Assembly: GCA_018266455.1 (NCBI GenBank)
Contig: JAFEAJ010000010.1
Span: 1 to 64,000 of the forward strand
DNA: 64,000 nucleotides
Direction: 5' to 3'
From: Bacteroidota bacterium
Lineage (GTDB): Bacteria > Bacteroidota > Bacteroidia > Chitinophagales > Chitinophagaceae
The position numbers and the translations under genes were made by a program. Positions 1 through 64,000 of this stretch are shown piece after piece (the stretch's first letter is position 1; the number at the start of each line of letters is the position of its first letter). Under the pieces are notes generated by a model that searched no databases, was not told the origin of the DNA, and saw only the letters and a program-made list of their open reading frames with translations.

Positions 1-1588
1 TCACCGAGCGCCAGGCAGCCAGGGGCACAGGAATTTCTGTGAACACATATTCATTCTGCATATTGGGCAGTTCGTATTTTTGGCTGCTGATGCCTTCAGT
101 CATGGATGAGCTTTCGCCTGTTTCATTTCTTTTTTCATCCATGGTTGAACCGATGGATGGCCCAATTACTTTATGTTGAAATGCTACCGGTTTCCCGTCT
201 GCAGACAACCCTGCTTTCATGGCTGAAAATGTAAGCGGGCGGAAAGGGCCGAGCTGCGTATCGTCTTCCCTAGTCCATATCAGCTTTACTGGCTTGCCTA
301 CTACTTTTGCGATCTGTGCGGCCTCGGTTGCAAAATCGGGATATAATCTCCTGCCAAATCCCCCACCGCTAAAAAGAATATGTACTTTAATATTGTCTCG
401 TGGTATGCCTAACCTGTGGGCTAATTCTCCTTTCACCAGGTCGGGGCCCTGGGCGGACACCCAAACTTCCACAGAGTCTGGGGCATTCCACCGGGCAACA
501 CAATTCATTGGCTCCATGGGTGAGTGGGAAACAACTGGTGTTTCATAAAAAGCTTCCAGCTTTATTGTCGCATCAGAAAATGCTTTGTCAAAATTTCCAT
601 CTTTGTGCACTACTGTGCCCTCTTTGTTCTTCATGCTGCGCAATCTCTCTTCATAATCTTTCGAATTGAATTTTTCCAGTTCCGCTTTGTCCCATTTTAT
701 TTTTAGGGCAAGCCGCCCCTGGTAGGCTGACCAGTAAGTATCGGCGATGACAGCAACAGCATCGAAGGTGCTCCTGCCAATCATGCGCTGTATTTTTACT
801 GTTTTGAGAACGCCCTTTACTTTTAGTGCGTCATCATCGTCATAGCTCACCAGCTTGCTTCCCAAAACAGGGTCCTGTTCTACCGAAGCATAAACCATTC
901 CCGGAACTTCAACATCGATGCCATAAACTGCCCTTCCGGAAACCTTTAGCGGCACATCGGGCCGGGGATAGTTCTTTCCAAGTATCTTAAAATCTTTCGG
1001 GTCTTTTAGTTTCGGGTTTTGTGGCACTGGCAATTTTGATGCAGTTTCAACAAGCGCATTATAACCCAAGGTTTTCCCAGATGGCCGATGAATAATTGTA
1101 GCGCCATCAGCATAGCACTCGCCTGTGGGAACTTTCCATTCAGTTGCAGCGGCTGCAATCAGCATTTCCTTCGCTGCGGCGCCAATTTTTCTCAAAACGA
1201 TGTAATTTCCCCGTACAGAATAACTGCCCCCGGAAACCTGCATGCCAAATTCTTTTTCCCCTCCTGTCTGCAAAATTGTAACCCCATCAAGTGGCACTTC
1301 CAGTTCTTCTGCAATTAAGGAAGGCACAGACTGGTATGTGCCCTGCCCCATATCTGGTTTGGGGTTCATCAGCGTGATCTTGCCCGATTTTTCGATAATG
1401 ATATAGGGTGTCAGCTTATAAGTATCTGCAACATCAGCAACAGCAGCCAACTGTTTTTTGTCAGGGCCTGTAGAAAAACCAAGCACCAGTGCTGTTCCAC
1501 CAAGCCCTGTAAGTTTTATAAAATTGCGCCTGCTGACAGGTGATTTTTTTTCATCTGGAAATATTTGAGATAATAATAAATCTGACAT
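1..1588 (-). CDS. Molybdenum hydroxylase large subunit, isoquinoline 1-oxidoreductase beta type (partial)
   Basis: The frame is open from an ATG at 1588 to the left edge, about 529 residues, so the C-terminal part is missing. The N-terminus carries a twin-arginine-like signal (SRRNFIKLTG, about residues 19-28) followed by a hydrophobic stretch, so export to the periplasm is likely. Visible family motifs are PKPDMGQGTYQS (start of the molybdopterin-binding region), FGRRLYPDFA and, at the edge, AWRSV. Members of this xanthine-dehydrogenase-like family bind Mo-pterin cytosine dinucleotide and hydroxylate N-heterocycles or aldehydes. The substrate cannot be told from sequence. The small [2Fe-2S] subunit lies 61 bp upstream on the same strand, giving the expected small-then-large order. 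A cytochrome c partner could lie outside the window. Family call is firm; exact activity is not. Confidence 0.9.
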   Translation of the reverse strand, partial: MSDLLLSQIFPDEKKSPVSRRNFIKLTGLGGTALVLGFSTGPDKKQLAAVADVADTYKLTPYIIIEKSGKITLMNPKPDMGQGTYQSVPSLIAEELEVPLDGVTILQTGGEKEFGMQVSGGSYSVRGNYIVLRKIGAAAKEMLIAAAATEWKVPTGECYADGATIIHRPSGKTLGYNALVETASKLPVPQNPKLKDPKDFKILGKNYPRPDVPLKVSGRAVYGIDVEVPGMVYASVEQDPVLGSKLVSYDDDDALKVKGVLKTVKIQRMIGRSTFDAVAVIADTYWSAYQGRLALKIKWDKAELEKFNSKDYEERLRSMKNKEGTVVHKDGNFDKAFSDATIKLEAFYETPVVSHSPMEPMNCVARWNAPDSVEVWVSAQGPDLVKGELAHRLGIPRDNIKVHILFSGGGFGRRLYPDFATEAAQIAKVVGKPVKLIWTREDDTQLGPFRPLTFSAMKAGLSADGKPVAFQHKVIGPSIGSTMDEKRNETGESSSMTEGISSQKYELPNMQNEYVFTEIPVPLAAWRSV

Positions 1589-1649
1589 AAAATAATCTTT
1601 TAGAAATTTGTTGGTAATGGCTTCGGGCTTATGGGCCATCATTTTTTGT

Positions 1650-2114
1650 TCAACTCATCAGTTCTGCCGCTCGGTGAATGGCTTTGCGTATGCGGGTGTA
1701 AGTGCCACAACGGCAAAGATTGCCCATCATGGCCGCGTCAATATCTGCATCTGTTGGTTTGGGGTTGGTTTTTAGCAATGATACTGCGGACATAATTTGC
1801 CCTGATTGGCAATACCCGCATTGGGGCACCTGTAACTCGATCCATGCTTTTTGCACAGCATGATCGATATTTTCAGAAATGCCTTCAATAGTTGTAATAT
1901 TTTTTGCACTTGCTGCGGCCGATACCGGCAGTGTGCAGGAGCGCATTGCCACCCCATCGAAATGTACCGTGCATGCACCGCACAATGACATGCCGCACCC
2001 AAACTTGGTGCCTTTTAACCCGATCACATCGCGCAATACCCAGAGCAAAGGCATTTGTGGGTCAACATCAACGCTATACGATTTGTTGTTCACGGTTAAA
2101 TTAATGGATGCCAT
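1650..2114 (-). CDS. (2Fe-2S)-binding small subunit of the molybdenum hydroxylase (isoquinoline 1-oxidoreductase alpha type)
   Basis: A 154-residue protein. It has a plant-type ferredoxin domain with cysteines 40, 45, 48 and 60 (motif CGMSLCGAC), then a helical second [2Fe-2S] domain with cysteines 99, 102, 134 and 136 (CGYC and LCRCG). This is the family's normal length and cysteine pattern. It passes electrons between the Mo centre in the neighbouring large subunit and an outside acceptor. I chose the ATG at 2114 (MASINLTV) because family members begin just before the first beta strand. An in-frame extension to 2201 is open but has no family-like sequence. Both genes probably form one transcript; a TACCTTTT element on the minus strand just upstream could be its promoter but is weak. 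Confidence 0.92.
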
Positions 2115-2326
2115 AATTTTTGAGTTTTGAAAAGCAATGAATAGAAAAGGTAAAGGAGTTTTTTTGCAGCCTAAATTTATGACATTATTCATTGCAGCCA
2201 CAACAAAAAATTATTAACAATCCATAAGCAACAGCATGCATACAAGGGAGGACGGCGGAATTTTTGCACCTGGAACCATTTTCTAGTATAATATGACAAG
2301 TAGTTTTTATCTGGCGGCTGCATTTT

Positions 2327-2353
2327 TTGAATAACAGGTCTTTATTATCTTTC
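2327..2353 (+). promoter_or_regulatory. Probable promoter of the Rieske oxygenase gene
   Basis: TTG at 2327-2329, a 16-base spacer, then TATCTTTC at 2346-2353. This is one base off the Bacteroidota TAnnTTTG -7 box. It sits 17 bases before the ATG at 2371. Confidence 0.45.
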
Positions 2354-2370
2354 AGAAAATTATAATAGTT

Positions 2371-3456
2371 ATGAACCGTTTCTTTGTAGATGAAAATATA
2401 TCCCGGGCCAAAACACTCGACACTTCTTTTTATACAGATAATGCACTGTTCAATGATATGAAAGAAATTTTGTTCGTACCCTCATGGCAGTTTATCGGCA
2501 ATACTGAACTGGTACAGGATAACGGTAATGTATACCCGTTTTATTTGCTGGAAAAATATTTGGATGAGCCGCTGGTTTTGGCCCGTGACAAGGAGGGCCA
2601 CATCAGGTTGCTTTCTAATGTGTGCACGCACCGGGGAAATGTTGTGGTCGATAAACCATGCAAAGCGAACAACCTGCGCTGCAAATACCATGGGCGGCTT
2701 TTCCATTTGGATGGGAAGTTTTTATCGATGCCGGAATTTAAAGAAGTAGAAAATTTCCCAACTGTTGAGGACGACCTGAAGCAGGTCGCTTGTTATCGCT
2801 GGGGAAAATGGCTGTTTGCTTCGCTTGGTAATAAGTTGTTGCCCGGCCTGTATTTGAAAGAAATGATCGAACGGGTAGGGTGGTTGCCGTTAAACGATTT
2901 TGTATTTCATGATGAACTGACGAGAGAATTTACAGTGAAAGCGCATTGGGCTTTGTATTGTGAAAATTACCTTGAAGGCTTTCACATACCATTTGTTCAT
3001 GCGGGCTTGAATGCAGTCATCGATTTCGGCAATTACACCACAGAGCTTTTCAAATATTCCAGCCTGCAGTTGGGCATCGCCAAAGATGATGAAGCTTGTT
3101 TTGATTTACCAAGGTCTTCGCCTGATTATGGCAAAAAGGTTGCGGCTTATTATTTTTTTGTTTTTCCGAACATGATGTTCAACTTTTATCCTTGGGGGCT
3201 GTCTGTGAATATCGTTAATCCTATAGGGGTACAAGAAAGTAAGATCTTTTTTTATACTTATATTTTAGATGGATCCAAATACAATTCTGGTGCCGGCGCT
3301 GATCTCGATACTGTGGAATTTGAAGATGAAGAGGTGGTGGAGAATGTACAGCGAGGTATCCAATCAAGGTTCTACAAACATGGCCGTTATTCTGTTACAA
3401 GGGAGCAGGGCACTCACCACTTCCATCGTATTATTGCCTCCTTCTTGAATCAATAG
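2371..3456 (+). CDS. Rieske [2Fe-2S] aromatic-ring-hydroxylase-like oxygenase, alpha subunit
   Basis: A 361-residue protein. The N-terminal Rieske domain has ligands C85 and H87 (CTHRGN) and C104 and H107 (CKYHG). The C-terminal catalytic (SRPBCC/ring-hydroxylase alpha) domain has the mononuclear-iron motif ENYLEGFHIPFVH with H205 and H210. It therefore has the full architecture of a Rieske non-heme iron oxygenase. It resembles the choline/glycine-betaine monooxygenase-like branch by length, but I cannot assign a substrate. No ferredoxin or reductase partner lies next to it. It is divergent from the molybdenum hydroxylase pair, and the two may or may not act on related compounds. There is no signal peptide, so it is cytoplasmic. 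Confidence 0.88.
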   Translation: MNRFFVDENISRAKTLDTSFYTDNALFNDMKEILFVPSWQFIGNTELVQDNGNVYPFYLLEKYLDEPLVLARDKEGHIRLLSNVCTHRGNVVVDKPCKANNLRCKYHGRLFHLDGKFLSMPEFKEVENFPTVEDDLKQVACYRWGKWLFASLGNKLLPGLYLKEMIERVGWLPLNDFVFHDELTREFTVKAHWALYCENYLEGFHIPFVHAGLNAVIDFGNYTTELFKYSSLQLGIAKDDEACFDLPRSSPDYGKKVAAYYFFVFPNMMFNFYPWGLSVNIVNPIGVQESKIFFYTYILDGSKYNSGAGADLDTVEFEDEEVVENVQRGIQSRFYKHGRYSVTREQGTHHFHRIIASFLNQ

Positions 3457-3669
3457 CTTCTCTTCGTAAAAACACTCATTGCGTTTGCGGTTTAACTATC
3501 CATTTAAGGAAAATTACTGGGAAGATATTAATCAATTGTTAACGTTTTTGTTAATGAAATAAATGCATGCAATTAATTCAAGCAAATTCTGGTTTTTGTA
3601 AAAAAAATTAACAAGGCATTAAACCTTGAAATTTAAATCCAATCAAAAGAAAAATTTAAAAAACAAAGT

Positions 3670-4626
3670 ATGAAAACGAACAATCTATTCCGTATTGCAT
3701 TGCTTGCTGCAGGTTTAACTTTGGTGTTTGCCTGTCAAAAAGAAAACTCAGCTTCGTCTGGACCCACTTCAAGCACTGATGTGCAAACAGCCGCAGATGA
3801 CCAGGCTATGGTCTCTAATCAAAATGATGCCATTTCTGATGATGCTACGGCAGCATTGAATGCGAATGCATCCATTTCAGGAGCTTCATTCGATGCCCCT
3901 GTCAAATCAGGCGCTGTATCACTTGGGGGCAACATTGCTTTAGGCTCAATGTGTGGCGCAACAATTACATACGATACCGCCAATGGGAACAGGATTGTTA
4001 CCATTGTATACAATGGCGACGATTGTGTGGGGCGTTTCACCAAAACAGGGAAAATAGTGGTTACGATGGCCCAGGGCACTCATTGGAAAGATGCCGGTGC
4101 TGTCGTCAACATCAGTGTTGACACGCTTACCATCACCCGTAAGAAAGATGGCAAATCAATTGTAATCAATGGCTCAAAAACCATTACCAACACAAGCGGC
4201 GGACTTTTAGCTGACCTTGCCACTACAGATTCTATAGTGCATGATTTTACAGCTAATTGGACGATAACTTACCAGAATGGCAGTTCCAGGACTTGGACCT
4301 CAACTAAACATCGTGTGTTCACTTATAATAATGGGGTTGTTGTTACCACAACCGGCAGCGAAACAGGCGTTAACCGCTTTGGGGTTAGTTTTAGTTTAAC
4401 AATCACTCAGCCTAAGGTCATTGCTCAGTCATGTGATTTTAGCCTTGTTGCTGGACAGGACTCTATTACCAGAAGCGATAACATTACTTCTGTTATTACG
4501 TACGGTCTTGATGCTAACGGGAACGTTCAAAGCTCTTGTCCTTTGCCAAATGGCTATTATTATGCTAAACTGGTTTGGGCGAACGGCAACAATGGCAAGC
4601 AATATACTTTTATCTTCCCTTATTGA
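3670..4626 (+). CDS. Exported lipoprotein of unknown function
   Basis: A 318-residue protein with a lipoprotein signal: positively charged start, hydrophobic core and lipobox LVFAC with Cys22 as the lipidated residue. It is followed by a Ser/Thr/Asp/Ala-rich linker to about residue 75. The remainder is predicted beta-rich (repeated T, V, G; pieces such as NRIVTIVYNGDDC and TWTSTKH) and carries three further cysteines. I recognise no catalytic motif. It is likely anchored to the outer or inner membrane facing the periplasm or outside. It stands alone, ending in its own terminator. Function unknown; proteins of this look are common in Chitinophagaceae. Confidence 0.8.
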   Translation: MKTNNLFRIALLAAGLTLVFACQKENSASSGPTSSTDVQTAADDQAMVSNQNDAISDDATAALNANASISGASFDAPVKSGAVSLGGNIALGSMCGATITYDTANGNRIVTIVYNGDDCVGRFTKTGKIVVTMAQGTHWKDAGAVVNISVDTLTITRKKDGKSIVINGSKTITNTSGGLLADLATTDSIVHDFTANWTITYQNGSSRTWTSTKHRVFTYNNGVVVTTTGSETGVNRFGVSFSLTITQPKVIAQSCDFSLVAGQDSITRSDNITSVITYGLDANGNVQSSCPLPNGYYYAKLVWANGNNGKQYTFIFPY

Positions 4627-4659
4627 TAAGATAAATAGCATTTGATCAATCAACTTTAG

Positions 4660-4688
4660 AGCCCTCATTCATGTAATGGGGGCTTTTT
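4660..4688 (+). terminator. Intrinsic terminator after the lipoprotein gene
   Basis: A hairpin of AGCCCTCATT with AATGGGGGCT (one wobble) around a four-base loop, followed by a T5 run. Confidence 0.8.
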
Positions 4689-4925
4689 CATTTCTTCAGG
4701 GAACAATAGTTTCGATAACGTCCATGTTCTTTCAGGCTGGCATTTTCAGCGTTTTCGCAAAACTAAGCCTCAAAGCGCTGCGCGTAAATTTGCTATACGA
4801 AATCTTTGAAATCAATTTGAAACAGTGCTAAATCCTGAGCACGTTTTTTTCTTTCTTATAACCTGCTTTCAAGGTTGCTGCAACTAAAATAATTTCGATA
4901 ATTTTATAGCACAATTTATCCTGCA

Positions 4926-5816
4926 TTGGAAACGCTTGTACAATCTTTTGTGGATTACCTCAAATTCGAGAAAAGATATTCAGAACATACTGTCCGTTCT
5001 TATCATGACGACCTCTTTTCTTTTTTTCAGTTTACAGAAAGCCAATACGGAAAAGTTCCAATCAATGATATGCCTTCTTCATTTATCAGGAGCTGGCTTG
5101 CTTTGCTGAAGAGCAATAAGATCAGTTCCCGCTCGATAAACCGGAAAATATCAGTGCTGAAATCTTTTTTCAAATACCAGCTCCGTACGGGCAATATCGA
5201 AAGCTCGCCAATGATCAATATTATAAGCCCCAAGATCAATAAGCGCCTGCCTGTTTTTGTTGAACAAAACGACATGGGGAAGCTTTTAAATCAAACCGGA
5301 TTTCCTGATACCTGGAATGGGCAAACCGAAAAACTGCTGATCGAGATATTCTATAACACCGGAATGCGCCTAAACGAATTGGTGAACATCAAAGAAAACC
5401 AGGTTGATTTTGGCAATTGCTCACTAAAAGTATTGGGCAAAGGGAATAAAGAAAGAGTGATACCGATAAGTGCGCAAATGACTGCACAGGTAAGAAACTA
5501 TCTTGAGAGGAAAAGAAAAGAACTCGAAAAATTTGATAGCACCTATCTGTTGGTAAATAATAAAGGAAGAAAGCTGTACCCGAAATATGTTTACCTGGCT
5601 GTAAAAAAGTATTTAAGCGAAGTAACCACTATTTACAAAAAAAGCCCGCACGTGCTGAGGCACACTTTTGCCACCCATTTAACCAACAGCGGCGCTGAGC
5701 TTAATTCTGTAAAAGAACTGCTCGGGCATTCCAGCCTTGCAGCCACACAGGTGTACACCCACAACACTATTGAAAAGTTAAAAGAGGTATACAGGAAGGC
5801 ACACCCCAAAGCATAA
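4926..5816 (+). CDS. xerC: Tyrosine recombinase of the XerC/XerD family
   Basis: A 296-residue protein of normal Xer length. It has an N-terminal SAM-like core-binding domain (residues 1-90) and a catalytic domain with the full set of residues: R148 (NTGMRLNEL), K172, H242 and R245 (HVLRHTFATHL), H268 (LLGHSSLAATQ) and the nucleophile Y277. Xer proteins resolve chromosome dimers at dif. The start is TTG at 4926; a stop at 4899-4901 blocks extension and no ATG fits. Its position just before hpf and the tRNA-tuf cluster is the usual Bacteroidota order, so I take it as the housekeeping enzyme and not as part of a mobile element. Whether it is functionally XerC or XerD cannot be told from sequence alone. 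Confidence 0.9.
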   Translation: METLVQSFVDYLKFEKRYSEHTVRSYHDDLFSFFQFTESQYGKVPINDMPSSFIRSWLALLKSNKISSRSINRKISVLKSFFKYQLRTGNIESSPMINIISPKINKRLPVFVEQNDMGKLLNQTGFPDTWNGQTEKLLIEIFYNTGMRLNELVNIKENQVDFGNCSLKVLGKGNKERVIPISAQMTAQVRNYLERKRKELEKFDSTYLLVNNKGRKLYPKYVYLAVKKYLSEVTTIYKKSPHVLRHTFATHLTNSGAELNSVKELLGHSSLAATQVYTHNTIEKLKEVYRKAHPKA

Positions 5817-5989
5817 TTTTTTTTAAAAGCAACCGGTCAAATGCAATAATATTTGGATAAATTTTATTTGGAAAAATACCCCTGCTATATTAACTTCATT
5901 GTGAAGTTGGATTGATAAATCTACAGGCCAATAACCTTCAATTCATCAAGTTCTTTCACTTATTGTTTCACTTTAAAACGCGATCGGAT

Positions 5990-6289
5990 ATGAATGTAAA
6001 AATTCAAGCAGTACACTTTGATGCAGACGTTAAATTGACAGAGTATGTAAACAAAAAAATCAAAAAGCTCGACACTTTCCATGGACAAATTATTAAAGTT
6101 GACGTTTTTTTGAAGCTAGACAATGTGATACACACCATTAAAGACAAAATCGCCGAGGTGAGCGTTCATGTACCCAAGCACCAGTTCTTTGCAAAAAGTT
6201 GTTCAAAATCTTTTGAAGAGTCATTTGATGAAGCATTTGAATCAGTAATAAACCAGATAAAAAGAAAGAAAGATAAGTTGGCCGCATGA
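5990..6289 (+). CDS. hpf: Ribosome hibernation-promoting factor (short HPF / RaiA family)
   Basis: A 99-residue protein starting MNVKIQAVHFDAD, with the S30AE-family beta-alpha-beta-beta-beta-alpha pattern and the basic C-terminal helix FESVINQIKRKKDKL. It binds the small ribosomal subunit and silences ribosomes in slow growth. It is a short form with no C-terminal dimerisation domain. The longer open frame to 5912 is untranslated-looking AT-rich sequence; family proteins begin at this ATG. It lies 173 bp after the Xer gene and ends in a strong terminator, before the tRNA cluster. Confidence 0.92.
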   Translation: MNVKIQAVHFDADVKLTEYVNKKIKKLDTFHGQIIKVDVFLKLDNVIHTIKDKIAEVSVHVPKHQFFAKSCSKSFEESFDEAFESVINQIKRKKDKLAA

Positions 6290-6300
6290 TCAAATAGTTA

Positions 6301-6330
6301 AGGCCGCCCGGAGAGGGCGGCCTTTTTTTT
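6301..6330 (+). terminator. Intrinsic terminator after hpf
   Basis: A perfect 9-bp GC-rich stem, AGGCCGCCC with GGGCGGCCT, around the loop GGAGA, then eight Ts. Confidence 0.93.
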
Positions 6331-6549
6331 GGCATTTCTTGGGAGCAGCTCAAAAACGATTCCGGGAATTTCGTATAATGCCAGCTCGACTTTTCCAACG
6401 ACGCTATCGATCATAAATTTTGTGCCCCGGAATGAACTTTAGAATAGATAAGGCCGCTGATTGTTCCAACAATCGGTGTTAGGCAGCTTATATTGCAGCC
6501 CGTTAATTCCTGTTTAAAAAATTAGGATGAAAAAATAATTTCAAAATTT
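6331..6549. other. Intergenic stretch between hpf terminator and tRNA promoter
   Basis: About 220 bases with no convincing open frame, RNA fold or repeat. I see nothing I can name here. Confidence 0.5.
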
Positions 6550-6577
6550 TTGAATTTAACAAATTCGCTTACCTTTG
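6550..6577 (+). promoter_or_regulatory. Promoter of the tRNA-tuf transcript
   Basis: TTG at 6550-6552, a 17-base spacer, and TACCTTTG at 6570-6577, an exact TAnnTTTG box of the Bacteroidota primary sigma factor. It lies about 110 bases before the first tRNA. No other match is seen before tuf, so it probably drives all four tRNAs and tuf. Confidence 0.75.
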
Positions 6578-6685
6578 CCTTCCCAAAAAAATACCCGTGT
6601 TGTTTTTTGGCTAAGGTTCTTTTTATCAATTAGTTTAAGGCCTGCATGCTATACCAGGCTTGAAAAGCGAATAGAAAGCTAAGAT

Positions 6686-6759
6686 GCCAGTGTAGCTCAG
6701 TTGGCCAGAGCAGCTGATTTGTAATCAGCTGGTCGGGGGTTCGAATCCCTCCACTGGCT
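6686..6759 (+). tRNA. tRNA-Thr (anticodon TGT)
   Basis: Seven-base acceptor GCCAGTG pairs with CACTGGC at 6752-6758. The anticodon stem GCTGA/TCAGC carries the loop TTTGTAA (anticodon TGT). The T arm GGGTTCGAATCCC is standard. CCA is not encoded. Confidence 0.97.
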
Positions 6760-6777
6760 CTAAGATGTTTCAATTGC

Positions 6778-6860
6778 GGGCAAGTAGCCAAGTGGCCAAC
6801 GGCAACAGACTGTAAATCTGTCCTCTTCGGAGTTCGGTGGTTCGAATCCATCCTTGCCCA
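6778..6860 (+). tRNA. tRNA-Tyr (anticodon GTA)
   Basis: Acceptor GGGCAAG pairs with CTTGCCC at 6853-6859. Anticodon stem ACAGA/TCTGT with loop CTGTAAA (GTA). A long variable arm, typical of bacterial class II tRNA-Tyr, gives 83 nt in total. Confidence 0.97.
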
Positions 6861-6995
6861 CAGGTTAATTTGATGATTGGCAGATTAGCGGATATGATCA
6901 TTGCGGGAATTTTGTTCAAGCTCTTTGAATTTGTGATGAAAACGATGATGGAGAATAATCTCATTATCTATTATCTGGTCATCGCATTATAATTT

Positions 6996-7068
6996 GCGGA
7001 AGTAGCTCAGTTGGTAGAGCGACAGCCTTCCAAGCTGTAGGTCGCGGGTTCGAACCTCGTCTTCCGCT
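6996..7068 (+). tRNA. tRNA-Gly (anticodon TCC)
   Basis: Acceptor GCGGAAG pairs with CTTCCGC at 7061-7067. Anticodon stem ACAGC/GCTGT with loop CTTCCAA (TCC). Standard D and T arms, 73 nt. Confidence 0.97.
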
Positions 7069-7151
7069 CAGCTAAGTTGTGAACTGTGAGTTATGTATTA
7101 GAGCGCGGGTACAAGTGCCCACTATAATCCTTAGCTCATAACTGAGCTTAT

Positions 7152-7223
<72 letters not shown>

Positions 7224-7413
7224 CAAATGATGAATAATGGTCATAAACGCTGAGTTTTGCCAATCACATGTGGAACAGAGAACAAAAAGAACATGAGTGC
7301 GGCGCAATGATGCTTAACGGCAGTACTGGCGCCGGGAACATAAAAAAAGAAAATCATACTAAAGGCAGGTTGCCAATAGCTAAAATTTAAAACACAATTT
7401 AAAACAGATAACG

Positions 7414-8601
7414 ATGTCAAAAGAGACCTTTAAGAGGGACAAGCCCCACGTAAATGTTGGTACCATTGGCCACATTGACCATGGTAAAACCACTTTGACT
7501 GCCGCGATCACAACCATTCTGGCAAAGAAAGGCATGGCAGAAGCAAAAAAATATGATGAAATTGATGCTGCTCCTGAAGAGAAGGAGAGGGGCATTACCA
7601 TCAATACAGCGCACGTGGAATACCAGACAGCAAACCGCCATTATGCTCATGTGGATTGCCCCGGTCACGCTGACTATGTAAAGAATATGATTACCGGCGC
7701 AGCACAGATGGATGGCGCAATCCTTGTAGTTGCTGCAACTGACGGCCCTATGCCGCAAACAAAAGAGCATATCCTTCTTGCCCGCCAGGTGGGCGTTCCC
7801 CGCATGGTCGTGTTTATGAATAAGGTTGACTTGGTTGATGACCCTGAATTGTTGGACCTTGTGGAAATGGAAATCCGTGACCTGCTCACTTTCTATGGTT
7901 TTGACGGCAACAATACCCCGATAATCAAAGGCTCTGCAACAGGAGCATTGGCAGGTGATGAAAAATGGGTGAAAGCAATTGATGAACTGATGGATGCCGT
8001 GGACAGCTATATTCCTTTGCCTCCCCGCCCGGTCGACCAGCCCTTCCTGATGTCAGTAGAAGATGTGTTCTCGATCACTGGGCGCGGTACAGTAGCTACA
8101 GGCCGTATTGAAAGGGGCCGCGTTAAAGTAGGCGAAGCCATTGAAATAGTAGGATTGCAGGATGCCCCGCTGAACTCTACAGTAACTGGTGTTGAAATGT
8201 TCCGCAAATTGCTTGACCAGGGCGAAGCTGGCGATAATGCCGGTTTGTTGCTCCGGGGTATAGAAAAGAACCAGATCCGCCGTGGCATGGTACTGTGCAA
8301 ACCTGGTTCCATTACCCCTCACACAGAATTTAAAGGGGAAGTTTATGTGCTTAGCAAAGAAGAAGGAGGCCGCCATACGCCATTTTTCAATAAGTACCGC
8401 CCTCAGTTCTATTTCCGTACTACCGATGTAACAGGTGAAGTAGCGTTGCCTGCCGGTACTGAAATGGTAATGCCCGGCGATAACACAACGCTTAGCGTGA
8501 AGCTGATACAGCCCATTGCTATGGAAAAAGGATTGAAATTCGCTATTCGCGAAGGAGGCAGAACGGTAGGCGCAGGCCAGGTTACGGAGATCATAAAATA
8601 G
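7414..8601 (+). CDS. tuf: Translation elongation factor Tu
   Basis: A 395-residue protein, normal for EF-Tu. G1 motif GHIDHGKTT, switch region [14 protein letters not shown]3 [13 protein letters not shown]4 NKVD and G5 SATGAL are all intact. Domains II and III follow, ending [10 protein letters not shown]. It delivers aminoacyl-tRNA to the ribosome using GTP. It sits about 190 bases after tRNA-Thr(GGT) with no promoter-like box or terminator between, so it is probably co-transcribed with the tRNAs. That linkage of tRNAs to tuf is old and widespread in bacteria. Confidence 0.98.
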
Positions 8602-8627
8602 CTTTTAGCTGTTGGCTGTGAAAGCTT

Positions 8628-8652
8628 TTGTATAAGATTTTTAATATCTTTG
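8628..8652 (+). promoter_or_regulatory. Probable promoter for tRNA-Trp-secE-nusG
   Basis: TATCTTTG at 8645-8652 fits TAnnTTTG exactly. A TTG at 8628-8630 is only 14 bases upstream, shorter than usual, so the -33 part is uncertain. Confidence 0.55.
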
Positions 8653-8669
8653 CATTATAATTTGAAACT

Positions 8670-8701
8670 AAAAGCTGTCCCGCCTAGGTGGGATAGCTTT
8701 T
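8670..8701 (+). terminator. Hairpin between tuf and tRNA-Trp
   Basis: A long stem, AAAAGCTGTCCCGCC with GGTGGGATAGCTTTT (two wobbles), around TA. It lies downstream of the putative promoter at 8645 and has only a short T run, so it may be a leaky tuf terminator, a processing site or an attenuator for the secE-nusG transcript. Confidence 0.5.
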
Positions 8702-8710
8702 AGCTTTAAT

Positions 8711-8781
8711 ACGGGCATAGTTCAATGGTAGAATAGAGGTCTCCAAAACCTTAGATCAGGGTTCGAATCCTTGTGCCCGTG
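8711..8781 (+). tRNA. tRNA-Trp (anticodon CCA)
   Basis: Acceptor ACGGGCA pairs with TGCCCGT at 8774-8780, discriminator G. Anticodon loop CTCCAAA (CCA). Position between tuf and secE is the common arrangement. Confidence 0.97.
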
Positions 8782-8857
8782 CTATAAAATGAGCGAACTG
8801 GGCTGGTGAGAGAATGATGCCCAGGAATTGCAAAAAATGAATTTTTAAACTATAGCG

Positions 8858-9049
8858 ATGAATAAAATTGTAACATACGCCCGGGAGTCATATAAAGAAC
8901 TGGTCGAAAAAGTGACCTGGCCTAATTGGAAAGAGCTGCAACAGTCTACAGTCATTGTCCTTGTCGCAACGGTGTTGATCACATTAGTAGTTGGCCTAAT
9001 GGATGTGGTGTCCAGTTCAGTATTAAAAATAGTTTATTCATTCTTTTAA
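8858..9049 (+). CDS. secE: Preprotein translocase subunit SecE
   Basis: A 63-residue protein with an amphipathic cytoplasmic helix (YARESYKELVEKVTWPNWKEL, with the conserved KVTWP motif) and a single transmembrane helix (VIVLVATVLITLVVGLMDVV). SecE stabilises the SecY channel. It is the short one-helix form usual outside gammaproteobacteria. Its stop lies two bases before the nusG start, so the two are translationally close and certainly co-transcribed. Confidence 0.95.
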   Translation: MNKIVTYARESYKELVEKVTWPNWKELQQSTVIVLVATVLITLVVGLMDVVSSSVLKIVYSFF

Positions 9050-9051
9050 CA

Positions 9052-9615
9052 ATGGAAACTGCAAATCAAACAGAAACCAAATGGTATGTGCTCCGTGTTG
9101 TTAGTGGCAAAGAGCGCAAGGTGAAGGAATATCTTGACAAAGAAATTACCCGTGGGGGGTGGGGCGAAGTGGTGAAGCAAGTGTTTCTGCCGGTTGAAAA
9201 AGTATATAAAGTGCAAAATGGAAAAAAAGTGATGCGGGAACGAAACTATTATCCCGGTTATGTAATGATTGAAGTGATGGAAGGCAAGCTCGGGGATGAT
9301 TTAAGGGATGCTGTAAAAAATACAACCAATGTTATTCATTTTCTTGGCAAGGAAAACCCCATTGCTTTAAGGAAAACAGAAGTGAACAAAATGCTTGGGA
9401 AAATGGATGAGATGGCTGAAGTTGGGGGAATGAGCATGAGCGAGCCATTCATTGTCGGCGAAACCATTAAAATCATTGAAGGGCCGTTTAACGATTTCAA
9501 TGGCGTTATTGAAGAAGTGAATGACGAGAAAAAGAAATTAAAAGTGACCGTGAAAATTTTTGGCCGCTCTACGCCCGTAGAGTTAAACTATATGCAGGTT
9601 GAAAAAATCGCATAA
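9052..9615 (+). CDS. nusG: Transcription termination/antitermination factor NusG
   Basis: A 187-residue protein with the N-terminal NGN domain (WYVLRVVSGKERKVKEYL, ... NYYPGYVMIEV ...) and the C-terminal KOW domain (IVGETIKIIEGPFNDFNGVIEEV). NusG binds RNA polymerase and couples it to Rho or the ribosome. The ATG at 9052 is chosen because upstream in-frame sequence overlaps secE in another frame and has no NusG similarity. It is normally followed directly by rplK; here a terminator and a minus-strand gene block intervene. Confidence 0.97.
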   Translation: METANQTETKWYVLRVVSGKERKVKEYLDKEITRGGWGEVVKQVFLPVEKVYKVQNGKKVMRERNYYPGYVMIEVMEGKLGDDLRDAVKNTTNVIHFLGKENPIALRKTEVNKMLGKMDEMAEVGGMSMSEPFIVGETIKIIEGPFNDFNGVIEEVNDEKKKLKVTVKIFGRSTPVELNYMQVEKIA

Positions 9616-9649
9616 TAAAAATAAAAGAACTTCATAAAATCAATAATAC

Positions 9650-9674
9650 AGCGCAACGAGAGTTGTGCTTTTTT
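9650..9674 (+). terminator. Intrinsic terminator after nusG
   Basis: AGCGCAAC and GTTGTGCT pair around GAGA, followed by T6. It separates nusG from the ribosomal protein genes further on. Confidence 0.85.
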
Positions 9675-9683
9675 GTTGATAAA

Positions 9684-9710
9684 ATAAAAAAACCTTCACG
9701 AAGAAGGTTT
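9684..9710 (-). terminator. Intrinsic terminator of the histone-like gene (minus strand)
   Basis: Read on the minus strand, AAACCTTC pairs with GAAGGTTT and is followed by a T run (A run at 9684-9690 on the plus strand). With the nusG hairpin it forms a back-to-back terminator pair. Confidence 0.8.
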
Positions 9711-9740
9711 GCCTATCTGGGGTTGAATGCATTGTTGATT

Positions 9741-10085
9741 TTATTCCATAGAGCCACTGTCCGTTGATGGCGTAACAGGGCTTTCGATTGCAGGAGCCTG
9801 TTCCGGTGCAGGTTCTGCAGCAGGCGTTGACACGGGAAGAGCTACCATTACAGGGGCTTTCTTTTTTGGTGCAGCTTTCTTCTTTGCGACTTTTTTTTTC
9901 GGTGCGGCTTTCTTTTTTGGTGCAGCTTTCTTCTTTGCGATTTTCTTTTTTGGTGCAACTTTTTTCTTTGCGACTTTCTTTTTCGGTGCAGCTTTTTTCT
10001 TAGCGGTTTTTTTAACTGATTTTTTTGTAGCTTTCTTTTTTGGCGCAGCTTTTTTCTTAGCAGCTTTTTTCTTTGACTTTGCCAT
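9741..10085 (-). CDS. Lysine/alanine-rich histone H1-like DNA-binding protein
   Basis: A 114-residue protein almost wholly made of KKAAPKKK-type repeats (about residues 1-80). It ends in a neutral, proline- and glutamate-containing tail (residues 81-114, PVSTPAAEPAPEQAPAIES). The composition is that of bacterial histone H1-like or AlgP-like proteins, which bind DNA or RNA by charge alone. There is no folded domain to identify. The repeat DNA is itself a run of imperfect 12-18 bp units and may vary in copy number between strains. It lies downstream of nusG on the opposite strand, after its own terminator. Confidence 0.75.
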   Translation of the reverse strand: MAKSKKKAAKKKAAPKKKATKKSVKKTAKKKAAPKKKVAKKKVAPKKKIAKKKAAPKKKAAPKKKVAKKKAAPKKKAPVMVALPVSTPAAEPAPEQAPAIESPVTPSTDSGSME

Positions 10086-10183
10086 AATTAAATGTGTTTG
10101 CTTTTAATAAAAAGATTTGGTATGGAAATTTAGTTATTTTTTGATTATTAATAAAAATTCTTAATTGTGTACTGAAAGAAATC

Positions 10184-11272
10184 TCAATGAATTTCGATTA
10201 TATCTGCATTTCCCCATCCCAGCGGTTCAGTATTGTCAGGTAATGAATTTGGATATGTATAATGGCAATCGCCCTGTTCAATATATTGTGAGGCTGTAGA
10301 TTTTAACCAGTATAGCTGGAGGGAAAAAGGCACTATAATAATTTTCTTTACATAAACATCTGATGCAGAAAATAGGCCTAATGCTATGTCGTTGCGGTCG
10401 GCTTGATTATATACATTGCCAAGCAAAGGGGCAGGGAGCGGGTCTAAAATACCGCCAGTTCTTGAAGTTTGACCCAGATATTGCTCCCAAAATGAATAAG
10501 CGGCCTCAGTCAATGAATACTCCTTGATTTCTATAAAATGCTTGCCATACCAGTAAATCGGAGAGGAAAAGACAGGCTGGTTTATCTCGCGACCGTCAAT
10601 CAATTTGTCTGACAAAACATCAATTTTAGTATCTTCGACGTATTGTTCGCAGAGCGCATAACAGGTGCACATATATGGGTCAGCACATGAAGGGCCGAAC
10701 GGGACACATGGCTCCCCCCATGATTTCCTTGGAAAATAACCGGAACTTGTCCAACGGTAATAATTCTTTTTATCTCCCGGGTCAAGGCTGTGGGCAGAGA
10801 CAATAAATTGATTTGGTCTCACATTTTCGATAGTAGAGCTGTCATAAACTACAGATACGCTATCGATAGCCGAGACTGGGAGTATCGTTTCTGGTTTTGA
10901 GATATAAGTTTTGCCATTCGCGAGATAGACTTTTAGCGTATAGGTATGACCAACAATTCCTATGAAGTTCGAGTCATTACTTTGATAATTCCCCTGCGAT
11001 GTTAATTTGCATACCGAGGAATCTCCGTTATCATCAGCTATTGTTACCTTGGCATCATTAATGAAAATTTGGGTTGAATCAATATATGATGTTGTGAAAT
11101 GCCCGCTATAGCTCAATTTAATTGAATATGGCGGAGGTTGTGTGGTTATAATTCCTTCGACAACCAATATGGGATTAGATTCTCTGATTGGAGGCGAAAT
11201 TTTTTTAATGCATCCAAATGTGAGAAAAATCAAAATAAAAACATGGAGTTTACTTACATATTGATTGAACAT
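10184..11272 (-). CDS. DUF4249-family outer-membrane lipoprotein
   Basis: A 362-residue protein with a lipoprotein signal and lipobox TFGC (Cys21). It begins its mature part with the family's typical PILVVEGIITTQPPPYSIKLSYS and a following Ig-like beta region (TLKVYLANGKTYISKPETILP). A cysteine-rich insert (CVPFGPSCADPYMCTCYALC) is notable. DUF4249 proteins are nearly always encoded beside a TonB-dependent receptor in Bacteroidota and probably sit on the cell surface next to it. Here the start follows the receptor stop by seven bases, so the two form one operon. The ligand is unknown. Confidence 0.85.
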   Translation of the reverse strand: MFNQYVSKLHVFILIFLTFGCIKKISPPIRESNPILVVEGIITTQPPPYSIKLSYSGHFTTSYIDSTQIFINDAKVTIADDNGDSSVCKLTSQGNYQSNDSNFIGIVGHTYTLKVYLANGKTYISKPETILPVSAIDSVSVVYDSSTIENVRPNQFIVSAHSLDPGDKKNYYRWTSSGYFPRKSWGEPCVPFGPSCADPYMCTCYALCEQYVEDTKIDVLSDKLIDGREINQPVFSSPIYWYGKHFIEIKEYSLTEAAYSFWEQYLGQTSRTGGILDPLPAPLLGNVYNQADRNDIALGLFSASDVYVKKIIIVPFSLQLYWLKSTASQYIEQGDCHYTYPNSLPDNTEPLGWGNADIIEIH

Positions 11273-11279
11273 AAAAGCA

Positions 11280-13634
11280 CTAAAAAAAAAAGTATAATGT
11301 TATTGAAGGAATAATTGTTCCAAGCACAGAAAGCTTATAGGAATTAAGTCCATATGTGTTTTGCTGAAAGTAGACAGAGTATGGATTCTTCCTCGCATAA
11401 ACATTATAGATTGAGAAATTTAAAATGGTATATTTTTTTTGTTCGGCAAACCTCCGTGAGTCATGTGAAAACGAAATATCTAACCTGTTATAATCGGGAA
11501 GCCTGTCTTCATTTCTTAAGGAGTAATTGGTAACCACGCTACCATTAATAAAGTAAGTGCCATCGGGATATGTGGCTGGCCTGCCACTGAGATAAATGAA
11601 ATTACAATTAAATTCCCAACCTTTCCCCAACTTGATAGTGCCTGAAATGTTCAAATTAACCGGCCTGTCAAAATTGGATGGATAATATAAACCATTATTA
11701 ACCTTTTCGCTTGGAAATGGAGTGACATCCTGTAAATAAGATCTTGACCAGGTATATGCAACCTGGCCAGTATACTTTCCTTTTGTTTTTTTGATGGTTA
11801 GCTCAATACCATACGCTTTGCCATTTGCGTTGAAAAGATCAGCATCAATATAAGGATTTAAAGAAAGGTCGGCCCCGTTTTTATAATCAAGAAGATTAAT
11901 TGATTTCTTATAATAACCTTCTACTGAAGTTTCAAAAATGTCATTGTCGAAATTCCTGAAAACTCCTAAGGCAAATTGACTTGTCATAGCGGGTTTAATT
12001 TGTTTATCACAAAGTTTCCAATAGTCTATAGGTGTAACGGAAATGGTATTAGACACTATTTGCAGGTATTGGAAGGTTTTGTTATAGTTCATTTTTACAG
12101 ATGTCTTGCCGTTCAATTTTATTTTCATCAATATTCTTGGCTCCCATCCGCTGTACGATTGTATTTTTTTGCCTTTTGGATAAAATATGCTATCAGTTAA
12201 AGTAGACTGAGACCATGGTTGTCCATTTTCGTAGGTATAAATGGTGTGTGGCCCCTTATACAAAAAATTAGATTGCCTGATCCCGGCTTCAAACGAGATA
12301 AAATCATTGATGTCAAGCTTGTCTAAAAAATAGGCTGAAATTTCATTTCCTTGTTCATTCTCTATTGAAATATGGTTAATAACAGATGTTTTAGCCATAG
12401 GCCTCAAATTTCCAGGGCTAACTTTATAACTAATAAAATCTCCCCCAATTTCCATATAGTTGTTGGCAGTTAGCTGATACGATAAACCTGCTTTTGCTTC
12501 CTGTTGCTGAATATTACTACGCAACCTGAACTGATAGGTTGGCTGGAAGCCATTTATATCTGAAATATAATAACTGTAGTTGCTGTTCAGATAAAAAACG
12601 AGCTTTTTAGCCAACTCTGATCTAAGATTAAACGAAACAATATTTGTTTGCCAGGAATAGCTGGTATCCCCCTGGAACCTAAAATTGTCCAAGCTTCTGT
12701 ACAAGGATAAGGATAGCCGGTTTTTCTCATTGATTTTATAATTGACTTTTCCGGTGCCATCATAAAAAAAAGCATTACTATTCCCTGCTGAACCGGGGAA
12801 TAGACTGATAATCATTCTAGGATATGCAACACGTGCGCCTGCGAAGAAAGTTAGTTTCTTATTGATCGGCCCATCGGCAAAAACATGTGCGCTTATCGGG
12901 CCTACTCCTGTATTGTAACGAACTTTCTGTTCATTGCCGGGTTTGATACTTATAGCTACTAATGAAGATAAACGCCCACCGTAAGATGCTGGTATCGCAC
13001 CTTTATATAAAGTAAAATTTTGTACTGCATCAGCGCTTATCACAGAATAAAAACCTAATAAATGAGCAGTATTGAAAATGGGTGCTCCATCTAATAAAAC
13101 TAAATTTTGGTCAACATTGCCGCCTCTGACATTAAATCCATTGGCGCCTTCACCTGCTGTAGTAATCCCGCTTTGTAAGGTTAGCGCTTTAATTAAGTCA
13201 GCTTCGCCAATTGTTAATGCGGTTTTGCGCAACTGGGCAACATTGATGTTAATGGTGCTCATTTTTAATTCAGTTACATTGGCATCTTTCTTCCTTGATT
13301 CGATTATTACTTCTGGCAATTCTGTCGGTGGTTTTTTTTTAAGCTCAATAAGCACAAATGATTCGTCTAAAAGATAAACCATTTTTGAGGCTGACTTGTA
13401 TCCAAATGAGCTGCACAGCAGGTCATATGAATCGATTGGGAGGCTTAGGCTAAATTTCCCGGAATCTGTAGCTATTGTTCCCTTATTAATTGTTTTAACA
13501 TAAATGCTGGCGCCAGGAATTGGCTGTTTGGTATCAAAATCTAGCACCTTCCCTCTAAGTTCTATTTGCTGTGCTGAAATTGTTGCAGGCAAAATCATTA
13601 TAAAAAGAAAAAAGTATTTTCGGAATGCGAGCAA
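11280..13634 (-). CDS. TonB-dependent receptor with carboxypeptidase-regulatory-like N-domain
   Basis: A 784-residue outer-membrane receptor. It has a signal peptide ending ATISAQQ and a CarboxypepD_reg-like domain (RGKVLDFDTKQPIPGASIYV). The plug domain (EADLIKALTLQSGITTAGEGANGFNVRGGNVDQNLVLLDGAPI in pieces) is intact, as is a beta barrel ending in the aromatic ITLYFFF. Such receptors import ligands using TonB/ExbBD energy. It is shorter than SusC proteins and its partner is DUF4249, not SusD, so a glycan role is not implied. The start is TTG at 13634; a TGA directly precedes it, and the next ATG (13598) would leave too short a signal peptide. Confidence 0.9.
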   Translation of the reverse strand: MLAFRKYFFLFIMILPATISAQQIELRGKVLDFDTKQPIPGASIYVKTINKGTIATDSGKFSLSLPIDSYDLLCSSFGYKSASKMVYLLDESFVLIELKKKPPTELPEVIIESRKKDANVTELKMSTININVAQLRKTALTIGEADLIKALTLQSGITTAGEGANGFNVRGGNVDQNLVLLDGAPIFNTAHLLGFYSVISADAVQNFTLYKGAIPASYGGRLSSLVAISIKPGNEQKVRYNTGVGPISAHVFADGPINKKLTFFAGARVAYPRMIISLFPGSAGNSNAFFYDGTGKVNYKINEKNRLSLSLYRSLDNFRFQGDTSYSWQTNIVSFNLRSELAKKLVFYLNSNYSYYISDINGFQPTYQFRLRSNIQQQEAKAGLSYQLTANNYMEIGGDFISYKVSPGNLRPMAKTSVINHISIENEQGNEISAYFLDKLDINDFISFEAGIRQSNFLYKGPHTIYTYENGQPWSQSTLTDSIFYPKGKKIQSYSGWEPRILMKIKLNGKTSVKMNYNKTFQYLQIVSNTISVTPIDYWKLCDKQIKPAMTSQFALGVFRNFDNDIFETSVEGYYKKSINLLDYKNGADLSLNPYIDADLFNANGKAYGIELTIKKTKGKYTGQVAYTWSRSYLQDVTPFPSEKVNNGLYYPSNFDRPVNLNISGTIKLGKGWEFNCNFIYLSGRPATYPDGTYFINGSVVTNYSLRNEDRLPDYNRLDISFSHDSRRFAEQKKYTILNFSIYNVYARKNPYSVYFQQNTYGLNSYKLSVLGTIIPSITLYFFF

Positions 13635-13735
13635 TCAAAAAGAATTATGGGGGGGTAATATAATACGGTAATTGATCTTTAGCTATAAAGATTTTAAAAT
13701 TATGAATTGAAATGGACGAAAAAAAAATCTTTATA

Positions 13736-13767
13736 TTGTCAGGTTTTAATTTTTTATATTACCTTCG
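13736..13767 (+). promoter_or_regulatory. Promoter of the rplKAJL operon
   Basis: TTG at 13736-13738, a 21-base spacer, then TACCTTCG at 13760-13767, one base off TAnnTTTG. It lies about 86 bases before rplK. A local promoter is needed here because nusG ends in a terminator 4 kb upstream. Confidence 0.6.
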
Positions 13768-13853
13768 CAGCCCCAAACAAAGTTCTTTTGATGATTGGAT
13801 TTGGGAGTTCCGCGCCGAATGGCCGGAACGCTATAACCAAAAAATGAAATAAC

Positions 13854-14297
13854 ATGGCAAAAGAAATCACAGGTTATGTGAAATTGCAGGTAAAAGGCGG
13901 CCAGGCCAATCCTGCGCCCCCAATTGGGCCGGCACTCGGTTCAAAAGGCGTTAACATCATGGAATTCTGCAAGCAATTCAATGCTCGTACGCAGGATAAG
14001 GTTGGAAAAGTACTTCCCGTAGTCATTACTGTTTATAATGACAAATCATTTGATTTTATCATTAAAACCCCCCCGGCTGCTGTTCAGTTGATGGAAGCTT
14101 CTAAAGTTCAAAGCGGTTCCAAGGAACCAAATCGCAACAAAGTTGGAAAAGTTACCTGGGCACAGGTTGAAGCAATTGCCAAGGACAAAATGCCCGACCT
14201 GAATTGCTTTACTGTTGAAAGCGCCATGCGCATGGTGGCTGGTACTGCGCGCAGCATGGGCATTACTGTGGATGGCAAAGCCCCATGGGAAAACTGA
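13854..14297 (+). CDS. rplK: 50S ribosomal protein L11
   Basis: A 147-residue protein with the full L11 N-domain ([31 protein letters not shown] in pieces) and the RNA-binding C-domain ([18 protein letters not shown] in pieces). It forms the GTPase-associated region of the large subunit. Normal length. First gene of the rplKAJL block, 26 bases before rplA. Confidence 0.98.
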
Positions 14298-14323
14298 TCT
14301 CACAACTAAAAAATTATTGCGAA

Positions 14324-15016
14324 ATGGCAATCACAAAAAAAAGAAAATTAGCGGCAGCTAAAGTTGATAAAAATAAAGTTTACTCTCTTCAGGAGGCTTC
14401 TTCTCTGGTAAAGGAAGTGAATACCACGAAGTTTGATGCATCCGTAGACCTGCATGTCCGTTTGGGCGTTGATCCCAAAAAAGCCGACCAGTCCATTAGG
14501 GGAACTGTTAGCCTTCCTCACGGTACAGGCAAAACAAAGAAAGTACTTGTGCTGTGCACGCCCGATAAAGAAGCTGATGCAAAAGCAGCAGGAGCTGATT
14601 ATGTGGGCCTTGATGAGTATATCCAAAAAATTGAAGGGGGATGGGTAGATGTGGATGTGATCGTGGCAACACCTGCTGTGATGCCGAAAATTGGCAAACT
14701 TGGTAAAGTGCTTGGCCCCCGCAACCTGATGCCAAACCCCAAAACAGGAACAGTGACCAATGATGTCGCTGCTGCAGTGAATGAAGTAAAGGGAGGCAAA
14801 ATCGCTTTCAAAGTGGATAAGGCGGGTATTATACATGCCTCCATTGGCCGCGTAAGTTTTGCGCCTGAAAAAATCAGGGACAATAGCCAGGAATTGCTTA
14901 ATGCCATAATCAAAGCCAAACCGGCCACAGCAAAAGGAACTTATCTGAAAAGCATTTTTATGGCCAGCTCCATGAGCCCCGGCATATCCATCGATACCAA
15001 AGCATTTGTCCACTAA
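14324..15016 (+). CDS. rplA: 50S ribosomal protein L1
   Basis: A 230-residue protein starting MAITKKRKL. It carries the L1 core and the signature [18 protein letters not shown]. It binds 23S rRNA at the L1 stalk and in many bacteria represses its own operon by binding the mRNA leader. The ATG at 14324 is preferred: the longer frame from 14285 overlaps the end of rplK and does not look like L1. Confidence 0.98.
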
Positions 15017-15102
15017 GCTTTGCCATAGCCCTTTGCTGATAAGAAGAGGGGGGTATGTGCGAGTTGATACAGAAAACATAGAACAGTCAAAATTTTAATA
15101 AA

Positions 15103-15636
15103 ATGACTAAAGATCAAAAAAACGAAGTGATTGATGCATTGAAAGAAACATTCTCTCAATACAATAACTTCTACGTTACCAACACAGAGTCGCTTACTGT
15201 TGAACAGGTTGGCAAATTGCGCCGTATATGTTTCAACAAGAAAGTGGAGATGAAGGTGGCCAAGAACACGCTTATTAAAAAGGCGCTTGAAAGCATCGAC
15301 CAGAAAAGATATTCAAATGTCTATGATTCATTGCATGGAGTAACCGCTTTGCTGTTTTCGGAAAGCGCTAAAGAGCCTGCATTGATCATCAGTACTTTTC
15401 GCAAAGAAGGCAACACTGAAAAACCAGTGCTGAAAGCGGCATTCATTGATGGTGATGTGTTTGCGGGCGATGACCAGTTGAAGGTTTTGACTACATTAAA
15501 AAGCAAGCATGATCTTATTGGCGAAATTATCGGATTGTTGCAATCGCCAATTAAGAATGTTGTTGGCGGCTTGAATGCAGGGGGCAAATTAGCAGGGCTG
15601 GTCAAAGCTTTGGAAGAAAGAGCAGCATCGAATTAA
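15103..15636 (+). CDS. rplJ: 50S ribosomal protein L10
   Basis: A 177-residue protein with the L10 N-terminal rRNA-binding part (LRRICFNKKVEMKVAKNTLIKKAL in pieces) and a C-terminal helix (KNVVGGLNAGGKLAGLVKALEERA) that holds L7/L12 dimers. It is the base of the ribosomal stalk. It starts 86 bases after rplA and is followed 104 bases later by rplL, with a hairpin in between. Confidence 0.97.
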   Translation: MTKDQKNEVIDALKETFSQYNNFYVTNTESLTVEQVGKLRRICFNKKVEMKVAKNTLIKKALESIDQKRYSNVYDSLHGVTALLFSESAKEPALIISTFRKEGNTEKPVLKAAFIDGDVFAGDDQLKVLTTLKSKHDLIGEIIGLLQSPIKNVVGGLNAGGKLAGLVKALEERAASN

Positions 15637-15691
15637 AATCGTCATTAAAACCCAGGCCTGAGGGTCAATAAAGGCAAATTTTTTTAAACCC

Positions 15692-15725
15692 TCCGCCGGA
15701 TCCGCAAAGCGGATGTGAAGGCGGA
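15692..15725 (+). promoter_or_regulatory. RNA hairpin between rplJ and rplL
   Basis: An outer stem TCCGCC/GGCGGA encloses an inner stem TCCGC/GCGGA with loop AAA. An A6 run follows, not a T run, so it is not a terminator on this strand. It could be an RNase site or stabilising structure that helps set the L10 : L7/L12 ratio. Confidence 0.5.
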
Positions 15726-15740
15726 AAAAATTTAAACAAT

Positions 15741-16121
15741 ATGGCAGACTTAAAAGCAGTTGCAGAGCAGTTAGTAGGGCTGACTGTAAAAGAAGTAAAC
15801 GAATTAGCAAAAATCCTGAAAGAAGAATACGGTATTGAGCCGGCAGCCGCAGCTGTGGCTGTTGCTGCAGGCCCTGCAGCAGGTGGTGGCGCTGCAGCCG
15901 CTGAAGAAAAAACTTCTTTCAATGTCATTTTGAAAGCAGCCGGAGCTAACAAGCTTAACGTGGTTAAAATTGTAAAGGACCTGACCGGCCTTGGTTTGAA
16001 AGAAGCTAAGGATTTGGTTGACGGCGCTCCTAAACCAGTTAAAGAAGGGGTTAGCAAAGCTGATGCTGATGCATTGGTAGCCAAACTCAAAGAAGCTGGT
16101 GCTGATGTAGAAGTTCAGTAA
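15741..16121 (+). CDS. rplL: 50S ribosomal protein L7/L12
   Basis: A 126-residue protein with the N-terminal dimerisation helix pair, the Ala/Gly-rich hinge ([21 protein letters not shown], about residues 34-54) and the C-terminal factor-binding domain ([20 protein letters not shown]). Multiple copies per ribosome recruit translation factors. It ends in a strong terminator. Confidence 0.98.
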
Positions 16122-16144
16122 AATTTTTCGGCAAAATGGTTCAA

Positions 16145-16180
16145 TTTAACCCCAGCGCAGGTTGGGGTTAAAGTTTTTTT
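16145..16180 (+). terminator. Intrinsic terminator after rplL
   Basis: TTTAACCCCA pairs with TGGGGTTAAA around an eight-base loop, followed by T7. It partly or fully separates rplL from rpoB. Confidence 0.9.
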
Positions 16181-16217
16181 GCAAATAATCTTTTATGGAT
16201 TATTTATACTTTTTCAT

Positions 16218-16225
16218 TACCTTTG
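16218..16225 (+). promoter_or_regulatory. Promoter -7 box of rpoB
   Basis: TACCTTTG, an exact TAnnTTTG match, lies 138 bases before rpoB and downstream of the rplL terminator. No TTG is seen at the right distance upstream. Confidence 0.55.
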
Positions 16226-16362
16226 CTGTCCTTTTGTATGTCCTTAATAGCAATAATCTACTGAAAATGTTGGAAATGGATTTCAGAGAACTGAATAGTT
16301 CCCTGAAATTTTATTGCTTACAGGAGTTTTGAAGTAGATAATTAAAACCGGGTTTAAATAAT

Positions 16363-19300
16363 ATGTCTTCAACAAAATTGCAAACAAGGGTCAATTTCGG
16401 AAAGATCAAACATCTTGCTGAAACTCCGGACCTGCTCGAAGTACAAATTCAATCTTTCAAAGAATTTTTTCAACTGGAAACCACTCCTGACAAGCGCAAC
16501 ATCGAAGGGTTGTTCAGGGTGTTCAAAGAAAATTTCCCGATCACTGATACGCGGAATATTTTCATGCTGGAATTTTTGGATTACTTTATTGACCCGCCCC
16601 GCTACACAATTGAAGAGTGCATGGAACGTGGCTTGACTTATGCCGTTCCGTTAAAAGCAAAACTCCGACTGAGCTGTAACGATGAAGAGCATGTGGATTT
16701 CCAGACCATTGTTCAGGATGTTTTCCTTGGCAACATTCCTTACATGACCCCGCGCGGAACATTTGTTATTAATGGTGCCGAGCGTGTGGTTGTTTCGCAA
16801 TTGCACCGCTCACCAGGCGTGTTCTTCGGCCAGTCCATTCACCCCAATGGCACAAAGATTTATTCTGCCAGGGTAATCCCTTTCAAAGGGGCGTGGATGG
16901 AATTTGCTACGGACATCAACAATGTGATGTATGCATATATCGACCGAAAGAAAAAATTCCCGGTCACCACATTGCTGCGCTCCATCGGCTACGAAACTGA
17001 TAAAGACATTCTCGAACTGTTTGGCATGGCTGATGAGGTGAATGTCGATAAAAAAACTTTGCAAAAATATGTAGGCAGGAAGCTCGCTGCACGTGTGCTA
17101 AGAACATGGGTGGAAGATTTTGTGGATGAAGATACAGGGGAAGTAGTTTCCATTGAACGCAACGAAATAGTGCTTGAGCGGGATACCATTTTGGATGAAG
17201 AAGCTATTGGTATGGTGGTAGAAATGGACGTGAAGAGCCTGTTCATTCAAAAAGAAAATGTAGGAGGTGATTATGCCATAATTTATAACACACTGAACAA
17301 AGATACATCGAACAGTGAATTGGAAGCAGTGCAGCATATCTATCGCCAGTTGCGCGGCGCTGATGCGCCTGATGATGAAACTGCTCGTGGCATTATCGAC
17401 AAATTATTCTTCAGCGATAAACGCTATGATCTCGGCGAGGTAGGGCGCTATAAGATCAATCGCAAACTTGGCCTCAACCAGCCTTTAGATCAAAAAACGT
17501 TGACTAAAGGAGATATGATCGAGATCATCAAGTACCTTGTTCGTCTCACAAATGCCAAAGCCGAAATTGATGATATTGACCATTTGAGCAACCGGCGTGT
17601 CCGCACAGTGGGCGAACAACTGTATGCCCAGTTCGGGGTTGGCCTTGCGCGTATGGCAAGGACAATACGTGAGAGAATGAATGTTCGCGACAATGAAGTG
17701 TTCACTCCTGTTGATTTGATCAATGCCAGGACACTTTCTTCTGTGATCAATTCATTTTTCGGCACATCACAACTTTCTCAGTTCCTCGACCAGACCAACC
17801 CATTGAGCGAGATCACCCACAAACGGCGTATCTCGGCATTAGGCCCAGGTGGCTTAAGCCGTGAGCGTGCAGGCTTCGAGGTTCGTGACGTGCATTATTC
17901 TCACTATGGGCGGTTGTGCACCATTGAAACTCCTGAGGGCCCGAACATTGGGTTGATTTCCACACTTTGTGTCCATGCAAAAATCAATGAAATGGGATTC
18001 ATTGAAACCCCCTATCATAAAGTGCATGATGGCAAAGTAGACCTGAAAAAATTAACTTACCTGAGCGCCGAAGAAGAAGATATTGCAAAAATTGCACAGG
18101 CAAATGTCCCGCTTGATGACAAAGGAAATTTTATTGAGGAGAAAATCATCTCTCGCCAAACAGGCGATTTTCCAATTCTTGATAAGAATGAAGTGGAATT
18201 TATGGACGTTGCTCCGAACCAGATTGTTGGCCTGAGCGCTTCATTGATCCCATTTCTTGAGCATGATGATGCCAACCGTGCATTGATGGGATCGAACATG
18301 CAGCGCCAGGCTGTTCCATTGATTCGCCCAGAAATGCCAATTGTTGGTACCGGCCTTGAGGCAAAAGCAGCACGTGATGCAAGGATCCAGATCCACTCTG
18401 ATGGAGAAGGCGTTGTTGAATATGTTGATGCAAATGAAATTCATGTTCGTTACGAAAGAAATGAAACCCAAAAGTTAGTAAGTTTCGAAGAAGATTTGAA
18501 AATTTACAGGCTTACTAAATTCATAAAAACAAACCAGGAAACCTGCATTAACCTGAAACCTGCTGTTAAAAAAGGGCAGCGGGTAAGAGAAGGTGATTTC
18601 CTTACTGAAGGTTATGCAGTACAGGCTGGTGAAATGGCGCTCGGTCGCAATTTAAAGGTTGCGTTTATGCCGTGGAAAGGCTACAACTTTGAGGATGCAA
18701 TTGTAATAAGCGAGAAAGTAGTGCGTGAAGATTTGTTCACCTCTGTCCATATTTCAGAATATGAGTTGGAGGTTCGAGATACGAAATTAGGAGAAGAAGA
18801 ATTAACTCCTGATATCCCGAACGTTTCAGAGGAAGCAACAAAAGACCTTGATGAGAACGGGATCATCCGCGTGGGCGCGCAAATCAAAGAGGGAGATATT
18901 TTAATTGGAAAGATTACTCCGAAAGGAGAAAGCGACCCAACTCCAGAGGAAAAATTGTTGCGGGCCATTTTCGGTGATAAAGCAGGCGACGCCAAAGACG
19001 CATCATTGAAAGCGCCCAGTGGAACAGAAGGCGTGGTAATAGGTAAAAAGCTATTCCAGCGTGCAAAGAAAGACAAGAACACAAAGGTCCGCGAGAAAGC
19101 AGCGCTTGATAAGATTGAAAAGGTGCATGAGAAAAATGTTACTGATTTGATGGATGTGCTGTTGAGCAAACTGCAGGTATTGTTAAAAGACCACACGTCG
19201 TTAGGAGTCAATAATAATTTTGGCGAAGTGCAGATTGGGAAAGGTGCAAAATTCACAGCAAAGAATTTAGCTGGCATTGATTATCTTAATGTAAATCCCT

Positions 19301-20166
19301 TAGGCTGGACGGGTGATGCAAAGACTGACGAACTGATAAATGTGCTGTTGCATAATTATAACATTAAGTTTAATGAAGAGCTGGGAAGATATAAAAGAGA
19401 GAAATTCAATATCTCTATTGGGGATGAACTGCCTGCAGGCGTATTAAAGCTTGCAAAAGTTTATCTTGCTGTGAAACGTAAACTGAAAGTGGGCGATAAG
19501 ATGGCAGGCCGGCATGGGAACAAAGGTATTGTTGCAAAAATCGTTCGTGCGGAAGACATGCCTTTCCTTGAGGACGGAACTCCTGTTGATGTTGTGTTGA
19601 ACCCACTCGGTGTGCCGTCGCGCATGAACCTCGGCCAGATTTATGAAACTGTTCTTGGCTGGGCAGGCGAAAAACTGGGGCTAAAATTTGCAACCCCAAT
19701 CTTTGACGGGGCAACAGTTGAAGAAATAGCAGGACATATTGAGAAAGCTGGCTTGCCAAGCTTTGGGCATACTTATTTGTTTGATGGGGAAACTGGTGAA
19801 CGTTTCGACCAGAAAGCGACTGTCGGCATTATCTATATCATCAAGCTGCACCACATGGTAGATGATAAAATGCATGCCAGGAGCATCGGGCCTTACAGTT
19901 TAATTACACAGCAGCCTCTTGGTGGCAAAGCGCAGTTTGGCGGGCAGCGTTTTGGAGAAATGGAAGTATGGGCGCTCGAAGCCTATGGCGCTGCAAATAT
20001 TCTTCAGGAATTGCTGACACTTAAATCCGATGATATTATTGGCCGTGCAAAGACTTATGAGGCCATTGTGAAGGGAGATAATATTCCACGTGCAGGCACT
20101 CCTGAGTCATTCAATGTGCTTGTTCATGAATTAAGAGGTTTAGGCCTGGATTTGAAATTTGATTGA
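16363..20166 (+). CDS. rpoB: DNA-directed RNA polymerase subunit beta
   Basis: A full-length 1267-residue beta subunit. Visible conserved regions are the lobe/protrusion ([12 protein letters not shown]), the rifampicin-pocket region ([65 protein letters not shown] in pieces), [22 protein letters not shown]-type switch ([11 protein letters not shown]) and the C-terminal clamp contact [24 protein letters not shown] in pieces. The end, [14 protein letters not shown], is the normal C-terminus, so the gene is not broken. The notable point is what follows: a terminator and opposite-strand genes, with no rpoC. Confidence 0.98.
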
Positions 20167-20197
20167 TATCAGTTGCTGACCAATGAAAGATAATCAT

Positions 20198-20230
20198 AGC
20201 CGCTTCAAATTTTGAGGCGGCTTTTCTTTT
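20198..20230 (+). terminator. Intrinsic terminator after rpoB
   Basis: AGCCGCTTCAAA pairs with TTGAGGCGGCT (one wobble) and is followed by TTTTCTTTT. It lies 31 bases after the rpoB stop, where rpoC would normally begin. Confidence 0.88.
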
Positions 20231-20275
20231 GGATAAACTCTTCAGTGAATGTTATTCTTTTGTTTAAGCTAAATC

Positions 20276-20323
20276 GAAAAGCCTCCTTGAAACATGTAAT
20301 ACAAACCTTGTTTCAGGGAGGCT
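20276..20323 (-). terminator. Intrinsic terminator of the small membrane protein gene (minus strand)
   Basis: On the minus strand AGCCTCCCTGAAACA pairs with TGTTTCAAGGAGGCT (one bulge) around a 14-base loop. A short T run follows (AAAA at 20277-20280 on the plus strand). Confidence 0.75.
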
Positions 20324-20366
20324 AAAAAACAATCTATTGAAAAACCGTATTAAGTGTAAAATTAGG

Positions 20367-20555
20367 CTATAACTTAAATTTTTTAACTAAACGATCACCT
20401 AATGAAATACCGCCAATCCAGTGTGTAATCCCTACAATCCAGATGATGCTCAGGACTGCTGATGGGATGTAGAATAAATTTAAGTAAAGGATTGCGCTTA
20501 CTGTGCAGATGGCAATAATGATTGCCAAAGAAAGAAATGGTTTTAAAGTCTTCAT
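20367..20555 (-). CDS. Small two-helix membrane protein of unknown function
   Basis: A 62-residue protein with two hydrophobic segments (about residues 8-28 and 31-50) joined by a short turn and a basic end (RLVKKFKL), so both termini probably face the cytoplasm. ATG start, own terminator downstream, standing alone between rpoB and thrC. No family recognised. Length and hydrophobic pattern make it a credible gene, but evidence is limited to that and the terminator. Confidence 0.55.
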   Translation of the reverse strand: MKTLKPFLSLAIIIAICTVSAILYLNLFYIPSAVLSIIWIVGITHWIGGISLGDRLVKKFKL

Positions 20556-20837
20556 TGTAGTACGATTTTGGGTGAAAAAATGTGAACCAATTTTGTTGGT
20601 ATCAAGGGGATAGTGGAAGCTTTAAAACGCCTTAGCCCTGGAATAAATCCGGCGATTGGAAATGCGTAATGTTGTTCGTAGGAAATTGAAAACTCAGTAG
20701 AAGAATAAAAGCATTAAATGAGTAGGATTAATGCTGTCATCTGACCACAAGATTGACATTTTTGTTGGGATATGCAAGCTTTTTTTGAAAAAAATATCTT
20801 CTGTAACAAACCCGGCAATATCAATAATTTGTGTTTT
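20556..20837. other. Intergenic stretch upstream of the small membrane gene and downstream of thrC
   Basis: About 280 bases. No open frame, no clear thrC terminator and no repeat were recognised. Confidence 0.5.
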
Positions 20838-22133
20838 TTAGGAAAGCAGGTACTCTTTCAGGGAATTGTAATCCATATTTATCTTTTGGCTTTTTTTCTC
20901 TTTTCCTAATAAATTCTTAATAGAAACAGGAACTGGCACTTGGGCATCAATAATTGGTTCCACCACATCATGAAATTTTACCGGATGTGCAGTTTCCAGG
21001 ACAATCCCCTTTTGTTTCTTGTGCGCTTGCAAATATTTTTTTAGAGACAGGTATCCAACAGATCCATGTGGGTCAAGCAGGTAGCCGGTTTCTGCATGCA
21101 CATCACTGATGGTCTTAATCGTCTCCGGATCAGAGATACTATAACTGGTTAAAGCATTTTTTAGCGAGCCAAATTCGCGGTTGAACAGTTCAAGCATTCG
21201 GACAAAATTGCTGGGGTTGCCCACATCCATAGCATTGGATAGGGTGGCTACTGCTTTTTTGGGGTAAAAATTTCCATTAGAAAGGTATTCAGGTATTGCA
21301 TTATTGGCGTTGCAGGCAGCTACAAAATGTTGCACTGGCAAGCCCGATCGGTGAGCTAATAAGCCAGCACAAAGGTTGCCGAAATTTCCGCTTGGGACAC
21401 AAAAAACTGGGGGGTTATCTTTATCATTCCATTGCTGGTATGCAAAAAAATAATAAAACTGTTGTGGTAGCCAGCGGGCTATATTAATTGAATTAGCCGA
21501 TGTGAGAAATAACTCTTTATTCAGTCCTGCATCAGCAAAGGCTTCTTTTACAAGTTGCTGGCAATCGTCGAAAGTTCCATTCACTTCAAGTGCAGAAATA
21601 TTTTTTCCGAGCGTTGTCAATTGCAGTTCCTGGATGTTGCTTACTTTTCCTGATGGGTAAAGTATCACAACGGTTACTCCTTCCACATCGTAAAACCCAT
21701 TTGCAACGGCTCCGCCTGTATCTCCCGAAGTGGCAACAAGCACGGTAACATGCTTATCGTGTTCTTTTACAAAATACCTGAGGCAACGGCTCATAAATCT
21801 CGCGCCTACATCTTTAAAAGCAAGCGTTGGGCCGTGAAACAGTTCGAGCGAAAAAATATTTTGATTGATTTTCACCAATGGAAAATCAAAGTTGATTGCT
21901 TCTAAAATAATCTCCTCTAATTCATTTCTGGGGATTTCATTTTCTATGTAAGGGTATATGATGTTAAATGCAATTTCTTCTTTAGAATAGCTGCCGATAT
22001 TGTCAAAAAACATCTTTGGCAATACAGGAATATTTTCTGGAAAATATAAACCCTTATCGGAAGCTTGTCCTTTTATTGTAGCTTCTTTAAAGCTTACTTT
22101 AGGTGATTGGCGATTTAAGCTGTAATACAACAT
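20838..22133 (-). CDS. thrC: Threonine synthase
   Basis: A 431-residue PLP enzyme that turns O-phosphohomoserine into threonine. The PLP lysine lies in FHGPTLAFKDVGARF, and the glycine-rich phosphate-binding loop is VATSGDTGGAVANGF. The N-terminal YYSLNRQSPKVSFKEA is typical of the fungal/Bacteroidota-like type. It is the last gene of thrA-thrB-thrC, 23 bases after thrB. Confidence 0.96.
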   Translation of the reverse strand: MLYYSLNRQSPKVSFKEATIKGQASDKGLYFPENIPVLPKMFFDNIGSYSKEEIAFNIIYPYIENEIPRNELEEIILEAINFDFPLVKINQNIFSLELFHGPTLAFKDVGARFMSRCLRYFVKEHDKHVTVLVATSGDTGGAVANGFYDVEGVTVVILYPSGKVSNIQELQLTTLGKNISALEVNGTFDDCQQLVKEAFADAGLNKELFLTSANSINIARWLPQQFYYFFAYQQWNDKDNPPVFCVPSGNFGNLCAGLLAHRSGLPVQHFVAACNANNAIPEYLSNGNFYPKKAVATLSNAMDVGNPSNFVRMLELFNREFGSLKNALTSYSISDPETIKTISDVHAETGYLLDPHGSVGYLSLKKYLQAHKKQKGIVLETAHPVKFHDVVEPIIDAQVPVPVSIKNLLGKEKKSQKINMDYNSLKEYLLS

Positions 22134-22156
22134 GAAATATGGCTGGTAATTTTCAT

Positions 22157-23080
22157 TTAAAACTCTTCTGTACGTACCCCTTCATTATTAATAGTAGTAA
22201 CATAGATATGATGAGATAAACCAATTCCGGTATATATGTCCCGCATCACTTTTTCGACATTCAAGGCTGTATTATTATTCTCACTTATCATAAATATCGA
22301 CGGGCCAGACCCTGAGATCCCACCACCTAAGGCCCCTGCTTCCTTGCATTGCTTTTTGATTTGATCAAACCCTGGTATCAGGATGCTTCTTACTGGCTCT
22401 ATGATCACATCTTCTAACGAACGGCCAATAAGCTGGTAATCATTTTTCATAAACCCGGCTACCAGCCCGGCTATGTTGCCCCACTGCTTGATGGCATCTT
22501 TCAACAGCACTTCTTTGCGCAAAATTTGCCTTGCATCGGCAGTGCGCACTTCTATTTGTGGATGGACTACTGTAATCCACATTTTTGGGGCGGGGATAGA
22601 AACAATATCCAAAGGGAATATGGAACGGATCAATGTAATGCCTCCATAAATGCATGGTGCGATATTATCTGCGTGCTTAACGCCAGAAGCTACCTTTTCT
22701 CCGAACATTGCAAAGCGAACCATGTCTTCTTTGGAAAAAATATTACCAAGCAGATGATTGGCTGCTACCACTGCACCTGCCGCGCTTGCTGCACTTGATC
22801 CGATACCACTTCCGGGTTTGATGCATTTTTCAATCGTAACATCGAAGCCTACCTGCAAATTTGTTTCGGCAAGTATTTCCAGAAGAGGGGCCCCTGCCGT
22901 ATTTTGTGCCGGGTTTGACGGAAGATCAAATCCATTAGCACTATTAATAATCACTTTTTTTTCATCTAACAATTTAACGTACATCACATCGCTTGGCTCT
23001 TTTAAGCATAGGCCAAGCACATCAAACCCACATACGAGATTTGCAATAGTTGCCGGTGAATAAATTTTTATTTTCTTCAT
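22157..23080 (-). CDS. thrB: Homoserine kinase
   Basis: A 307-residue GHMP kinase with motif 1 (SPATIANLVCGFDVLG), the ATP loop PGSGIGSSAASAAGAVVA and motif 3 (GALGGGISGSGPSIFMI). It phosphorylates homoserine for threonine synthase. I start it at the ATG 23080 (MKKIKIYSP); the frame opens three codons earlier at a TTG that overlaps the thrA stop. Spacing from thrA is five bases, implying coupled translation. Confidence 0.96.
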   Translation of the reverse strand: MKKIKIYSPATIANLVCGFDVLGLCLKEPSDVMYVKLLDEKKVIINSANGFDLPSNPAQNTAGAPLLEILAETNLQVGFDVTIEKCIKPGSGIGSSAASAAGAVVAANHLLGNIFSKEDMVRFAMFGEKVASGVKHADNIAPCIYGGITLIRSIFPLDIVSIPAPKMWITVVHPQIEVRTADARQILRKEVLLKDAIKQWGNIAGLVAGFMKNDYQLIGRSLEDVIIEPVRSILIPGFDQIKKQCKEAGALGGGISGSGPSIFMISENNNTALNVEKVMRDIYTGIGLSHHIYVTTINNEGVRTEEF

Positions 23081-23085
23081 TGCTA

Positions 23086-25530
23086 TCAAACTCTTGCAGC
23101 CCTAATGACATCTGCGAAAACACCCGATGCAGTTACTTCAGCTCCTGCCCCGGCTCCTTTTACTACCAATGGTTGTTCGGGGTAGCGCTCGGTATAAAAC
23201 AATACTACATTATCTTTTCCATACAAATGATAGAAATCTGATTCCTGGCCAACATGTTGAAGCCCTACTGATGCCTTCCCATTCTCATAATTAGCAACAA
23301 ATTTCAATTTTTTCCCCGCGTTCGCAGCTTCATTGTAAATTTCTTTGAAATGAGCCTCTTCTCTGCCCATTGCATTATAAAAATCTTTTACAGTTCCTCT
23401 CATGCACGATTCTGGCATAAATGAATTATTCCTGATTTCTTCCATTTCTATTTTTTCGCCTGTTTCTCTTGCCAGGATCATAATTTTCCTCATCACATCA
23501 GTGCCGCTTAAATCCAATCTCGGATCAGGTTCGGTGTAACCTTCATCCTGGGCTTGTTTCACAACTTCGGCAAATTTCTTTTGGCCGTCATAATTGTTGA
23601 AAACAAAATTCAACGTGCCACTCAGGACTGCTTGTATTTTATTGATTTTGTCGCCGCTTCTTAGCAAATCATTCAGTGTGCCAATAACAGGAAGGCCAGC
23701 GCCAACATTGGTTTCAAAAAGGAATTGGCAATTGAATTCGGTAGCGAGCTTTTTTAATTTTTTGTAATAGTCATACGATGAAGATGCCGCAACTTTATTG
23801 CAGGCTACTACCGAAATGCTTTTCTCCAATAACTGGCTATAGCAGCCGGCCACATCATCATTTGCTGTGATATCTGCAAATAAGGAATTGCGAAGGTTCT
23901 TGGAACGAGCTATGTTAATAAATTGAGCAAGCTCCATCTTTTCGGCGTTTTCTAACAAGTTTTTCCATGTATTAAGGTCTATGCCTTCGTCATCAAAGAC
24001 CATTTTTTTGCTGTTTGCGATGCCAATAACGTTTACCTGTAGCCGTAGGTGTTCTTCTAAATATTTTTCCTGTTGTTTTAATTGTGCCAGAAAACGGCTG
24101 CCCACATTGCCGACCCCGACAATAAAAAGGTTTAATTGCTTATACGTGGTTTCAAAAAATTCTTCGTGCAAAACGTTTATTGCTTTTCTCACATCGCTCA
24201 CCGCTATGACTGCAGATATATTTCTTTCTGAAGAACCTTGTGCTATAGCTCTTACATTCACTCCATTTCTTCCCAATGCACCGAACATTTTGCCGCTAAC
24301 TCCGGGCCGGCTTTTCATATTGTCTCCTACAAGCGCTATGATGGCTAAATCCTGTTCTATTATAAGAGGCTCAACTTTTCCGGTTTTTATTTCGTGATCA
24401 AAAGCTCCGTCTACTGCTTCTTTAGCTTTGAAAATATTTGTTTCATCAACGGCTACGCAAATTGAATGTTCAGAAGAACCTTGCGTGATAAGAATAACAT
24501 TGATCCTTTCATTTGACAGTGCCTCAAATAAGCGCTTTGAGAACCCTGGCACCCCAACCATTCCACCGCCTTCCAAGCTAAGCAGCGCAATTTTATTTAT
24601 GCTTGAAATGCCACGGATATTGTCGCTGTTTTTTGAAACATTTTTTTCAATTACAGTTCCTCTGTCTTGAGGAAAGAATGTGTTTTTAACCCAAACAGGA
24701 ATGCCCTTTGCCATTACAGGCTGGATCGTTGGCGGGTAAATGACTTTTGCTCCAAAGTGTGAAAGCTCCATTGCTTCCAGGTAGGAGATATTGAAAATTG
24801 CTTTTGCATTAGGGACAATGCGTGGGTCAGCGGTCATCATACCTGATACATCGGTCCAAATTTCTATTTTTTTTGCATTGGCTGCTGCCCCTAAAATGGC
24901 AGCTGTATAATCGGAACCGCCTCTCCCTAAAGTGGTGGTAATTGCATTCGCATCGCTTGCAATAAAACCAGGGATTATGATCAGGTTTTGATCAGTTGAT
25001 AAAATAAACGCTTCGATTTTTTTGTTTGTGGCTTCAAAATCTACTGCCGCAAAACCGAAATTTGAATTCGTAACAATCAGTTCCCGGGCATCTTTCCAGA
25101 GGGGATCAATTCCCAGTATTTTCAATCGTTCAGAAATGACCTGGGTAGATAACAATTCGCCATAGCTTGCGATTTTGTCTTTAGTACGATTGGATAATTC
25201 TCCCAGCAAAAATACGCCATTCAGTATGTCTTCAATTTCGTTGCAGCGTTTTTTGACCATGCTGAGCACACGGCTTTGCTGTGTTAAGGGGATCAATAAT
25301 TTGACTGTTTCTAAATGGCGCTGTTCAACAATCCGTAGTTGGTCTTTATAAGATTCATCTCCTGAGGCAGCGAGCTTGCCGCCTTGCAACAGAATGTCTG
25401 TTATGCCCCCCATGGCAGATACAACTACAATTGTCCTTTCTTTTTTTGCTGCTTCGAGTATAATAGATATTGTTTTATTAATATTCTCTGCATTAGCTAC
25501 CGATGTGCCCCCAAACTTTAAGACCTGCAT
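23086..25530 (-). CDS. thrA: Bifunctional aspartokinase I / homoserine dehydrogenase I
   Basis: An 814-residue fusion. The aspartokinase part opens KFGGTSVANAENI and continues through the kinase core. Two ACT domains follow (around residues 320-460, e.g. VGVPGFSKRLFEAL and RPGVSGKMFGALGRNGVNVRAI in pieces). The homoserine dehydrogenase part starts at the NAD(P) motif FIVGVGNVGSRFL (about residue 468) and includes GTLNFVFNNYD and EPDPRLDLSGTDVMRK. It catalyses the first and third steps from aspartate to threonine. The ACT domains suggest end-product inhibition. Upstream lies a leader peptide rich in Thr and Ile codons. Confidence 0.97.
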   Translation of the reverse strand: MQVLKFGGTSVANAENINKTISIILEAAKKERTIVVVSAMGGITDILLQGGKLAASGDESYKDQLRIVEQRHLETVKLLIPLTQQSRVLSMVKKRCNEIEDILNGVFLLGELSNRTKDKIASYGELLSTQVISERLKILGIDPLWKDARELIVTNSNFGFAAVDFEATNKKIEAFILSTDQNLIIIPGFIASDANAITTTLGRGGSDYTAAILGAAANAKKIEIWTDVSGMMTADPRIVPNAKAIFNISYLEAMELSHFGAKVIYPPTIQPVMAKGIPVWVKNTFFPQDRGTVIEKNVSKNSDNIRGISSINKIALLSLEGGGMVGVPGFSKRLFEALSNERINVILITQGSSEHSICVAVDETNIFKAKEAVDGAFDHEIKTGKVEPLIIEQDLAIIALVGDNMKSRPGVSGKMFGALGRNGVNVRAIAQGSSERNISAVIAVSDVRKAINVLHEEFFETTYKQLNLFIVGVGNVGSRFLAQLKQQEKYLEEHLRLQVNVIGIANSKKMVFDDEGIDLNTWKNLLENAEKMELAQFINIARSKNLRNSLFADITANDDVAGCYSQLLEKSISVVACNKVAASSSYDYYKKLKKLATEFNCQFLFETNVGAGLPVIGTLNDLLRSGDKINKIQAVLSGTLNFVFNNYDGQKKFAEVVKQAQDEGYTEPDPRLDLSGTDVMRKIMILARETGEKIEMEEIRNNSFMPESCMRGTVKDFYNAMGREEAHFKEIYNEAANAGKKLKFVANYENGKASVGLQHVGQESDFYHLYGKDNVVLFYTERYPEQPLVVKGAGAGAEVTASGVFADVIRAARV

Positions 25531-25623
25531 AAAAATTTATTTAGAAATTGTGTAATTGTGAATGATGTAAGATTTTCTTCTTTTGAACAGCTGTAAAAGC
25601 CCATTGGCAATATGAAATTTTTG

Positions 25624-25641
25624 ATCCCGTAGTTACGGGAT
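25624..25641 (-). promoter_or_regulatory. Hairpin overlapping the thr leader stop codon
   Basis: On the minus strand ATCCCG and CGGGAT pair around TAACTA, and the loop begins with the leader stop codon. No T run follows, so it is probably a competing or anti-structure and not the terminator itself. Confidence 0.5.
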
Positions 25642-25728
25642 GGTGGTGGTTGCAATAATAATTGTACCTGTAGCCGGGCTTGCAACAAGGGAAGGTGAAA
25701 CAAGAATATGTCCGGATAGCTGAGCCAT
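25633..25728 (-). CDS. thrL: thr operon leader peptide (attenuator)
   Basis: A 31-residue open frame with ATG at 25728 and TAA at 25635-25633, about 100 bases before thrA. It ends in ATGTIIIATTTIP: within the last 12 residues there are five Thr and four Ile codons. This is the same logic as the enterobacterial thrL peptide, where shortage of charged tRNA-Thr or tRNA-Ile stalls the ribosome and favours transcription of thrABC. It lies just downstream of a -7 box (25750-25743), as a leader should. A terminator could not be assigned by eye: the best candidate has GGGCTTTT as its 3' side (about 25600-25593). Too short to be a normal gene and of strongly biased composition. The call is functional inference from codon content and position. 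Confidence 0.8.
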   Translation of the reverse strand: MAQLSGHILVSPSLVASPATGTIIIATTTIP

Positions 25729-25742
25729 TTTAAATGAGTGGG

Positions 25743-25768
25743 CGAAGATAATGAATGAAGTGAAACAA
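25743..25768 (-). promoter_or_regulatory. Probable promoter of the thr operon
   Basis: On the minus strand TATCTTCG at 25750-25743 (one base off TAnnTTTG, same variant as at rplK). A TTG at 25768-25766 is only 15 bases further upstream. Transcription would begin a few bases before the leader ATG. Confidence 0.5.
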
Positions 25769-25875
25769 TCGAACATTTTGTAATATTTTTTAGAAAAAAT
25801 AAAGTATTTTCAGCCTTTCATTTAACGATTGCCATCTTGCTGTATAGTTTTTTGAAAGGCATTAAATGTGTTTTT

Positions 25876-28461
25876 ATGAAATATTACCAGTCATCCCAGG
25901 GTTTACAGCAGTTCAGGCACCAGGTTGGCATCAAATTTCAATTGTACAATAGCTTGTTCACCTCATTGCCTTTTCACAGGATTGAAAGAACAGGCATTTT
26001 GCTATCGTTGTTGTTGACTTATTGTGAAGACGCTTATAAAAGAAAGGAAGGCCCTGAAAAGATCATCGCCGATTTTTTTGATAAGCATACAAACAATACC
26101 AATGAAAGAGAGCGGGCCGACATCTTATTCCGTTTTGTGCAGTATGTTGAAAGGCAAATTGTGCTTTTTGATGCGATTGAAGATGCAGCATTCAAAGAGG
26201 TGAATGATATGAATGGCCCAGGCAGTTTAAAGCATTTGGCATCGGAAGTGATTCAGGCCAATAAAGTAGATGCGCTTGCCAATAAACTGAAGGACTACTG
26301 TGTGGATATGGTGCTTACTGCTCATCCAACGCAGTTTTATCCAGGATCAGTACTTGGCATTATCAATGATTTGTCAAGGGCCGTAGCCGATAATAATGCC
26401 AATCAGATCAATACCTACATGCAGCAGCTTGGCAAAACCCCTTTTTTAAAAAAGCAAAAGCCCACGCCCTACGATGAGGCGGTCAGTTTAATTTGGTATT
26501 TGGAAAATGTTTTTTACCCTGCCGCTGGCCGAATACTTTCTTTCTTGAAGGACCAGTTCCCCGATACAGTAGATCCCGCTAACCCAATTATCAAAATGGG
26601 GTTTTGGCCGGGGGGGGATAGGGACGGTAATCCCTTCGTAACAGTTGACACCACCATTAAAGTGGCCGAAGCGTTGCGGGGAGCTATCATTAAGTGCTAT
26701 TATCTTGATATCCGCAGGCTAAAGCGCAGGCTTACTTTTAAAGGGGTTGACACCTTGCTTGCGTCTCTTGAAACCAAGCTCTATAACAATTTGTTTGTGC
26801 CGGAACAAATGTCCGGGCTTACAAAAGATGAAATTCTTGCTCCATTAAAAAAAATTCGGGAAATATTGGTTTATGATCATAACAACTTGTTCCTGAATTT
26901 GGTGGACAACCTGATCAGTAAAGTTGAAATATTTAGCCTGCATTTCGCTGCATTGGATATTAGGCAGGATAGCTCAATTCATTCAAAAGCACTAAATGCT
27001 GTTGCTGAAAAACAGGATTTATTGCCCAAAGATTATGGCCGGTTAAATGAAAGCGAGAAGATTGAATTGCTCTCCGCCATTAAAGGAAATGCACAATTGG
27101 AATTGTACCAAGACCCTATAGTGGCGGATACTTTCCGGTCAATCGCAGCTATAAAGCAGATTCAGGAAATGAATGGAGAGGGCGGCTGTAACAGGTATAT
27201 CATCAGCCATAGTTTTAGTTCATTGAATGTATTTGAAGTATATGCACTTTTTTTGATAAGCGGGTGGAAGAAAAATGAAATGAAAATTGATATTGTTCCT
27301 TTGTTTGAAACGGTTGAAGATTTGCAGCACGCCGCAAAAGCAATGCGGGAACTTTATGGCAACGAGATTTATAAATCGCATTTAAAACTTCGAAAAAACA
27401 AACAAACCATCATGCTCGGTTTCAGTGATGGTACAAAAGATGGCGGGTACCTGATGGCGAATTGGTGCATCTATAAGGCAAAAGAAGAGCTTACCAGGAT
27501 CTCTCGTGAGTTTGGGGTTGATGTCGTATTTTTTGATGGAAGGGGCGGGCCTCCTGCCCGTGGCGGTGGCAAAACACACAAGTTCTATGCTTCAATGGGC
27601 AGGAATATTGAGAACAAAGAAATTCAGCTAACAATACAGGGCCAAACGATCAGTTCAAATTTCGGCACAGTAGATTCGGCACAATATAACATTGAACAAT
27701 TGATACACGCCGGGATATCAAATGAGCTTTTTTCGCTGAAAGAAGTTACCCTTGAGAGAAACGAAGAAGAGCTTTTGGCATTGTTGGCAGAGGATAGTTA
27801 TAAGTCGTATTCTGCTTTAAGAGACCATCCTAATTTTTTGCACTATCTCGATAACCTCAGCCCTCTTCGTTTTTACAGCGAAACAAATATTGCAAGCAGG
27901 CCTACCAAACGGAATAGTTCACCAAGATTGGACTTTTCTGATTTGAGGGCTATCCCGTATGTTGGGGCGTGGAGCCAGTTAAAACAAAATGTCACAGGCT
28001 ATTATGGTGTTGGCACAGCATTGCAGTCGCTTGACAAAATGAAAAGATGGAATGAGGTAAAACATTTGTATGACCATTCGCTATTTTTTAAAACGCTGAT
28101 GGATAACTGTGAAATGGCCATGCGAAAATGTTTCTTCCCGTTAACGGAACATTTTTCAAAGCATCCTGTTTATGGAGAAATCTGGGCAATGATTTATGAC
28201 GAATTTGAGCTAACAAAAAAGTATCTTTTAAAGCTTTCTGGCAACCAGGAATTAATGGAAGATTATCCTGTTGAACAGCTGTCTATCCAAATGCGCGAAA
28301 GGATTGTGCTGCCCTTAAGCACATTACAGCAATATGCCATCATCAAGTTTAGAGAGCTTGAAAAAAATAATGATACAAGAAACCCAATGTGCGAAGTATA
28401 TCAAAAACTCATAATCAGGAGCTCATTTGGTGTTATCAATGCGGCCAGGAATTCGGCATGA
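25876..28461 (+). CDS. ppc: Phosphoenolpyruvate carboxylase
   Basis: An 861-residue enzyme that makes oxaloacetate from PEP and bicarbonate, replenishing the TCA cycle and feeding aspartate-family synthesis. Catalytic motifs are VLTAHPTQF (His about residue 150), FWPGGDRDGNPFV and the glycine-rich mobile loop GRGGPPARGGG. The loop has PPA where the common form has TVG or SIG, which fits the Bacteroidota-type PEPC. The ATG at 25876 (MKYYQSSQG) is preferred over the open frame from 25837. It is transcribed divergently from thrABC, whose substrate aspartate comes from its product. Confidence 0.94.
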   Translation: MKYYQSSQGLQQFRHQVGIKFQLYNSLFTSLPFHRIERTGILLSLLLTYCEDAYKRKEGPEKIIADFFDKHTNNTNERERADILFRFVQYVERQIVLFDAIEDAAFKEVNDMNGPGSLKHLASEVIQANKVDALANKLKDYCVDMVLTAHPTQFYPGSVLGIINDLSRAVADNNANQINTYMQQLGKTPFLKKQKPTPYDEAVSLIWYLENVFYPAAGRILSFLKDQFPDTVDPANPIIKMGFWPGGDRDGNPFVTVDTTIKVAEALRGAIIKCYYLDIRRLKRRLTFKGVDTLLASLETKLYNNLFVPEQMSGLTKDEILAPLKKIREILVYDHNNLFLNLVDNLISKVEIFSLHFAALDIRQDSSIHSKALNAVAEKQDLLPKDYGRLNESEKIELLSAIKGNAQLELYQDPIVADTFRSIAAIKQIQEMNGEGGCNRYIISHSFSSLNVFEVYALFLISGWKKNEMKIDIVPLFETVEDLQHAAKAMRELYGNEIYKSHLKLRKNKQTIMLGFSDGTKDGGYLMANWCIYKAKEELTRISREFGVDVVFFDGRGGPPARGGGKTHKFYASMGRNIENKEIQLTIQGQTISSNFGTVDSAQYNIEQLIHAGISNELFSLKEVTLERNEEELLALLAEDSYKSYSALRDHPNFLHYLDNLSPLRFYSETNIASRPTKRNSSPRLDFSDLRAIPYVGAWSQLKQNVTGYYGVGTALQSLDKMKRWNEVKHLYDHSLFFKTLMDNCEMAMRKCFFPLTEHFSKHPVYGEIWAMIYDEFELTKKYLLKLSGNQELMEDYPVEQLSIQMRERIVLPLSTLQQYAIIKFRELEKNNDTRNPMCEVYQKLIIRSSFGVINAARNSA

Positions 28462-28500
28462 TTTTTTTTGCACTTTAAAGCTGTGTTTTTTGCTAAGGAA

Positions 28501-29685
28501 TCAAAAGTGATACACTGCCGCCAACAAGCCGGTAAATGTTGACTTTGTTGATGTGTTGTCTGATCTATAGAAAAAGTTTTTTGAAGCATCATCAAGCCTC
28601 AGCTCAGGAATGATGGTTAGATTGCTTCCTGCATGGAATAGGCCCGATAGAGTGAGGTCAAATACATCCAGCCCTGAACCTATTCCTTCAACATCTGCAA
28701 TTTTTATGTTGTGCTTGTCAGAAAAATATTCCCCCCTGAGCGTAAGCCCAAAAGTTGATGAAGGATCAAAATTCAGGTATGCTGCTACGCCCCACCAACT
28801 CCCGCTTTCATCTGCTGCATTTTTAACTGATTGAATTGTTGCGTTCAGCCCAATGCCCAACTTGCTGCTCATGCTTTCGTTAATAACCAGGTCGAACTGA
28901 TTAAGATGTTTGTACAAATAGCTTGAATGTGTAGCGACACTATCTCCAACCCCACCATATCCCTGATAATTCAGGAAGGCTTTTAGTTTTCCATCTTTGG
29001 TACCTGCACTGAATTGGGCAATGAGCACTTTTGTCGATGAAGAGGTTGTTGAAAAATCGCTGGGGTTAGCAACGCCAATCATGAAAGCTGTGGTTGGGCT
29101 AAGCGTGATATCAGCTTTTAGCCCTGTGTGAAAGAACGGGCCATTAGAAAACATATAATCCATACTGTAATTCCTGTTTGCGTAAGCGTCAAGAAATTCA
29201 TAGCCAATATGGGTGGCCCATTTTCCCATAGTGAGCTTTAAAGCGGAAGTAGCCTGGTAGCTTACGTACATTTGTTTTACTGCAAACAGGGTGGGGTGCG
29301 ACCAGTCATTATATGAGAAATCTTCAGCCCTTCTGCCAAAGCCCAGGTCAACAGTTGCGCTTACTTTTCCAAAACTGTGGTCGCCTCTTAGCGAAGCCAT
29401 CCCCAATTCAAATGAGCTTTGAGAATTAGTAAAGCTCGTATAATTGTTGCCATAGATTTTCGAACCGAAAGTGTTATTGAAAGGTTTTGGGTCAGAAAAA
29501 TTAAACCTGTAATAGCCGTCAACAGAACCCGTGATTGTTAGCGGCGGAGGTATTTTTGCTGGTGAATCCGCTGCTGGTAGCTTCATAACTGAATTACTTA
29601 TTATTTGATCAGTAGAAGCTGTTTGTGCGATTGCACTGTTTAATATTGCCATTGTCGTAAATGACAGGAGCGTTTTTTTTAGCAT
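28501..29685 (-). CDS. Outer-membrane beta-barrel porin (BBP2/OmpL-like family)
   Basis: A 394-residue protein with a signal peptide (MLKKTLLSFTTMAILNSAIA). The mature part is a beta-barrel with alternating aromatic strands, beginning ITGSVDGYYRFNFSDPKPFNN and ending in the barrel-type C-terminus LLAAVYHF. Pieces such as GFGRRAEDFSYND and LDAYANRNYSMDYMFSNGPFFHTG match my memory of the beta-barrel porin-2 family. It follows gltD on the same strand, but a terminator and a 347-bp AT-rich gap lie between, so it has its own promoter. In Bacteroidota such porins are often near ammonium transport and nitrogen genes; a role in nitrogen solute uptake is only inferred. Confidence 0.8.
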   Translation of the reverse strand: MLKKTLLSFTTMAILNSAIAQTASTDQIISNSVMKLPAADSPAKIPPPLTITGSVDGYYRFNFSDPKPFNNTFGSKIYGNNYTSFTNSQSSFELGMASLRGDHSFGKVSATVDLGFGRRAEDFSYNDWSHPTLFAVKQMYVSYQATSALKLTMGKWATHIGYEFLDAYANRNYSMDYMFSNGPFFHTGLKADITLSPTTAFMIGVANPSDFSTTSSSTKVLIAQFSAGTKDGKLKAFLNYQGYGGVGDSVATHSSYLYKHLNQFDLVINESMSSKLGIGLNATIQSVKNAADESGSWWGVAAYLNFDPSSTFGLTLRGEYFSDKHNIKIADVEGIGSGLDVFDLTLSGLFHAGSNLTIIPELRLDDASKNFFYRSDNTSTKSTFTGLLAAVYHF

Positions 29686-29982
29686 TGCGGTTTTTATTTA
29701 ATTAAAAAAAAATGTTATGTAAGTAATATACTTTTATAACTCTCTTAATACCCTTATTATTTAGTTTTTTATTTATTAATCAATACTTGCATGATGTTTA
29801 TATAATAAGCGGAAGTAAATAATAATAAATATTAAATATATATATGTTTTTTATTTACACTAAAATAATCATTTTTTGCATCTATCATACAAAAATATTA
29901 ATATTATTATTTTTATATATAATTAATTATGTACTTTTTTTACCTAGCATTCATTCAGCCATCGGTATTAATTAAATAAAGC
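29686..29982. other. Very AT-rich regulatory gap upstream of the porin gene
   Basis: Almost 300 bases, extremely AT-rich, with long runs such as ATTAAATATATATATG and no open frame. It presumably holds the porin promoter on the minus strand. I found no TAnnTTTG box and no sigma-54-like GG-N10-GC element that I would trust. Confidence 0.5.
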
Positions 29983-30009
29983 AAAAAGCCATCCTGAACT
30001 GGATGGCTT
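29983..30009 (-). terminator. Intrinsic terminator after gltD (minus strand)
   Basis: AAGCCATCC and GGATGGCTT form a 9-bp stem around six bases. On the minus strand it is followed by a T5 run (A5 at 29983-29987 on the plus strand). Confidence 0.88.
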
Positions 30010-30032
30010 CAAAAAATAAGTGAAATTTTATA

Positions 30033-31505
30033 TCAGGAAATTTCAATCAGGCTCTCGTCTCTTGCTTCCAGGCGCGAATATGAAACAAGGTATTCATCTA
30101 CTTTCCTGGCGCATTCCCTCCCTTCGCTGATTGCCCAAACAACCAGTGATTGCCCACGGCGCATATCACCTGCTGTAAATATTTTTGAAATGTTTGTTTG
30201 ATAGTCTTTCTCTGTGGCTCTGACATTACCCCTGTTGTCAAGCTCAATTTCTAATTCATTGATAAATCCTTCATGTTGTGGATGGACAAATCCCATCGCT
30301 AACAAAGCGAGTTCGCAAGGAATTTCCTGCTCGCTACCGGGAACCTCTGCAAATTGCCCAGGTTTCCCATCTTCAGTAAATTTCCATTCTAGTCTCACAG
30401 TTTTCAATGCCTTCAGGTTCCCATTTCCATCTCCAATAAATTCTTTGGTAGCAACTGCCCAATCTCTATCGCATCCTTCTTCGTGTGAAGAAGAAGTTTT
30501 AAGGATCATTGGGTATGTAGGCCATGGCATGTGGGCTGTTCTTGCTTCGGGTGGTTTTGGCAATAATTCAAATTGTGTGATGGATGCTGCTTTATGCCTG
30601 TTCGAAGTACCTACGCAATCGCTTCCCGTGTCGCCACCACCAATTACCACTACGTTTTTTCCTGTAGCGAAAATATCTTCTTCATTCACTTTTTTATTGC
30701 TCACCCTTTTGTTCTGCTGTTTCAAAAACTCCATAGCGAAATGGACGCCTTTCAAATTTCTTCCTGGGATGTTCAAATCCCGGGGAATAGTTGAGCCACC
30801 TGCCAAAACAATTCCATGAAATTCCCTCAGCAAGTCATTGATGCCGATATTCACTCCAACGTTTGCATTACATTTGAAAATTACGCCTTCTTCTTCCATC
30901 AGTTTAATCCTTCTGTCAATTACCCACTTTTCCAATTTAAAGTCTGGAATGCCATAGCGTAGCAAACCGCCTGGTGCATCATCTCTTTCAAAAACAGTCA
31001 CCGTGTGACCTGCATAATTTAATTGCGCTGCTGCGGCCATGCCCGCAGGGCCCGATCCAACAACGGCCACTTTTTTTCCAGTTCTGATGTTTGGTTTTTT
31101 TGCTTTTACATAACCTTTTTCAAAAGCTATTTCGATAATGTGTTTCTCGATTTCTTCAATAGTGACGGCCGGTTGATTGATGGCGAGCACACAACTGCTT
31201 TCGCAAGGTGCCGGGCAAATTCTTCCTGTGAACTCCGGGAAATTATTAGTGGATGATAATATTTCATAAGCTTCCAGCCATTGCTTGCGATACACTGCAT
31301 CGTTAAATTCAGGGATCACATTGCCCAGGGGACATCCGTGATGGCAAAAGGGAATGCCACAGTTCATGCAGCGAGCTGCCTGTTGGTTCAATTTTTCAGG
31401 GGCATATAGTTGCACGAACTCGTTGTAATCGTTTCTTCGCTCGCTCACAGGGCGCTTGCCCGGAAGCTCTCTTGTAAATTCTAAAAAACCTGTTGGCTTA
31501 CCCAT
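30033..31505 (-). CDS. gltD: Glutamate synthase (NADPH) small subunit
   Basis: A 490-residue flavoprotein. N-terminal cysteines (CMNCGIPFCHHGCPLGN and CPAPCESSC) bind two [4Fe-4S] clusters. An FAD motif (VAVVGSGPAGMAAAAQL, about residue 148) and an NADPH motif (VVVIGGGDTGSDCVG, about residue 285) follow. It passes electrons from NADPH to the large subunit. Normal length. It starts 90 bases after gltB and ends in a terminator. Confidence 0.96.
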   Translation of the reverse strand: MGKPTGFLEFTRELPGKRPVSERRNDYNEFVQLYAPEKLNQQAARCMNCGIPFCHHGCPLGNVIPEFNDAVYRKQWLEAYEILSSTNNFPEFTGRICPAPCESSCVLAINQPAVTIEEIEKHIIEIAFEKGYVKAKKPNIRTGKKVAVVGSGPAGMAAAAQLNYAGHTVTVFERDDAPGGLLRYGIPDFKLEKWVIDRRIKLMEEEGVIFKCNANVGVNIGINDLLREFHGIVLAGGSTIPRDLNIPGRNLKGVHFAMEFLKQQNKRVSNKKVNEEDIFATGKNVVVIGGGDTGSDCVGTSNRHKAASITQFELLPKPPEARTAHMPWPTYPMILKTSSSHEEGCDRDWAVATKEFIGDGNGNLKALKTVRLEWKFTEDGKPGQFAEVPGSEQEIPCELALLAMGFVHPQHEGFINELEIELDNRGNVRATEKDYQTNISKIFTAGDMRRGQSLVVWAISEGRECARKVDEYLVSYSRLEARDESLIEIS

Positions 31506-31595
31506 TCTTGATTTACAATTTTAGATTTGCGATGTACCATTTCTGCGGATAATACATCATTATTAATTAATTTATCAACAGAAGAATCAGTCAAA

Positions 31596-34500
31596 TCAGA
31601 TTAATCTTGGTTCAGACATTTTTTTCTGCAACAAGACTTTTTTATAATCTCTGGGGAATACTTTCACAAAATTCTTTAACTGGTTTTCGAAATCATCCAG
31701 TACAAATTTAGCAACAGAGCTTGCTGTATAAGCATAATGTTTATGAATCATGTTTTTAAGTTCATGCGCATCTTCTTCATCTACTGGATCAAGGTCTACC
31801 ATTTCTTTGTTGCATAAAGAAGCGAACTGAGCATTCACATCATATACATAAGCAATACCACCGCTCATGCCTGCGGCAAAATTTCTTCCTGTATCACCAA
31901 GAATTACTACTCTTCCGCCTGTCATGTACTCACAACCATGGTCGCCAACGCCTTCTACAACAGCTTTTGCTCCTGAGTTGCGCACACAAAAACGTTCACC
32001 TGCCTTTCCCCTTATAAATGCTTCGCCACTTGTAGCTCCATAAAAGGCCACATTGCCAATAATGATATTTTCTTCAGGTACAAAACCTGCATCAGGCGAT
32101 GGATAAATGATCAGCCTTGCGCCTGATAATCCTTTACCGAAGTAATCATTTGCATCACCTTCAAGCTCCAGCGTTACTCCTTTTGTGTTGAAGGCTGCAA
32201 AACTTTGCCCTGCAGTGCCGGTAAACTTAAAATGGATAGTGTCTTCCTGCAGGCCCTGCGATTTGAATTTCTTTGAAATCTCATTAGATAAAATGGTGCC
32301 AATAGTCCTATCTGTGTTTTTCACATCAAAGGATGCGAAAACTTTTTGTTGCTGCTCCAATGCCGGTTTAGCGGCTTCAAGCAGTTTCCAGTCGAGCACG
32401 CCAGCCAGGCCATGATCCTGTTCTTCCTGTTTATGTAATCCGGTATAGAGCGAAGTTGGTTCTTTATACAGAACAGGAGAAAGGTCTAGTTTGCTGTATT
32501 TCCAATGATCAATACCTTCTCTCATTTCAAGGCAATCCACCTGCCCTACCATTTCTTCAACGGTGCGGAAACCGAGTTCGGCCATTATTTCCCTTAACTC
32601 CTGTGTAAGGAAGCTGAACAGGTTTACCACATGGTCTGCATTTCCGGAAAATCTTTTCCTCAACTCGGGATTTTGTGTTGCCACACCAACCGGGCAGGTG
32701 TTCATATGGCATTTGCGCATCATGATACAGCCTTCGGTTACCAGTGCGGCAGTTGCCACGCCCCACTCTTCTGCGCCCAGCAATGTGGCGATTGCAATGT
32801 CGCGGCCTGTTTTTAACTGCCCATCTGTTTGCAAAACAACCCTGCTCCGCAATTTGTTTTTTACTAAAGTTTGATGTGATTCTGCCAAGCCTAATTCCCA
32901 GGGCAAGCCTGCATGTTTTATCGAACTGATTGGTGAAGCGCCTGTGCCACCATCAAATCCTGAAATGAGTATCACGTCAGATTTTGCTTTAGCAACGCCT
33001 GCAGCAATTGTCCCTACGCCTGCCTTTGAAACAAGTTTTACGCTGATTCGAGCAGAACGGTTGGCATTTTTTAAATCGAAAATCAATTGGGCCAGGTCTT
33101 CAATGGAATAAATATCGTGATGTGGCGGAGGGGATATTAACCCTACGCCTGGTGTTGCATGGCGAACTTTCCCGATCCATTCATCTACTTTATGCCCTGG
33201 CAATTGGCCTCCTTCACCAGGTTTTGCTCCCTGTGCCATTTTAATCTGGAGCTCATCAGCCATAGTAAGGTAATAGCTTGTTACGCCAAAACGCGCAGAT
33301 GCAACCTGTTTGATTGCAGAGCGCATTGAGCTTCCATCGGGCAATATCTCATAACGCATTTCATCTTCTCCGCCTTCTCCTGTATTGCTTTTGCCACCAA
33401 GGCGGTTCATGGCAATTGCAAGTGTAGAGTGCGCTTCATGCGAAATAGAGCCAAAACTCATGGCGCCAGTCGCAAACCTTTTGTAAATATGTTCTGCCGG
33501 TTCTACTTCATCGATTGAAATTGGGCTGCGGTTATGCTTAAACGTGAAAAGGCTTCTTAAGGTAACTGCTTTTTCCCCCTGTTCGTTGACCAGTTTTGAA
33601 TATTTTTTGAAGATATTATAATCATTCATTCTTGTCGAATGCTGCAACAGGTGAATGGTTTGAGGGTTGAACAAATGAAATTCGCCCTTGCGCCTCCATT
33701 GATAAATGCCACCAACAGTCAGCCTGTCAACGGGAATATCTTTTTTGCTGAAGGCATAATAATGTTTTGCCAATGTTTCTTTGGCAATCTCATCAAGCCC
33801 CATCCCTTCTATTCTTGAAGTTGCACCAGTAAAATATTTGTCCACGACCGATTTATTCAAGCCAATGATTTCAAATATTTGTGCGCCCTGATAGGATTGG
33901 AGCGTGGATATTCCCATTTTTGAGAATACTTTCAACAGCCCGTCATTTACTGCTTTAATATAATTTTTTTGAAGATGCACTGTATCCAGGTCTGTTTCCA
34001 GTTTCCCGCTCATTTTCATGTCCTGGATAGTGGATAATGCCAGGTAAGGATTGATGGCTGTTGCTCCAAAACCAATTAGGCATGCAAAATGATGAACTTC
34101 CCAAACATCGCCAGCTTCTACAATAATGCCTACCTGGCCACGGTAGCCTTTGCGGATAAGGTGGTGGTGCACTGCAGAGGTCGCAAGCAGGGAAGGAATA
34201 GGGGCGTGGTCGCTGTCAATAGCCCGGTCAGTTAATATCAGCACTTCAAACCCATCTTCTACTGCATCTACTGCATAGCGGCAAAGCCTGTCCAGCCCTT
34301 TTTGCAGCGACCCTGGCTTCCCGTCAGCACGGAAATAATTTTGTAAAGTTTTCGCCTGAAAAACCCCTGTGTCGATGCTCCTGATTTTTTCCAGTTCATG
34401 ATTGGAAAGGACTGGATGCTTTAGTGCGATGCTGTGGCATGCCAGGGAGTCTTCAATCAATAAATTCCCATTGTTGCCAGCAAAAGTTGTCAGTGACATT

Positions 34501-36110
34501 ACCAATCTTTCTCGTATTGGATCGATTGGTGGATTGGTAACCTGCGCAAACAATTGCTTGAAATAATTGCTTAGATGTTGGGGTTGGTCGCTGAGCACTG
34601 CAAGCGGGACATCGCTGCCCATTGAGCCAATGGGTTCTTTGGCATCTGCTGCCATTGGTGCAATGATCATTTCCAGGTCTTCCGTTGAATACCCGAAAGC
34701 TTTTTGGTATTTGAATATCTGCTCGTGTTCAAGGTGGGTGAACATTACGCGGGGCTCCGGCAGTTCTTCCAGCCTTATTTTATATTTATTCAGCCACTCG
34801 CTATATGGTTTTTGTGAACAGATGTTTTTTTTCAGCTCTTCATCGCTTATGATCCTTCCCTGCTCTAAGTCAACAATGAACATTTTCCCAGGCTGAAGTC
34901 TTCCTTTTTCCTTGACAAGTTTAGGGTCTACCGGAAGCGCTCCACTTTCGGAAGCCATAATTACACGGTCATCTGCGGTTACACAATACCGGGAAGGGCG
35001 AAGCCCGTTCCTGTCAAGTGTTGCTCCGATTATTTTGCCATCGGTAAACGATATAGAGGCCGGCCCATCCCAAGGTTCCATAAAAGCGGCGTGAAATTCA
35101 TAAAAGGCTTTTTTTTCTGGGCCCATCTGTTCATTGCCATCCCATGCTTCGGGGATCAGCATCATCATTACATGGGGCAGGCTCCTTCCGCATAAGGTGA
35201 GCAGTTCAATCATATTGTCGAGGCAGGCAGAATCGGATTGCCCGTCAGTTACCACAGGCAAAAGCATTTCCATTTCCTCATCGGAGAAATAGGAGGATGT
35301 GAAACCTTTTTCGTTTGTGCGCAACCAGTTCAGGTTTCCCTGAAGGGTATTGATCTCGCCATTGTGGGCAATATATCGGAAAGGCTGTGCCAGCTTCCAC
35401 GATGGGAAGGTGTTTGTTGCAAAACGAGAATGGATCAGGCCAAAGGCTGAAACAACACGTTTGTTGCTCAGGTCGGGGAAATAGCTCCGCACCTGCATGC
35501 TGGTAAGCTGTCCCTTATAAACGATGGTTTTATATGAAAGTGAAGCAAAATAAAAACCAATGGCATCTTTTTTTATGGTATCATTGATAAGATGGCTGGA
35601 ATAATTTCGGAGGACGAAAAGTTTCCGTTCAAAATCTTCGGGATTATTGATATAGTCTGGCCTGGCAATGAACACTTGTTCGATTTCCGGTTCAACTGAT
35701 AATGCAGTGGGGCCAATGCCATCAGGGTCTACGGGCACTTTGCGATAGCCCAGCACTTCGAGCCCTAATTTTTCTGCCGACCGATTGAATATATCACGGC
35801 ATTCTTCTTTCAGGCGAATGTCTCTCGGGAAGAACATCATGCCAACCCCATACTTTCCATAGGATGGCAAATGAATGCCGAGTTTCACACATTCATCAAA
35901 GAAAAATTCATGGGGCAACTGTATCATGATGCCTGCCCCATCGCCAGTGTTGTTTTCGCAACCACAAGCTCCGCGATGTTCCATATTCTCCAAAATCGTC
36001 AGTGCATCCGAAACGATCTGGTGTGATTTGTTGCTTTTGATGTTCGCCACAAAGCCAATCCCGCACGCGTCACGCTCAAACTCGGGTGAGTAAAGACTTT
36101 TGCCTGCCAT
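31596..36110 (-). CDS. gltB: Glutamate synthase (NADPH) large subunit
   Basis: A 1504-residue enzyme. Its class II glutaminase domain has the nucleophile Cys16 (ERDACGIGFVA), so a 15-residue propeptide is probably removed. A central domain follows, then the FMN synthase domain (GEGGEDEMRY, KPGEGGQLPG, SGFDGGTGASPISSIKHAG in pieces) with the [3Fe-4S] motif CHMNTCPVGVATQ. The C-terminal GXGXG beta-helix domain (GKGLSGARLIIYPS) closes it. It converts glutamine and 2-oxoglutarate to two glutamates, the amino donors for the transaminase IlvE and others nearby. Confidence 0.97.
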   Translation of the reverse strand: MAGKSLYSPEFERDACGIGFVANIKSNKSHQIVSDALTILENMEHRGACGCENNTGDGAGIMIQLPHEFFFDECVKLGIHLPSYGKYGVGMMFFPRDIRLKEECRDIFNRSAEKLGLEVLGYRKVPVDPDGIGPTALSVEPEIEQVFIARPDYINNPEDFERKLFVLRNYSSHLINDTIKKDAIGFYFASLSYKTIVYKGQLTSMQVRSYFPDLSNKRVVSAFGLIHSRFATNTFPSWKLAQPFRYIAHNGEINTLQGNLNWLRTNEKGFTSSYFSDEEMEMLLPVVTDGQSDSACLDNMIELLTLCGRSLPHVMMMLIPEAWDGNEQMGPEKKAFYEFHAAFMEPWDGPASISFTDGKIIGATLDRNGLRPSRYCVTADDRVIMASESGALPVDPKLVKEKGRLQPGKMFIVDLEQGRIISDEELKKNICSQKPYSEWLNKYKIRLEELPEPRVMFTHLEHEQIFKYQKAFGYSTEDLEMIIAPMAADAKEPIGSMGSDVPLAVLSDQPQHLSNYFKQLFAQVTNPPIDPIRERLVMSLTTFAGNNGNLLIEDSLACHSIALKHPVLSNHELEKIRSIDTGVFQAKTLQNYFRADGKPGSLQKGLDRLCRYAVDAVEDGFEVLILTDRAIDSDHAPIPSLLATSAVHHHLIRKGYRGQVGIIVEAGDVWEVHHFACLIGFGATAINPYLALSTIQDMKMSGKLETDLDTVHLQKNYIKAVNDGLLKVFSKMGISTLQSYQGAQIFEIIGLNKSVVDKYFTGATSRIEGMGLDEIAKETLAKHYYAFSKKDIPVDRLTVGGIYQWRRKGEFHLFNPQTIHLLQHSTRMNDYNIFKKYSKLVNEQGEKAVTLRSLFTFKHNRSPISIDEVEPAEHIYKRFATGAMSFGSISHEAHSTLAIAMNRLGGKSNTGEGGEDEMRYEILPDGSSMRSAIKQVASARFGVTSYYLTMADELQIKMAQGAKPGEGGQLPGHKVDEWIGKVRHATPGVGLISPPPHHDIYSIEDLAQLIFDLKNANRSARISVKLVSKAGVGTIAAGVAKAKSDVILISGFDGGTGASPISSIKHAGLPWELGLAESHQTLVKNKLRSRVVLQTDGQLKTGRDIAIATLLGAEEWGVATAALVTEGCIMMRKCHMNTCPVGVATQNPELRKRFSGNADHVVNLFSFLTQELREIMAELGFRTVEEMVGQVDCLEMREGIDHWKYSKLDLSPVLYKEPTSLYTGLHKQEEQDHGLAGVLDWKLLEAAKPALEQQQKVFASFDVKNTDRTIGTILSNEISKKFKSQGLQEDTIHFKFTGTAGQSFAAFNTKGVTLELEGDANDYFGKGLSGARLIIYPSPDAGFVPEENIIIGNVAFYGATSGEAFIRGKAGERFCVRNSGAKAVVEGVGDHGCEYMTGGRVVILGDTGRNFAAGMSGGIAYVYDVNAQFASLCNKEMVDLDPVDEEDAHELKNMIHKHYAYTASSVAKFVLDDFENQLKNFVKVFPRDYKKVLLQKKMSEPRLI

Positions 36111-36140
36111 ATTTCTGCTATTGGTTGAAGATTATCTAAA

Positions 36141-36170
36141 AAAATATAGTAAATAATGAAATTTAATCAA
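36141..36170 (-). promoter_or_regulatory. Promoter of gltBD
   Basis: On the minus strand TTG at 36170-36168, a 19-base spacer, then TATATTTT at 36148-36141 (one base off TAnnTTTG). It lies 30 bases before the gltB start. Confidence 0.6.
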
Positions 36171-36416
36171 AAAAAATGGCAAGCAAGCCAGATGAAGTTA
36201 CGGAATAATTGTGAAATACAGAGATTTATTTAACAGTAATTTTCCACAAATCTGGAAGGGTTATTAAGAATGGGTTTTTCTTTTTGGCGGGCACTATAAT
36301 TCTCGTGGGCATTCCTGTCTTCTGTGCCAGTTCGTGTGGGCATTATATTTCGTTCGGCAACGTACAGCTATTGTTTTTTTAGTTCCCAGTATTTTATATT
36401 ATTATGATCTGTCTTT
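36171..36416. other. Gap between gltB promoter and the end of ilvA
   Basis: About 245 bases without a gene. No hairpin with a clear T run is visible after ilvA, so termination of the long ilv transcript is not explained. Two copies of the short string TCGTGGGCATT / TCGTGTGGGCATTAT (about 36303 and 36332) form a small direct repeat. Confidence 0.45.
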
Positions 36417-37673
36417 TTACACTACGTAGCCAAACATATTGTCGTCCTTTTTCAGCTCTGTAAAATTGATGTTGTATTTTTTCAGGTTATCCATCAACGC
36501 CCGGTAATCCTGTTTTGATTGCAGCTCAATGCCCACGAGCGCAGGGCCTGTTTCTTTATTGTGTTTTTGGATATATTCAAACCTGGTGATGTCATCTGTT
36601 GCTCCAAGAACAAGGTTCACGAATTCTTTCAGTGCGCCAGGCCTTTGCGCGAAACGTATCAGGAAATAATGTTTCAATCCTTCAAATTGGAGCGAGCGCT
36701 CTTTGATTTCCTGCATCCTGTCGATATCGTTGTTGCTTCCACTAACTATGCAAACCACATTTTTTCCTTTTATTTCATCTGTATAGTCATCAAGCGCAGC
36801 AATGGCCAAAGCCCCGGCAGGTTCAACCACAATGGCATCTTCGTTGTATAATTTCAAGATGGTTGTGCATACTTTTCCTTCCGGAACAAGATGTAAATCA
36901 TCTAACATTTCTTTGCAAATGGCGAAAGTAATATCACCTGTTCTTTTGACAGATGCGCCATCAACAAATCTTTCTATTGTGTCCAATGTTACAGGGTGGC
37001 CATGTTTAAACGCTTCATGCATGGAAGGTGCACCTTCTGGCTCAATGCCAATGATTTTCGTTTTTGGCGAATAAGTTTTGAAATATGAACCTACTCCTGA
37101 TGCAAGGCCCCCGCCCCCAACTGGCACAAACAGATAATCGATATCTGCTTTTTGTTCAAGAATTTCAAGGCCAACTGTGGCCTGGCCTTCAATGATGCGG
37201 TAATCATCAAATGGAGGAACGAATGTCATCCCGTTTTCCACGGTAAATTTTTTTGCAGAAATTGCGCAATCATCAAATGTATCCCCAACCAATTTGATCT
37301 CGATTTTATCTTCTCCGAACATTTTGGTTTGGCTTACTTTTTGGTTGGGCGTAATAATAGGCATAAACACAACTCCTTTTACGCCCAGCTTTTTGCATGA
37401 ATATGCAAAGCCTTGTGCATGATTGCCGGCACTTGCGCAAACCAAGCCTTTCTGCAGTTGTTCGGCAGAGAGGCTGGTCATCATGTTATAGGCGCCGCGC
37501 AATTTATAAGAACGGACAACCTGTAAATCTTCTCTTTTCAGGTACACATTAGCGTTATATTTTAAAGACAGGTTCCGGTTAAATTGAAGTGCGGTTTTTA
37601 TCACAACTTTGCTTAACCGCTCACTGGCTTTTTTGTAATCGGGCTGGTAAGTCGATTTTCCTGTTACATTCAT
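36417..37673 (-). CDS. ilvA: Threonine dehydratase (biosynthetic, IlvA)
   Basis: A 418-residue PLP enzyme. The PLP lysine lies in VVRSYKLRGAYNMM, the phosphate loop is VPVGGGGLASG and the serine/threonine site is SAGNHAQGFA. A single ACT-like regulatory domain at the C-terminus (KHYFLIRFAQRPGALKEFVN) is the usual site of isoleucine feedback. It deaminates threonine to 2-oxobutanoate, the entry to isoleucine. The ATG at 37673 is chosen; the open frame to 37751 runs through a repeat-like spacer. Last gene of the ilv operon. Confidence 0.95.
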   Translation of the reverse strand: MNVTGKSTYQPDYKKASERLSKVVIKTALQFNRNLSLKYNANVYLKREDLQVVRSYKLRGAYNMMTSLSAEQLQKGLVCASAGNHAQGFAYSCKKLGVKGVVFMPIITPNQKVSQTKMFGEDKIEIKLVGDTFDDCAISAKKFTVENGMTFVPPFDDYRIIEGQATVGLEILEQKADIDYLFVPVGGGGLASGVGSYFKTYSPKTKIIGIEPEGAPSMHEAFKHGHPVTLDTIERFVDGASVKRTGDITFAICKEMLDDLHLVPEGKVCTTILKLYNEDAIVVEPAGALAIAALDDYTDEIKGKNVVCIVSGSNNDIDRMQEIKERSLQFEGLKHYFLIRFAQRPGALKEFVNLVLGATDDITRFEYIQKHNKETGPALVGIELQSKQDYRALMDNLKKYNINFTELKKDDNMFGYVV

Positions 37674-37691
37674 TTTCTTGACAATTGAATG

Positions 37692-37760
37692 AAGTATAAG
37701 GTGCATGGCGTAAGGTATATAAAGAATTGTGCTGAACCTTAAGCCTTGCACCTTTTACCT
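37692..37760. repeat. Imperfect inverted repeat between ilvC and ilvA
   Basis: Arms at 37698-37717 and 37735-37754 match at 17 of 20 positions (core AAGGTGCAtGGCgTAAGGT). Weaker pairing extends outward. The 17-base loop makes a long RNA hairpin in the ilv mRNA. It has the look of a dispersed palindromic unit; only one copy is seen here. Confidence 0.65.
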
Positions 37761-37766
37761 TATTGT

Positions 37767-38816
37767 TCATTTCTGGTTTTCCGGTCTTAGGCTTCTCACC
37801 GTTTTTCCGGCCCGCCACATTTCACTTTCGCGCAATTCTTTTAATTCTGCTTCCAATTTTTCGCGATAATCAGGTTGCGAGTTTGAATCGATTGAGCGCT
37901 GTGATTCTTTGCCTGCAGCTACGCTTTCATATAATTCTGTGAACACAGGAGATGTTGCATCACGGAATTTTTTCCACCAGTCCAATGCCCCGCGCTGTGC
38001 AGTGGTGCTGCAATTAGCATACATCCAGTCCATCCCGTTTTCTGCTACAAGCGGCATTAATGATTGTGTTAATTCTTCAACGGTTTCATTAAACGCTTCG
38101 CTGGGAGAGTGCCCTTTTTTGCGTAGCACTTCATATTGTGCTGCAAAAATTCCCTGTATGGCGCCCATCAGCGTTCCGCGTTCGCCGGTCAAATCGCTGT
38201 AAACTTCTTTTTTAAAATCTGTTTCAAACAAATAGCCGCTGCCTACTGCAATGCCGAGCGCAATCACTCTTTCCTTAGCTTTTCCGGTTGCATCCTGAAA
38301 AATTGCATAAGAACTGTTCAGCCCGCGGCCTTGTAAAAACATTCTTCGCAACGAGGTGCCGCTGCCTTTAGGAGCAACTAAAAAAACATCCACATCTTTT
38401 GGGGGAACAATACCTGTTTGATTGTTGAACGTAATGCCAAAACCATGAGAAAAATATAGTGCTTTTCCAGGTGTTAAATATTTTTTCACGGTAGGCCATA
38501 ATGCAATTTGCGCTGCATCGCTGAGCAGGTAACAAATGATGGTGCCCCGCTGCAATGCTTCTTCAATTTCGAACAAAGTTTTGCCTGGAACAAAACCATC
38601 CCGAACTGCTTTGTCCCATGTCTTCGAATCTTTGCGCTGGCCCACAATCACATTAATGCCGTTGTCTTTCTGGTTGAGTGCCTGCCCAGGCCCTTGTACC
38701 CCATAACCAATAACTGCAACCGTTTCATTTTTTAAGATATCCTGTGCTTTGCTGAGCGGAAATTCTTCGCGTGTTACAACATTTTCTTCCACGCCGCCGA
38801 AATTTAATTTTGCCAT
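37767..38816 (-). CDS. ilvC: Ketol-acid reductoisomerase
   Basis: A 349-residue class I enzyme. The Rossmann motif is VIGYGVQGPGQALN (about residues 34-47) with QRKDS downstream as the NADP-discriminating loop. The metal-binding knot includes TDFKKEVYSDLTGERG and the glutamates of GHSPSEAFNETVEEL. It rearranges and reduces acetolactate or acetohydroxybutyrate in valine, leucine and isoleucine synthesis. It follows ilvN after a 215-bp spacer and is followed by ilvA. Confidence 0.97.
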   Translation of the reverse strand: MAKLNFGGVEENVVTREEFPLSKAQDILKNETVAVIGYGVQGPGQALNQKDNGINVIVGQRKDSKTWDKAVRDGFVPGKTLFEIEEALQRGTIICYLLSDAAQIALWPTVKKYLTPGKALYFSHGFGITFNNQTGIVPPKDVDVFLVAPKGSGTSLRRMFLQGRGLNSSYAIFQDATGKAKERVIALGIAVGSGYLFETDFKKEVYSDLTGERGTLMGAIQGIFAAQYEVLRKKGHSPSEAFNETVEELTQSLMPLVAENGMDWMYANCSTTAQRGALDWWKKFRDATSPVFTELYESVAAGKESQRSIDSNSQPDYREKLEAELKELRESEMWRAGKTVRSLRPENQK

Positions 38817-39031
38817 GTTTGATTAAAAATTAAGAATTAAAAATTATTTGTGTTTTTTATTATGAGCCAGACTGCATTGCTACTATTAAGCAGCCGTTGC
38901 GTCGCACTCTTGTACATTAATAATACTATTCAGCTTTCTTCTGTCCATCTCCCAAATCTTATTTCATTACTCTTTCTCCAATTTTTCGTTAAAAGAAATT
39001 TGATTGTTAAAGGGGCAATCACCATTCATCG
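38817..39031. other. Long spacer between ilvN and ilvC, possible dispersed repeat
   Basis: 215 bases inside an operon whose other gaps are mostly short. On the minus strand it contains a GC-richer block (CAAGAGTGCGACGCAACGGC, near 38890-38915) followed by an AT-rich tail close to ATTTTTAATTCTTAATTTTT. Both look like intergenic repeat pieces common in this phylum, but no second copy is in the window. No open frame. Confidence 0.4.
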
Positions 39032-39622
39032 CTACATCGTGAACACTTCATCTTGTTTGTTCAGAAATTCGTTTTCAATTAATTCTTCTCCCGGCTCTGC
39101 GTGCTCAAATTCTTTTAATCGTTCATGAAAATCGTGACTGCCTTTGATGATTGCCACTCTTGCGCTGCGCACGAATTCAATTAACCCGTAAGGCTCCAGC
39201 GCTTTTATTAATCCTTCAATTTCTTCGCGGTGGCCGGTGGTTTCAAACACAATATAATCGGTACGAATGGCTACTGCCCTTGCTCCGTATTCACGAAGCA
39301 AACGTTCTACTTTTACTTTTTCGGCAATTACCTGGGTAGGCACTTTATACAATGCCATTTCCTGCCATATAATTTCTTCGTTGGTGTTGTAATACGCTTT
39401 CAACACTTCCACCTGCTTTTCAATTTGGCGGCAAAGTTTTCTTACTACATCTTCGGTTTCGTTAATAACAATGTTAAACCGGTGCACGCTTTCTACTTCG
39501 GTAGGAGAGGTGTTGAGGCTTTCGATGTTGATTTTTCGCCTCGTAAAAATAATAGCAATGCGGTTTAATAAACCAATTTGATTTTCGGTGTAAACTGTTA
39601 CGGTGAATTCTTGTTTTTGCAT
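39032..39622 (-). CDS. ilvN: Acetolactate synthase small (regulatory) subunit
   Basis: A 196-residue protein with an N-terminal ACT domain (FTVTVYTENQIGLLNRIAIIFTRRKINIESL in pieces) and a C-terminal half (GARAVAIRTDYIVFETTGHREEIEGLI) as in the IlvH/IlvN family. It binds valine and raises the activity of IlvB. Unusually it is not adjacent to ilvB: a small S23-family gene within inverted repeats separates them. Confidence 0.94.
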   Translation of the reverse strand: MQKQEFTVTVYTENQIGLLNRIAIIFTRRKINIESLNTSPTEVESVHRFNIVINETEDVVRKLCRQIEKQVEVLKAYYNTNEEIIWQEMALYKVPTQVIAEKVKVERLLREYGARAVAIRTDYIVFETTGHREEIEGLIKALEPYGLIEFVRSARVAIIKGSHDFHERLKEFEHAEPGEELIENEFLNKQDEVFTM

Positions 39623-39652
39623 AAGTAAAAAGTAAAAAACAAAAAGTAAAAA
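39623..39652. repeat. Left arm of the 30-nt inverted repeat framing the S23-family gene
   Basis: Built of AAGTAAAAA units. It fills the whole space between the ilvN start codon (39620-39622) and the stop codon of the S23-family gene (39653-39655). Its reverse complement matches 40037-40066 at 27 of 30 positions. Confidence 0.85.
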
Positions 39653-40036
39653 CTACTTTTTGCAGTTAATAATAATTTTTGCAATGATGTTTGATATTTC
39701 TATGGCTTCCGAAATCAATTTATCAATTTCTTTATTGTCAACTTTTATAGTTTGTTTGATAAGATAAAGCCAGTATTTTGTTTCGTTTGCTGATTTTAAA
39801 GCAATGGTATTAAATTTTATAAAATCATTTTTGGAAGATCCGGCAACTCCTTCAACCAGGTTTGCCCCAATTGACGTTGCGCTTCTTAATAATTGGTCGA
39901 AAATTGAAAAATGTATTTTTTCATATTGTTGTTCGCCAATAAACAATATTACATCTTTAGAAAAAAAGAAAGCACGATGCCTTATATTGTAAATGTTTAA
40001 TGGCTCCTCTACTGCAATTACTTTATCCTCATCCAT
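39653..40036 (-). CDS. Four-helix-bundle protein of the S23 / rRNA intervening-sequence family
   Basis: A 127-residue protein that is almost entirely helical. Its centre, IFDQLLRSATSIGANLVEGVAGSSKNDFIKF in pieces, is the hallmark of the S23 ribosomal (23S rRNA intervening sequence) four-helix family, followed by SANETKYWLYL. These proteins were first seen in extra sequences inside 23S rRNA genes; their molecular role is unclear, though relatives (bAvd) serve diversity-generating retroelements. Here it sits inside the ilv operon between ilvB and ilvN, on the same strand. Its start and stop codons touch inverted repeat arms. No reverse transcriptase or variable repeat is present, so I do not call a diversity-generating element. 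Confidence 0.85.
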   Translation of the reverse strand: MDEDKVIAVEEPLNIYNIRHRAFFFSKDVILFIGEQQYEKIHFSIFDQLLRSATSIGANLVEGVAGSSKNDFIKFNTIALKSANETKYWLYLIKQTIKVDNKEIDKLISEAIEISNIIAKIIINCKK

Positions 40037-40066
40037 TTTTTACTTTTTATTTTTTCATTTTTACTT
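40037..40066. repeat. Right arm of the 30-nt inverted repeat framing the S23-family gene
   Basis: It abuts the S23-family start codon (40034-40036) and overlaps the ilvB stop codon (40061-40063), which is read from within the arm (minus strand AAGTAA). Pairs with 39623-39652, 27 of 30 bases. Confidence 0.85.
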
Positions 40067-41803
40067 TAACCTTATTTCAGCAACACTGCAACCTTGCGGC
40101 ACCATCGGGAAAACGTTGTTTTCTTTTCCCACTTTTACTTCTAATAAATAAGAGCCTGTATGATTCAACATTTCCGCTAATGCTGTTTTCAGATTTTTTC
40201 GGTCTGAAACCCTCTGTGATTCTATATTATACGCTTTTGCCAGTGCTACAAAATCTGGGCTGCTGATGTCCACAAACGAGTATCTTTTGTCGTTGAATAA
40301 TTGCTGCCACTGGCGAACCATGCCAAGGAAATTGTTATTAAGAATTAATATTTTAATATCAATTCCGCATTGCATGATAGTGCCTAATTCCTGGAGCGTC
40401 ATTTGAAACCCCCCGTCACCAATCACAGCAACTACTGTTCTGTTTGGTGCGCCAAATTTTGCTCCGATGGCTGCTGGCAGCGCAAACCCCATTGTGCCTA
40501 ACCCGCCACTGGTAATATTGCTTTTTGATTGGGTGAATTGTGCGTAGCGGCATGCTACCATTTGATGTTGGCCAACATCGGTAACAATAATGCTTTCCCC
40601 TTTTGTTAGTTCGTTCAGTAATTTAATTACTTCACCCATAGTGAGTAGGTCGCTGGTTGGGTTCAGCTCATTATTGATACATACTTCAAATTCATCTTTT
40701 TCGAAATTTCTAAAACGCTGCAACCATTGCGGGTATGTTTTTTTCTTAATTAATTCGGTGAGCATAGGCAATGTTTCTTTGCAATCTCCCCAAACCGGCA
40801 CTGTTGATTTTACATTTTTGTCAATCTCTGCCGGGTCAATATCGAGATGGATCACTTTTGCCTGCTTTGCATATTTGTCTAACCTTCCGGTTACGCGATC
40901 GTCAAAGCGCATTCCTACAGCGATCAGCACATCACATTCATTCGTCAGCACATTCGGCCCGTAATTCCCATGCATGCCCAACATGCCCGTTGCCAGTGGA
41001 TGATTGGTCGGGATTGCGCTCATTCCAAGTATTGTCCATGCTGCGGGGATTCCCGACTTCTCTAAAAATTCTTTAAACTCTTTTTCTGCTTTGCCAAGAA
41101 TTACTCCTTGTCCGAAAACCACGAATGGTTTTTCTGCACCATTAATAATGTTCGCGGCTTCCTGGATATATTCTTTGCGAACAATTGGTTTGGGGCGATA
41201 GCTGCGTATATGCGTACAGGTTGTATAACCGTTAAAATCGAATTTTTGGAGCTGCGCATTTTTGGTAATGTCAATCAGCACAGGACCGGGCCTTCCGCTT
41301 TTAGCAATATAGAATGCTTTGGCAAGAACAGAAGGGATTTCAGTTGCATCAGTTACCTGGTAATTCCATTTGGTTACCGGAGTGGTGATGTTGATCACGT
41401 CTGTTTCCTGGAAAGCATCTGTGCCAAGCAGGTGGGCAAACACCTGCCCGGTAATGCATACAAGGGGCGTGCTGTCAATCATTGCATCTGCTAATCCGGT
41501 AACAAGGTTGGTAGCGCCCGGCCCGCTGGTTGCAAATACCACGCCCACATTTCCAGATGACCTGGCAAAGCCTTGTGCTGCGTGAATGGCCCCCTGCTCG
41601 TGGCGAACGAGGATATGGTGCAGTTGATTTTGATAATCGTAGAGTGCATCATAAATAGGCATGATTGCACCACCAGGATACCCGAAAATAGTGGATACAT
41701 GTTCAGCCATCAGGGCTTTTATCACCGCTTCGCTGCCACTGATGTTTTCTGTTTTTTTTACTGAAGCTTTTGCTTTTTCTGCTGATAATTCAAGTGTGCT
41801 CAT
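40061..41803 (-). CDS. ilvB: Acetolactate synthase large (catalytic) subunit
   Basis: A 580-residue ThDP enzyme. The N-terminal glutamate region is IFGYPGGAIMPIYDAL with the HEQGAIHAAQGFAR motif, and the ThDP/Mg motif GDGGFQMTLQELGTI...ILNNN lies near the C-terminus. It condenses pyruvate with pyruvate or 2-oxobutanoate. The last residues (VAEIRLK) are of normal type, but the stop codon comes from the inverted repeat arm of the neighbouring S23 element. It lies 23 bases after an ORF6N pseudogene. Confidence 0.96.
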   Translation of the reverse strand: MSTLELSAEKAKASVKKTENISGSEAVIKALMAEHVSTIFGYPGGAIMPIYDALYDYQNQLHHILVRHEQGAIHAAQGFARSSGNVGVVFATSGPGATNLVTGLADAMIDSTPLVCITGQVFAHLLGTDAFQETDVINITTPVTKWNYQVTDATEIPSVLAKAFYIAKSGRPGPVLIDITKNAQLQKFDFNGYTTCTHIRSYRPKPIVRKEYIQEAANIINGAEKPFVVFGQGVILGKAEKEFKEFLEKSGIPAAWTILGMSAIPTNHPLATGMLGMHGNYGPNVLTNECDVLIAVGMRFDDRVTGRLDKYAKQAKVIHLDIDPAEIDKNVKSTVPVWGDCKETLPMLTELIKKKTYPQWLQRFRNFEKDEFEVCINNELNPTSDLLTMGEVIKLLNELTKGESIIVTDVGQHQMVACRYAQFTQSKSNITSGGLGTMGFALPAAIGAKFGAPNRTVVAVIGDGGFQMTLQELGTIMQCGIDIKILILNNNFLGMVRQWQQLFNDKRYSFVDISSPDFVALAKAYNIESQRVSDRKNLKTALAEMLNHTGSYLLEVKVGKENNVFPMVPQGCSVAEIRLK

Positions 41804-41826
41804 GATTATTTGATATTAGTAGTACA

Positions 41827-42389
41827 TTATTTTACGAAACCAATTCTTTTACTCTCTTCCCATTTTTTTGCGCTGCTTTCTCATCCAATTAATTTTCCAG
41901 TGCATCATATATTTGATCCAGTTGTGCATCGTGTCCGTTTAATTTTTCTTTCAATTCTGTTAATTGTTCTTTTAGATCACTTTGTCGTAACAATATTTTT
42001 TGCACTTCCACAAATGCCCTCATAATAGCGATGTTTCATATTAATGGCTTTGTCGCTATTCAAAATTCCGCTGAGCATGGCCACGCCTTGTTCGGTGAAG
42101 ACGTAAGGCGCTGCTGGTTTGGACGTTTGCCAGTTGATGTCATCACAATTTGTGATGATATCCTGTTGTTGTTTGAACTTGAGGTTACAAATTGTGACCT
42201 CAAGTTGTTCCATTCTTCTGCTGTAAGTTGAAACATGAAACCTTTTGAGAAACGTTTTATATTTCGCTTCACTGCCTGGTTTAATGTTCTTGTTTCTGTT
42301 TCGTATAAGGCAGCTAAATCAAAATCGAGCATTACGAGTTCGCCACGTAATTCATAAATCCTGTTCTGTATGCTATTTATTATTTGCAC
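41827..42389 (-). pseudogene. ORF6N-domain protein, broken by several single-base indels
   Basis: The 5' part (from a GTG at 42389) reads IYELRGELVMLDFDLAALYE... and RFSKGFMFQLTAEEWNNLRSQFV, a clear ORF6N DNA-binding domain. The frame then breaks near 42118, where AAA seems to have lost one A. It resumes as PAAPYVFTEQGVAMLSGIL, breaks again near 42027 (one extra A), continues as IAIMRAFVEVQKILLRQSDLKEQ, and meets a stop at 41889. A further frame change and a short A run (near 41859) would give back the usual tail KWEESKRIGFVK, ending at 41827. Four small lesions, mostly in A or T runs, mean it is dead or that this stretch has read errors. It lies between ilvD (15 bp) and ilvB (23 bp), on the same strand. 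Confidence 0.8.
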
Positions 42390-42404
42390 AACAGTATTTT
42401 AAAT

Positions 42405-44087
42405 TTAATCCTCATCAGTCACGCAACCTTCCGCAGCATTCTTTACATATTTCGCATATTTATAAAGAATGCCGTTTGTTGCTTTTAATGCCGGTTTTTT
42501 CCATGCTGCTTTCCTTTTTAAAATTTCTTCTTCACTTATTTTCAAAGTGATGGTATTTTTTGTTGCATCAATTTCAATGATGTCATTATCATTTACCATT
42601 CCAATAAGGCCGCCTTCATAAGCTTCGGGAGTAATGTGGCCGACCACAAAGCCATGTGTGCCGCCACTGAACCTTCCATCGGTTATTAATGCAACAGACT
42701 TGCCCAAACCAGCGCCGATAATGGCTCCTGTTGGTTTCAGCATTTCAGGCATGCCTGGTGCGCCTTTTGGGCCGATGTTTTTTATTACCACTACATCGCC
42801 TGGGTGAACTCTTTTGCTTTCAATGCCTTTAATGAAATCATGTTCTCCATCAAATACTCTTGCAGCCCCTTCAAACCGCTCGCCTTCTTTACCTGAAATC
42901 TTTGCAACACTTCCGCCTGTTGCGAGGTTGCCATACAATATTTGCAGGTGTCCTGTTTTCTTGATGGGGTTTTCCAAAGAATGGATCACATCTTGTCTTG
43001 TAAAATCAAGGTCAGGTGCATCTTTCAAATTTTCAGCCATTGTTTTTCCTGTCACTGTAAGGCAATCGCCATGAAGCATGCCGTGGCCCAGCAGGTATTT
43101 CATCACCGCAGGCACCCCTCCATATTGGTGAAGGTCTTGCATCAAATATTTTCCGCTTGGCTTGAAATCTGCCAGCACAGGCGTTTTCCTGCTAATGGCC
43201 TGGAAATCGTCCTGTGTTAATTTCACGCCCACACTTTTTGCTATTGCAATCAGGTGCAGCACTGCATTTGTACTTCCGCCAAGGGCCATTACAATGGTGA
43301 TTGCGTTTTCGAATGCTTTGCGTGTCATGATGTCTTTTGGCTTGATGTCTTTCTCCAATAAGTTTTTTATTGCTTTGCCAATGGCTTCACATTCTTTTTG
43401 TTTCTCTTCGCTGAGAGCAGGGTTTGACGAAGAATAAGGCAGGCTCATGCCCAATGCTTCGATGGCGCTTGCCATCGTGTTAGCCGTGTACATGCCCCCA
43501 CATGCACCTGCGCCCGGGCAGGCATTGCGAACGATTGCTTTGAAATCTCCCTCATCCAAATTGCCTGCAATTTTTTGCCCTAGCGCTTCAAATGTGGAAA
43601 CAATATTCAGGTCTTCCCCTTTATAATGACCGGGGGCAATTGTTCCGCCATATAACATGATCGAAGGGCGGTTCAACCTTCCCATTGCCATTAATGATCC
43701 TGGCATATTTTTGTCGCATCCAGGGATGGTGATCAGCGCGTCATAATATTGAGCGCCTGCATTTGTTTCAATGCTGTCGGCAATCACATCCCTGCTCACC
43801 AGGCTATAGCGCATGCCATCTGTTCCCATGCTGATGCCGTCGCTAACGCCGATTGTATGGAACCTGAGCCCAACAAGGTTTTCGCTGTTCACGCTTTTGC
43901 GCACTTCGGTGGCAAGGTCATTCAAATGCATATTGCAGGGGTTGCCATCCCAGCCCATGCTGGCAATGCCCACCTGCCCTTTTTTAAAATCTTCATCTTT
44001 GAAACCGATGGCATACAGCATTGCCTGAGCCCCGGGCAAGGTTTCATCCTGAGTTAGTGTTTTTGAGTGTTTGTTAAGTTCAGCCAT
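42405..44087 (-). CDS. ilvD: Dihydroxy-acid dehydratase
   Basis: A 560-residue Fe-S enzyme with the family motifs PGCDKNMPG and [25 protein letters not shown] in pieces, and [16 protein letters not shown] near the end. It makes the 2-oxo acids that IlvE transaminates. Normal length and complete. Second gene after ilvE, with a 112-bp gap that holds a small CCCGCACGGG palindrome. Confidence 0.97.
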
Positions 44088-44199
44088 TTCCTGTTTATAT
44101 TTTTTATGTTATCGGCATTTGTTTTCTATCCTCATTTGTTGCTTGTCGTGCCCGCACGGGCGGATGTTGTACGCTTGTGTTGTTGAGCAGAGCAAGCAT

Positions 44200-45099
44200 C
44201 TATGCCACCTCGGTTTTAAGCTCTTTTTCGATTACCCTTGCTTTATAGGCGTCCTGGATTAGCTTGCTTGCTGTTCCATTCCATTCTTTTTTCATTTTTA
44301 TGCCATCAAGGCTTTCCCATCCGATCACTTCTGCAGCGGTGCCGCAAAAGAATGCCGCATCAGCATGCTGTTTCACTTCGTCAGCAGTGAACAATTTTTC
44401 TTCTGCAGGGATGTCAAGTTCATGGCATATTTCAAGAACGGTTGCCCTCGTGATGCCCGGCAAAATATTTCCTAGTGGCGGGGTAAATAATTTGCCATTT
44501 TTTTCATAGAACATGTTGGCCCCGGGGGCTTCAGCCACAAAACCGTTCATATCTTTCAACAATGCTTCATCAAAACCTTTGGCTTTGGCATCCTGGCTGG
44601 CTACAATGGAATTGACATAATGCCCGGCCGCTTTTGCTTCTATCTTAAAAGCTTTAGGGTTTGGCCTTTCAAATGATGATGTCATTACCTTCAGCAGTTT
44701 TTCCCCCAGGAACTTTCCCATTTCCCAAACCTGGATCGTAATGAAGGATACTTTATTCTGCGTAAAGCTCATATTGGCCGGCGCAAACACTAACGGTCTT
44801 ATATATGCGTTTTGCAGGTTGTTGCGTTTCAGCACTTCGTAAGTAGCCTCAATTAATTCTTCGTTGTTGTACGGATAAGGGATGTTGAGGGCACTGGCAG
44901 ATTTCCTCAGCCTTTCGAAATGTTCTGCTTCTTTGAAGATCTTCGTTTGCCCACTAACGTTGCGGTACGACCGGATTCCTTCAAACACCGCATAGCCATA
45001 ATGCAATGACTGGCTATATAAATCAATTTTCGCTTCTGCTGCTTTTACATATTCTCCGTTAAAATAGAGAATGGTGTTTTCATTATAATAACCGGTCAT
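44200..45099 (-). CDS. ilvE: Branched-chain amino acid aminotransferase
   Basis: A 299-residue fold-type IV PLP enzyme. It shows YFNGEYVKA, HYGYAVFEGIRSY, the PLP-lysine region EAKAAGHYVNSIVA with GFDEALLKDMNGFVAEAPGANMF, and GITRATVLEICHEL. It makes Ile, Val and Leu from the oxo acids using glutamate. First structural gene behind the attenuator: its start lies about 115 bases past the leader terminator. Confidence 0.96.
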   Translation of the reverse strand: MTGYYNENTILYFNGEYVKAAEAKIDLYSQSLHYGYAVFEGIRSYRNVSGQTKIFKEAEHFERLRKSASALNIPYPYNNEELIEATYEVLKRNNLQNAYIRPLVFAPANMSFTQNKVSFITIQVWEMGKFLGEKLLKVMTSSFERPNPKAFKIEAKAAGHYVNSIVASQDAKAKGFDEALLKDMNGFVAEAPGANMFYEKNGKLFTPPLGNILPGITRATVLEICHELDIPAEEKLFTADEVKQHADAAFFCGTAAEVIGWESLDGIKMKKEWNGTASKLIQDAYKARVIEKELKTEVA

Positions 45100-45215
45100 T
45101 TTAATTTATGGTTTTAGATTTACTGTTTCTTCATTTTTGATTAAGGATCAAAGGGCTATTTTTTCATTGTTCTTCCTCATCTCGGCGATCTATAAAAATT
45201 CAGGTACGGGCAAAT

Positions 45216-45241
45216 AAAAACCCGCCTTTTTGGAGGCGGGT
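45216..45241 (-). terminator. Attenuator terminator of the ilv operon
   Basis: On the minus strand ACCCGCC pairs with GGCGGGT around TCCAAAAA, then a T5 run. Its 5' arm (CCGCCTCC, 45239-45232) can instead pair for eight bases with GGAGGTGG inside the leader ORF (45282-45275). That makes the terminator conditional. Confidence 0.88.
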
Positions 45242-45267
45242 CATATATTCATTTTATTTCTTACAAT

Positions 45268-45366
45268 TTAATAACCACCTCCGCTTGTTGCAGGTATAAT
45301 AATCACCACCACAATAATAATTGCAGCAAGAAGATTAATAACATGATCAAACCTGTTGTTCAACAT
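45268..45366 (-). CDS. ilvL: ilv operon leader peptide (attenuator)
   Basis: A 32-residue open frame with ATG at 45366 and TAA at 45270-45268. Residues 16-24 are IIIVVVIII, nine regulatory codons in a row, followed by PATSGGGY. The Gly codons 29-31 (GGA GGT GGT) form the strand that can pair with the terminator's 5' arm. A ribosome stalled for lack of charged tRNA-Ile or tRNA-Val leaves that strand free, and an antiterminator forms. A ribosome reaching the stop codon covers it, and the terminator forms. Promoter, leader, antiterminator and terminator are all in order upstream of ilvE. The peptide is inferred from codon content; no protein family supports it. Confidence 0.87.
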   Translation of the reverse strand: MLNNRFDHVINLLAAIIIVVVIIIPATSGGGY

Positions 45367-45384
45367 AATGGATGTGTTGTTGCG

Positions 45385-45414
45385 CAAATATACAGCCTGC
45401 CTTTTTATAAACAA
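45385..45414 (-). promoter_or_regulatory. Promoter of the ilv operon
   Basis: On the minus strand TTG at 45414-45412, a 19-base spacer, then TATATTTG at 45392-45385, an exact TAnnTTTG. It lies 18 bases before the leader ATG. This is the best promoter match in the window. Confidence 0.8.
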
Positions 45415-45526
45415 AGAACTATTTGCCTAAACCGAGTTTTTTGAGAGATTAATAGGATGGATATGTTTCGATGGTGGCCATTTATTATCTCATTCACCCC
45501 TTCAATTCTAAGAATCCGGGTTCAGG
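45415..45526. other. Gap between leuB and the ilv promoter
   Basis: No clear terminator follows leuB on the minus strand, so leu transcripts may run into the ilv attenuator. No gene seen. Confidence 0.4.
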
Positions 45527-46642
45527 CTATATAATCGTTGACTTCCTCAGCTCAATATTCTCTTTATTCACTCCAACAGGAATTTTATTTGAAACGAAAT
45601 CGCTGATAAGCTCACCGATTGTTGTTGTGAAATAGAAATTCACTGGGTCAATATCTTTTGTTACGAACCCATTGTCTAAAGTCCAGTTAACGGCTGTTCT
45701 TACCAGTCCGGCTTCTTTGTTTAAGCCGAAATGATCGAGCATCATAGCGGCCGACAATATCGAACCAACCGGGTTAGCGATATCTTTCCCCGCAGCTTGC
45801 GGGTAAGAGCCATGAATGGGCTCAAACAGCGCCGAACCATTCCCAACAGAAGCCGATGGCAATAGGCCTAGCGATCCACTGATTACGCTGGCCTCATCGC
45901 TAATGATATCGCCGAACATATTTTCAGTAAGGATCACGTCAAATTGTTTTGGGTTCAGGATGATTTGCATGGAAGCATTGTCAACAAATAAAAAGTCAAG
46001 TGAAACATCAGCGTATTGAGATGAAGTTTCTTTCACAACTTTTCTCCATAGCCTTGACGTTTCCAATACATTTGCTTTATCAACGAGCGTTAATTTTTTC
46101 CTTCTTTGTTGCGCATTTTTGAAAGCGAGGTGAGCTATCCGCTGAATTTCTTCCCTGGAATAGGTGCAATCATCCATTGCTCGATTGCCGTCTGCGCTGG
46201 TTTCTTTTTTGCCAAAATAAATGCCTCCTGTCAGTTCGCGGTAAATAATAAAGTCAACATTTTCTATATTCTGCGCTTTTAGCGGCGACAGGTGGTGCAG
46301 TGAAGGGTAAGTTGTTACCGGGCGTATGTTTGCGAACAATTGCAGCGATTTCCTGAGTTTCAGCAGGCCCTGCTCAGGCCTTACTTTTGCTGTAGGGTCA
46401 TTGTCATATTTAGGGTGACCGATAGCGCCGAACAAAATGGCATCACTGTTCAATGAAGCCTCAATGGTGTCGTTGGGCAAAGGGCTGCCTGTCTTATCAA
46501 TAGCATCGGCGCCCATTAAGCAATAATGATAATTAAATTCATGTCCAAACTGTTCGGCAATGGCATTCAGCACTTTTACTGATTGTCTTGTCACTTCCGG
46601 GCCAATTCCATCGCCTTCAATAATTACAATGTTCTTGTTCAT
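45527..46642 (-). CDS. leuB: 3-isopropylmalate dehydrogenase
   Basis: A 371-residue enzyme with the family motifs IVIIEGDGIGPEVTRQSV, LLKLRKSLQLFANIRPV (substrate arginines), LTGGIYFG, LTENMFGDIISDEAS and GSYPQAAGKDIANP (NAD region). It oxidises 3-isopropylmalate to 2-oxoisocaproate. Normal length. It starts 16 bases after leuD. Confidence 0.96.
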   Translation of the reverse strand: MNKNIVIIEGDGIGPEVTRQSVKVLNAIAEQFGHEFNYHYCLMGADAIDKTGSPLPNDTIEASLNSDAILFGAIGHPKYDNDPTAKVRPEQGLLKLRKSLQLFANIRPVTTYPSLHHLSPLKAQNIENVDFIIYRELTGGIYFGKKETSADGNRAMDDCTYSREEIQRIAHLAFKNAQQRRKKLTLVDKANVLETSRLWRKVVKETSSQYADVSLDFLFVDNASMQIILNPKQFDVILTENMFGDIISDEASVISGSLGLLPSASVGNGSALFEPIHGSYPQAAGKDIANPVGSILSAAMMLDHFGLNKEAGLVRTAVNWTLDNGFVTKDIDPVNFYFTTTIGELISDFVSNKIPVGVNKENIELRKSTII

Positions 46643-46658
46643 AAAATTTTTCTAAGAT

Positions 46659-47249
46659 TTAGTTTATTGAAGTTTCAAATTTTTCAATTTCATTTTTTAT
46701 GTTGAGCAGGTAGTCAATATCGTCATATCCATTTAGCAAACAGGTTTTTTTATAGTTATTGATATCGAATTTTTCTTGCTCGCCCGAAGGCAATAGTGCT
46801 ATTGTTTGTTTTTCGAGGTTTACCTCTATTTCTGTTCCTGGGTTTTTTTTGATGGCATCAAATAATTTTTGCAAGAAAGATTCACTGACGGTAACAGGCA
46901 GCAGGAAATTATTCAAGGCATTATTCCTGAAGATATCAGCAAAGAAACTGCTCACCACCACATCAAATCCATAATCCTTAATTGCCCAGGCTGCATGCTC
47001 ACGGCTGGAGCCGCAGCCAAAATTTTTTGCGGCAACTAGTATTTTGCCATGATAGGTTGGGTTGTTCAGTATAAAATCGTTTTTCGGCTGTCCATTGCTG
47101 TTAAAACGCCAGTCGCGGAACAGGTTCTGCCCAAAGCCTTCCCTTGTCGTGGCTTTCAGGAACCGCGCTGGGATGATCTGGTCGGTATCTACATTCTCAA
47201 TATTGACCGGGACTGCTGTTGATTTTATGTTGTTGATGCTTTTGCTCAT
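46659..47249 (-). CDS. leuD: 3-isopropylmalate dehydratase small subunit
   Basis: A 196-residue protein with [14 protein letters not shown] and the swivel-domain motif [18 protein letters not shown]. It works with LeuC to isomerise isopropylmalate. Its start is one base after the stop of an exported PEBP-family gene that separates it from leuC. Confidence 0.96.
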
Positions 47250-47250
47250 T

Positions 47251-47793
47251 TTATCTTTTATAATACATTACCAATGTCGCTTTCTCTATGGTATTTGAAT
47301 AAAGGTTGAACCCGACGTAGGCGGGGGTTGCATTTTTGTCTAAGCCAAGTTTTGCGGTTTTCAAAGCGTAAATTGTGATTTTGTATTCATGAAAACCATG
47401 GCCCTGGGGAGGGCAGGGGCCGCCATAGCCAGGCTGGCCAAAATCAGTCATGCTCTGGATCGTGCCAGGAGGCATTAGCCCTTTTGAGATATTGCCCGCA
47501 CCGGTTTTCAATTCGGTTACATTTGATGGAACATCAAAAACCACCCAGTGCCAAAAGCCACTGCCGGTAGGCGCATCGGGATCGAACATGGTGATGGCGA
47601 AGCTTTTCGTTCCTGCCGGAGCATTTTCCCAGTACAGTTCCGGGGAAAGATTTTCTCCCGTGCACCCAAACCCATTATACACTTGTTTGTCTGTTGCCTG
47701 CCCGCCAATATCTTTGCTTTTCAGCGTGAAGGTTTGAGCGGATAATAAATTTGCCATTGTGCAAAAATTTAAGATCAGAAACAGGTTTTTCAT
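47251..47793 (-). CDS. Exported YbhB/YbcL-type (PEBP) phosphatidylethanolamine-binding-like protein
   Basis: A 180-residue protein with a signal peptide (about residues 1-19, ending LLSAQ) and the PEBP signature [19 protein letters not shown], followed by [18 protein letters not shown]. The family binds small anionic or phospholipid ligands; the bacterial members have no settled function. It lies between leuC (21 bp) and leuD (1 bp) and is surely co-transcribed. No known step of leucine synthesis needs it, and being exported it cannot meet the cytoplasmic enzymes. Its place may be a passenger insertion. Confidence 0.9.
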
Positions 47794-47814
47794 ATTGCTC
47801 TATTTTTCGAGATT

Positions 47815-49212
47815 TTATATTAATTCCCTGACATCAGTTACTTCACCTGTAATGGCTGCAGCGGCTGCTGTAAGCGGGCTTGCCAGCATGGTACGGGCAT
47901 TTTGGCCCTGCCTGCCTTCAAAATTTCTGTTTGACGTAGAGATGCAATATTTGCCGGCAGGGATTTTGTCTTCGTTCATTCCCAAACAGGCGCTGCACCC
48001 GGGCTGGCGAAGATTAAACCCTGCTTCTTCAAAAACTTTGTGGATGCCTTCTTCAATGGCCTGTTTTTCTACCTGCTTGCTGCCCGGCACTACCCACACT
48101 TCCACATTATTGGCTTTCTTTTTTCCTTTTACGAATGAAGCTACCATGCGCAGGTCTTCAATCCGGCTGTTGGTACAGCTTCCTATAAAAACGTAATCTA
48201 CCTTCTGGCCTTTTATATTAATGCCAGGCTCCAGGCCCATGTATTGTAAAGATTTTTCGAAAGAAGGTTTTTCTTTTGCAGCGATCTCATTTAGAGTTGG
48301 AACATGACCTGTAACGCTGATGCCCATGCCTGGGTTTGTTCCATAAGTGATCATTGGCCCGATATCGGCCGCATTAATGTGTATCTCTTTATCAAATTTT
48401 GCGCCTGTATCGCTGTATAACGTTGACCAATATGAGATTTTTTTATCCCACGCTTTATCTTTTGGCGCAAACAACCTTCCTTTTATATAATTGAAAGTGG
48501 TTTCATCAGGGGCAATCATCCCGCCCCGGGCGCCCATTTCAATGCTCATGTTGCAGATGGTCATGCGCGCCTCCATGGACAGGTTGCGGATGGCAGAACC
48601 GGCGTACTCGACAAAGTAGCCGGTAGCTCCGCTGGCAGATATTTTTGAAATGATGTACAGGATAATGTCTTTTGAAACCACGCCTTTATTAAGCGGGCCT
48701 TCCACATTGATTCGCATCAGCTTTGGCTTGCTTTGAAGCAAACATTGTGTAGCCATCACCATTTCTACTTCACTGGTGCCAATGCCAAATGCAATGGCCC
48801 CAAAAGCTCCGTGAGTGGAGGTGTGGCTGTCGCCGCAAACAATTGTCATTCCAGGCTGTGTAATCCCAAGCTCCGGGCCGATTACATGAACGATTCCCTG
48901 GTAAGGGTGGCCAAGACCGTATAATTCAATTCCGAATTCAGCGCAATTTTTCTTCAACGCTTCAACTTGTAACCTGGATAATTCTTCTTTAATGGGAAGC
49001 TCCTGGTGAATGGTTGGGACATTATGGTCGGCAGTGGCTACAATTTGTTTAGGGCGAAAAACATTGATGCCCCTTTGCTTTAGCCCGGAAAATGCCTGAG
49101 GGCTTGTTACTTCATGAATAAAATGTTTGTCGATATACAAAACAGAAAGGCCGCTATCAATGGTTTTGACAATATGCCTGTCCCATATTTTTTCGAAAAG
49201 AGTTTTGCCCAT
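47815..49212 (-). CDS. leuC: 3-isopropylmalate dehydratase large subunit
   Basis: A 465-residue aconitase-family protein. [4Fe-4S] ligands are in [13 protein letters not shown] and [13 protein letters not shown], with the motif [20 protein letters not shown] and the end [18 protein letters not shown]. It forms the isomerase with LeuD. Normal length. It follows leuA after 90 bases. Confidence 0.97.
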
Positions 49213-49302
49213 TTGTGCGTTAGGTTTACTTGTATATTAGTTTCCAGTCCTGGTTTTTTTCTCCTTTTTACAGGTATTATTTCAAGTGCTTATTTTATAT
49301 GC

Positions 49303-50472
49303 TTATACTGCAGCCACTGAAACCAAATAGGTTTTTGCAAGTTCATGCAAATCGCTCTCCACGACTTCTTTTTTTGTGTCTGCTACTTTTAAAAACCGTT
49401 CATAAATCACATCAATGTCATTGCGTGTAAATTCATACCCGATTTTTTGTAAACGGAATGCCAGCGCACTTCTGCCGCTTCTTGCAGTAAGTACGATTTT
49501 AGATCCGTCCGCCCCTACTTCTTCCGGGTTAATGATTTCATAAGTGAGCGAATCTTTTAAGAAGCCATCCTGGTGGATACCGGAAGAATGAGAAAATGCA
49601 TTGGAGCCAACAATGGCTTTATTAGGTTGAACAGGCATGCGCATGGTTTCTGAAACAAGCCGGCTCATTGGATTGAGCAGCTCCGTTTTTATGCCAGTAT
49701 AAAAACCAAGATGTTTGTGCTGTTTAAGGATCATCACGCATTCTTCCATCGAAGTATTGCCTGCTCTTTCGCCCAAACCGTTAACTGTGCATTCGATTTG
49801 TCTTGCGCCGGCAATAACACCAGCAATAGAATTGGCTGTTGCGAGGCCCAGATCGTTGTGGCAGTGGCACGAAATGATGGCTTTATCAATATTTTTTACA
49901 TTTTTTGTGAGGTACGCAATCTTTTCTCCATACTGGTAAGGCAGGCAATAGCCAGTAGTGTCAGGGATGTTGACAACTGTTGCGCCGGCGCCAATAACAG
50001 CTTCCACTACTTTGGCGAGGTATTCATTTTCTGTCCTGCCCGCATCTTCGGCATAAAATTCTACATCGTCGACAAATTTTTTTGCCCATTTCACTGCCTG
50101 GATGGCACGTTTTAAAATTTCTTCTCTGGTAGAATTGAACTTGCTTTTAATATGGTAATCAGACGTGCCGATGCCGGTGTGGATCCTTGGCTTTTTTGCA
50201 TTTTTTAATGCTTCTGCGGCAACTTCGATATCTTTTTGAACTGCACGGGTAAGCCCGCAAACAGTTGCATTTTTGATGATTTTCGAAATTTCGTCCACCG
50301 AATGAAAATCGCCAGGGCTAGAAATAGGGAAGCCCGCTTCAATGATATCAACGCCAAGCTCTTCCAGTTTAAGTGCCAGCTCAATTTTTTCTGATGTGTT
50401 CAACTTGCAGCCGGGAACCTGTTCGCCATCTCGGAGCGTGGTATCAAAAATGAAGACTTTATTTTCAGCCAT
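49303..50472 (-). CDS. leuA: 2-isopropylmalate synthase, short form without the regulatory domain
   Basis: A 389-residue DRE-TIM enzyme. It has [13 protein letters not shown] (catalytic Arg/Asp), the metal site [14 protein letters not shown], and [10 protein letters not shown]. After the barrel it has a helical linker ([19 protein letters not shown]) but stops before the LeuA dimerisation/allosteric domain present in ~520-residue forms. It condenses acetyl-CoA with 2-oxoisovalerate. Feedback inhibition by leucine through that domain is therefore not expected. Homocitrate or citramalate synthase is unlikely given the leuCDB neighbours. Confidence 0.92.
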
Positions 50473-50516
50473 GGGTTTTCGTTAAAATGTCAGTTAAGTT
50501 TATAAATCAACAGTTT

Positions 50517-50530
50517 CAAAGGTATCTTTG
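50517..50530. promoter_or_regulatory. Overlapping divergent promoter boxes for leuA and the gene at 50638
   Basis: On the minus strand TACCTTTG (50524-50517) points to leuA. On the plus strand TATCTTTG (50523-50530) points to the unknown gene at 50638. Both are exact TAnnTTTG boxes and they share two base pairs. Clear -33 TTG elements at the right spacing are missing on both sides. Confidence 0.55.
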
Positions 50531-50637
50531 TTAAACTTGGCAGAGAAATCAAAATAGAAACTGTTTTACGCGGAGCAAGCCGCTAAAATCTTGTGAAGAT
50601 CCTTTGCTGTGCTGAGTTTTAAAGATTTTCAATTACA

Positions 50638-52179
50638 ATGCCCAACCGATCATCCGACACGCTGTTCCAACTCGTGAAATCGCTTAAAAAGTCTGAAAAA
50701 CGAAATTTTAAGCTCTATGTCAAAAGGAACTCTTCAGCCGAAGACCTGAAGATAACCCAACTATTTGACGCGATTGACAATATGGATTTGTATGATGAGC
50801 CGCAGGTGCTCAAGAAATGCAAGACCATTGCTAAGCAGCAACTGTCGAACATGAAAGCCCATTTGTACCGAGAAATTCTTTCAAGCCTGCGCCTGATAAG
50901 GAATGAAGACAATATTGATATGCAGCTTCATGAACAGCTCGATTTTGCCCGTATTTTATATAACCGGGGGTTGTACCTGCAAAGCTTAAGGACCCTGGAT
51001 AAGATAAGAGAACTGGCACAAAAAAACAATCAGCTTACTTTTTTATTGCAGGTCCTTTTTTTTGAAAAGAAAATTGAAGCATTGCATATTACCCGAAGCA
51101 TGCAGGACAGGGCCGAAAGCTTAGCCCTTGAAGTTGACCAGACAAACAGGCGGCTTCAGCTAATAGGCAGCTTGTCCAACCTTTCCCTGCAATTGTATAG
51201 CTGGTACATTAAAAACGGGCATGCCAGGAATAAAGCAGATGAAGAGGCTGTTCAAAAGTTTTTTGAAAAAGGGCTTTCCGGTGCTAATGGCAACTGCAAT
51301 GGGTTTTACGAAAAGTTGTATTATTACCAAAGCTATTGCTGGTATGCTTTTATCAGGCAGGATTTTTTATTATACTACCGCTATGCACAAAAGTGGGTCG
51401 ATCTTTTTGAGAAAGAAGAATTCATGATTGAGATTGAAACGGCTCATTACATCAAAGGAATGCACAATTTGCTCGGCGCCCATTTCGATTTGCAGAACTA
51501 CAAAAAGTTTTTAGAAGCGCTGGGCCGGTTTGAAAAATTTTCCGAGTCGGCAATTGTTTTGCAAAACGACAATAACCTTATTCAATCTTTCATTTACCTG
51601 AGTATTTCGCGTATCAACAAGCATTTTATTGAAGGCACTTTTACTGAAGGGAAAGGAATCGTGCCGGGCATTCTTGAGAAATTGGGCCAGTACCAGTTGT
51701 ATATTGACAGGCACCGCGTGTTGGTTTTTTATTACAAGTTCGCTTCGCTTTATTTTGGCAGCGGTGATTATGAAAATGCCATTGATTACCTTAATAAGAT
51801 CATAAACTGGAAAATGGATTTAAGGACAGACCTGCAATGTTATTCCCGTTTGTTGCATTTGATTGCTCATTATGAGCTGGAAAATTATCAATTGTTGGAA
51901 TACCTTATTAAATCTGTTTACCGTTTTATGGCCAAGATGGAAAACCTAGGCGTGGTGGAGGAAGAAATATTCAACTTCCTGCGCCGGTCATTCCGTTTAT
52001 CACCGAAATCGTTAAAGCCTGAGTTTCAAAAGCTGCTCGATAAACTGAAAAAGCTTGAAAAAAACCCTTTTGCTACCCGTGCATTTTCTTATCTCGATAT
52101 CATTTCTTGGTTAGAGAGCAAAATAAAAGATGTGCCAGTACAGGATGTGATACGGGAGAAATTTTTGCAGAAAAGTTGA
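50638..52179 (+). CDS. Conserved helical protein of unknown function (TPR-like)
   Basis: A 513-residue, nearly all-helical, basic-to-neutral cytoplasmic protein with no signal peptide or membrane segment. The N-terminal LFQLVKSLKKSEKRNFKLYV and repeated helix pairs (ILYNRGLYLQSLRTLDKIRELA; FASLYFGSGDYENAIDYLNKII) resemble tetratricopeptide-type helical repeats. I have a general recollection of such ~500-residue proteins in Chitinophagaceae without an assigned role. It is divergent from leuA with overlapping promoter boxes. No enzyme motif is visible. It may be a scaffold or regulator. Confidence 0.75.
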   Translation: MPNRSSDTLFQLVKSLKKSEKRNFKLYVKRNSSAEDLKITQLFDAIDNMDLYDEPQVLKKCKTIAKQQLSNMKAHLYREILSSLRLIRNEDNIDMQLHEQLDFARILYNRGLYLQSLRTLDKIRELAQKNNQLTFLLQVLFFEKKIEALHITRSMQDRAESLALEVDQTNRRLQLIGSLSNLSLQLYSWYIKNGHARNKADEEAVQKFFEKGLSGANGNCNGFYEKLYYYQSYCWYAFIRQDFLLYYRYAQKWVDLFEKEEFMIEIETAHYIKGMHNLLGAHFDLQNYKKFLEALGRFEKFSESAIVLQNDNNLIQSFIYLSISRINKHFIEGTFTEGKGIVPGILEKLGQYQLYIDRHRVLVFYYKFASLYFGSGDYENAIDYLNKIINWKMDLRTDLQCYSRLLHLIAHYELENYQLLEYLIKSVYRFMAKMENLGVVEEEIFNFLRRSFRLSPKSLKPEFQKLLDKLKKLEKNPFATRAFSYLDIISWLESKIKDVPVQDVIREKFLQKS

Positions 52180-52227
52180 ACTTGTAAACATCATTTGGAG
52201 GGGTAAAAGCTTTCAACCGATTTGTCA

Positions 52228-52252
52228 ATACACTTGCCGGCAGGCAAGGTGT
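52228..52252. terminator. Hairpin between convergent genes (unknown gene and uvrA)
   Basis: ACACTTGCC pairs with GGCAAGGTGT (one bulge) around a GGCA turn. Short T runs follow on the plus strand. It could stop transcription from either side. Confidence 0.45.
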
Positions 52253-52264
52253 TTCATTGCCTTT

Positions 52265-55111
52265 TTAATCGATGAATCGCCCGGTATAACTCGTCTTCAC
52301 TTTTTTCAATCCATTTGGTATGCCGGCATAAACAAGGTGGCCGCCTCCATCGCCTGCCTCAGGGCCAAGGTCAATGACCCAATCTGCAGATTTGATTACA
52401 TCAGTGTTGTGTTCTATCACAATTACAGAATGGCCCTGTTCAATCAATGCATTGAACGAAATCAGCAGTTTTTTGATATCATGAAAATGAAGGCCGGTAG
52501 TAGGCTCATCAAAAATGAAAAGAATATGCCCAACCCCTTTTCCTTTTCCAAGAAATGAGGCCAGCTTCACACGCTGTGCTTCGCCTCCGGATAATGTGTC
52601 GGAAGATTGCCCAAGTTTTACATAACCCAGGCCCACGTCGCTCAATGGCTTTATCTTGCTGATGATGTCTTGCTCGTCTTTGAAAAATGCAATCGATTCG
52701 TCCACGCTCATCTCGAGCACATCAAAAATGCTTTTGTTCTTATAGGCTACTTCAAGCACTTCTTCTTTAAATCTTTTTCCGCCACATACTTCGCAGGTCA
52801 AATGAACATCGGCCAAAAACTGCATTTCTACAATTTGTTCTCCTTCGCCTTTGCAGGTATCACAACGGCCGCCATCTACATTGAAAGAAAAATGTTTGGG
52901 CTGAAAGCCACGCGTTTTGCTCAAAGGCTGCCTGGCAAATAAATCCCTGACCTCATCATAAGCTTTTATGTACGTAACCGGGTTGCTTCGCGAAGATTTG
53001 CCAATCGGGTTCTGGTCAACCATTTCAACCTGAGAAATATAATCCGTGTCGCCGGTGATGGCCTTATGCAAGCCCACTTTGTCGCCGCTAAATTCTCCTT
53101 TCATTTTTTGCAATGCAGGGAACAATATATGTTTTATTAAAGTGGTTTTGCCGCTGCCGCTCACGCCGCTAACAACGCATAGTATATTCAATGGAAACTC
53201 AACAGAAATGCCTTTGAGGTTATGTTGCCTTGCTCCTTCAATAATTATCGAGCGGCTCCATTTGCGGATATTTTTTGATGGCTCAATTTTAAACTCCCTT
53301 TTCAGGTATTTTCCTGTAAGGCTATTAGGGTTTTTGATCAGTTCATCATAATTTCCATGAGCCACTATTTCGCCACCAAGATGGCTTGCCAGGGGGCCCA
53401 TATCAATAATATAATCTGCTTCCCGCATCATCATTTCATCATGCTCTACTACTACAACGGTATTGCCGAGGTCTCGGAGTTCTTTCAATACCCTTATCAG
53501 CCTTTGTGTATCTCTTGGATGCAAACCAATGGAAGGCTCATCTAAAATGTATAAAGAGTTAGTGAGATTGCTGCCGATCGAACGTGTCAGTTGAATACGC
53601 TGGCTTTCTCCACCGCTTAATGAATTAGCAAGGCGATTTAATGTGAGATAGCCCAATCCAACATCCAATAAAGTCTGTAACCGGTGGTGAATTTCTATCA
53701 GGATTCTTTTAGCCACCTTTTTATCAAAATCGCTTAGCAATAGGTTATCAAGCCACCTCTGCAAGTCAGTAACCGGCAATTCACACAATTCTCCAATATG
53801 CTTATCGCCCACTTTCACATACAGCGCTTCCTTCCTCAGCCGATAGCCCTGGCATTCAGGACAAATTGTTCTGCCCCGATAGCGCGAAAGAAGCACACGG
53901 TACTGCACTTTGTAAAGGTTCTTTTCCACTTCTTCAAAAAAACCATTTATGCCATAAGCGTCACCGTTGCCTTTCCATAATGTTTCATACTGTTTCTTTG
54001 TCAGGTCCATAACAGGCTTGTGCACGGGGAAATCAAATTTTTTTGCAGCTTTGACGAACTGGTCTTTCCACCATACCAGTTTCTCTCCTTTCCAGGGGGC
54101 AACAGCCCCTTCGTACACGCTTAACCTTTTGTCTGGGACCACAAGATCCTCATCAATGCCAAGCACCTGGCTAAAGCCTTCGCAAACAGGGCATGCACCG
54201 TAAGGGTTATTGAAAGAAAACAAATTCGGCACCGGTTCTTCGAACTTGATGCCATCCAATTCAAATTTATTGGAGAAAGCGATCTGGTTGCTGTTATTTA
54301 CTTCCAGCAGCATTTCTCCTTCTCCTTCATAAAATGCAGTGTCAATAGAATCCGTTATTCGATGAAGGTCATCTTCATCAAAATTTTTGACGATTAAACG
54401 GTCAATAAGAATATATGATTGCTTTGAGGCCAGGAATGCAAGGTTCGGAATGCTGGGCGACTGCCCGCTTTCGACAGCCTGCTGTTCTAACAGTTCCTCG
54501 ATACGGGCAACCTCATTATTAAGATACAATCGCGAAAACCCTTTTTGCAATAAAATATTCAATTCTTCTTTAAGGTCACGATTTTTATGTTGTTTGAAGG
54601 GAACAAGGATAAGCGCTTTATCGCCGGGCTTCAATGACTTGACTGTTTCCAGTACATCATTCACGTCATCTTTCTTTACCTGTTTTCCTGAAACAGGAGA
54701 AATGGTTTTGCCGATCCTAGCAAACATTAGCCGCAGGTAATCATAAATTTCTGTCATGCTCCCAACTGTTGACCTTGGAGTGCGCATGATCACTTTTTGT
54801 TCAATCGCTATTGCAGGGCAAAGGCCTTTTATATAATCCACATCAGGCTTGTTCATGCGTGCCATAAATTGCCTTGCATAAGCGCTGAGGCTTTCGGCAT
54901 AACGCCGCTGCCCTTCTGCAAATAATGTGTCAATTGTTAATGATGATTTGCCTGAACCAGAAACACCGGTAACTACCACAAGTTTGTTCCGGGGAATTTC
55001 AACAGTAATGTTTTTTAGATTATGAGCCCTTGCTCCCTTAATAAGAATAGTATCCCTCAAGGATGCCTCTGATATGGTTTCTTTCTTTATCTTTTCCTTT
55101 ATTTGTGCCAT
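52265..55111 (-). CDS. uvrA: Excinuclease ABC subunit A
   Basis: A 948-residue damage-recognition ATPase. First Walker [11 protein letters not shown] (about residues 49-58) and signature LSGGESQRI; second Walker [11 protein letters not shown] and signature [12 protein letters not shown]. Zinc modules are visible as CPVCEGF / CPECQGYR and [10 protein letters not shown] / CEVCGGKRF. It loads UvrB onto damaged DNA in nucleotide excision repair. Complete and of normal length. It stands alone with its own promoter. Confidence 0.97.
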
Positions 55112-55124
55112 CGCAATTAAGGAA

Positions 55125-55132
55125 CAAATGTA
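55125..55132 (-). promoter_or_regulatory. Promoter -7 box of uvrA
   Basis: On the minus strand TACATTTG at 55132-55125 fits TAnnTTTG, 14 bases before the ATG. No clear TTG upstream. No LexA-like palindrome was recognised. Confidence 0.5.
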
Positions 55133-55364
55133 TCTGCAAATGGTTATAAAAAAACAGTTTTTTTGACAGGCAAGGATACTTATGGCTGATATTAAATGTG
55201 CAAAACATTTTAACGCTATATTATTAGATATACAAATATGGTATTGGGCGGCTTAACTTAAAAGTTCACCGTTCACCCGTTCTGGTTTAACATCCACCCC
55301 AACTGCTTCTTTCACAATCCCAAAAAGCCTCTAAATTATTTTTCAAAAAAAAATTCCCAAAATG
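55133..55364. other. Gap upstream of uvrA and the sigma factor gene
   Basis: About 230 AT-rich bases between divergent genes. No open frame or repeat recognised. Confidence 0.5.
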
Positions 55365-55393
55365 TTGTTTATTCCAAAATTTGTATATCTTTA
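55365..55393 (+). promoter_or_regulatory. Probable promoter of the ECF sigma factor gene
   Basis: TTG at 55365-55367, an 18-base spacer, then TATCTTTA at 55386-55393 (one base off). It would give a leader of about 145 bases. Confidence 0.5.
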
Positions 55394-55542
55394 ACATCGA
55401 TTTGTACACTATTAACTAAACTAAACTCATATCGCCTATCGACTTTTCACTTCTACTTTAGAAAAACCAAACCATCATTTAATTTTTTTTATTTATAAAT
55501 CCAAACAACAATCCTATCACCTTCAAAAACCGTAGAAGTATT

Positions 55543-56124
55543 ATGAAATCTTTACGCCAAAAGACCGACCACGAATTAATCCATCTATTTCGCGACGGCG
55601 ACTTAACTGCTTTAGAAGCATTAGTGATTCGCCACAAAGACAAGCTTTACACATCCATTCTTTTTCTTGTAAAAGACAAATATCTTGCTGAGGATATTTT
55701 TCAGGATGTGTTGATTAAAGTGATAGACACTATCCGAGGTGGCCGCTACACGGAAGAAGGCAAATTTCTGCCATGGGCTATGCGCATCGCACACAACCTT
55801 TGTGTGGACCACTTCCGTAAAGTAAAACGCACCCCGGCCATTAAAACCAGTGATGACAGGGACATTTTCGAAGTGCTCAATTTCACTGAAGAGGGCGCCG
55901 ACACAAAGATGATGAAGCGGCAAAGCCACGACCGCGTTAGGCAAATGCTCGACATGCTTCCTGAAGACCAGAAGGAAGTCATCATCCTGCGCCACTATGC
56001 TGACCTGAGCTTCAAGGAAATCGCATCGCTCACCAATTGCAGCATCAACACTGCCCTTGGCCGCATGCGCTATGGCCTTATCAACCTCAGGAAAATGATG
56101 GTTGAAAAAAACATCGCTCTTTAA
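55543..56124 (+). CDS. ECF-type RNA polymerase sigma factor
   Basis: A 193-residue sigma-70-family protein. Region 2 includes LVIRHKDKLYTSILFLVKDKYLAEDIFQDVLIKV in pieces and FLPWAMRIAHNLCVDHFRKVKR. Region 4 reads LPEDQKEVIILRHYADLSFKEIA with the helix-turn-helix SINTALGRMRYGLINLRKMM. It redirects RNA polymerase to a stress or envelope regulon that cannot be named from sequence. No anti-sigma gene with a recognised domain follows. A possible 39-residue hydrophobic-tailed peptide lies just downstream. Its own long AT-rich leader is unusual. Confidence 0.9.
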   Translation: MKSLRQKTDHELIHLFRDGDLTALEALVIRHKDKLYTSILFLVKDKYLAEDIFQDVLIKVIDTIRGGRYTEEGKFLPWAMRIAHNLCVDHFRKVKRTPAIKTSDDRDIFEVLNFTEEGADTKMMKRQSHDRVRQMLDMLPEDQKEVIILRHYADLSFKEIASLTNCSINTALGRMRYGLINLRKMMVEKNIAL

Positions 56125-56161
56125 TTTTTTAAAAAAATTAACCAAACAAAAAGGAACGGAA

Positions 56162-56281
56162 TTGAAACAACTGCTACATTCACAAAATGATCAGCTCGGA
56201 AAATATTTAACGCAAAAATCCTGCAGTGCCATCACAAGGATTTTTTTAATTCTTGTCATTCTGTCGCTCCATCTGGCCTAA
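56162..56281 (+). CDS. Possible small membrane peptide after the sigma factor
   Basis: A 39-codon frame from a TTG at 56162 to TAA at 56279-56281. It is polar for the first half (KQLLHSQNDQLGKYL) and hydrophobic at the end (IFLILVILSLHLA). It starts 37 bases after the sigma gene and ends 46 bases before the terminator, so it fits inside that transcript. The only support is position and hydrophobic pattern; it could be chance. Confidence 0.3.
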   Translation: MKQLLHSQNDQLGKYLTQKSCSAITRIFLILVILSLHLA

Positions 56282-56326
56282 TCTATTGCTTGCTGTCGGA
56301 AGGTTGTAACAGAATGACGCCTAACT

Positions 56327-56361
56327 AAAGCCCATCGCGAATTTTTTTGTGATGGGCTTTT
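56327..56361 (+). terminator. Intrinsic terminator of the sigma factor transcript
   Basis: AAAGCCCATC pairs with GATGGGCTTT (10 bp, extended by near-matches) and ends in TTTT. Confidence 0.85.
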
Positions 56362-56573
56362 AATTGCCTGATATCTCAATTGGTTTTCTGTTATTGATCT
56401 CGTCGATCGTTCCAATAATCATTTTTGGGCAGAATCTTATTGAAATAAAATTTTTGTCGCATTTCAAAAGTATCAGGCGGATTCATAAAAAATTTTAGAT
56501 TCGGCCTTGTGTCCCTTTCGATGTGTTTTTTCAAAAGACAGGCATTGGGTTTAATTGGAAAGGATTTCGTATT
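56362..56573. other. Intergenic stretch
   Basis: About 210 bases without a recognised gene. A TATTTTGG near 56570 could be a poor promoter for the next gene. Confidence 0.4.
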
Positions 56574-56598
56574 TTGGATTTAATAAAACAGTTTTTCT

Positions 56599-57243
56599 AT
56601 TAAAGCTTTTCTTATCATACTTGCTGCAATTGCCGTTTTCGGCTCACTTGTCTTAGTTAAAACCTATCTTGATAAAAACCAAAAAAGAACCGTAACAGTT
56701 GCACTGAACGGGAAAAATGCAGACACCTCGGTATTGAAGTCAAAAATCAAATCCGATTCCCTGTACAATGTGGAACAGGTTGCATTCAGGGACAGTGGGG
56801 TGCTGATTGCAGTCAGCAACCCAGACAAGTCGGGCATGGAAACCTATTTCGAAAAAAAATACAAACTGAACAATTACGATAACATTAATATGGTGTACAT
56901 ATTTCAGTATGATCCGAATAAGTCTTTACAAAGCGCATCACTGGAAGACGCCATTATGGCAAGGGGCAAAAAAATGGGCCGTTTCCAGGAACAATGGACG
57001 GCAAGGTTCATTGATACCACTGACGGCTCATGCAAGCCGTTGAAAAGATATATTCAGTTATCTTTAAAAAATCCAATGAGCTTTAAAAATGAAATCACCA
57101 CCTACCAGCCTGAAAGCATTTATAAAATGCGCGTGCTATGCAAATACCTCTATACGGATAGCTCCGGGTCAAGAAAACTTGGCAATATCAGCGCATTAAT
57201 TGATACGGCCGGCCAAATACATTCCACTGAAAAAATGCAATAG
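56599..57243 (+). CDS. Single-pass membrane-anchored protein of unknown function, start unclear
   Basis: The frame is open from 56587 to 57243. It encodes a clear N-terminal membrane helix (AFLIILAAIAVFGSLVLV) and a polar exported or periplasmic domain of about 180 residues. No ATG, GTG or TTG precedes the helix. An ATT at 56599 could serve, giving 214 residues. Alternatively a TTG at 56574 in another frame (LDLIKQFFY) would join naturally if one T near 56601 were removed, which suggests a frameshift. The shorter version from a TTG at 56734 would lose the membrane helix. No domain recognised. Confidence 0.55.
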   Translation: MKAFLIILAAIAVFGSLVLVKTYLDKNQKRTVTVALNGKNADTSVLKSKIKSDSLYNVEQVAFRDSGVLIAVSNPDKSGMETYFEKKYKLNNYDNINMVYIFQYDPNKSLQSASLEDAIMARGKKMGRFQEQWTARFIDTTDGSCKPLKRYIQLSLKNPMSFKNEITTYQPESIYKMRVLCKYLYTDSSGSRKLGNISALIDTAGQIHSTEKMQ

Positions 57244-57246
57244 CTT

Positions 57247-57828
57247 TTACCATTTCCAAATCATGCCCACACTATTCCCGGAAAATTGAAGGCTACTTAA
57301 TATTTTGTATAATTTTTTGCCATGATGGGCATGTATGAGTGACATTGACGCATCAAATAGCAATAACCCTGCGCCTTGCAAGATCAGGCTCTTGCCGTAA
57401 CCGGTATACAAATCATGCCTTGAGTCATTATTGCCTTTCTGGATACAATAGGCCCCTGCAGTAATATACACCAGGTCAAGGCCCGCATTAAAAAGATATA
57501 TTTTCTCGATAGTAGATTGCTGCTTTACCGTTTCGGCCGGCGAAAGGCCTGAAGCACTTCGCTTCATGCCGAAATAAGAAGGTGCCGCAATTAAAAAATT
57601 TGTTGCCCCCCAAATCAGGTTCATTTGGTGAAAATACTTTGCTTCGCCATTAGTTGTTGCTATGCCAATCGTGCCTTCAACAACATTAACTGCGCCCCAG
57701 GATCCCAATACCAGCATCGCATGTTTTGTGGCGTTTAAGCGCTCGATGTTGAACTCGTCAAACTCATTCTGGCAAAATGCTGAATAAAAAAAGCATAAAG
57801 CAACTGATAGAAATACAAAAGATTTCAT
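57247..57828 (-). CDS. Exported or membrane protein of unknown function (DUF6992-like)
   Basis: A 193-residue protein with a signal peptide (MKSFVFLSVALCFFYSAFCQ). It has three to four further hydrophobic segments (around MLVLGSWGAVNVVEGTIGI, MNLIWGATNFLIAAPSYFG, YLFNAGLDLVYITAGAYC, LILQGAGLLLFDASMSLIH), so it is a small integral membrane protein. The pattern of NATKHAMLVLGSWGAVN reminds me of the Bacteroidota DUF6992 family, from memory only. It converges with the previous gene with three bases between the two stop codons. Confidence 0.65.
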   Translation of the reverse strand: MKSFVFLSVALCFFYSAFCQNEFDEFNIERLNATKHAMLVLGSWGAVNVVEGTIGIATTNGEAKYFHQMNLIWGATNFLIAAPSYFGMKRSASGLSPAETVKQQSTIEKIYLFNAGLDLVYITAGAYCIQKGNNDSRHDLYTGYGKSLILQGAGLLLFDASMSLIHAHHGKKLYKILSSLQFSGNSVGMIWKW

Positions 57829-57953
57829 ACCTCAAATTACGGAACAATTTTTTGCACTGGGAATTTATTAAAATAGAAAGCCCTGTTCTCAATCCTCGTT
57901 GTTGCTTATCTTTATTTATTCAATCTATTTCACATTACCAAAACCATGCACAC

Positions 57954-60344
57954 ATGAAAAATTATTTATTCGTTTTGTTCCTTATCATATCAGGCCAAAT
58001 AGCATTTTCACAATCCAGCCCCGATCCGCTTACAGTACAAAAGATCATGCGCGACCCGAAATGGATGGGCACATCGCCATCAGCACCTTATTGGAGCAGT
58101 GATTCAAAATACCTGTTCTTTGGCTGGAACCCTGAAAAGAACATCAGTGATTCTGCTTATTATATTTCTAAAGACAACTATACGCCACAAAAAGCAAGCT
58201 TCGGTTTTCAGCACGCTGTCATCAGGGCATGGAATGCTTCATACAACAACTCAAGAACCGCATATACTTTCAGTAAGGACGGGGATATTTTCGTTACGGA
58301 CATTAAATCAGGCAAACAAAAAAGAGTGACGCAGACAAACGAGGAAGAAAGCGACCCTGTTTTTTCGTTTGATGATACAAAAATTGTTTATTCAAGAAAC
58401 CAGAACTTATATGCCTGGGATATTGCAACCGGGCTTGTCGTTCAATTAACTGATTTCAGAAGAGGGCATCAACCAAAAACTGAAAATAGAGACACCCTGA
58501 ATAAAGAAGAAAAATGGCTGACAAATGAAGCACTTGAAAATTCAGAAGTGCTGCAGAGCAGAAAAGAAAAAAGAGATATGGCAGACTCGTTCAATAAAAC
58601 GCACAAAGAGCCTGAGCCAATAAAACCTATATATATAGGCGATGAAAGATTGAACAATGTAACAATCAGCCCGGATGGAAAATACATTACCTACAGGCTT
58701 ATGAAATTTCCTAAGGATGCAAAGCATACTATTGTTCCGGATTATGTTACTGAAAGCGGCTATACAGAAGATATTCCAGGGAGAACAAAAGTGGGCTCCC
58801 CGCAATTGACCACTGAATGCTATGTATTTGATACCGGAAAAGATTCTTCCTTTAAAATAAATACTGACCAAATCCCTGGCATTACTGATGTCCCAGGCTA
58901 TTTGAAATATTACCCTTCCAACGACAGCACTAAAAAGAAGAGCCCAATGCGCGAAGTTACCATCAACGGGCCAATTTGGAGCCCGAAAGGGGCCTATGCT
59001 GTTGTGGACATTCATGCGCATGATAACAAAGACCGGTGGCTAATGCTTCTTGATGCAGCAACAGGGAAACTGAAATTATTAGACCGCCAGCACGATGAAG
59101 CCTGGATCGGTGGCCCTGGCATTGGATACCTTTTCGGAGGCGGTACAGGTATTTCAGGATGGATCAATGAAAATACTTTTTGGTACCAGAGCGAAGAAGC
59201 TACAGGCTATTCGCATTTGTACAAAACAGATGTGGTTACAGGAGAGAAAACAGCACTTACAAGCGGGAAATATGAAGTGCAGCAGGCCCAGCTTTCGGCA
59301 GACAAAAAATATTTTTACATCATCACCAACGAAGTGCACCCCGGTGAGCAACAGTTTTACAAGCTTCCCGTTAATGGTGGGAAAGCAGAGCGGATCACTA
59401 CCATGACCGGCGGAAATGAAGTGTCCATCTCGCCAGATGAAAAACAAATCGCCATCTTATATTCCTACACTAACAAACCAACGGAGCTTTATGTGCAGGA
59501 AAACAAGCCTGGCGGAAAGCTCACACAGATCACACACCTTGCCATGAGCGACGAATTCAAATCATATAAATGGCAGGACCCTGAAGTAATTGCCTTCACT
59601 GCAAGAGATGGAGCCCAGGTATATGCAAGGCTGTATCGGCCTTCCGTTGAAAGCCCTGCAAAACCGGGCGTGCTTTTCGTTCATGGTGCGGGCTACCTGC
59701 AGGATGCGCACAAATGGTGGAGCTATTATTTCCGCGAGTTCATGTTCAACAATATGCTTGCTGATAATGGATATACGGTGATGGATGTTGATTACCGGGG
59801 AAGCGCAGGTTACGGCCGCGACTGGCGCACCGGCATATACAGGCACATGGGCGGCAAAGACCTCGATGACGAAGTGGATGCTGCAAAATATATGGCTGCA
59901 AAACTTGGAGTAAATCCTAAACATATCGGCATGTACGGAGGATCATACGGTGGGTTTATGACATTAATGGCGCTGTTCACTGCGCCTGATGTGTTTGCCG
60001 CCGGTGCAGCCATCCGCAGCGTTACTGATTGGTCGCATTATAACCATGGCTACACTTCTGATATTTTGAATGAGCCTTTTACTGATAGCATGGCTTATAA
60101 ACAAAGCTCGCCGATCTATTTTGCCAATGGGCTCAAGGGGCATTTGTTGATGTTGCACGGCATGGTTGACCAGAACGTTCATTTCCAGGATATCGTCAGG
60201 CTGACCCAACGTTTAATTGAGTTAGGAAAAGATAATTGGGAGCTGGCTGTGTACCCAATGGAAGACCACGGTTTTGTAGAACCCAGCAGTTGGACAGACG
60301 AATATAAACGCATCTTCAAATTATTTGAAACGACATTGAAATAA
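57954..60344 (+). CDS. Secreted S9-family serine peptidase (dipeptidyl peptidase IV-like)
   Basis: A 796-residue protein with a signal peptide (MKNYLFVLFLIISGQIAFSQ). A WD/beta-propeller region follows (TVQKIMRDPKWMGTSPSAP; SDSKYLFFGWNPEKN; repeats of the TFSKDGDIFVTD type). The C-terminal alpha/beta hydrolase carries the catalytic Ser664 in GGSYGG, Asp739 (MVDQNV) and His772 (DHGF). These enzymes trim N-terminal dipeptides or oligopeptides in the periplasm. The ATG at 57954 is chosen because it begins the signal peptide; the open frame to 57777 overlaps the opposite gene. Substrate preference (X-Pro or X-Ala) cannot be fixed. Confidence 0.93.
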   Translation: MKNYLFVLFLIISGQIAFSQSSPDPLTVQKIMRDPKWMGTSPSAPYWSSDSKYLFFGWNPEKNISDSAYYISKDNYTPQKASFGFQHAVIRAWNASYNNSRTAYTFSKDGDIFVTDIKSGKQKRVTQTNEEESDPVFSFDDTKIVYSRNQNLYAWDIATGLVVQLTDFRRGHQPKTENRDTLNKEEKWLTNEALENSEVLQSRKEKRDMADSFNKTHKEPEPIKPIYIGDERLNNVTISPDGKYITYRLMKFPKDAKHTIVPDYVTESGYTEDIPGRTKVGSPQLTTECYVFDTGKDSSFKINTDQIPGITDVPGYLKYYPSNDSTKKKSPMREVTINGPIWSPKGAYAVVDIHAHDNKDRWLMLLDAATGKLKLLDRQHDEAWIGGPGIGYLFGGGTGISGWINENTFWYQSEEATGYSHLYKTDVVTGEKTALTSGKYEVQQAQLSADKKYFYIITNEVHPGEQQFYKLPVNGGKAERITTMTGGNEVSISPDEKQIAILYSYTNKPTELYVQENKPGGKLTQITHLAMSDEFKSYKWQDPEVIAFTARDGAQVYARLYRPSVESPAKPGVLFVHGAGYLQDAHKWWSYYFREFMFNNMLADNGYTVMDVDYRGSAGYGRDWRTGIYRHMGGKDLDDEVDAAKYMAAKLGVNPKHIGMYGGSYGGFMTLMALFTAPDVFAAGAAIRSVTDWSHYNHGYTSDILNEPFTDSMAYKQSSPIYFANGLKGHLLMLHGMVDQNVHFQDIVRLTQRLIELGKDNWELAVYPMEDHGFVEPSSWTDEYKRIFKLFETTLK

Positions 60345-60700
60345 CGTAAGCTCTTTTTTTAAAAACAATAATTAGCAAATACGGATGCATCTGACGGATT
60401 AACCAGCAATTATTTTTTTTAAAATCCGTACAAAGCCTCCTGAAGCTTTTAATAACCTTTTTCAAAAAGCTTTATAGAAAAACAAAAAAGATAAATAACC
60501 AAATCTTGGAAATTGCTTCAGTAGTTGTTGACAATTGTGATTGTGATCATGTAATGAGCCATCATTAGCAACCGGTATTTTTTAAAAGCTTATTAACGAT
60601 TGTTAAACACTTGCAATTGCTGCAAAACAGGTATGATTTCATTTTATTAATGGTTAACTTTAATGTGCATTTAATTTTTGCCTTCGTAAAAAAGAATGCC
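60345..60700. other. Intergenic stretch between the S9 peptidase and the Gly/Tyr-rich protein
   Basis: About 355 AT-rich bases. No gene, strong terminator or repeat recognised. A TTTGCCTTCG-like box near 60676-60685 might belong to a promoter for the next gene. Confidence 0.4.
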
Positions 60701-61375
60701 ATGAAAAAAGTTGGTGTTGTTATGATGTGCCTTTTGCTTTTTGTGGCGGTGGGCCTTGCGCAACGCGGAAGAAGTGGTGGGGGGATTAGCCGTGGCGGAG
60801 GAACTTCATTTAGGGGCGGAAGCTTTAGCAGGGGCAGCTCATTCAGGAGTGGAAGTTTTTCAAGAAACAGCATTGGTGTTTTAAGCAGCGGCCGGGCTGC
60901 CTATCGCGGCGGTTACTCGGGTTATCATGGCAACTATAGAGGATACCGCGGCGCCTACGGTTACCGGGGAGGGCATGCATATAACTGGGGATATTATAGT
61001 GGCAGGCCTTATTATTATAGCGGCTATTACAATTATTGGGGATGGCCTTATTTCGACCTCGGGTATTATCCTTATTATTATGACTATCCCTATTATTCGT
61101 ACTATGGGTATCCTTATTACAGCGGCTATAGTTATCCATATTATGACGTTTCTCCGGCACAGGACAATGCAGTGGCTGACGAAAGTTTGCCTCCGCTCGA
61201 CGATTCCTATAATGATACAAATGGCGCCAGCGATAATAATGACACGATCTACGCCAGGAAACCATCACAGGGTACGGTTACAGATACCCGGGGAAGGATT
61301 TGGGTTACGCCCCACTGGAAGCTCACCGATGAAGGCTGGTTATGGATAGAAGGTTATTGGAAAAAAACACAGTAA
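60701..61375 (+). CDS. Exported Gly/Arg/Tyr-rich low-complexity protein
   Basis: A 224-residue protein. A signal peptide (MKKVGVVMMCLLLFVAVGLAQ) precedes an Arg/Gly/Ser-rich stretch (RGRSGGGISRGGGTSFRGGS). A Tyr/Gly/Pro-rich stretch of about 70 residues follows (YYNYWGWPYFDLGYYPYYYD), then an Asp/Asn linker and the C-terminal motif RGRIWVTPHWKLTDEGWLWIEGYWKK. The end recalls the YXWXPGHW-type repeats of envelope proteins. It is probably a structural or surface component. The start MKKVGVV (60701) is preferred over the open frame to 60611. Ends at a terminator. Confidence 0.75.
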   Translation: MKKVGVVMMCLLLFVAVGLAQRGRSGGGISRGGGTSFRGGSFSRGSSFRSGSFSRNSIGVLSSGRAAYRGGYSGYHGNYRGYRGAYGYRGGHAYNWGYYSGRPYYYSGYYNYWGWPYFDLGYYPYYYDYPYYSYYGYPYYSGYSYPYYDVSPAQDNAVADESLPPLDDSYNDTNGASDNNDTIYARKPSQGTVTDTRGRIWVTPHWKLTDEGWLWIEGYWKKTQ

Positions 61376-61402
61376 AAGGTCAGGCGGTTAATAGTTACAA
61401 AC

Positions 61403-61439
61403 AAAGCGCCTCTTAAACCAGGGCGCTTTTGTTTTTTTT
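61403..61439 (+). terminator. Intrinsic terminator after the Gly/Tyr-rich gene
   Basis: AAAGCGCC pairs with GGCGCTTT around an 11-base loop, then TTTTG and T7. Confidence 0.85.
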
Positions 61440-61717
61440 AAAATTTCTTATATAATAACAAGCGCTTGCACATTGGTAGGTATGATTGCTCATCTTCTGC
61501 CCAGGCTACAATATTTTTCGGCTACTTACAATTCAGGTAGGCATCGCTGTTAGTACCAGGCCCATGTACTTCTCCTTTTCTCGATGCCCGCCGAGCAGTC
61601 GCCCAATAGAAAATTAACAGAAGAACGGATTGTCGCAACGATATCTCATCATGATTCAAATGTCCCTCTTAACAAAATGTAAGTACTTTTATGCTGTTAA
61701 CAAATCATAGCAAAGCC
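61440..61717. other. Intergenic stretch before glmS
   Basis: About 280 bases. No open frame. I looked for a glmS ribozyme-like core before glmS and did not recognise one. Confidence 0.45.
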
Positions 61718-61725
61718 TACCTTTG
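61718..61725 (+). promoter_or_regulatory. Promoter -7 box of glmS
   Basis: TACCTTTG, an exact TAnnTTTG, 47 bases before the ATG. A TTA at 61697-61699 stands in the -33 place with an 18-base spacer. Confidence 0.6.
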
Positions 61726-61772
61726 CAAAAACCATTTTTGATTGCCAGTTCTCATTTTCTAAAAGATATATT

Positions 61773-63608
61773 ATGTGCGGAATTGTTGCCTATATCGGGC
61801 CCAGGGAAGCCTATCCTATTATCCTGAAAGGACTAAAGCGCCTGGAATACCGTGGCTATGACAGTTCTGGCGTAGCGCTGCTTAACCATGGGTTGCATGT
61901 GTATAAGAAAAAAGGCAAAGTGGCTGACCTTGAAGAAAGCCTTGTTGGGAAAAACTTGCATGCCCATGCCGGCATTGGCCATACCCGTTGGGCAACACAC
62001 GGGGAGCCGAGCGACCGCAATGCGCACCCGCACCAGTCTGCCAACGGAAAATTAGCGATGATACATAATGGCATTATAGAGAATTATGCACAACTGAAAA
62101 ATGAGCTGCAGAAAAAAGGATATGTTTTTAAAAGCGACACCGATACCGAAGTGCTGCTGAATTTTATTGAAGACATCCAAAAAAATAACTATTGCGGATT
62201 GGAGGAAGCTGTGCGGATTGCCCTGAGAAGGGTGGTCGGTGCTTATGTAATCGTTTTGCTTGACCAGGATAACCCAGATACCATCATTGCTGCACGAAAA
62301 GGAAGCCCCCTGGTGATCGGCGTTGGCAAAGGGGAACATTTTCTGGCTTCAGATGCGTCGCCCATTATCGAATATACTAAAGAAGCAGTGTATGTGAACG
62401 ATTATGAGCTGGCCATTTTAAGGCCCGATGAGCTTATCCTGAAAAACCTGGGTAATGAAAAGCTCACTCCTTTTATTCAAAAGTTAGACCTTGAGCTTGC
62501 TGCAATTGAGAAAGAGGGCTACGATCATTTTATGCTTAAAGAAATTTTTGAGCAGCCCGACACGATTTTCGATTGCCTGCGCGGAAGGCTTGATGTGGGC
62601 AACGCTACCATCACTATGGCAGGCGTGCAGAATAATATTGAGCATTTAAAAAATGCAAACCGCATTATTATGGTGGCCTGCGGCACAAGCTGGCATGCTG
62701 GGCTGATTGCAGAATATATTTTTGAAGAGCTGTGCAGGATACCTGTAGAAGTGGAATATGCATCAGAGTTCAGGTACCGCAACCCGGTTATCCATAAAGG
62801 CGATGTGATCATTGCGATTTCACAAAGCGGAGAAACGGCAGACACGATTGTAGCGATTGAAAAAGCAAAAGAGCAGGGGGCATTTATTTTTGGGGTGGTG
62901 AACGTGGTGGGCTCATCTATTTCGCGCATTGCAGATGCAGGCGCGTATACCCATGCAGGGCCAGAAATTGGTGTGGCGAGCACTAAAGCATTCACCGCCC
63001 AATTGGTAGTGCTTGCCCTGATTGCTTTAAAAATTGCAAAAGAAAAAAATGCCATCAACGATGACAGGTATGTTCACCTGCTGAATGAGCTGCACAATGT
63101 CCCCGAAAAGGCAAAGGCAATTTTGCCCATGAATGAACATATTAAAAAACTTGCGGAGAAATACAAACATGCAAAAGACGCCTTGTACCTCGGCCGTGGC
63201 TATAATTTTCCGGTTGCGCTGGAAGGCGCGTTAAAGCTGAAAGAAATTTCTTATATACATGCAGAAGGATATGCCGCAGCGGAAATGAAACATGGCCCCA
63301 TTGCGCTGGTAGATGAAGCTCTGCCGGTTGTTTTTGTGGCCACAAAAGATTCTTGCCATGAAAAAATCGTGAGCAATATCCAGGAAATAAAGGCAAGGAA
63401 AGGAAAAGTCATCGCTGTCGTCAGCGAAGGCGACGATGTGATCCCGAAAATGAGCGACGATATTATAACTGTTCCTGAAGCGGATGAACTGGTCGCCCCT
63501 ATGCTCAGCGTGATCCCTTTGCAATTGTTTGCCTACCACATCGGCGTAGCTAAAGGTTTAGATGTAGATAAGCCGAGGAACCTGGCAAAAAGTGTTACTG
63601 TAGAGTAG
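61773..63608 (+). CDS. glmS: Glutamine-fructose-6-phosphate aminotransferase (isomerizing)
   Basis: A 611-residue enzyme. The N-terminal class II glutaminase domain begins MCGIVAYIG, with Cys2 as nucleophile once Met is removed, and carries HTRWATHGEPSDRNAHPH. Two SIS sugar-isomerase domains follow (VACGTSWHAGLIAEYIFEEL, ISQSGETADTIVAI and GRGYNFPVALEGALKLKEISYIHAEGY in pieces). It ends DKPRNLAKSVTVE. It makes glucosamine-6-phosphate, the first committed step to peptidoglycan and lipopolysaccharide. Normal length. Confidence 0.97.
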   Translation: MCGIVAYIGPREAYPIILKGLKRLEYRGYDSSGVALLNHGLHVYKKKGKVADLEESLVGKNLHAHAGIGHTRWATHGEPSDRNAHPHQSANGKLAMIHNGIIENYAQLKNELQKKGYVFKSDTDTEVLLNFIEDIQKNNYCGLEEAVRIALRRVVGAYVIVLLDQDNPDTIIAARKGSPLVIGVGKGEHFLASDASPIIEYTKEAVYVNDYELAILRPDELILKNLGNEKLTPFIQKLDLELAAIEKEGYDHFMLKEIFEQPDTIFDCLRGRLDVGNATITMAGVQNNIEHLKNANRIIMVACGTSWHAGLIAEYIFEELCRIPVEVEYASEFRYRNPVIHKGDVIIAISQSGETADTIVAIEKAKEQGAFIFGVVNVVGSSISRIADAGAYTHAGPEIGVASTKAFTAQLVVLALIALKIAKEKNAINDDRYVHLLNELHNVPEKAKAILPMNEHIKKLAEKYKHAKDALYLGRGYNFPVALEGALKLKEISYIHAEGYAAAEMKHGPIALVDEALPVVFVATKDSCHEKIVSNIQEIKARKGKVIAVVSEGDDVIPKMSDDIITVPEADELVAPMLSVIPLQLFAYHIGVAKGLDVDKPRNLAKSVTVE

Positions 63609-63720
63609 GCATGAACTATGGTTAGTAGTTGGCAGTAACCTATGATTGCGGCCTGTTTACATCCTGCCATCATAAAAGCCCACCAACATTGACAACAAGC
63701 CGCAACCTTCACAAACGGCA
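63609..63720. other. Gap between convergent glmS and lspA
   Basis: About 110 bases with no gene or convincing terminator. Confidence 0.4.
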
Positions 63721-64000
63721 TCAGCCTTCTTTAACCACCGACCGCCTAAATGCGGATTGTAGCAAAATAACCATTGCGCCTGTGGTAATGGAAAGATCAG
63801 CCATGTTAAAGACACCGGTATGAAAAATACCGAAATGAAGATATAAGAAGTCGGTTACTGAACCGTAAGCGATCCTGTCAATGATATTGCCAATTCCTCC
63901 GCCAATAATACAGCAGATCGCAACAAACGAAACGGCATTGATATTTTTTTTCCTATATACATACACCAAGGCTAAAGCCAGTGCGATCACCGGCAGCACG
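63721..64000 (-). CDS. lspA: Lipoprotein signal peptidase (signal peptidase II), C-terminal part
   Basis: About 93 residues of an open frame that enters from the right edge. They include two or three membrane helices and both catalytic motifs: GNIIDR (first Asp) and FNMADL (second Asp). It cleaves lipoprotein signal peptides in the inner membrane. The N-terminal part lies outside the window; the first apparent start is only the edge. It ends convergent with glmS. Confidence 0.93.
   Translation of the reverse strand, partial: VLPVIALALALVYVYRKKNINAVSFVAICCIIGGGIGNIIDRIAYGSVTDFLYLHFGIFHTGVFNMADLSITTGAMVILLQSAFRRSVVKEG

Follow-up and report, generated by a model that had tools for sequence, protein, structure and literature searches.

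In the trpL, hisL, leuL, pheL and thrL leaders of Escherichia coli, which Rfam covers with Trp_leader, Thr_leader, Phe_leader and other families, the position of the ribosome selects an antiterminator or a terminator, and the leader of the ilvXGMEDA operon (ilvL) combines a peptide rich in an Ile/Val run with an intrinsic terminator ahead of an ilv operon. It has been suggested that amino-acid attenuators probably arose in Gammaproteobacteria and were transferred very rarely, and isoleucine/valine attenuators were stated to be absent from Rfam in 2013 (Sun 2013, PMC3766115). Candidate attenuators with a leader ORF and antiterminator and terminator hairpins have been described for actinobacterial trp and leuS (Seliverstov 2005, PMC1262725). 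Among the Bacteroidota, short ORFs reminiscent of leader peptides have been reported in Bacteroides thetaiotaomicron (PMC7366714), and a cis-regulatory RNA predicted in Bacteroidetes, the Bacteroid-trp RNA (RF01692), takes its name from trp (Weinberg 2010, PMC2864571). For Flavobacterium psychrophilum, one main-text sentence mentions short peptides upstream of amino-acid biosynthesis operons as clues to attenuation; the species belongs to the same phylum as the locus studied here, and that main text gives no ilv case, mechanism or alignment (Guerin 2021, PMC9723704).

The window analyzed here, a stretch of 64,000 nucleotides, carries on its minus strand, between leuB (45527-46642) and ilvE (44200-45099), a promoter, a leader ORF, a decoy strand and a terminator. 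Judged from sequence and comparison, we consider that these elements very probably (roughly 0.93) constitute a ribosome-mediated transcription attenuator of ilvEDBNC that responds to the supply of charged tRNA-Ile and tRNA-Val. The promoter is of the Bacteroidota type by sequence (45385-45415, with TTTG at 45415-45412, a 19-nt spacer and TATATTTG at 45392-45385), and transcription is predicted to start at about 45378. Of 86 loci, 32 have a motif of this type 14-23 nt 5' of the leader start, where 0.15 would be expected. The leader ORF (45268-45366; ATG at 45366, stop codon TAA at 45270-45268) encodes the 32-residue peptide MLNNRFDHVINLLAAIIIVVVIIIPATSGGGY, and has homologues in the genus and in most of the family; the ORF listing gives this frame from an upstream TTG instead of the ATG. 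The regulatory codons ATT ATT ATT GTG GTG GTG ATT ATT ATA (Ile3 Val3 Ile3) occupy 45295-45321, and the run is kept in relatives.

The decoy, or 5' strand of the putative antiterminator (GGAGGTGGTTAT, 45271-45282), overlaps the last Gly/Tyr codons of the ORF and was recognized from folding, spacing, the swap test described below and a GGAGG that is near-invariant in the family. Between the ORF and the first gene lies an intrinsic terminator hairpin (GACCCGCCT-CCAAAA-AGGCGGGTT, then a T run; 45219-45242), which was listed first among 21 terminator-like sites in 14 kb by terminator search. Its 5' arm and loop (CCGCCTCC, 45232-45239) can serve as the alternative partner of the decoy, as GGAGGTGG (45282-45275) pairs with CCGCCTCC at 8/8 positions, one of them G-U, and in folding the duplex can be extended to about 12 bp over GGAGGTGGTTAT. 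The promoter, the 32-codon leader, the eight-base pairing and the T-run terminator of the initial annotation were thus all recovered at these minus-strand positions. By sequence and folding, the decoy and the 3' arm of the hairpin compete for the terminator 5' arm, and the two states are mutually exclusive. Compared with shuffled sequences, folding is more stable by 2.4 sd both for the whole leader and for the decoy-arm region. When both strands of the whole window were scanned for leaders with Ile/Val/Leu runs, this leader was returned at -17.5 kcal/mol, and the only other match was weak (TTG start, -7.7 kcal/mol).

The first operon gene, ilvE, encodes a branched-chain aminotransferase (Pfam Aminotran_4), and is followed on the minus strand by ilvD (dihydroxy-acid dehydratase, 42405-44087), ilvB (acetolactate synthase large subunit, 40061-41803, assigned by Pfam TPP enzyme domains), ilvN (acetolactate synthase small subunit, 39032-39622) and ilvC (ketol-acid reductoisomerase, 37767-38816), with ilvD, ilvN and ilvC also assigned by Pfam. 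Small genes are present in two gaps of the operon, one for an ORF6N-domain protein between ilvD and ilvB (42060-42389) and one for a 23S rRNA-intervening-sequence protein between ilvB and ilvN (39653-40036). In the leu cluster, a gene of the phosphatidylethanolamine-binding-protein family (47251-47793) is located between leuC and leuD.

From this arrangement we infer where transcription starts, that the ORF is translated, that ribosomes stall on it, that starvation leads to read-through, and what the default is without translation. With ample Ile and Val, the ribosome would reach the stop codon and cover the decoy, the terminator would form and transcription would end. If Ile or Val were short, the ribosome would stall in the run with its front edge just before the decoy; the freed decoy would then capture the terminator arm, and RNA polymerase would continue into ilvE. 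On a leader without a ribosome, the decoy would likewise be free and read-through would be the default.

The window leader resembles ilvL down to its codons, with the stretch GTG GTG GTG ATT ATT AT(C/A) CC of ilvL also matching it. GTG accounts for 120 of 226 Val codons in leaders upstream of ilvE, against 69 of 209 in the leu/ilv genes of the window. Together with the stretch shared with ilvL (GTG GTG GTG ATT ATT AT. CC; 45295-45321 in the window), this possibly reflects convergence through isoacceptor sensing. Outside the codon stretch, in contrast, the window leader differs from ilvL, and no RNA-family match was detected for it; its decoy is placed right at the 3' end of the leader ORF, no protector was seen, and the run consists of Ile and Val only. 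At gathering thresholds, Rfam gave no match for the window leader or for ten related loci including the trp leader of the same genome. Against RF00513, RF00506, RF01859 and RF01692 the window leader stayed below gathering (best Phe_leader, 24.9 against 55 bits), and permissive thresholds assigned no family to it. The best Rfam match of the genome's own trp leader was a sub-threshold Trp_leader (30.8 against 41 bits).

In a sample of 33 genomes of the genus, the leader was present in every close ilvE locus with a readable start (24 including the window). It reads IIIVVVIIIP..GGG(W/C/Y) or similarly, one case (L022) having diverged, and the terminator that precedes ilvE in the genus loci has CCCGCC in its 5' arm. 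Most family loci with the window-type ilvE also carry the leader, for example Niastella caeni (L033). No leader was found before ilvE in L038, L039, L049 and L056; leuB abuts ilvE in L039, L049 and L056, and in L056 (G037) and L049 (G083) none was found upstream of leuA either, an apparent loss of the attenuator. Metagenome-assembled genomes of Flavobacteriales and Microscillaceae (L034, L037, L036) show the same layout in other letters, as in L034, where TGAGAAAG is accompanied by CTTTCTCA. The class sample comprised 396 genomes, 98 of them with a close ilvD, and 1.5 kb upstream of 100 ilvD loci was scanned. Under a strict cut-off (ATG start, duplex <= -11 kcal/mol, stem of at least 8 pairs), a leader-decoy-terminator unit was held by 31 of the 100 loci, about two thirds having no strict match, and the same scan returned 0 on antisense strands and 0 in each of three dinucleotide-shuffle sets. 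The gene between the leader and ilvD resembled ilvE by its N-terminus in 10/10 loci checked by eye. A loose cut-off gave 46 candidates among the 100 loci, some of them doubtful; L063, L072, L073, L093, L095, L120 and L132 were classed as doubtful or false, and those that passed the filters of the swap test were retained there as noise. The short ORF with an Ile/Val run that was to be sought before ilvE or ilvD in relatives was therefore found in genus, family and class, and by sequence comparison the leader/terminator unit upstream of ilvE is not a product of chance.

Counted from the start of the last Ile/Val codon, pairing of the decoy begins after a median of 15 nt, usually 14-15 nt. In the window the offset, taken in the same way from the last Ile codon, is 15 nt, and 59% of independent arms have a spacing of 12-17 nt against 19% in shuffles. 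The spacing is 13-19 nt in the His and Trp leaders of the genus, and 17 nt by the same measure in E. coli trpL and leuL. A bacterial ribosome extends about 12 nt past the codon being translated (PMC4833913), so the first decoy base lies level with the front edge of the ribosome or slightly past it. Masked folding was performed on transcripts ended in the terminator loop, for 29 representatives and the window. Decoy-arm pairing in the window was 0.97 both in the ribosome-free transcript and when a ribosome occupied the last Ile codon, and 0.00 when the ribosome sat on the stop codon; for these three states the medians of the representatives were 0.76, 0.78 and 0.00, respectively. By spacing and masked folding, a ribosome stalled in the run frees the decoy, and one at the stop codon masks it. 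In the folding of full-length transcripts, the terminator wins at equilibrium in nearly all ribosome states, so the switch must act co-transcriptionally.

Since the decoy pairs with the arm when no ribosome is present, the predicted default is ON, and here the locus departs from the E. coli folding controls (trpL, hisL, leuL, pheL and thrL; ilvL was left out, its hairpin having been missed by the terminator finder). Without a ribosome, decoy-arm pairing was 0.00 in trpL, hisL, leuL and pheL and 0.37 in thrL, against 0.97 in the window. A classical three-segment attenuator, in which an upstream protector pairs with the decoy of the untranslated leader so that the operon is OFF by default, as are trp and his in E. 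coli, is the strongest alternative, and we regard it as unlikely. It would account for the weak pairing of CAC and UCC near the 5' end with the decoy in the minimum-energy structure of the full-length leader, for upstream decoy pairing in a few other families (such as L071, L106, L109, L143 and L140), and for the approximately 50% of upstream pairing by the decoy before the arm is made. This last pairing, however, was no better than in family shuffles, 45% of which were as good, in a low-power test that also missed the thrL and pheL controls. Once the arm is transcribed, the pairing of the decoy with upstream sequence fell to 0.00 in the window and to a median of 0.04, whereas it was 0.73-0.82 in E. 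coli trpL, hisL and leuL. The 1:2 protector or pause hairpin of the enterobacterial three-hairpin layout was not found by in silico folding, and the leader ORF folded no better than shuffles (z -0.25). These results uphold in silico the single switch without a separate pause hairpin described in the initial annotation. The enterobacterial ilv logic that it had also ascribed to the locus stands for starvation and plenty, but the no-translation state predicted by masked folding is reversed. The attenuator of the window thus apparently operates, according to the folding models, without a protector hairpin. The actinobacterial candidates, as described, have an antiterminator and a terminator only, so a two-hairpin layout is not unprecedented, although those attenuators belong to another phylum and have other sequences (Seliverstov 2005, PMC1262725).

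The decoy-arm core sequences vary between families, with each decoy matching its own terminator arm. In a swap test of 33 arms, one representative per terminator-arm type chosen blind to pairing energy, native decoy-arm duplexes averaged -15.5 kcal/mol, against -10.3 (sd 0.52) under random re-assignment of decoys; 0 of 20,000 permutations were as strong as the native set, which was better by about 10 sd. The alternative pairing is thus kept in relatives through co-change across families, and the swap test, masked folding and the decoy-arm fold together sustain the mutual exclusivity claimed from the window alone. Because the core GGAGG/CCGCCTCC is almost invariant within Chitinophagaceae, pair-level covariation of the antiterminator is weak there (1 double change, with 37-47 of 500 shuffles as good), and the evidence for decoy-arm covariation is the between-family comparison. 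The terminator stem covaries strongly, with 22 cells changed on both sides, a level reached by 0 of 500 shuffles, and it is 99.8% paired among 45 sequences.

Comparison of relatives also bears on whether the C-terminal Gly-Gly-Gly peptide itself acts, by nascent-chain arrest or in trans, with the RNA pairing secondary. The retention of GGG in most family leaders fits such a role, but the reading frames of L085 and L089/L035 stop within or directly after the decoy, and the Gly codons are gone while the GAGGTGG/GGAGGAT bases stay; therefore, the RNA strand is conserved and not the Gly-Gly-Gly peptide. One sequence with a compensating G-C to U-A change, and other families that lack a Gly run yet retain a matching decoy, also speak against the peptide, and we judge its action very improbable. 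It is even less credible that GGAGG is not an antiterminator strand but an internal Shine-Dalgarno-like site that promotes reinitiation or pausing. GGAGG is complementary to the anti-SD core CCUCC, but unrelated decoys in other families (GUGAGG, AUCGGGGCG, GAGAAUGG) match their own terminators, and no start codon follows GGAGG at SD spacing in the window. Equally far-fetched is a plain leuB terminator with a coincidental short ORF and independent expression of ilvE, for although the unit adjoins leuB and its CCCGCC...GGCGGG, followed by a T run, makes an ordinary intrinsic terminator, the promoter sits between leuB and the terminator, the Ile/Val run, spacing and decoy complementarity are all conserved, and antisense and shuffled scans gave 0 matches.

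Besides the ilvEDBNC attenuator, the same detector revealed sibling leaders in the genome, each with its own decoy-terminator letters and kept in relatives. A His leader (MKLFLHIHHHHTSLQR, with HHHH) precedes hisG and a Trp leader (MKQNQVNIQWWWHTNLYRGL, with WWW) precedes trpE, both in the two-state design on the minus strand of contig C48 (L227 and L228), and neither reached the gathering threshold of an Rfam family. A Phe/Tyr leader (MITAKAYRYFFFYFYFYFTSRPGLLLLTTK) precedes the prephenate dehydratase gene; this Phe/Tyr-rich leader (YRYFFFYFYFYF; L226, contig C14, 1940-2032 in reverse-complement coordinates) has a decoy-terminator pair, similar leaders occur at five same-genus loci, and it may respond to both amino acids together. 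No leucine leader was found upstream of leuA and no threonine leader upstream of thrA, although the thrA loci taken from relatives may end short of the start of the gene. Taken as a whole, we lean slightly towards the view that the Ile/Val, His, Trp and Phe/Tyr operons of Bacteroidota share a class of two-state attenuators without a protector, widespread in the phylum, which would be ON by default without translation, with a codon-decoy spacing of about 15 nt, pairing letters that vary freely between families, and no Rfam model.

The principle of ribosome-mediated attenuation is known, and the novelty of this case would lie in its protector-less, default-ON variant. Within Bacteroidota, attenuation now appears throughout the class, one genome holding four cases, and these results suggest a simpler two-state form with the opposite behavior when translation fails. 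A start-codon mutant of the E. coli trp or his leader should be OFF, whereas the corresponding mutant of the window system is predicted to be ON. Furthermore, a search by geometry (leader ORF, decoy and terminator) rather than by sequence could annotate regulation in a little-known phylum.
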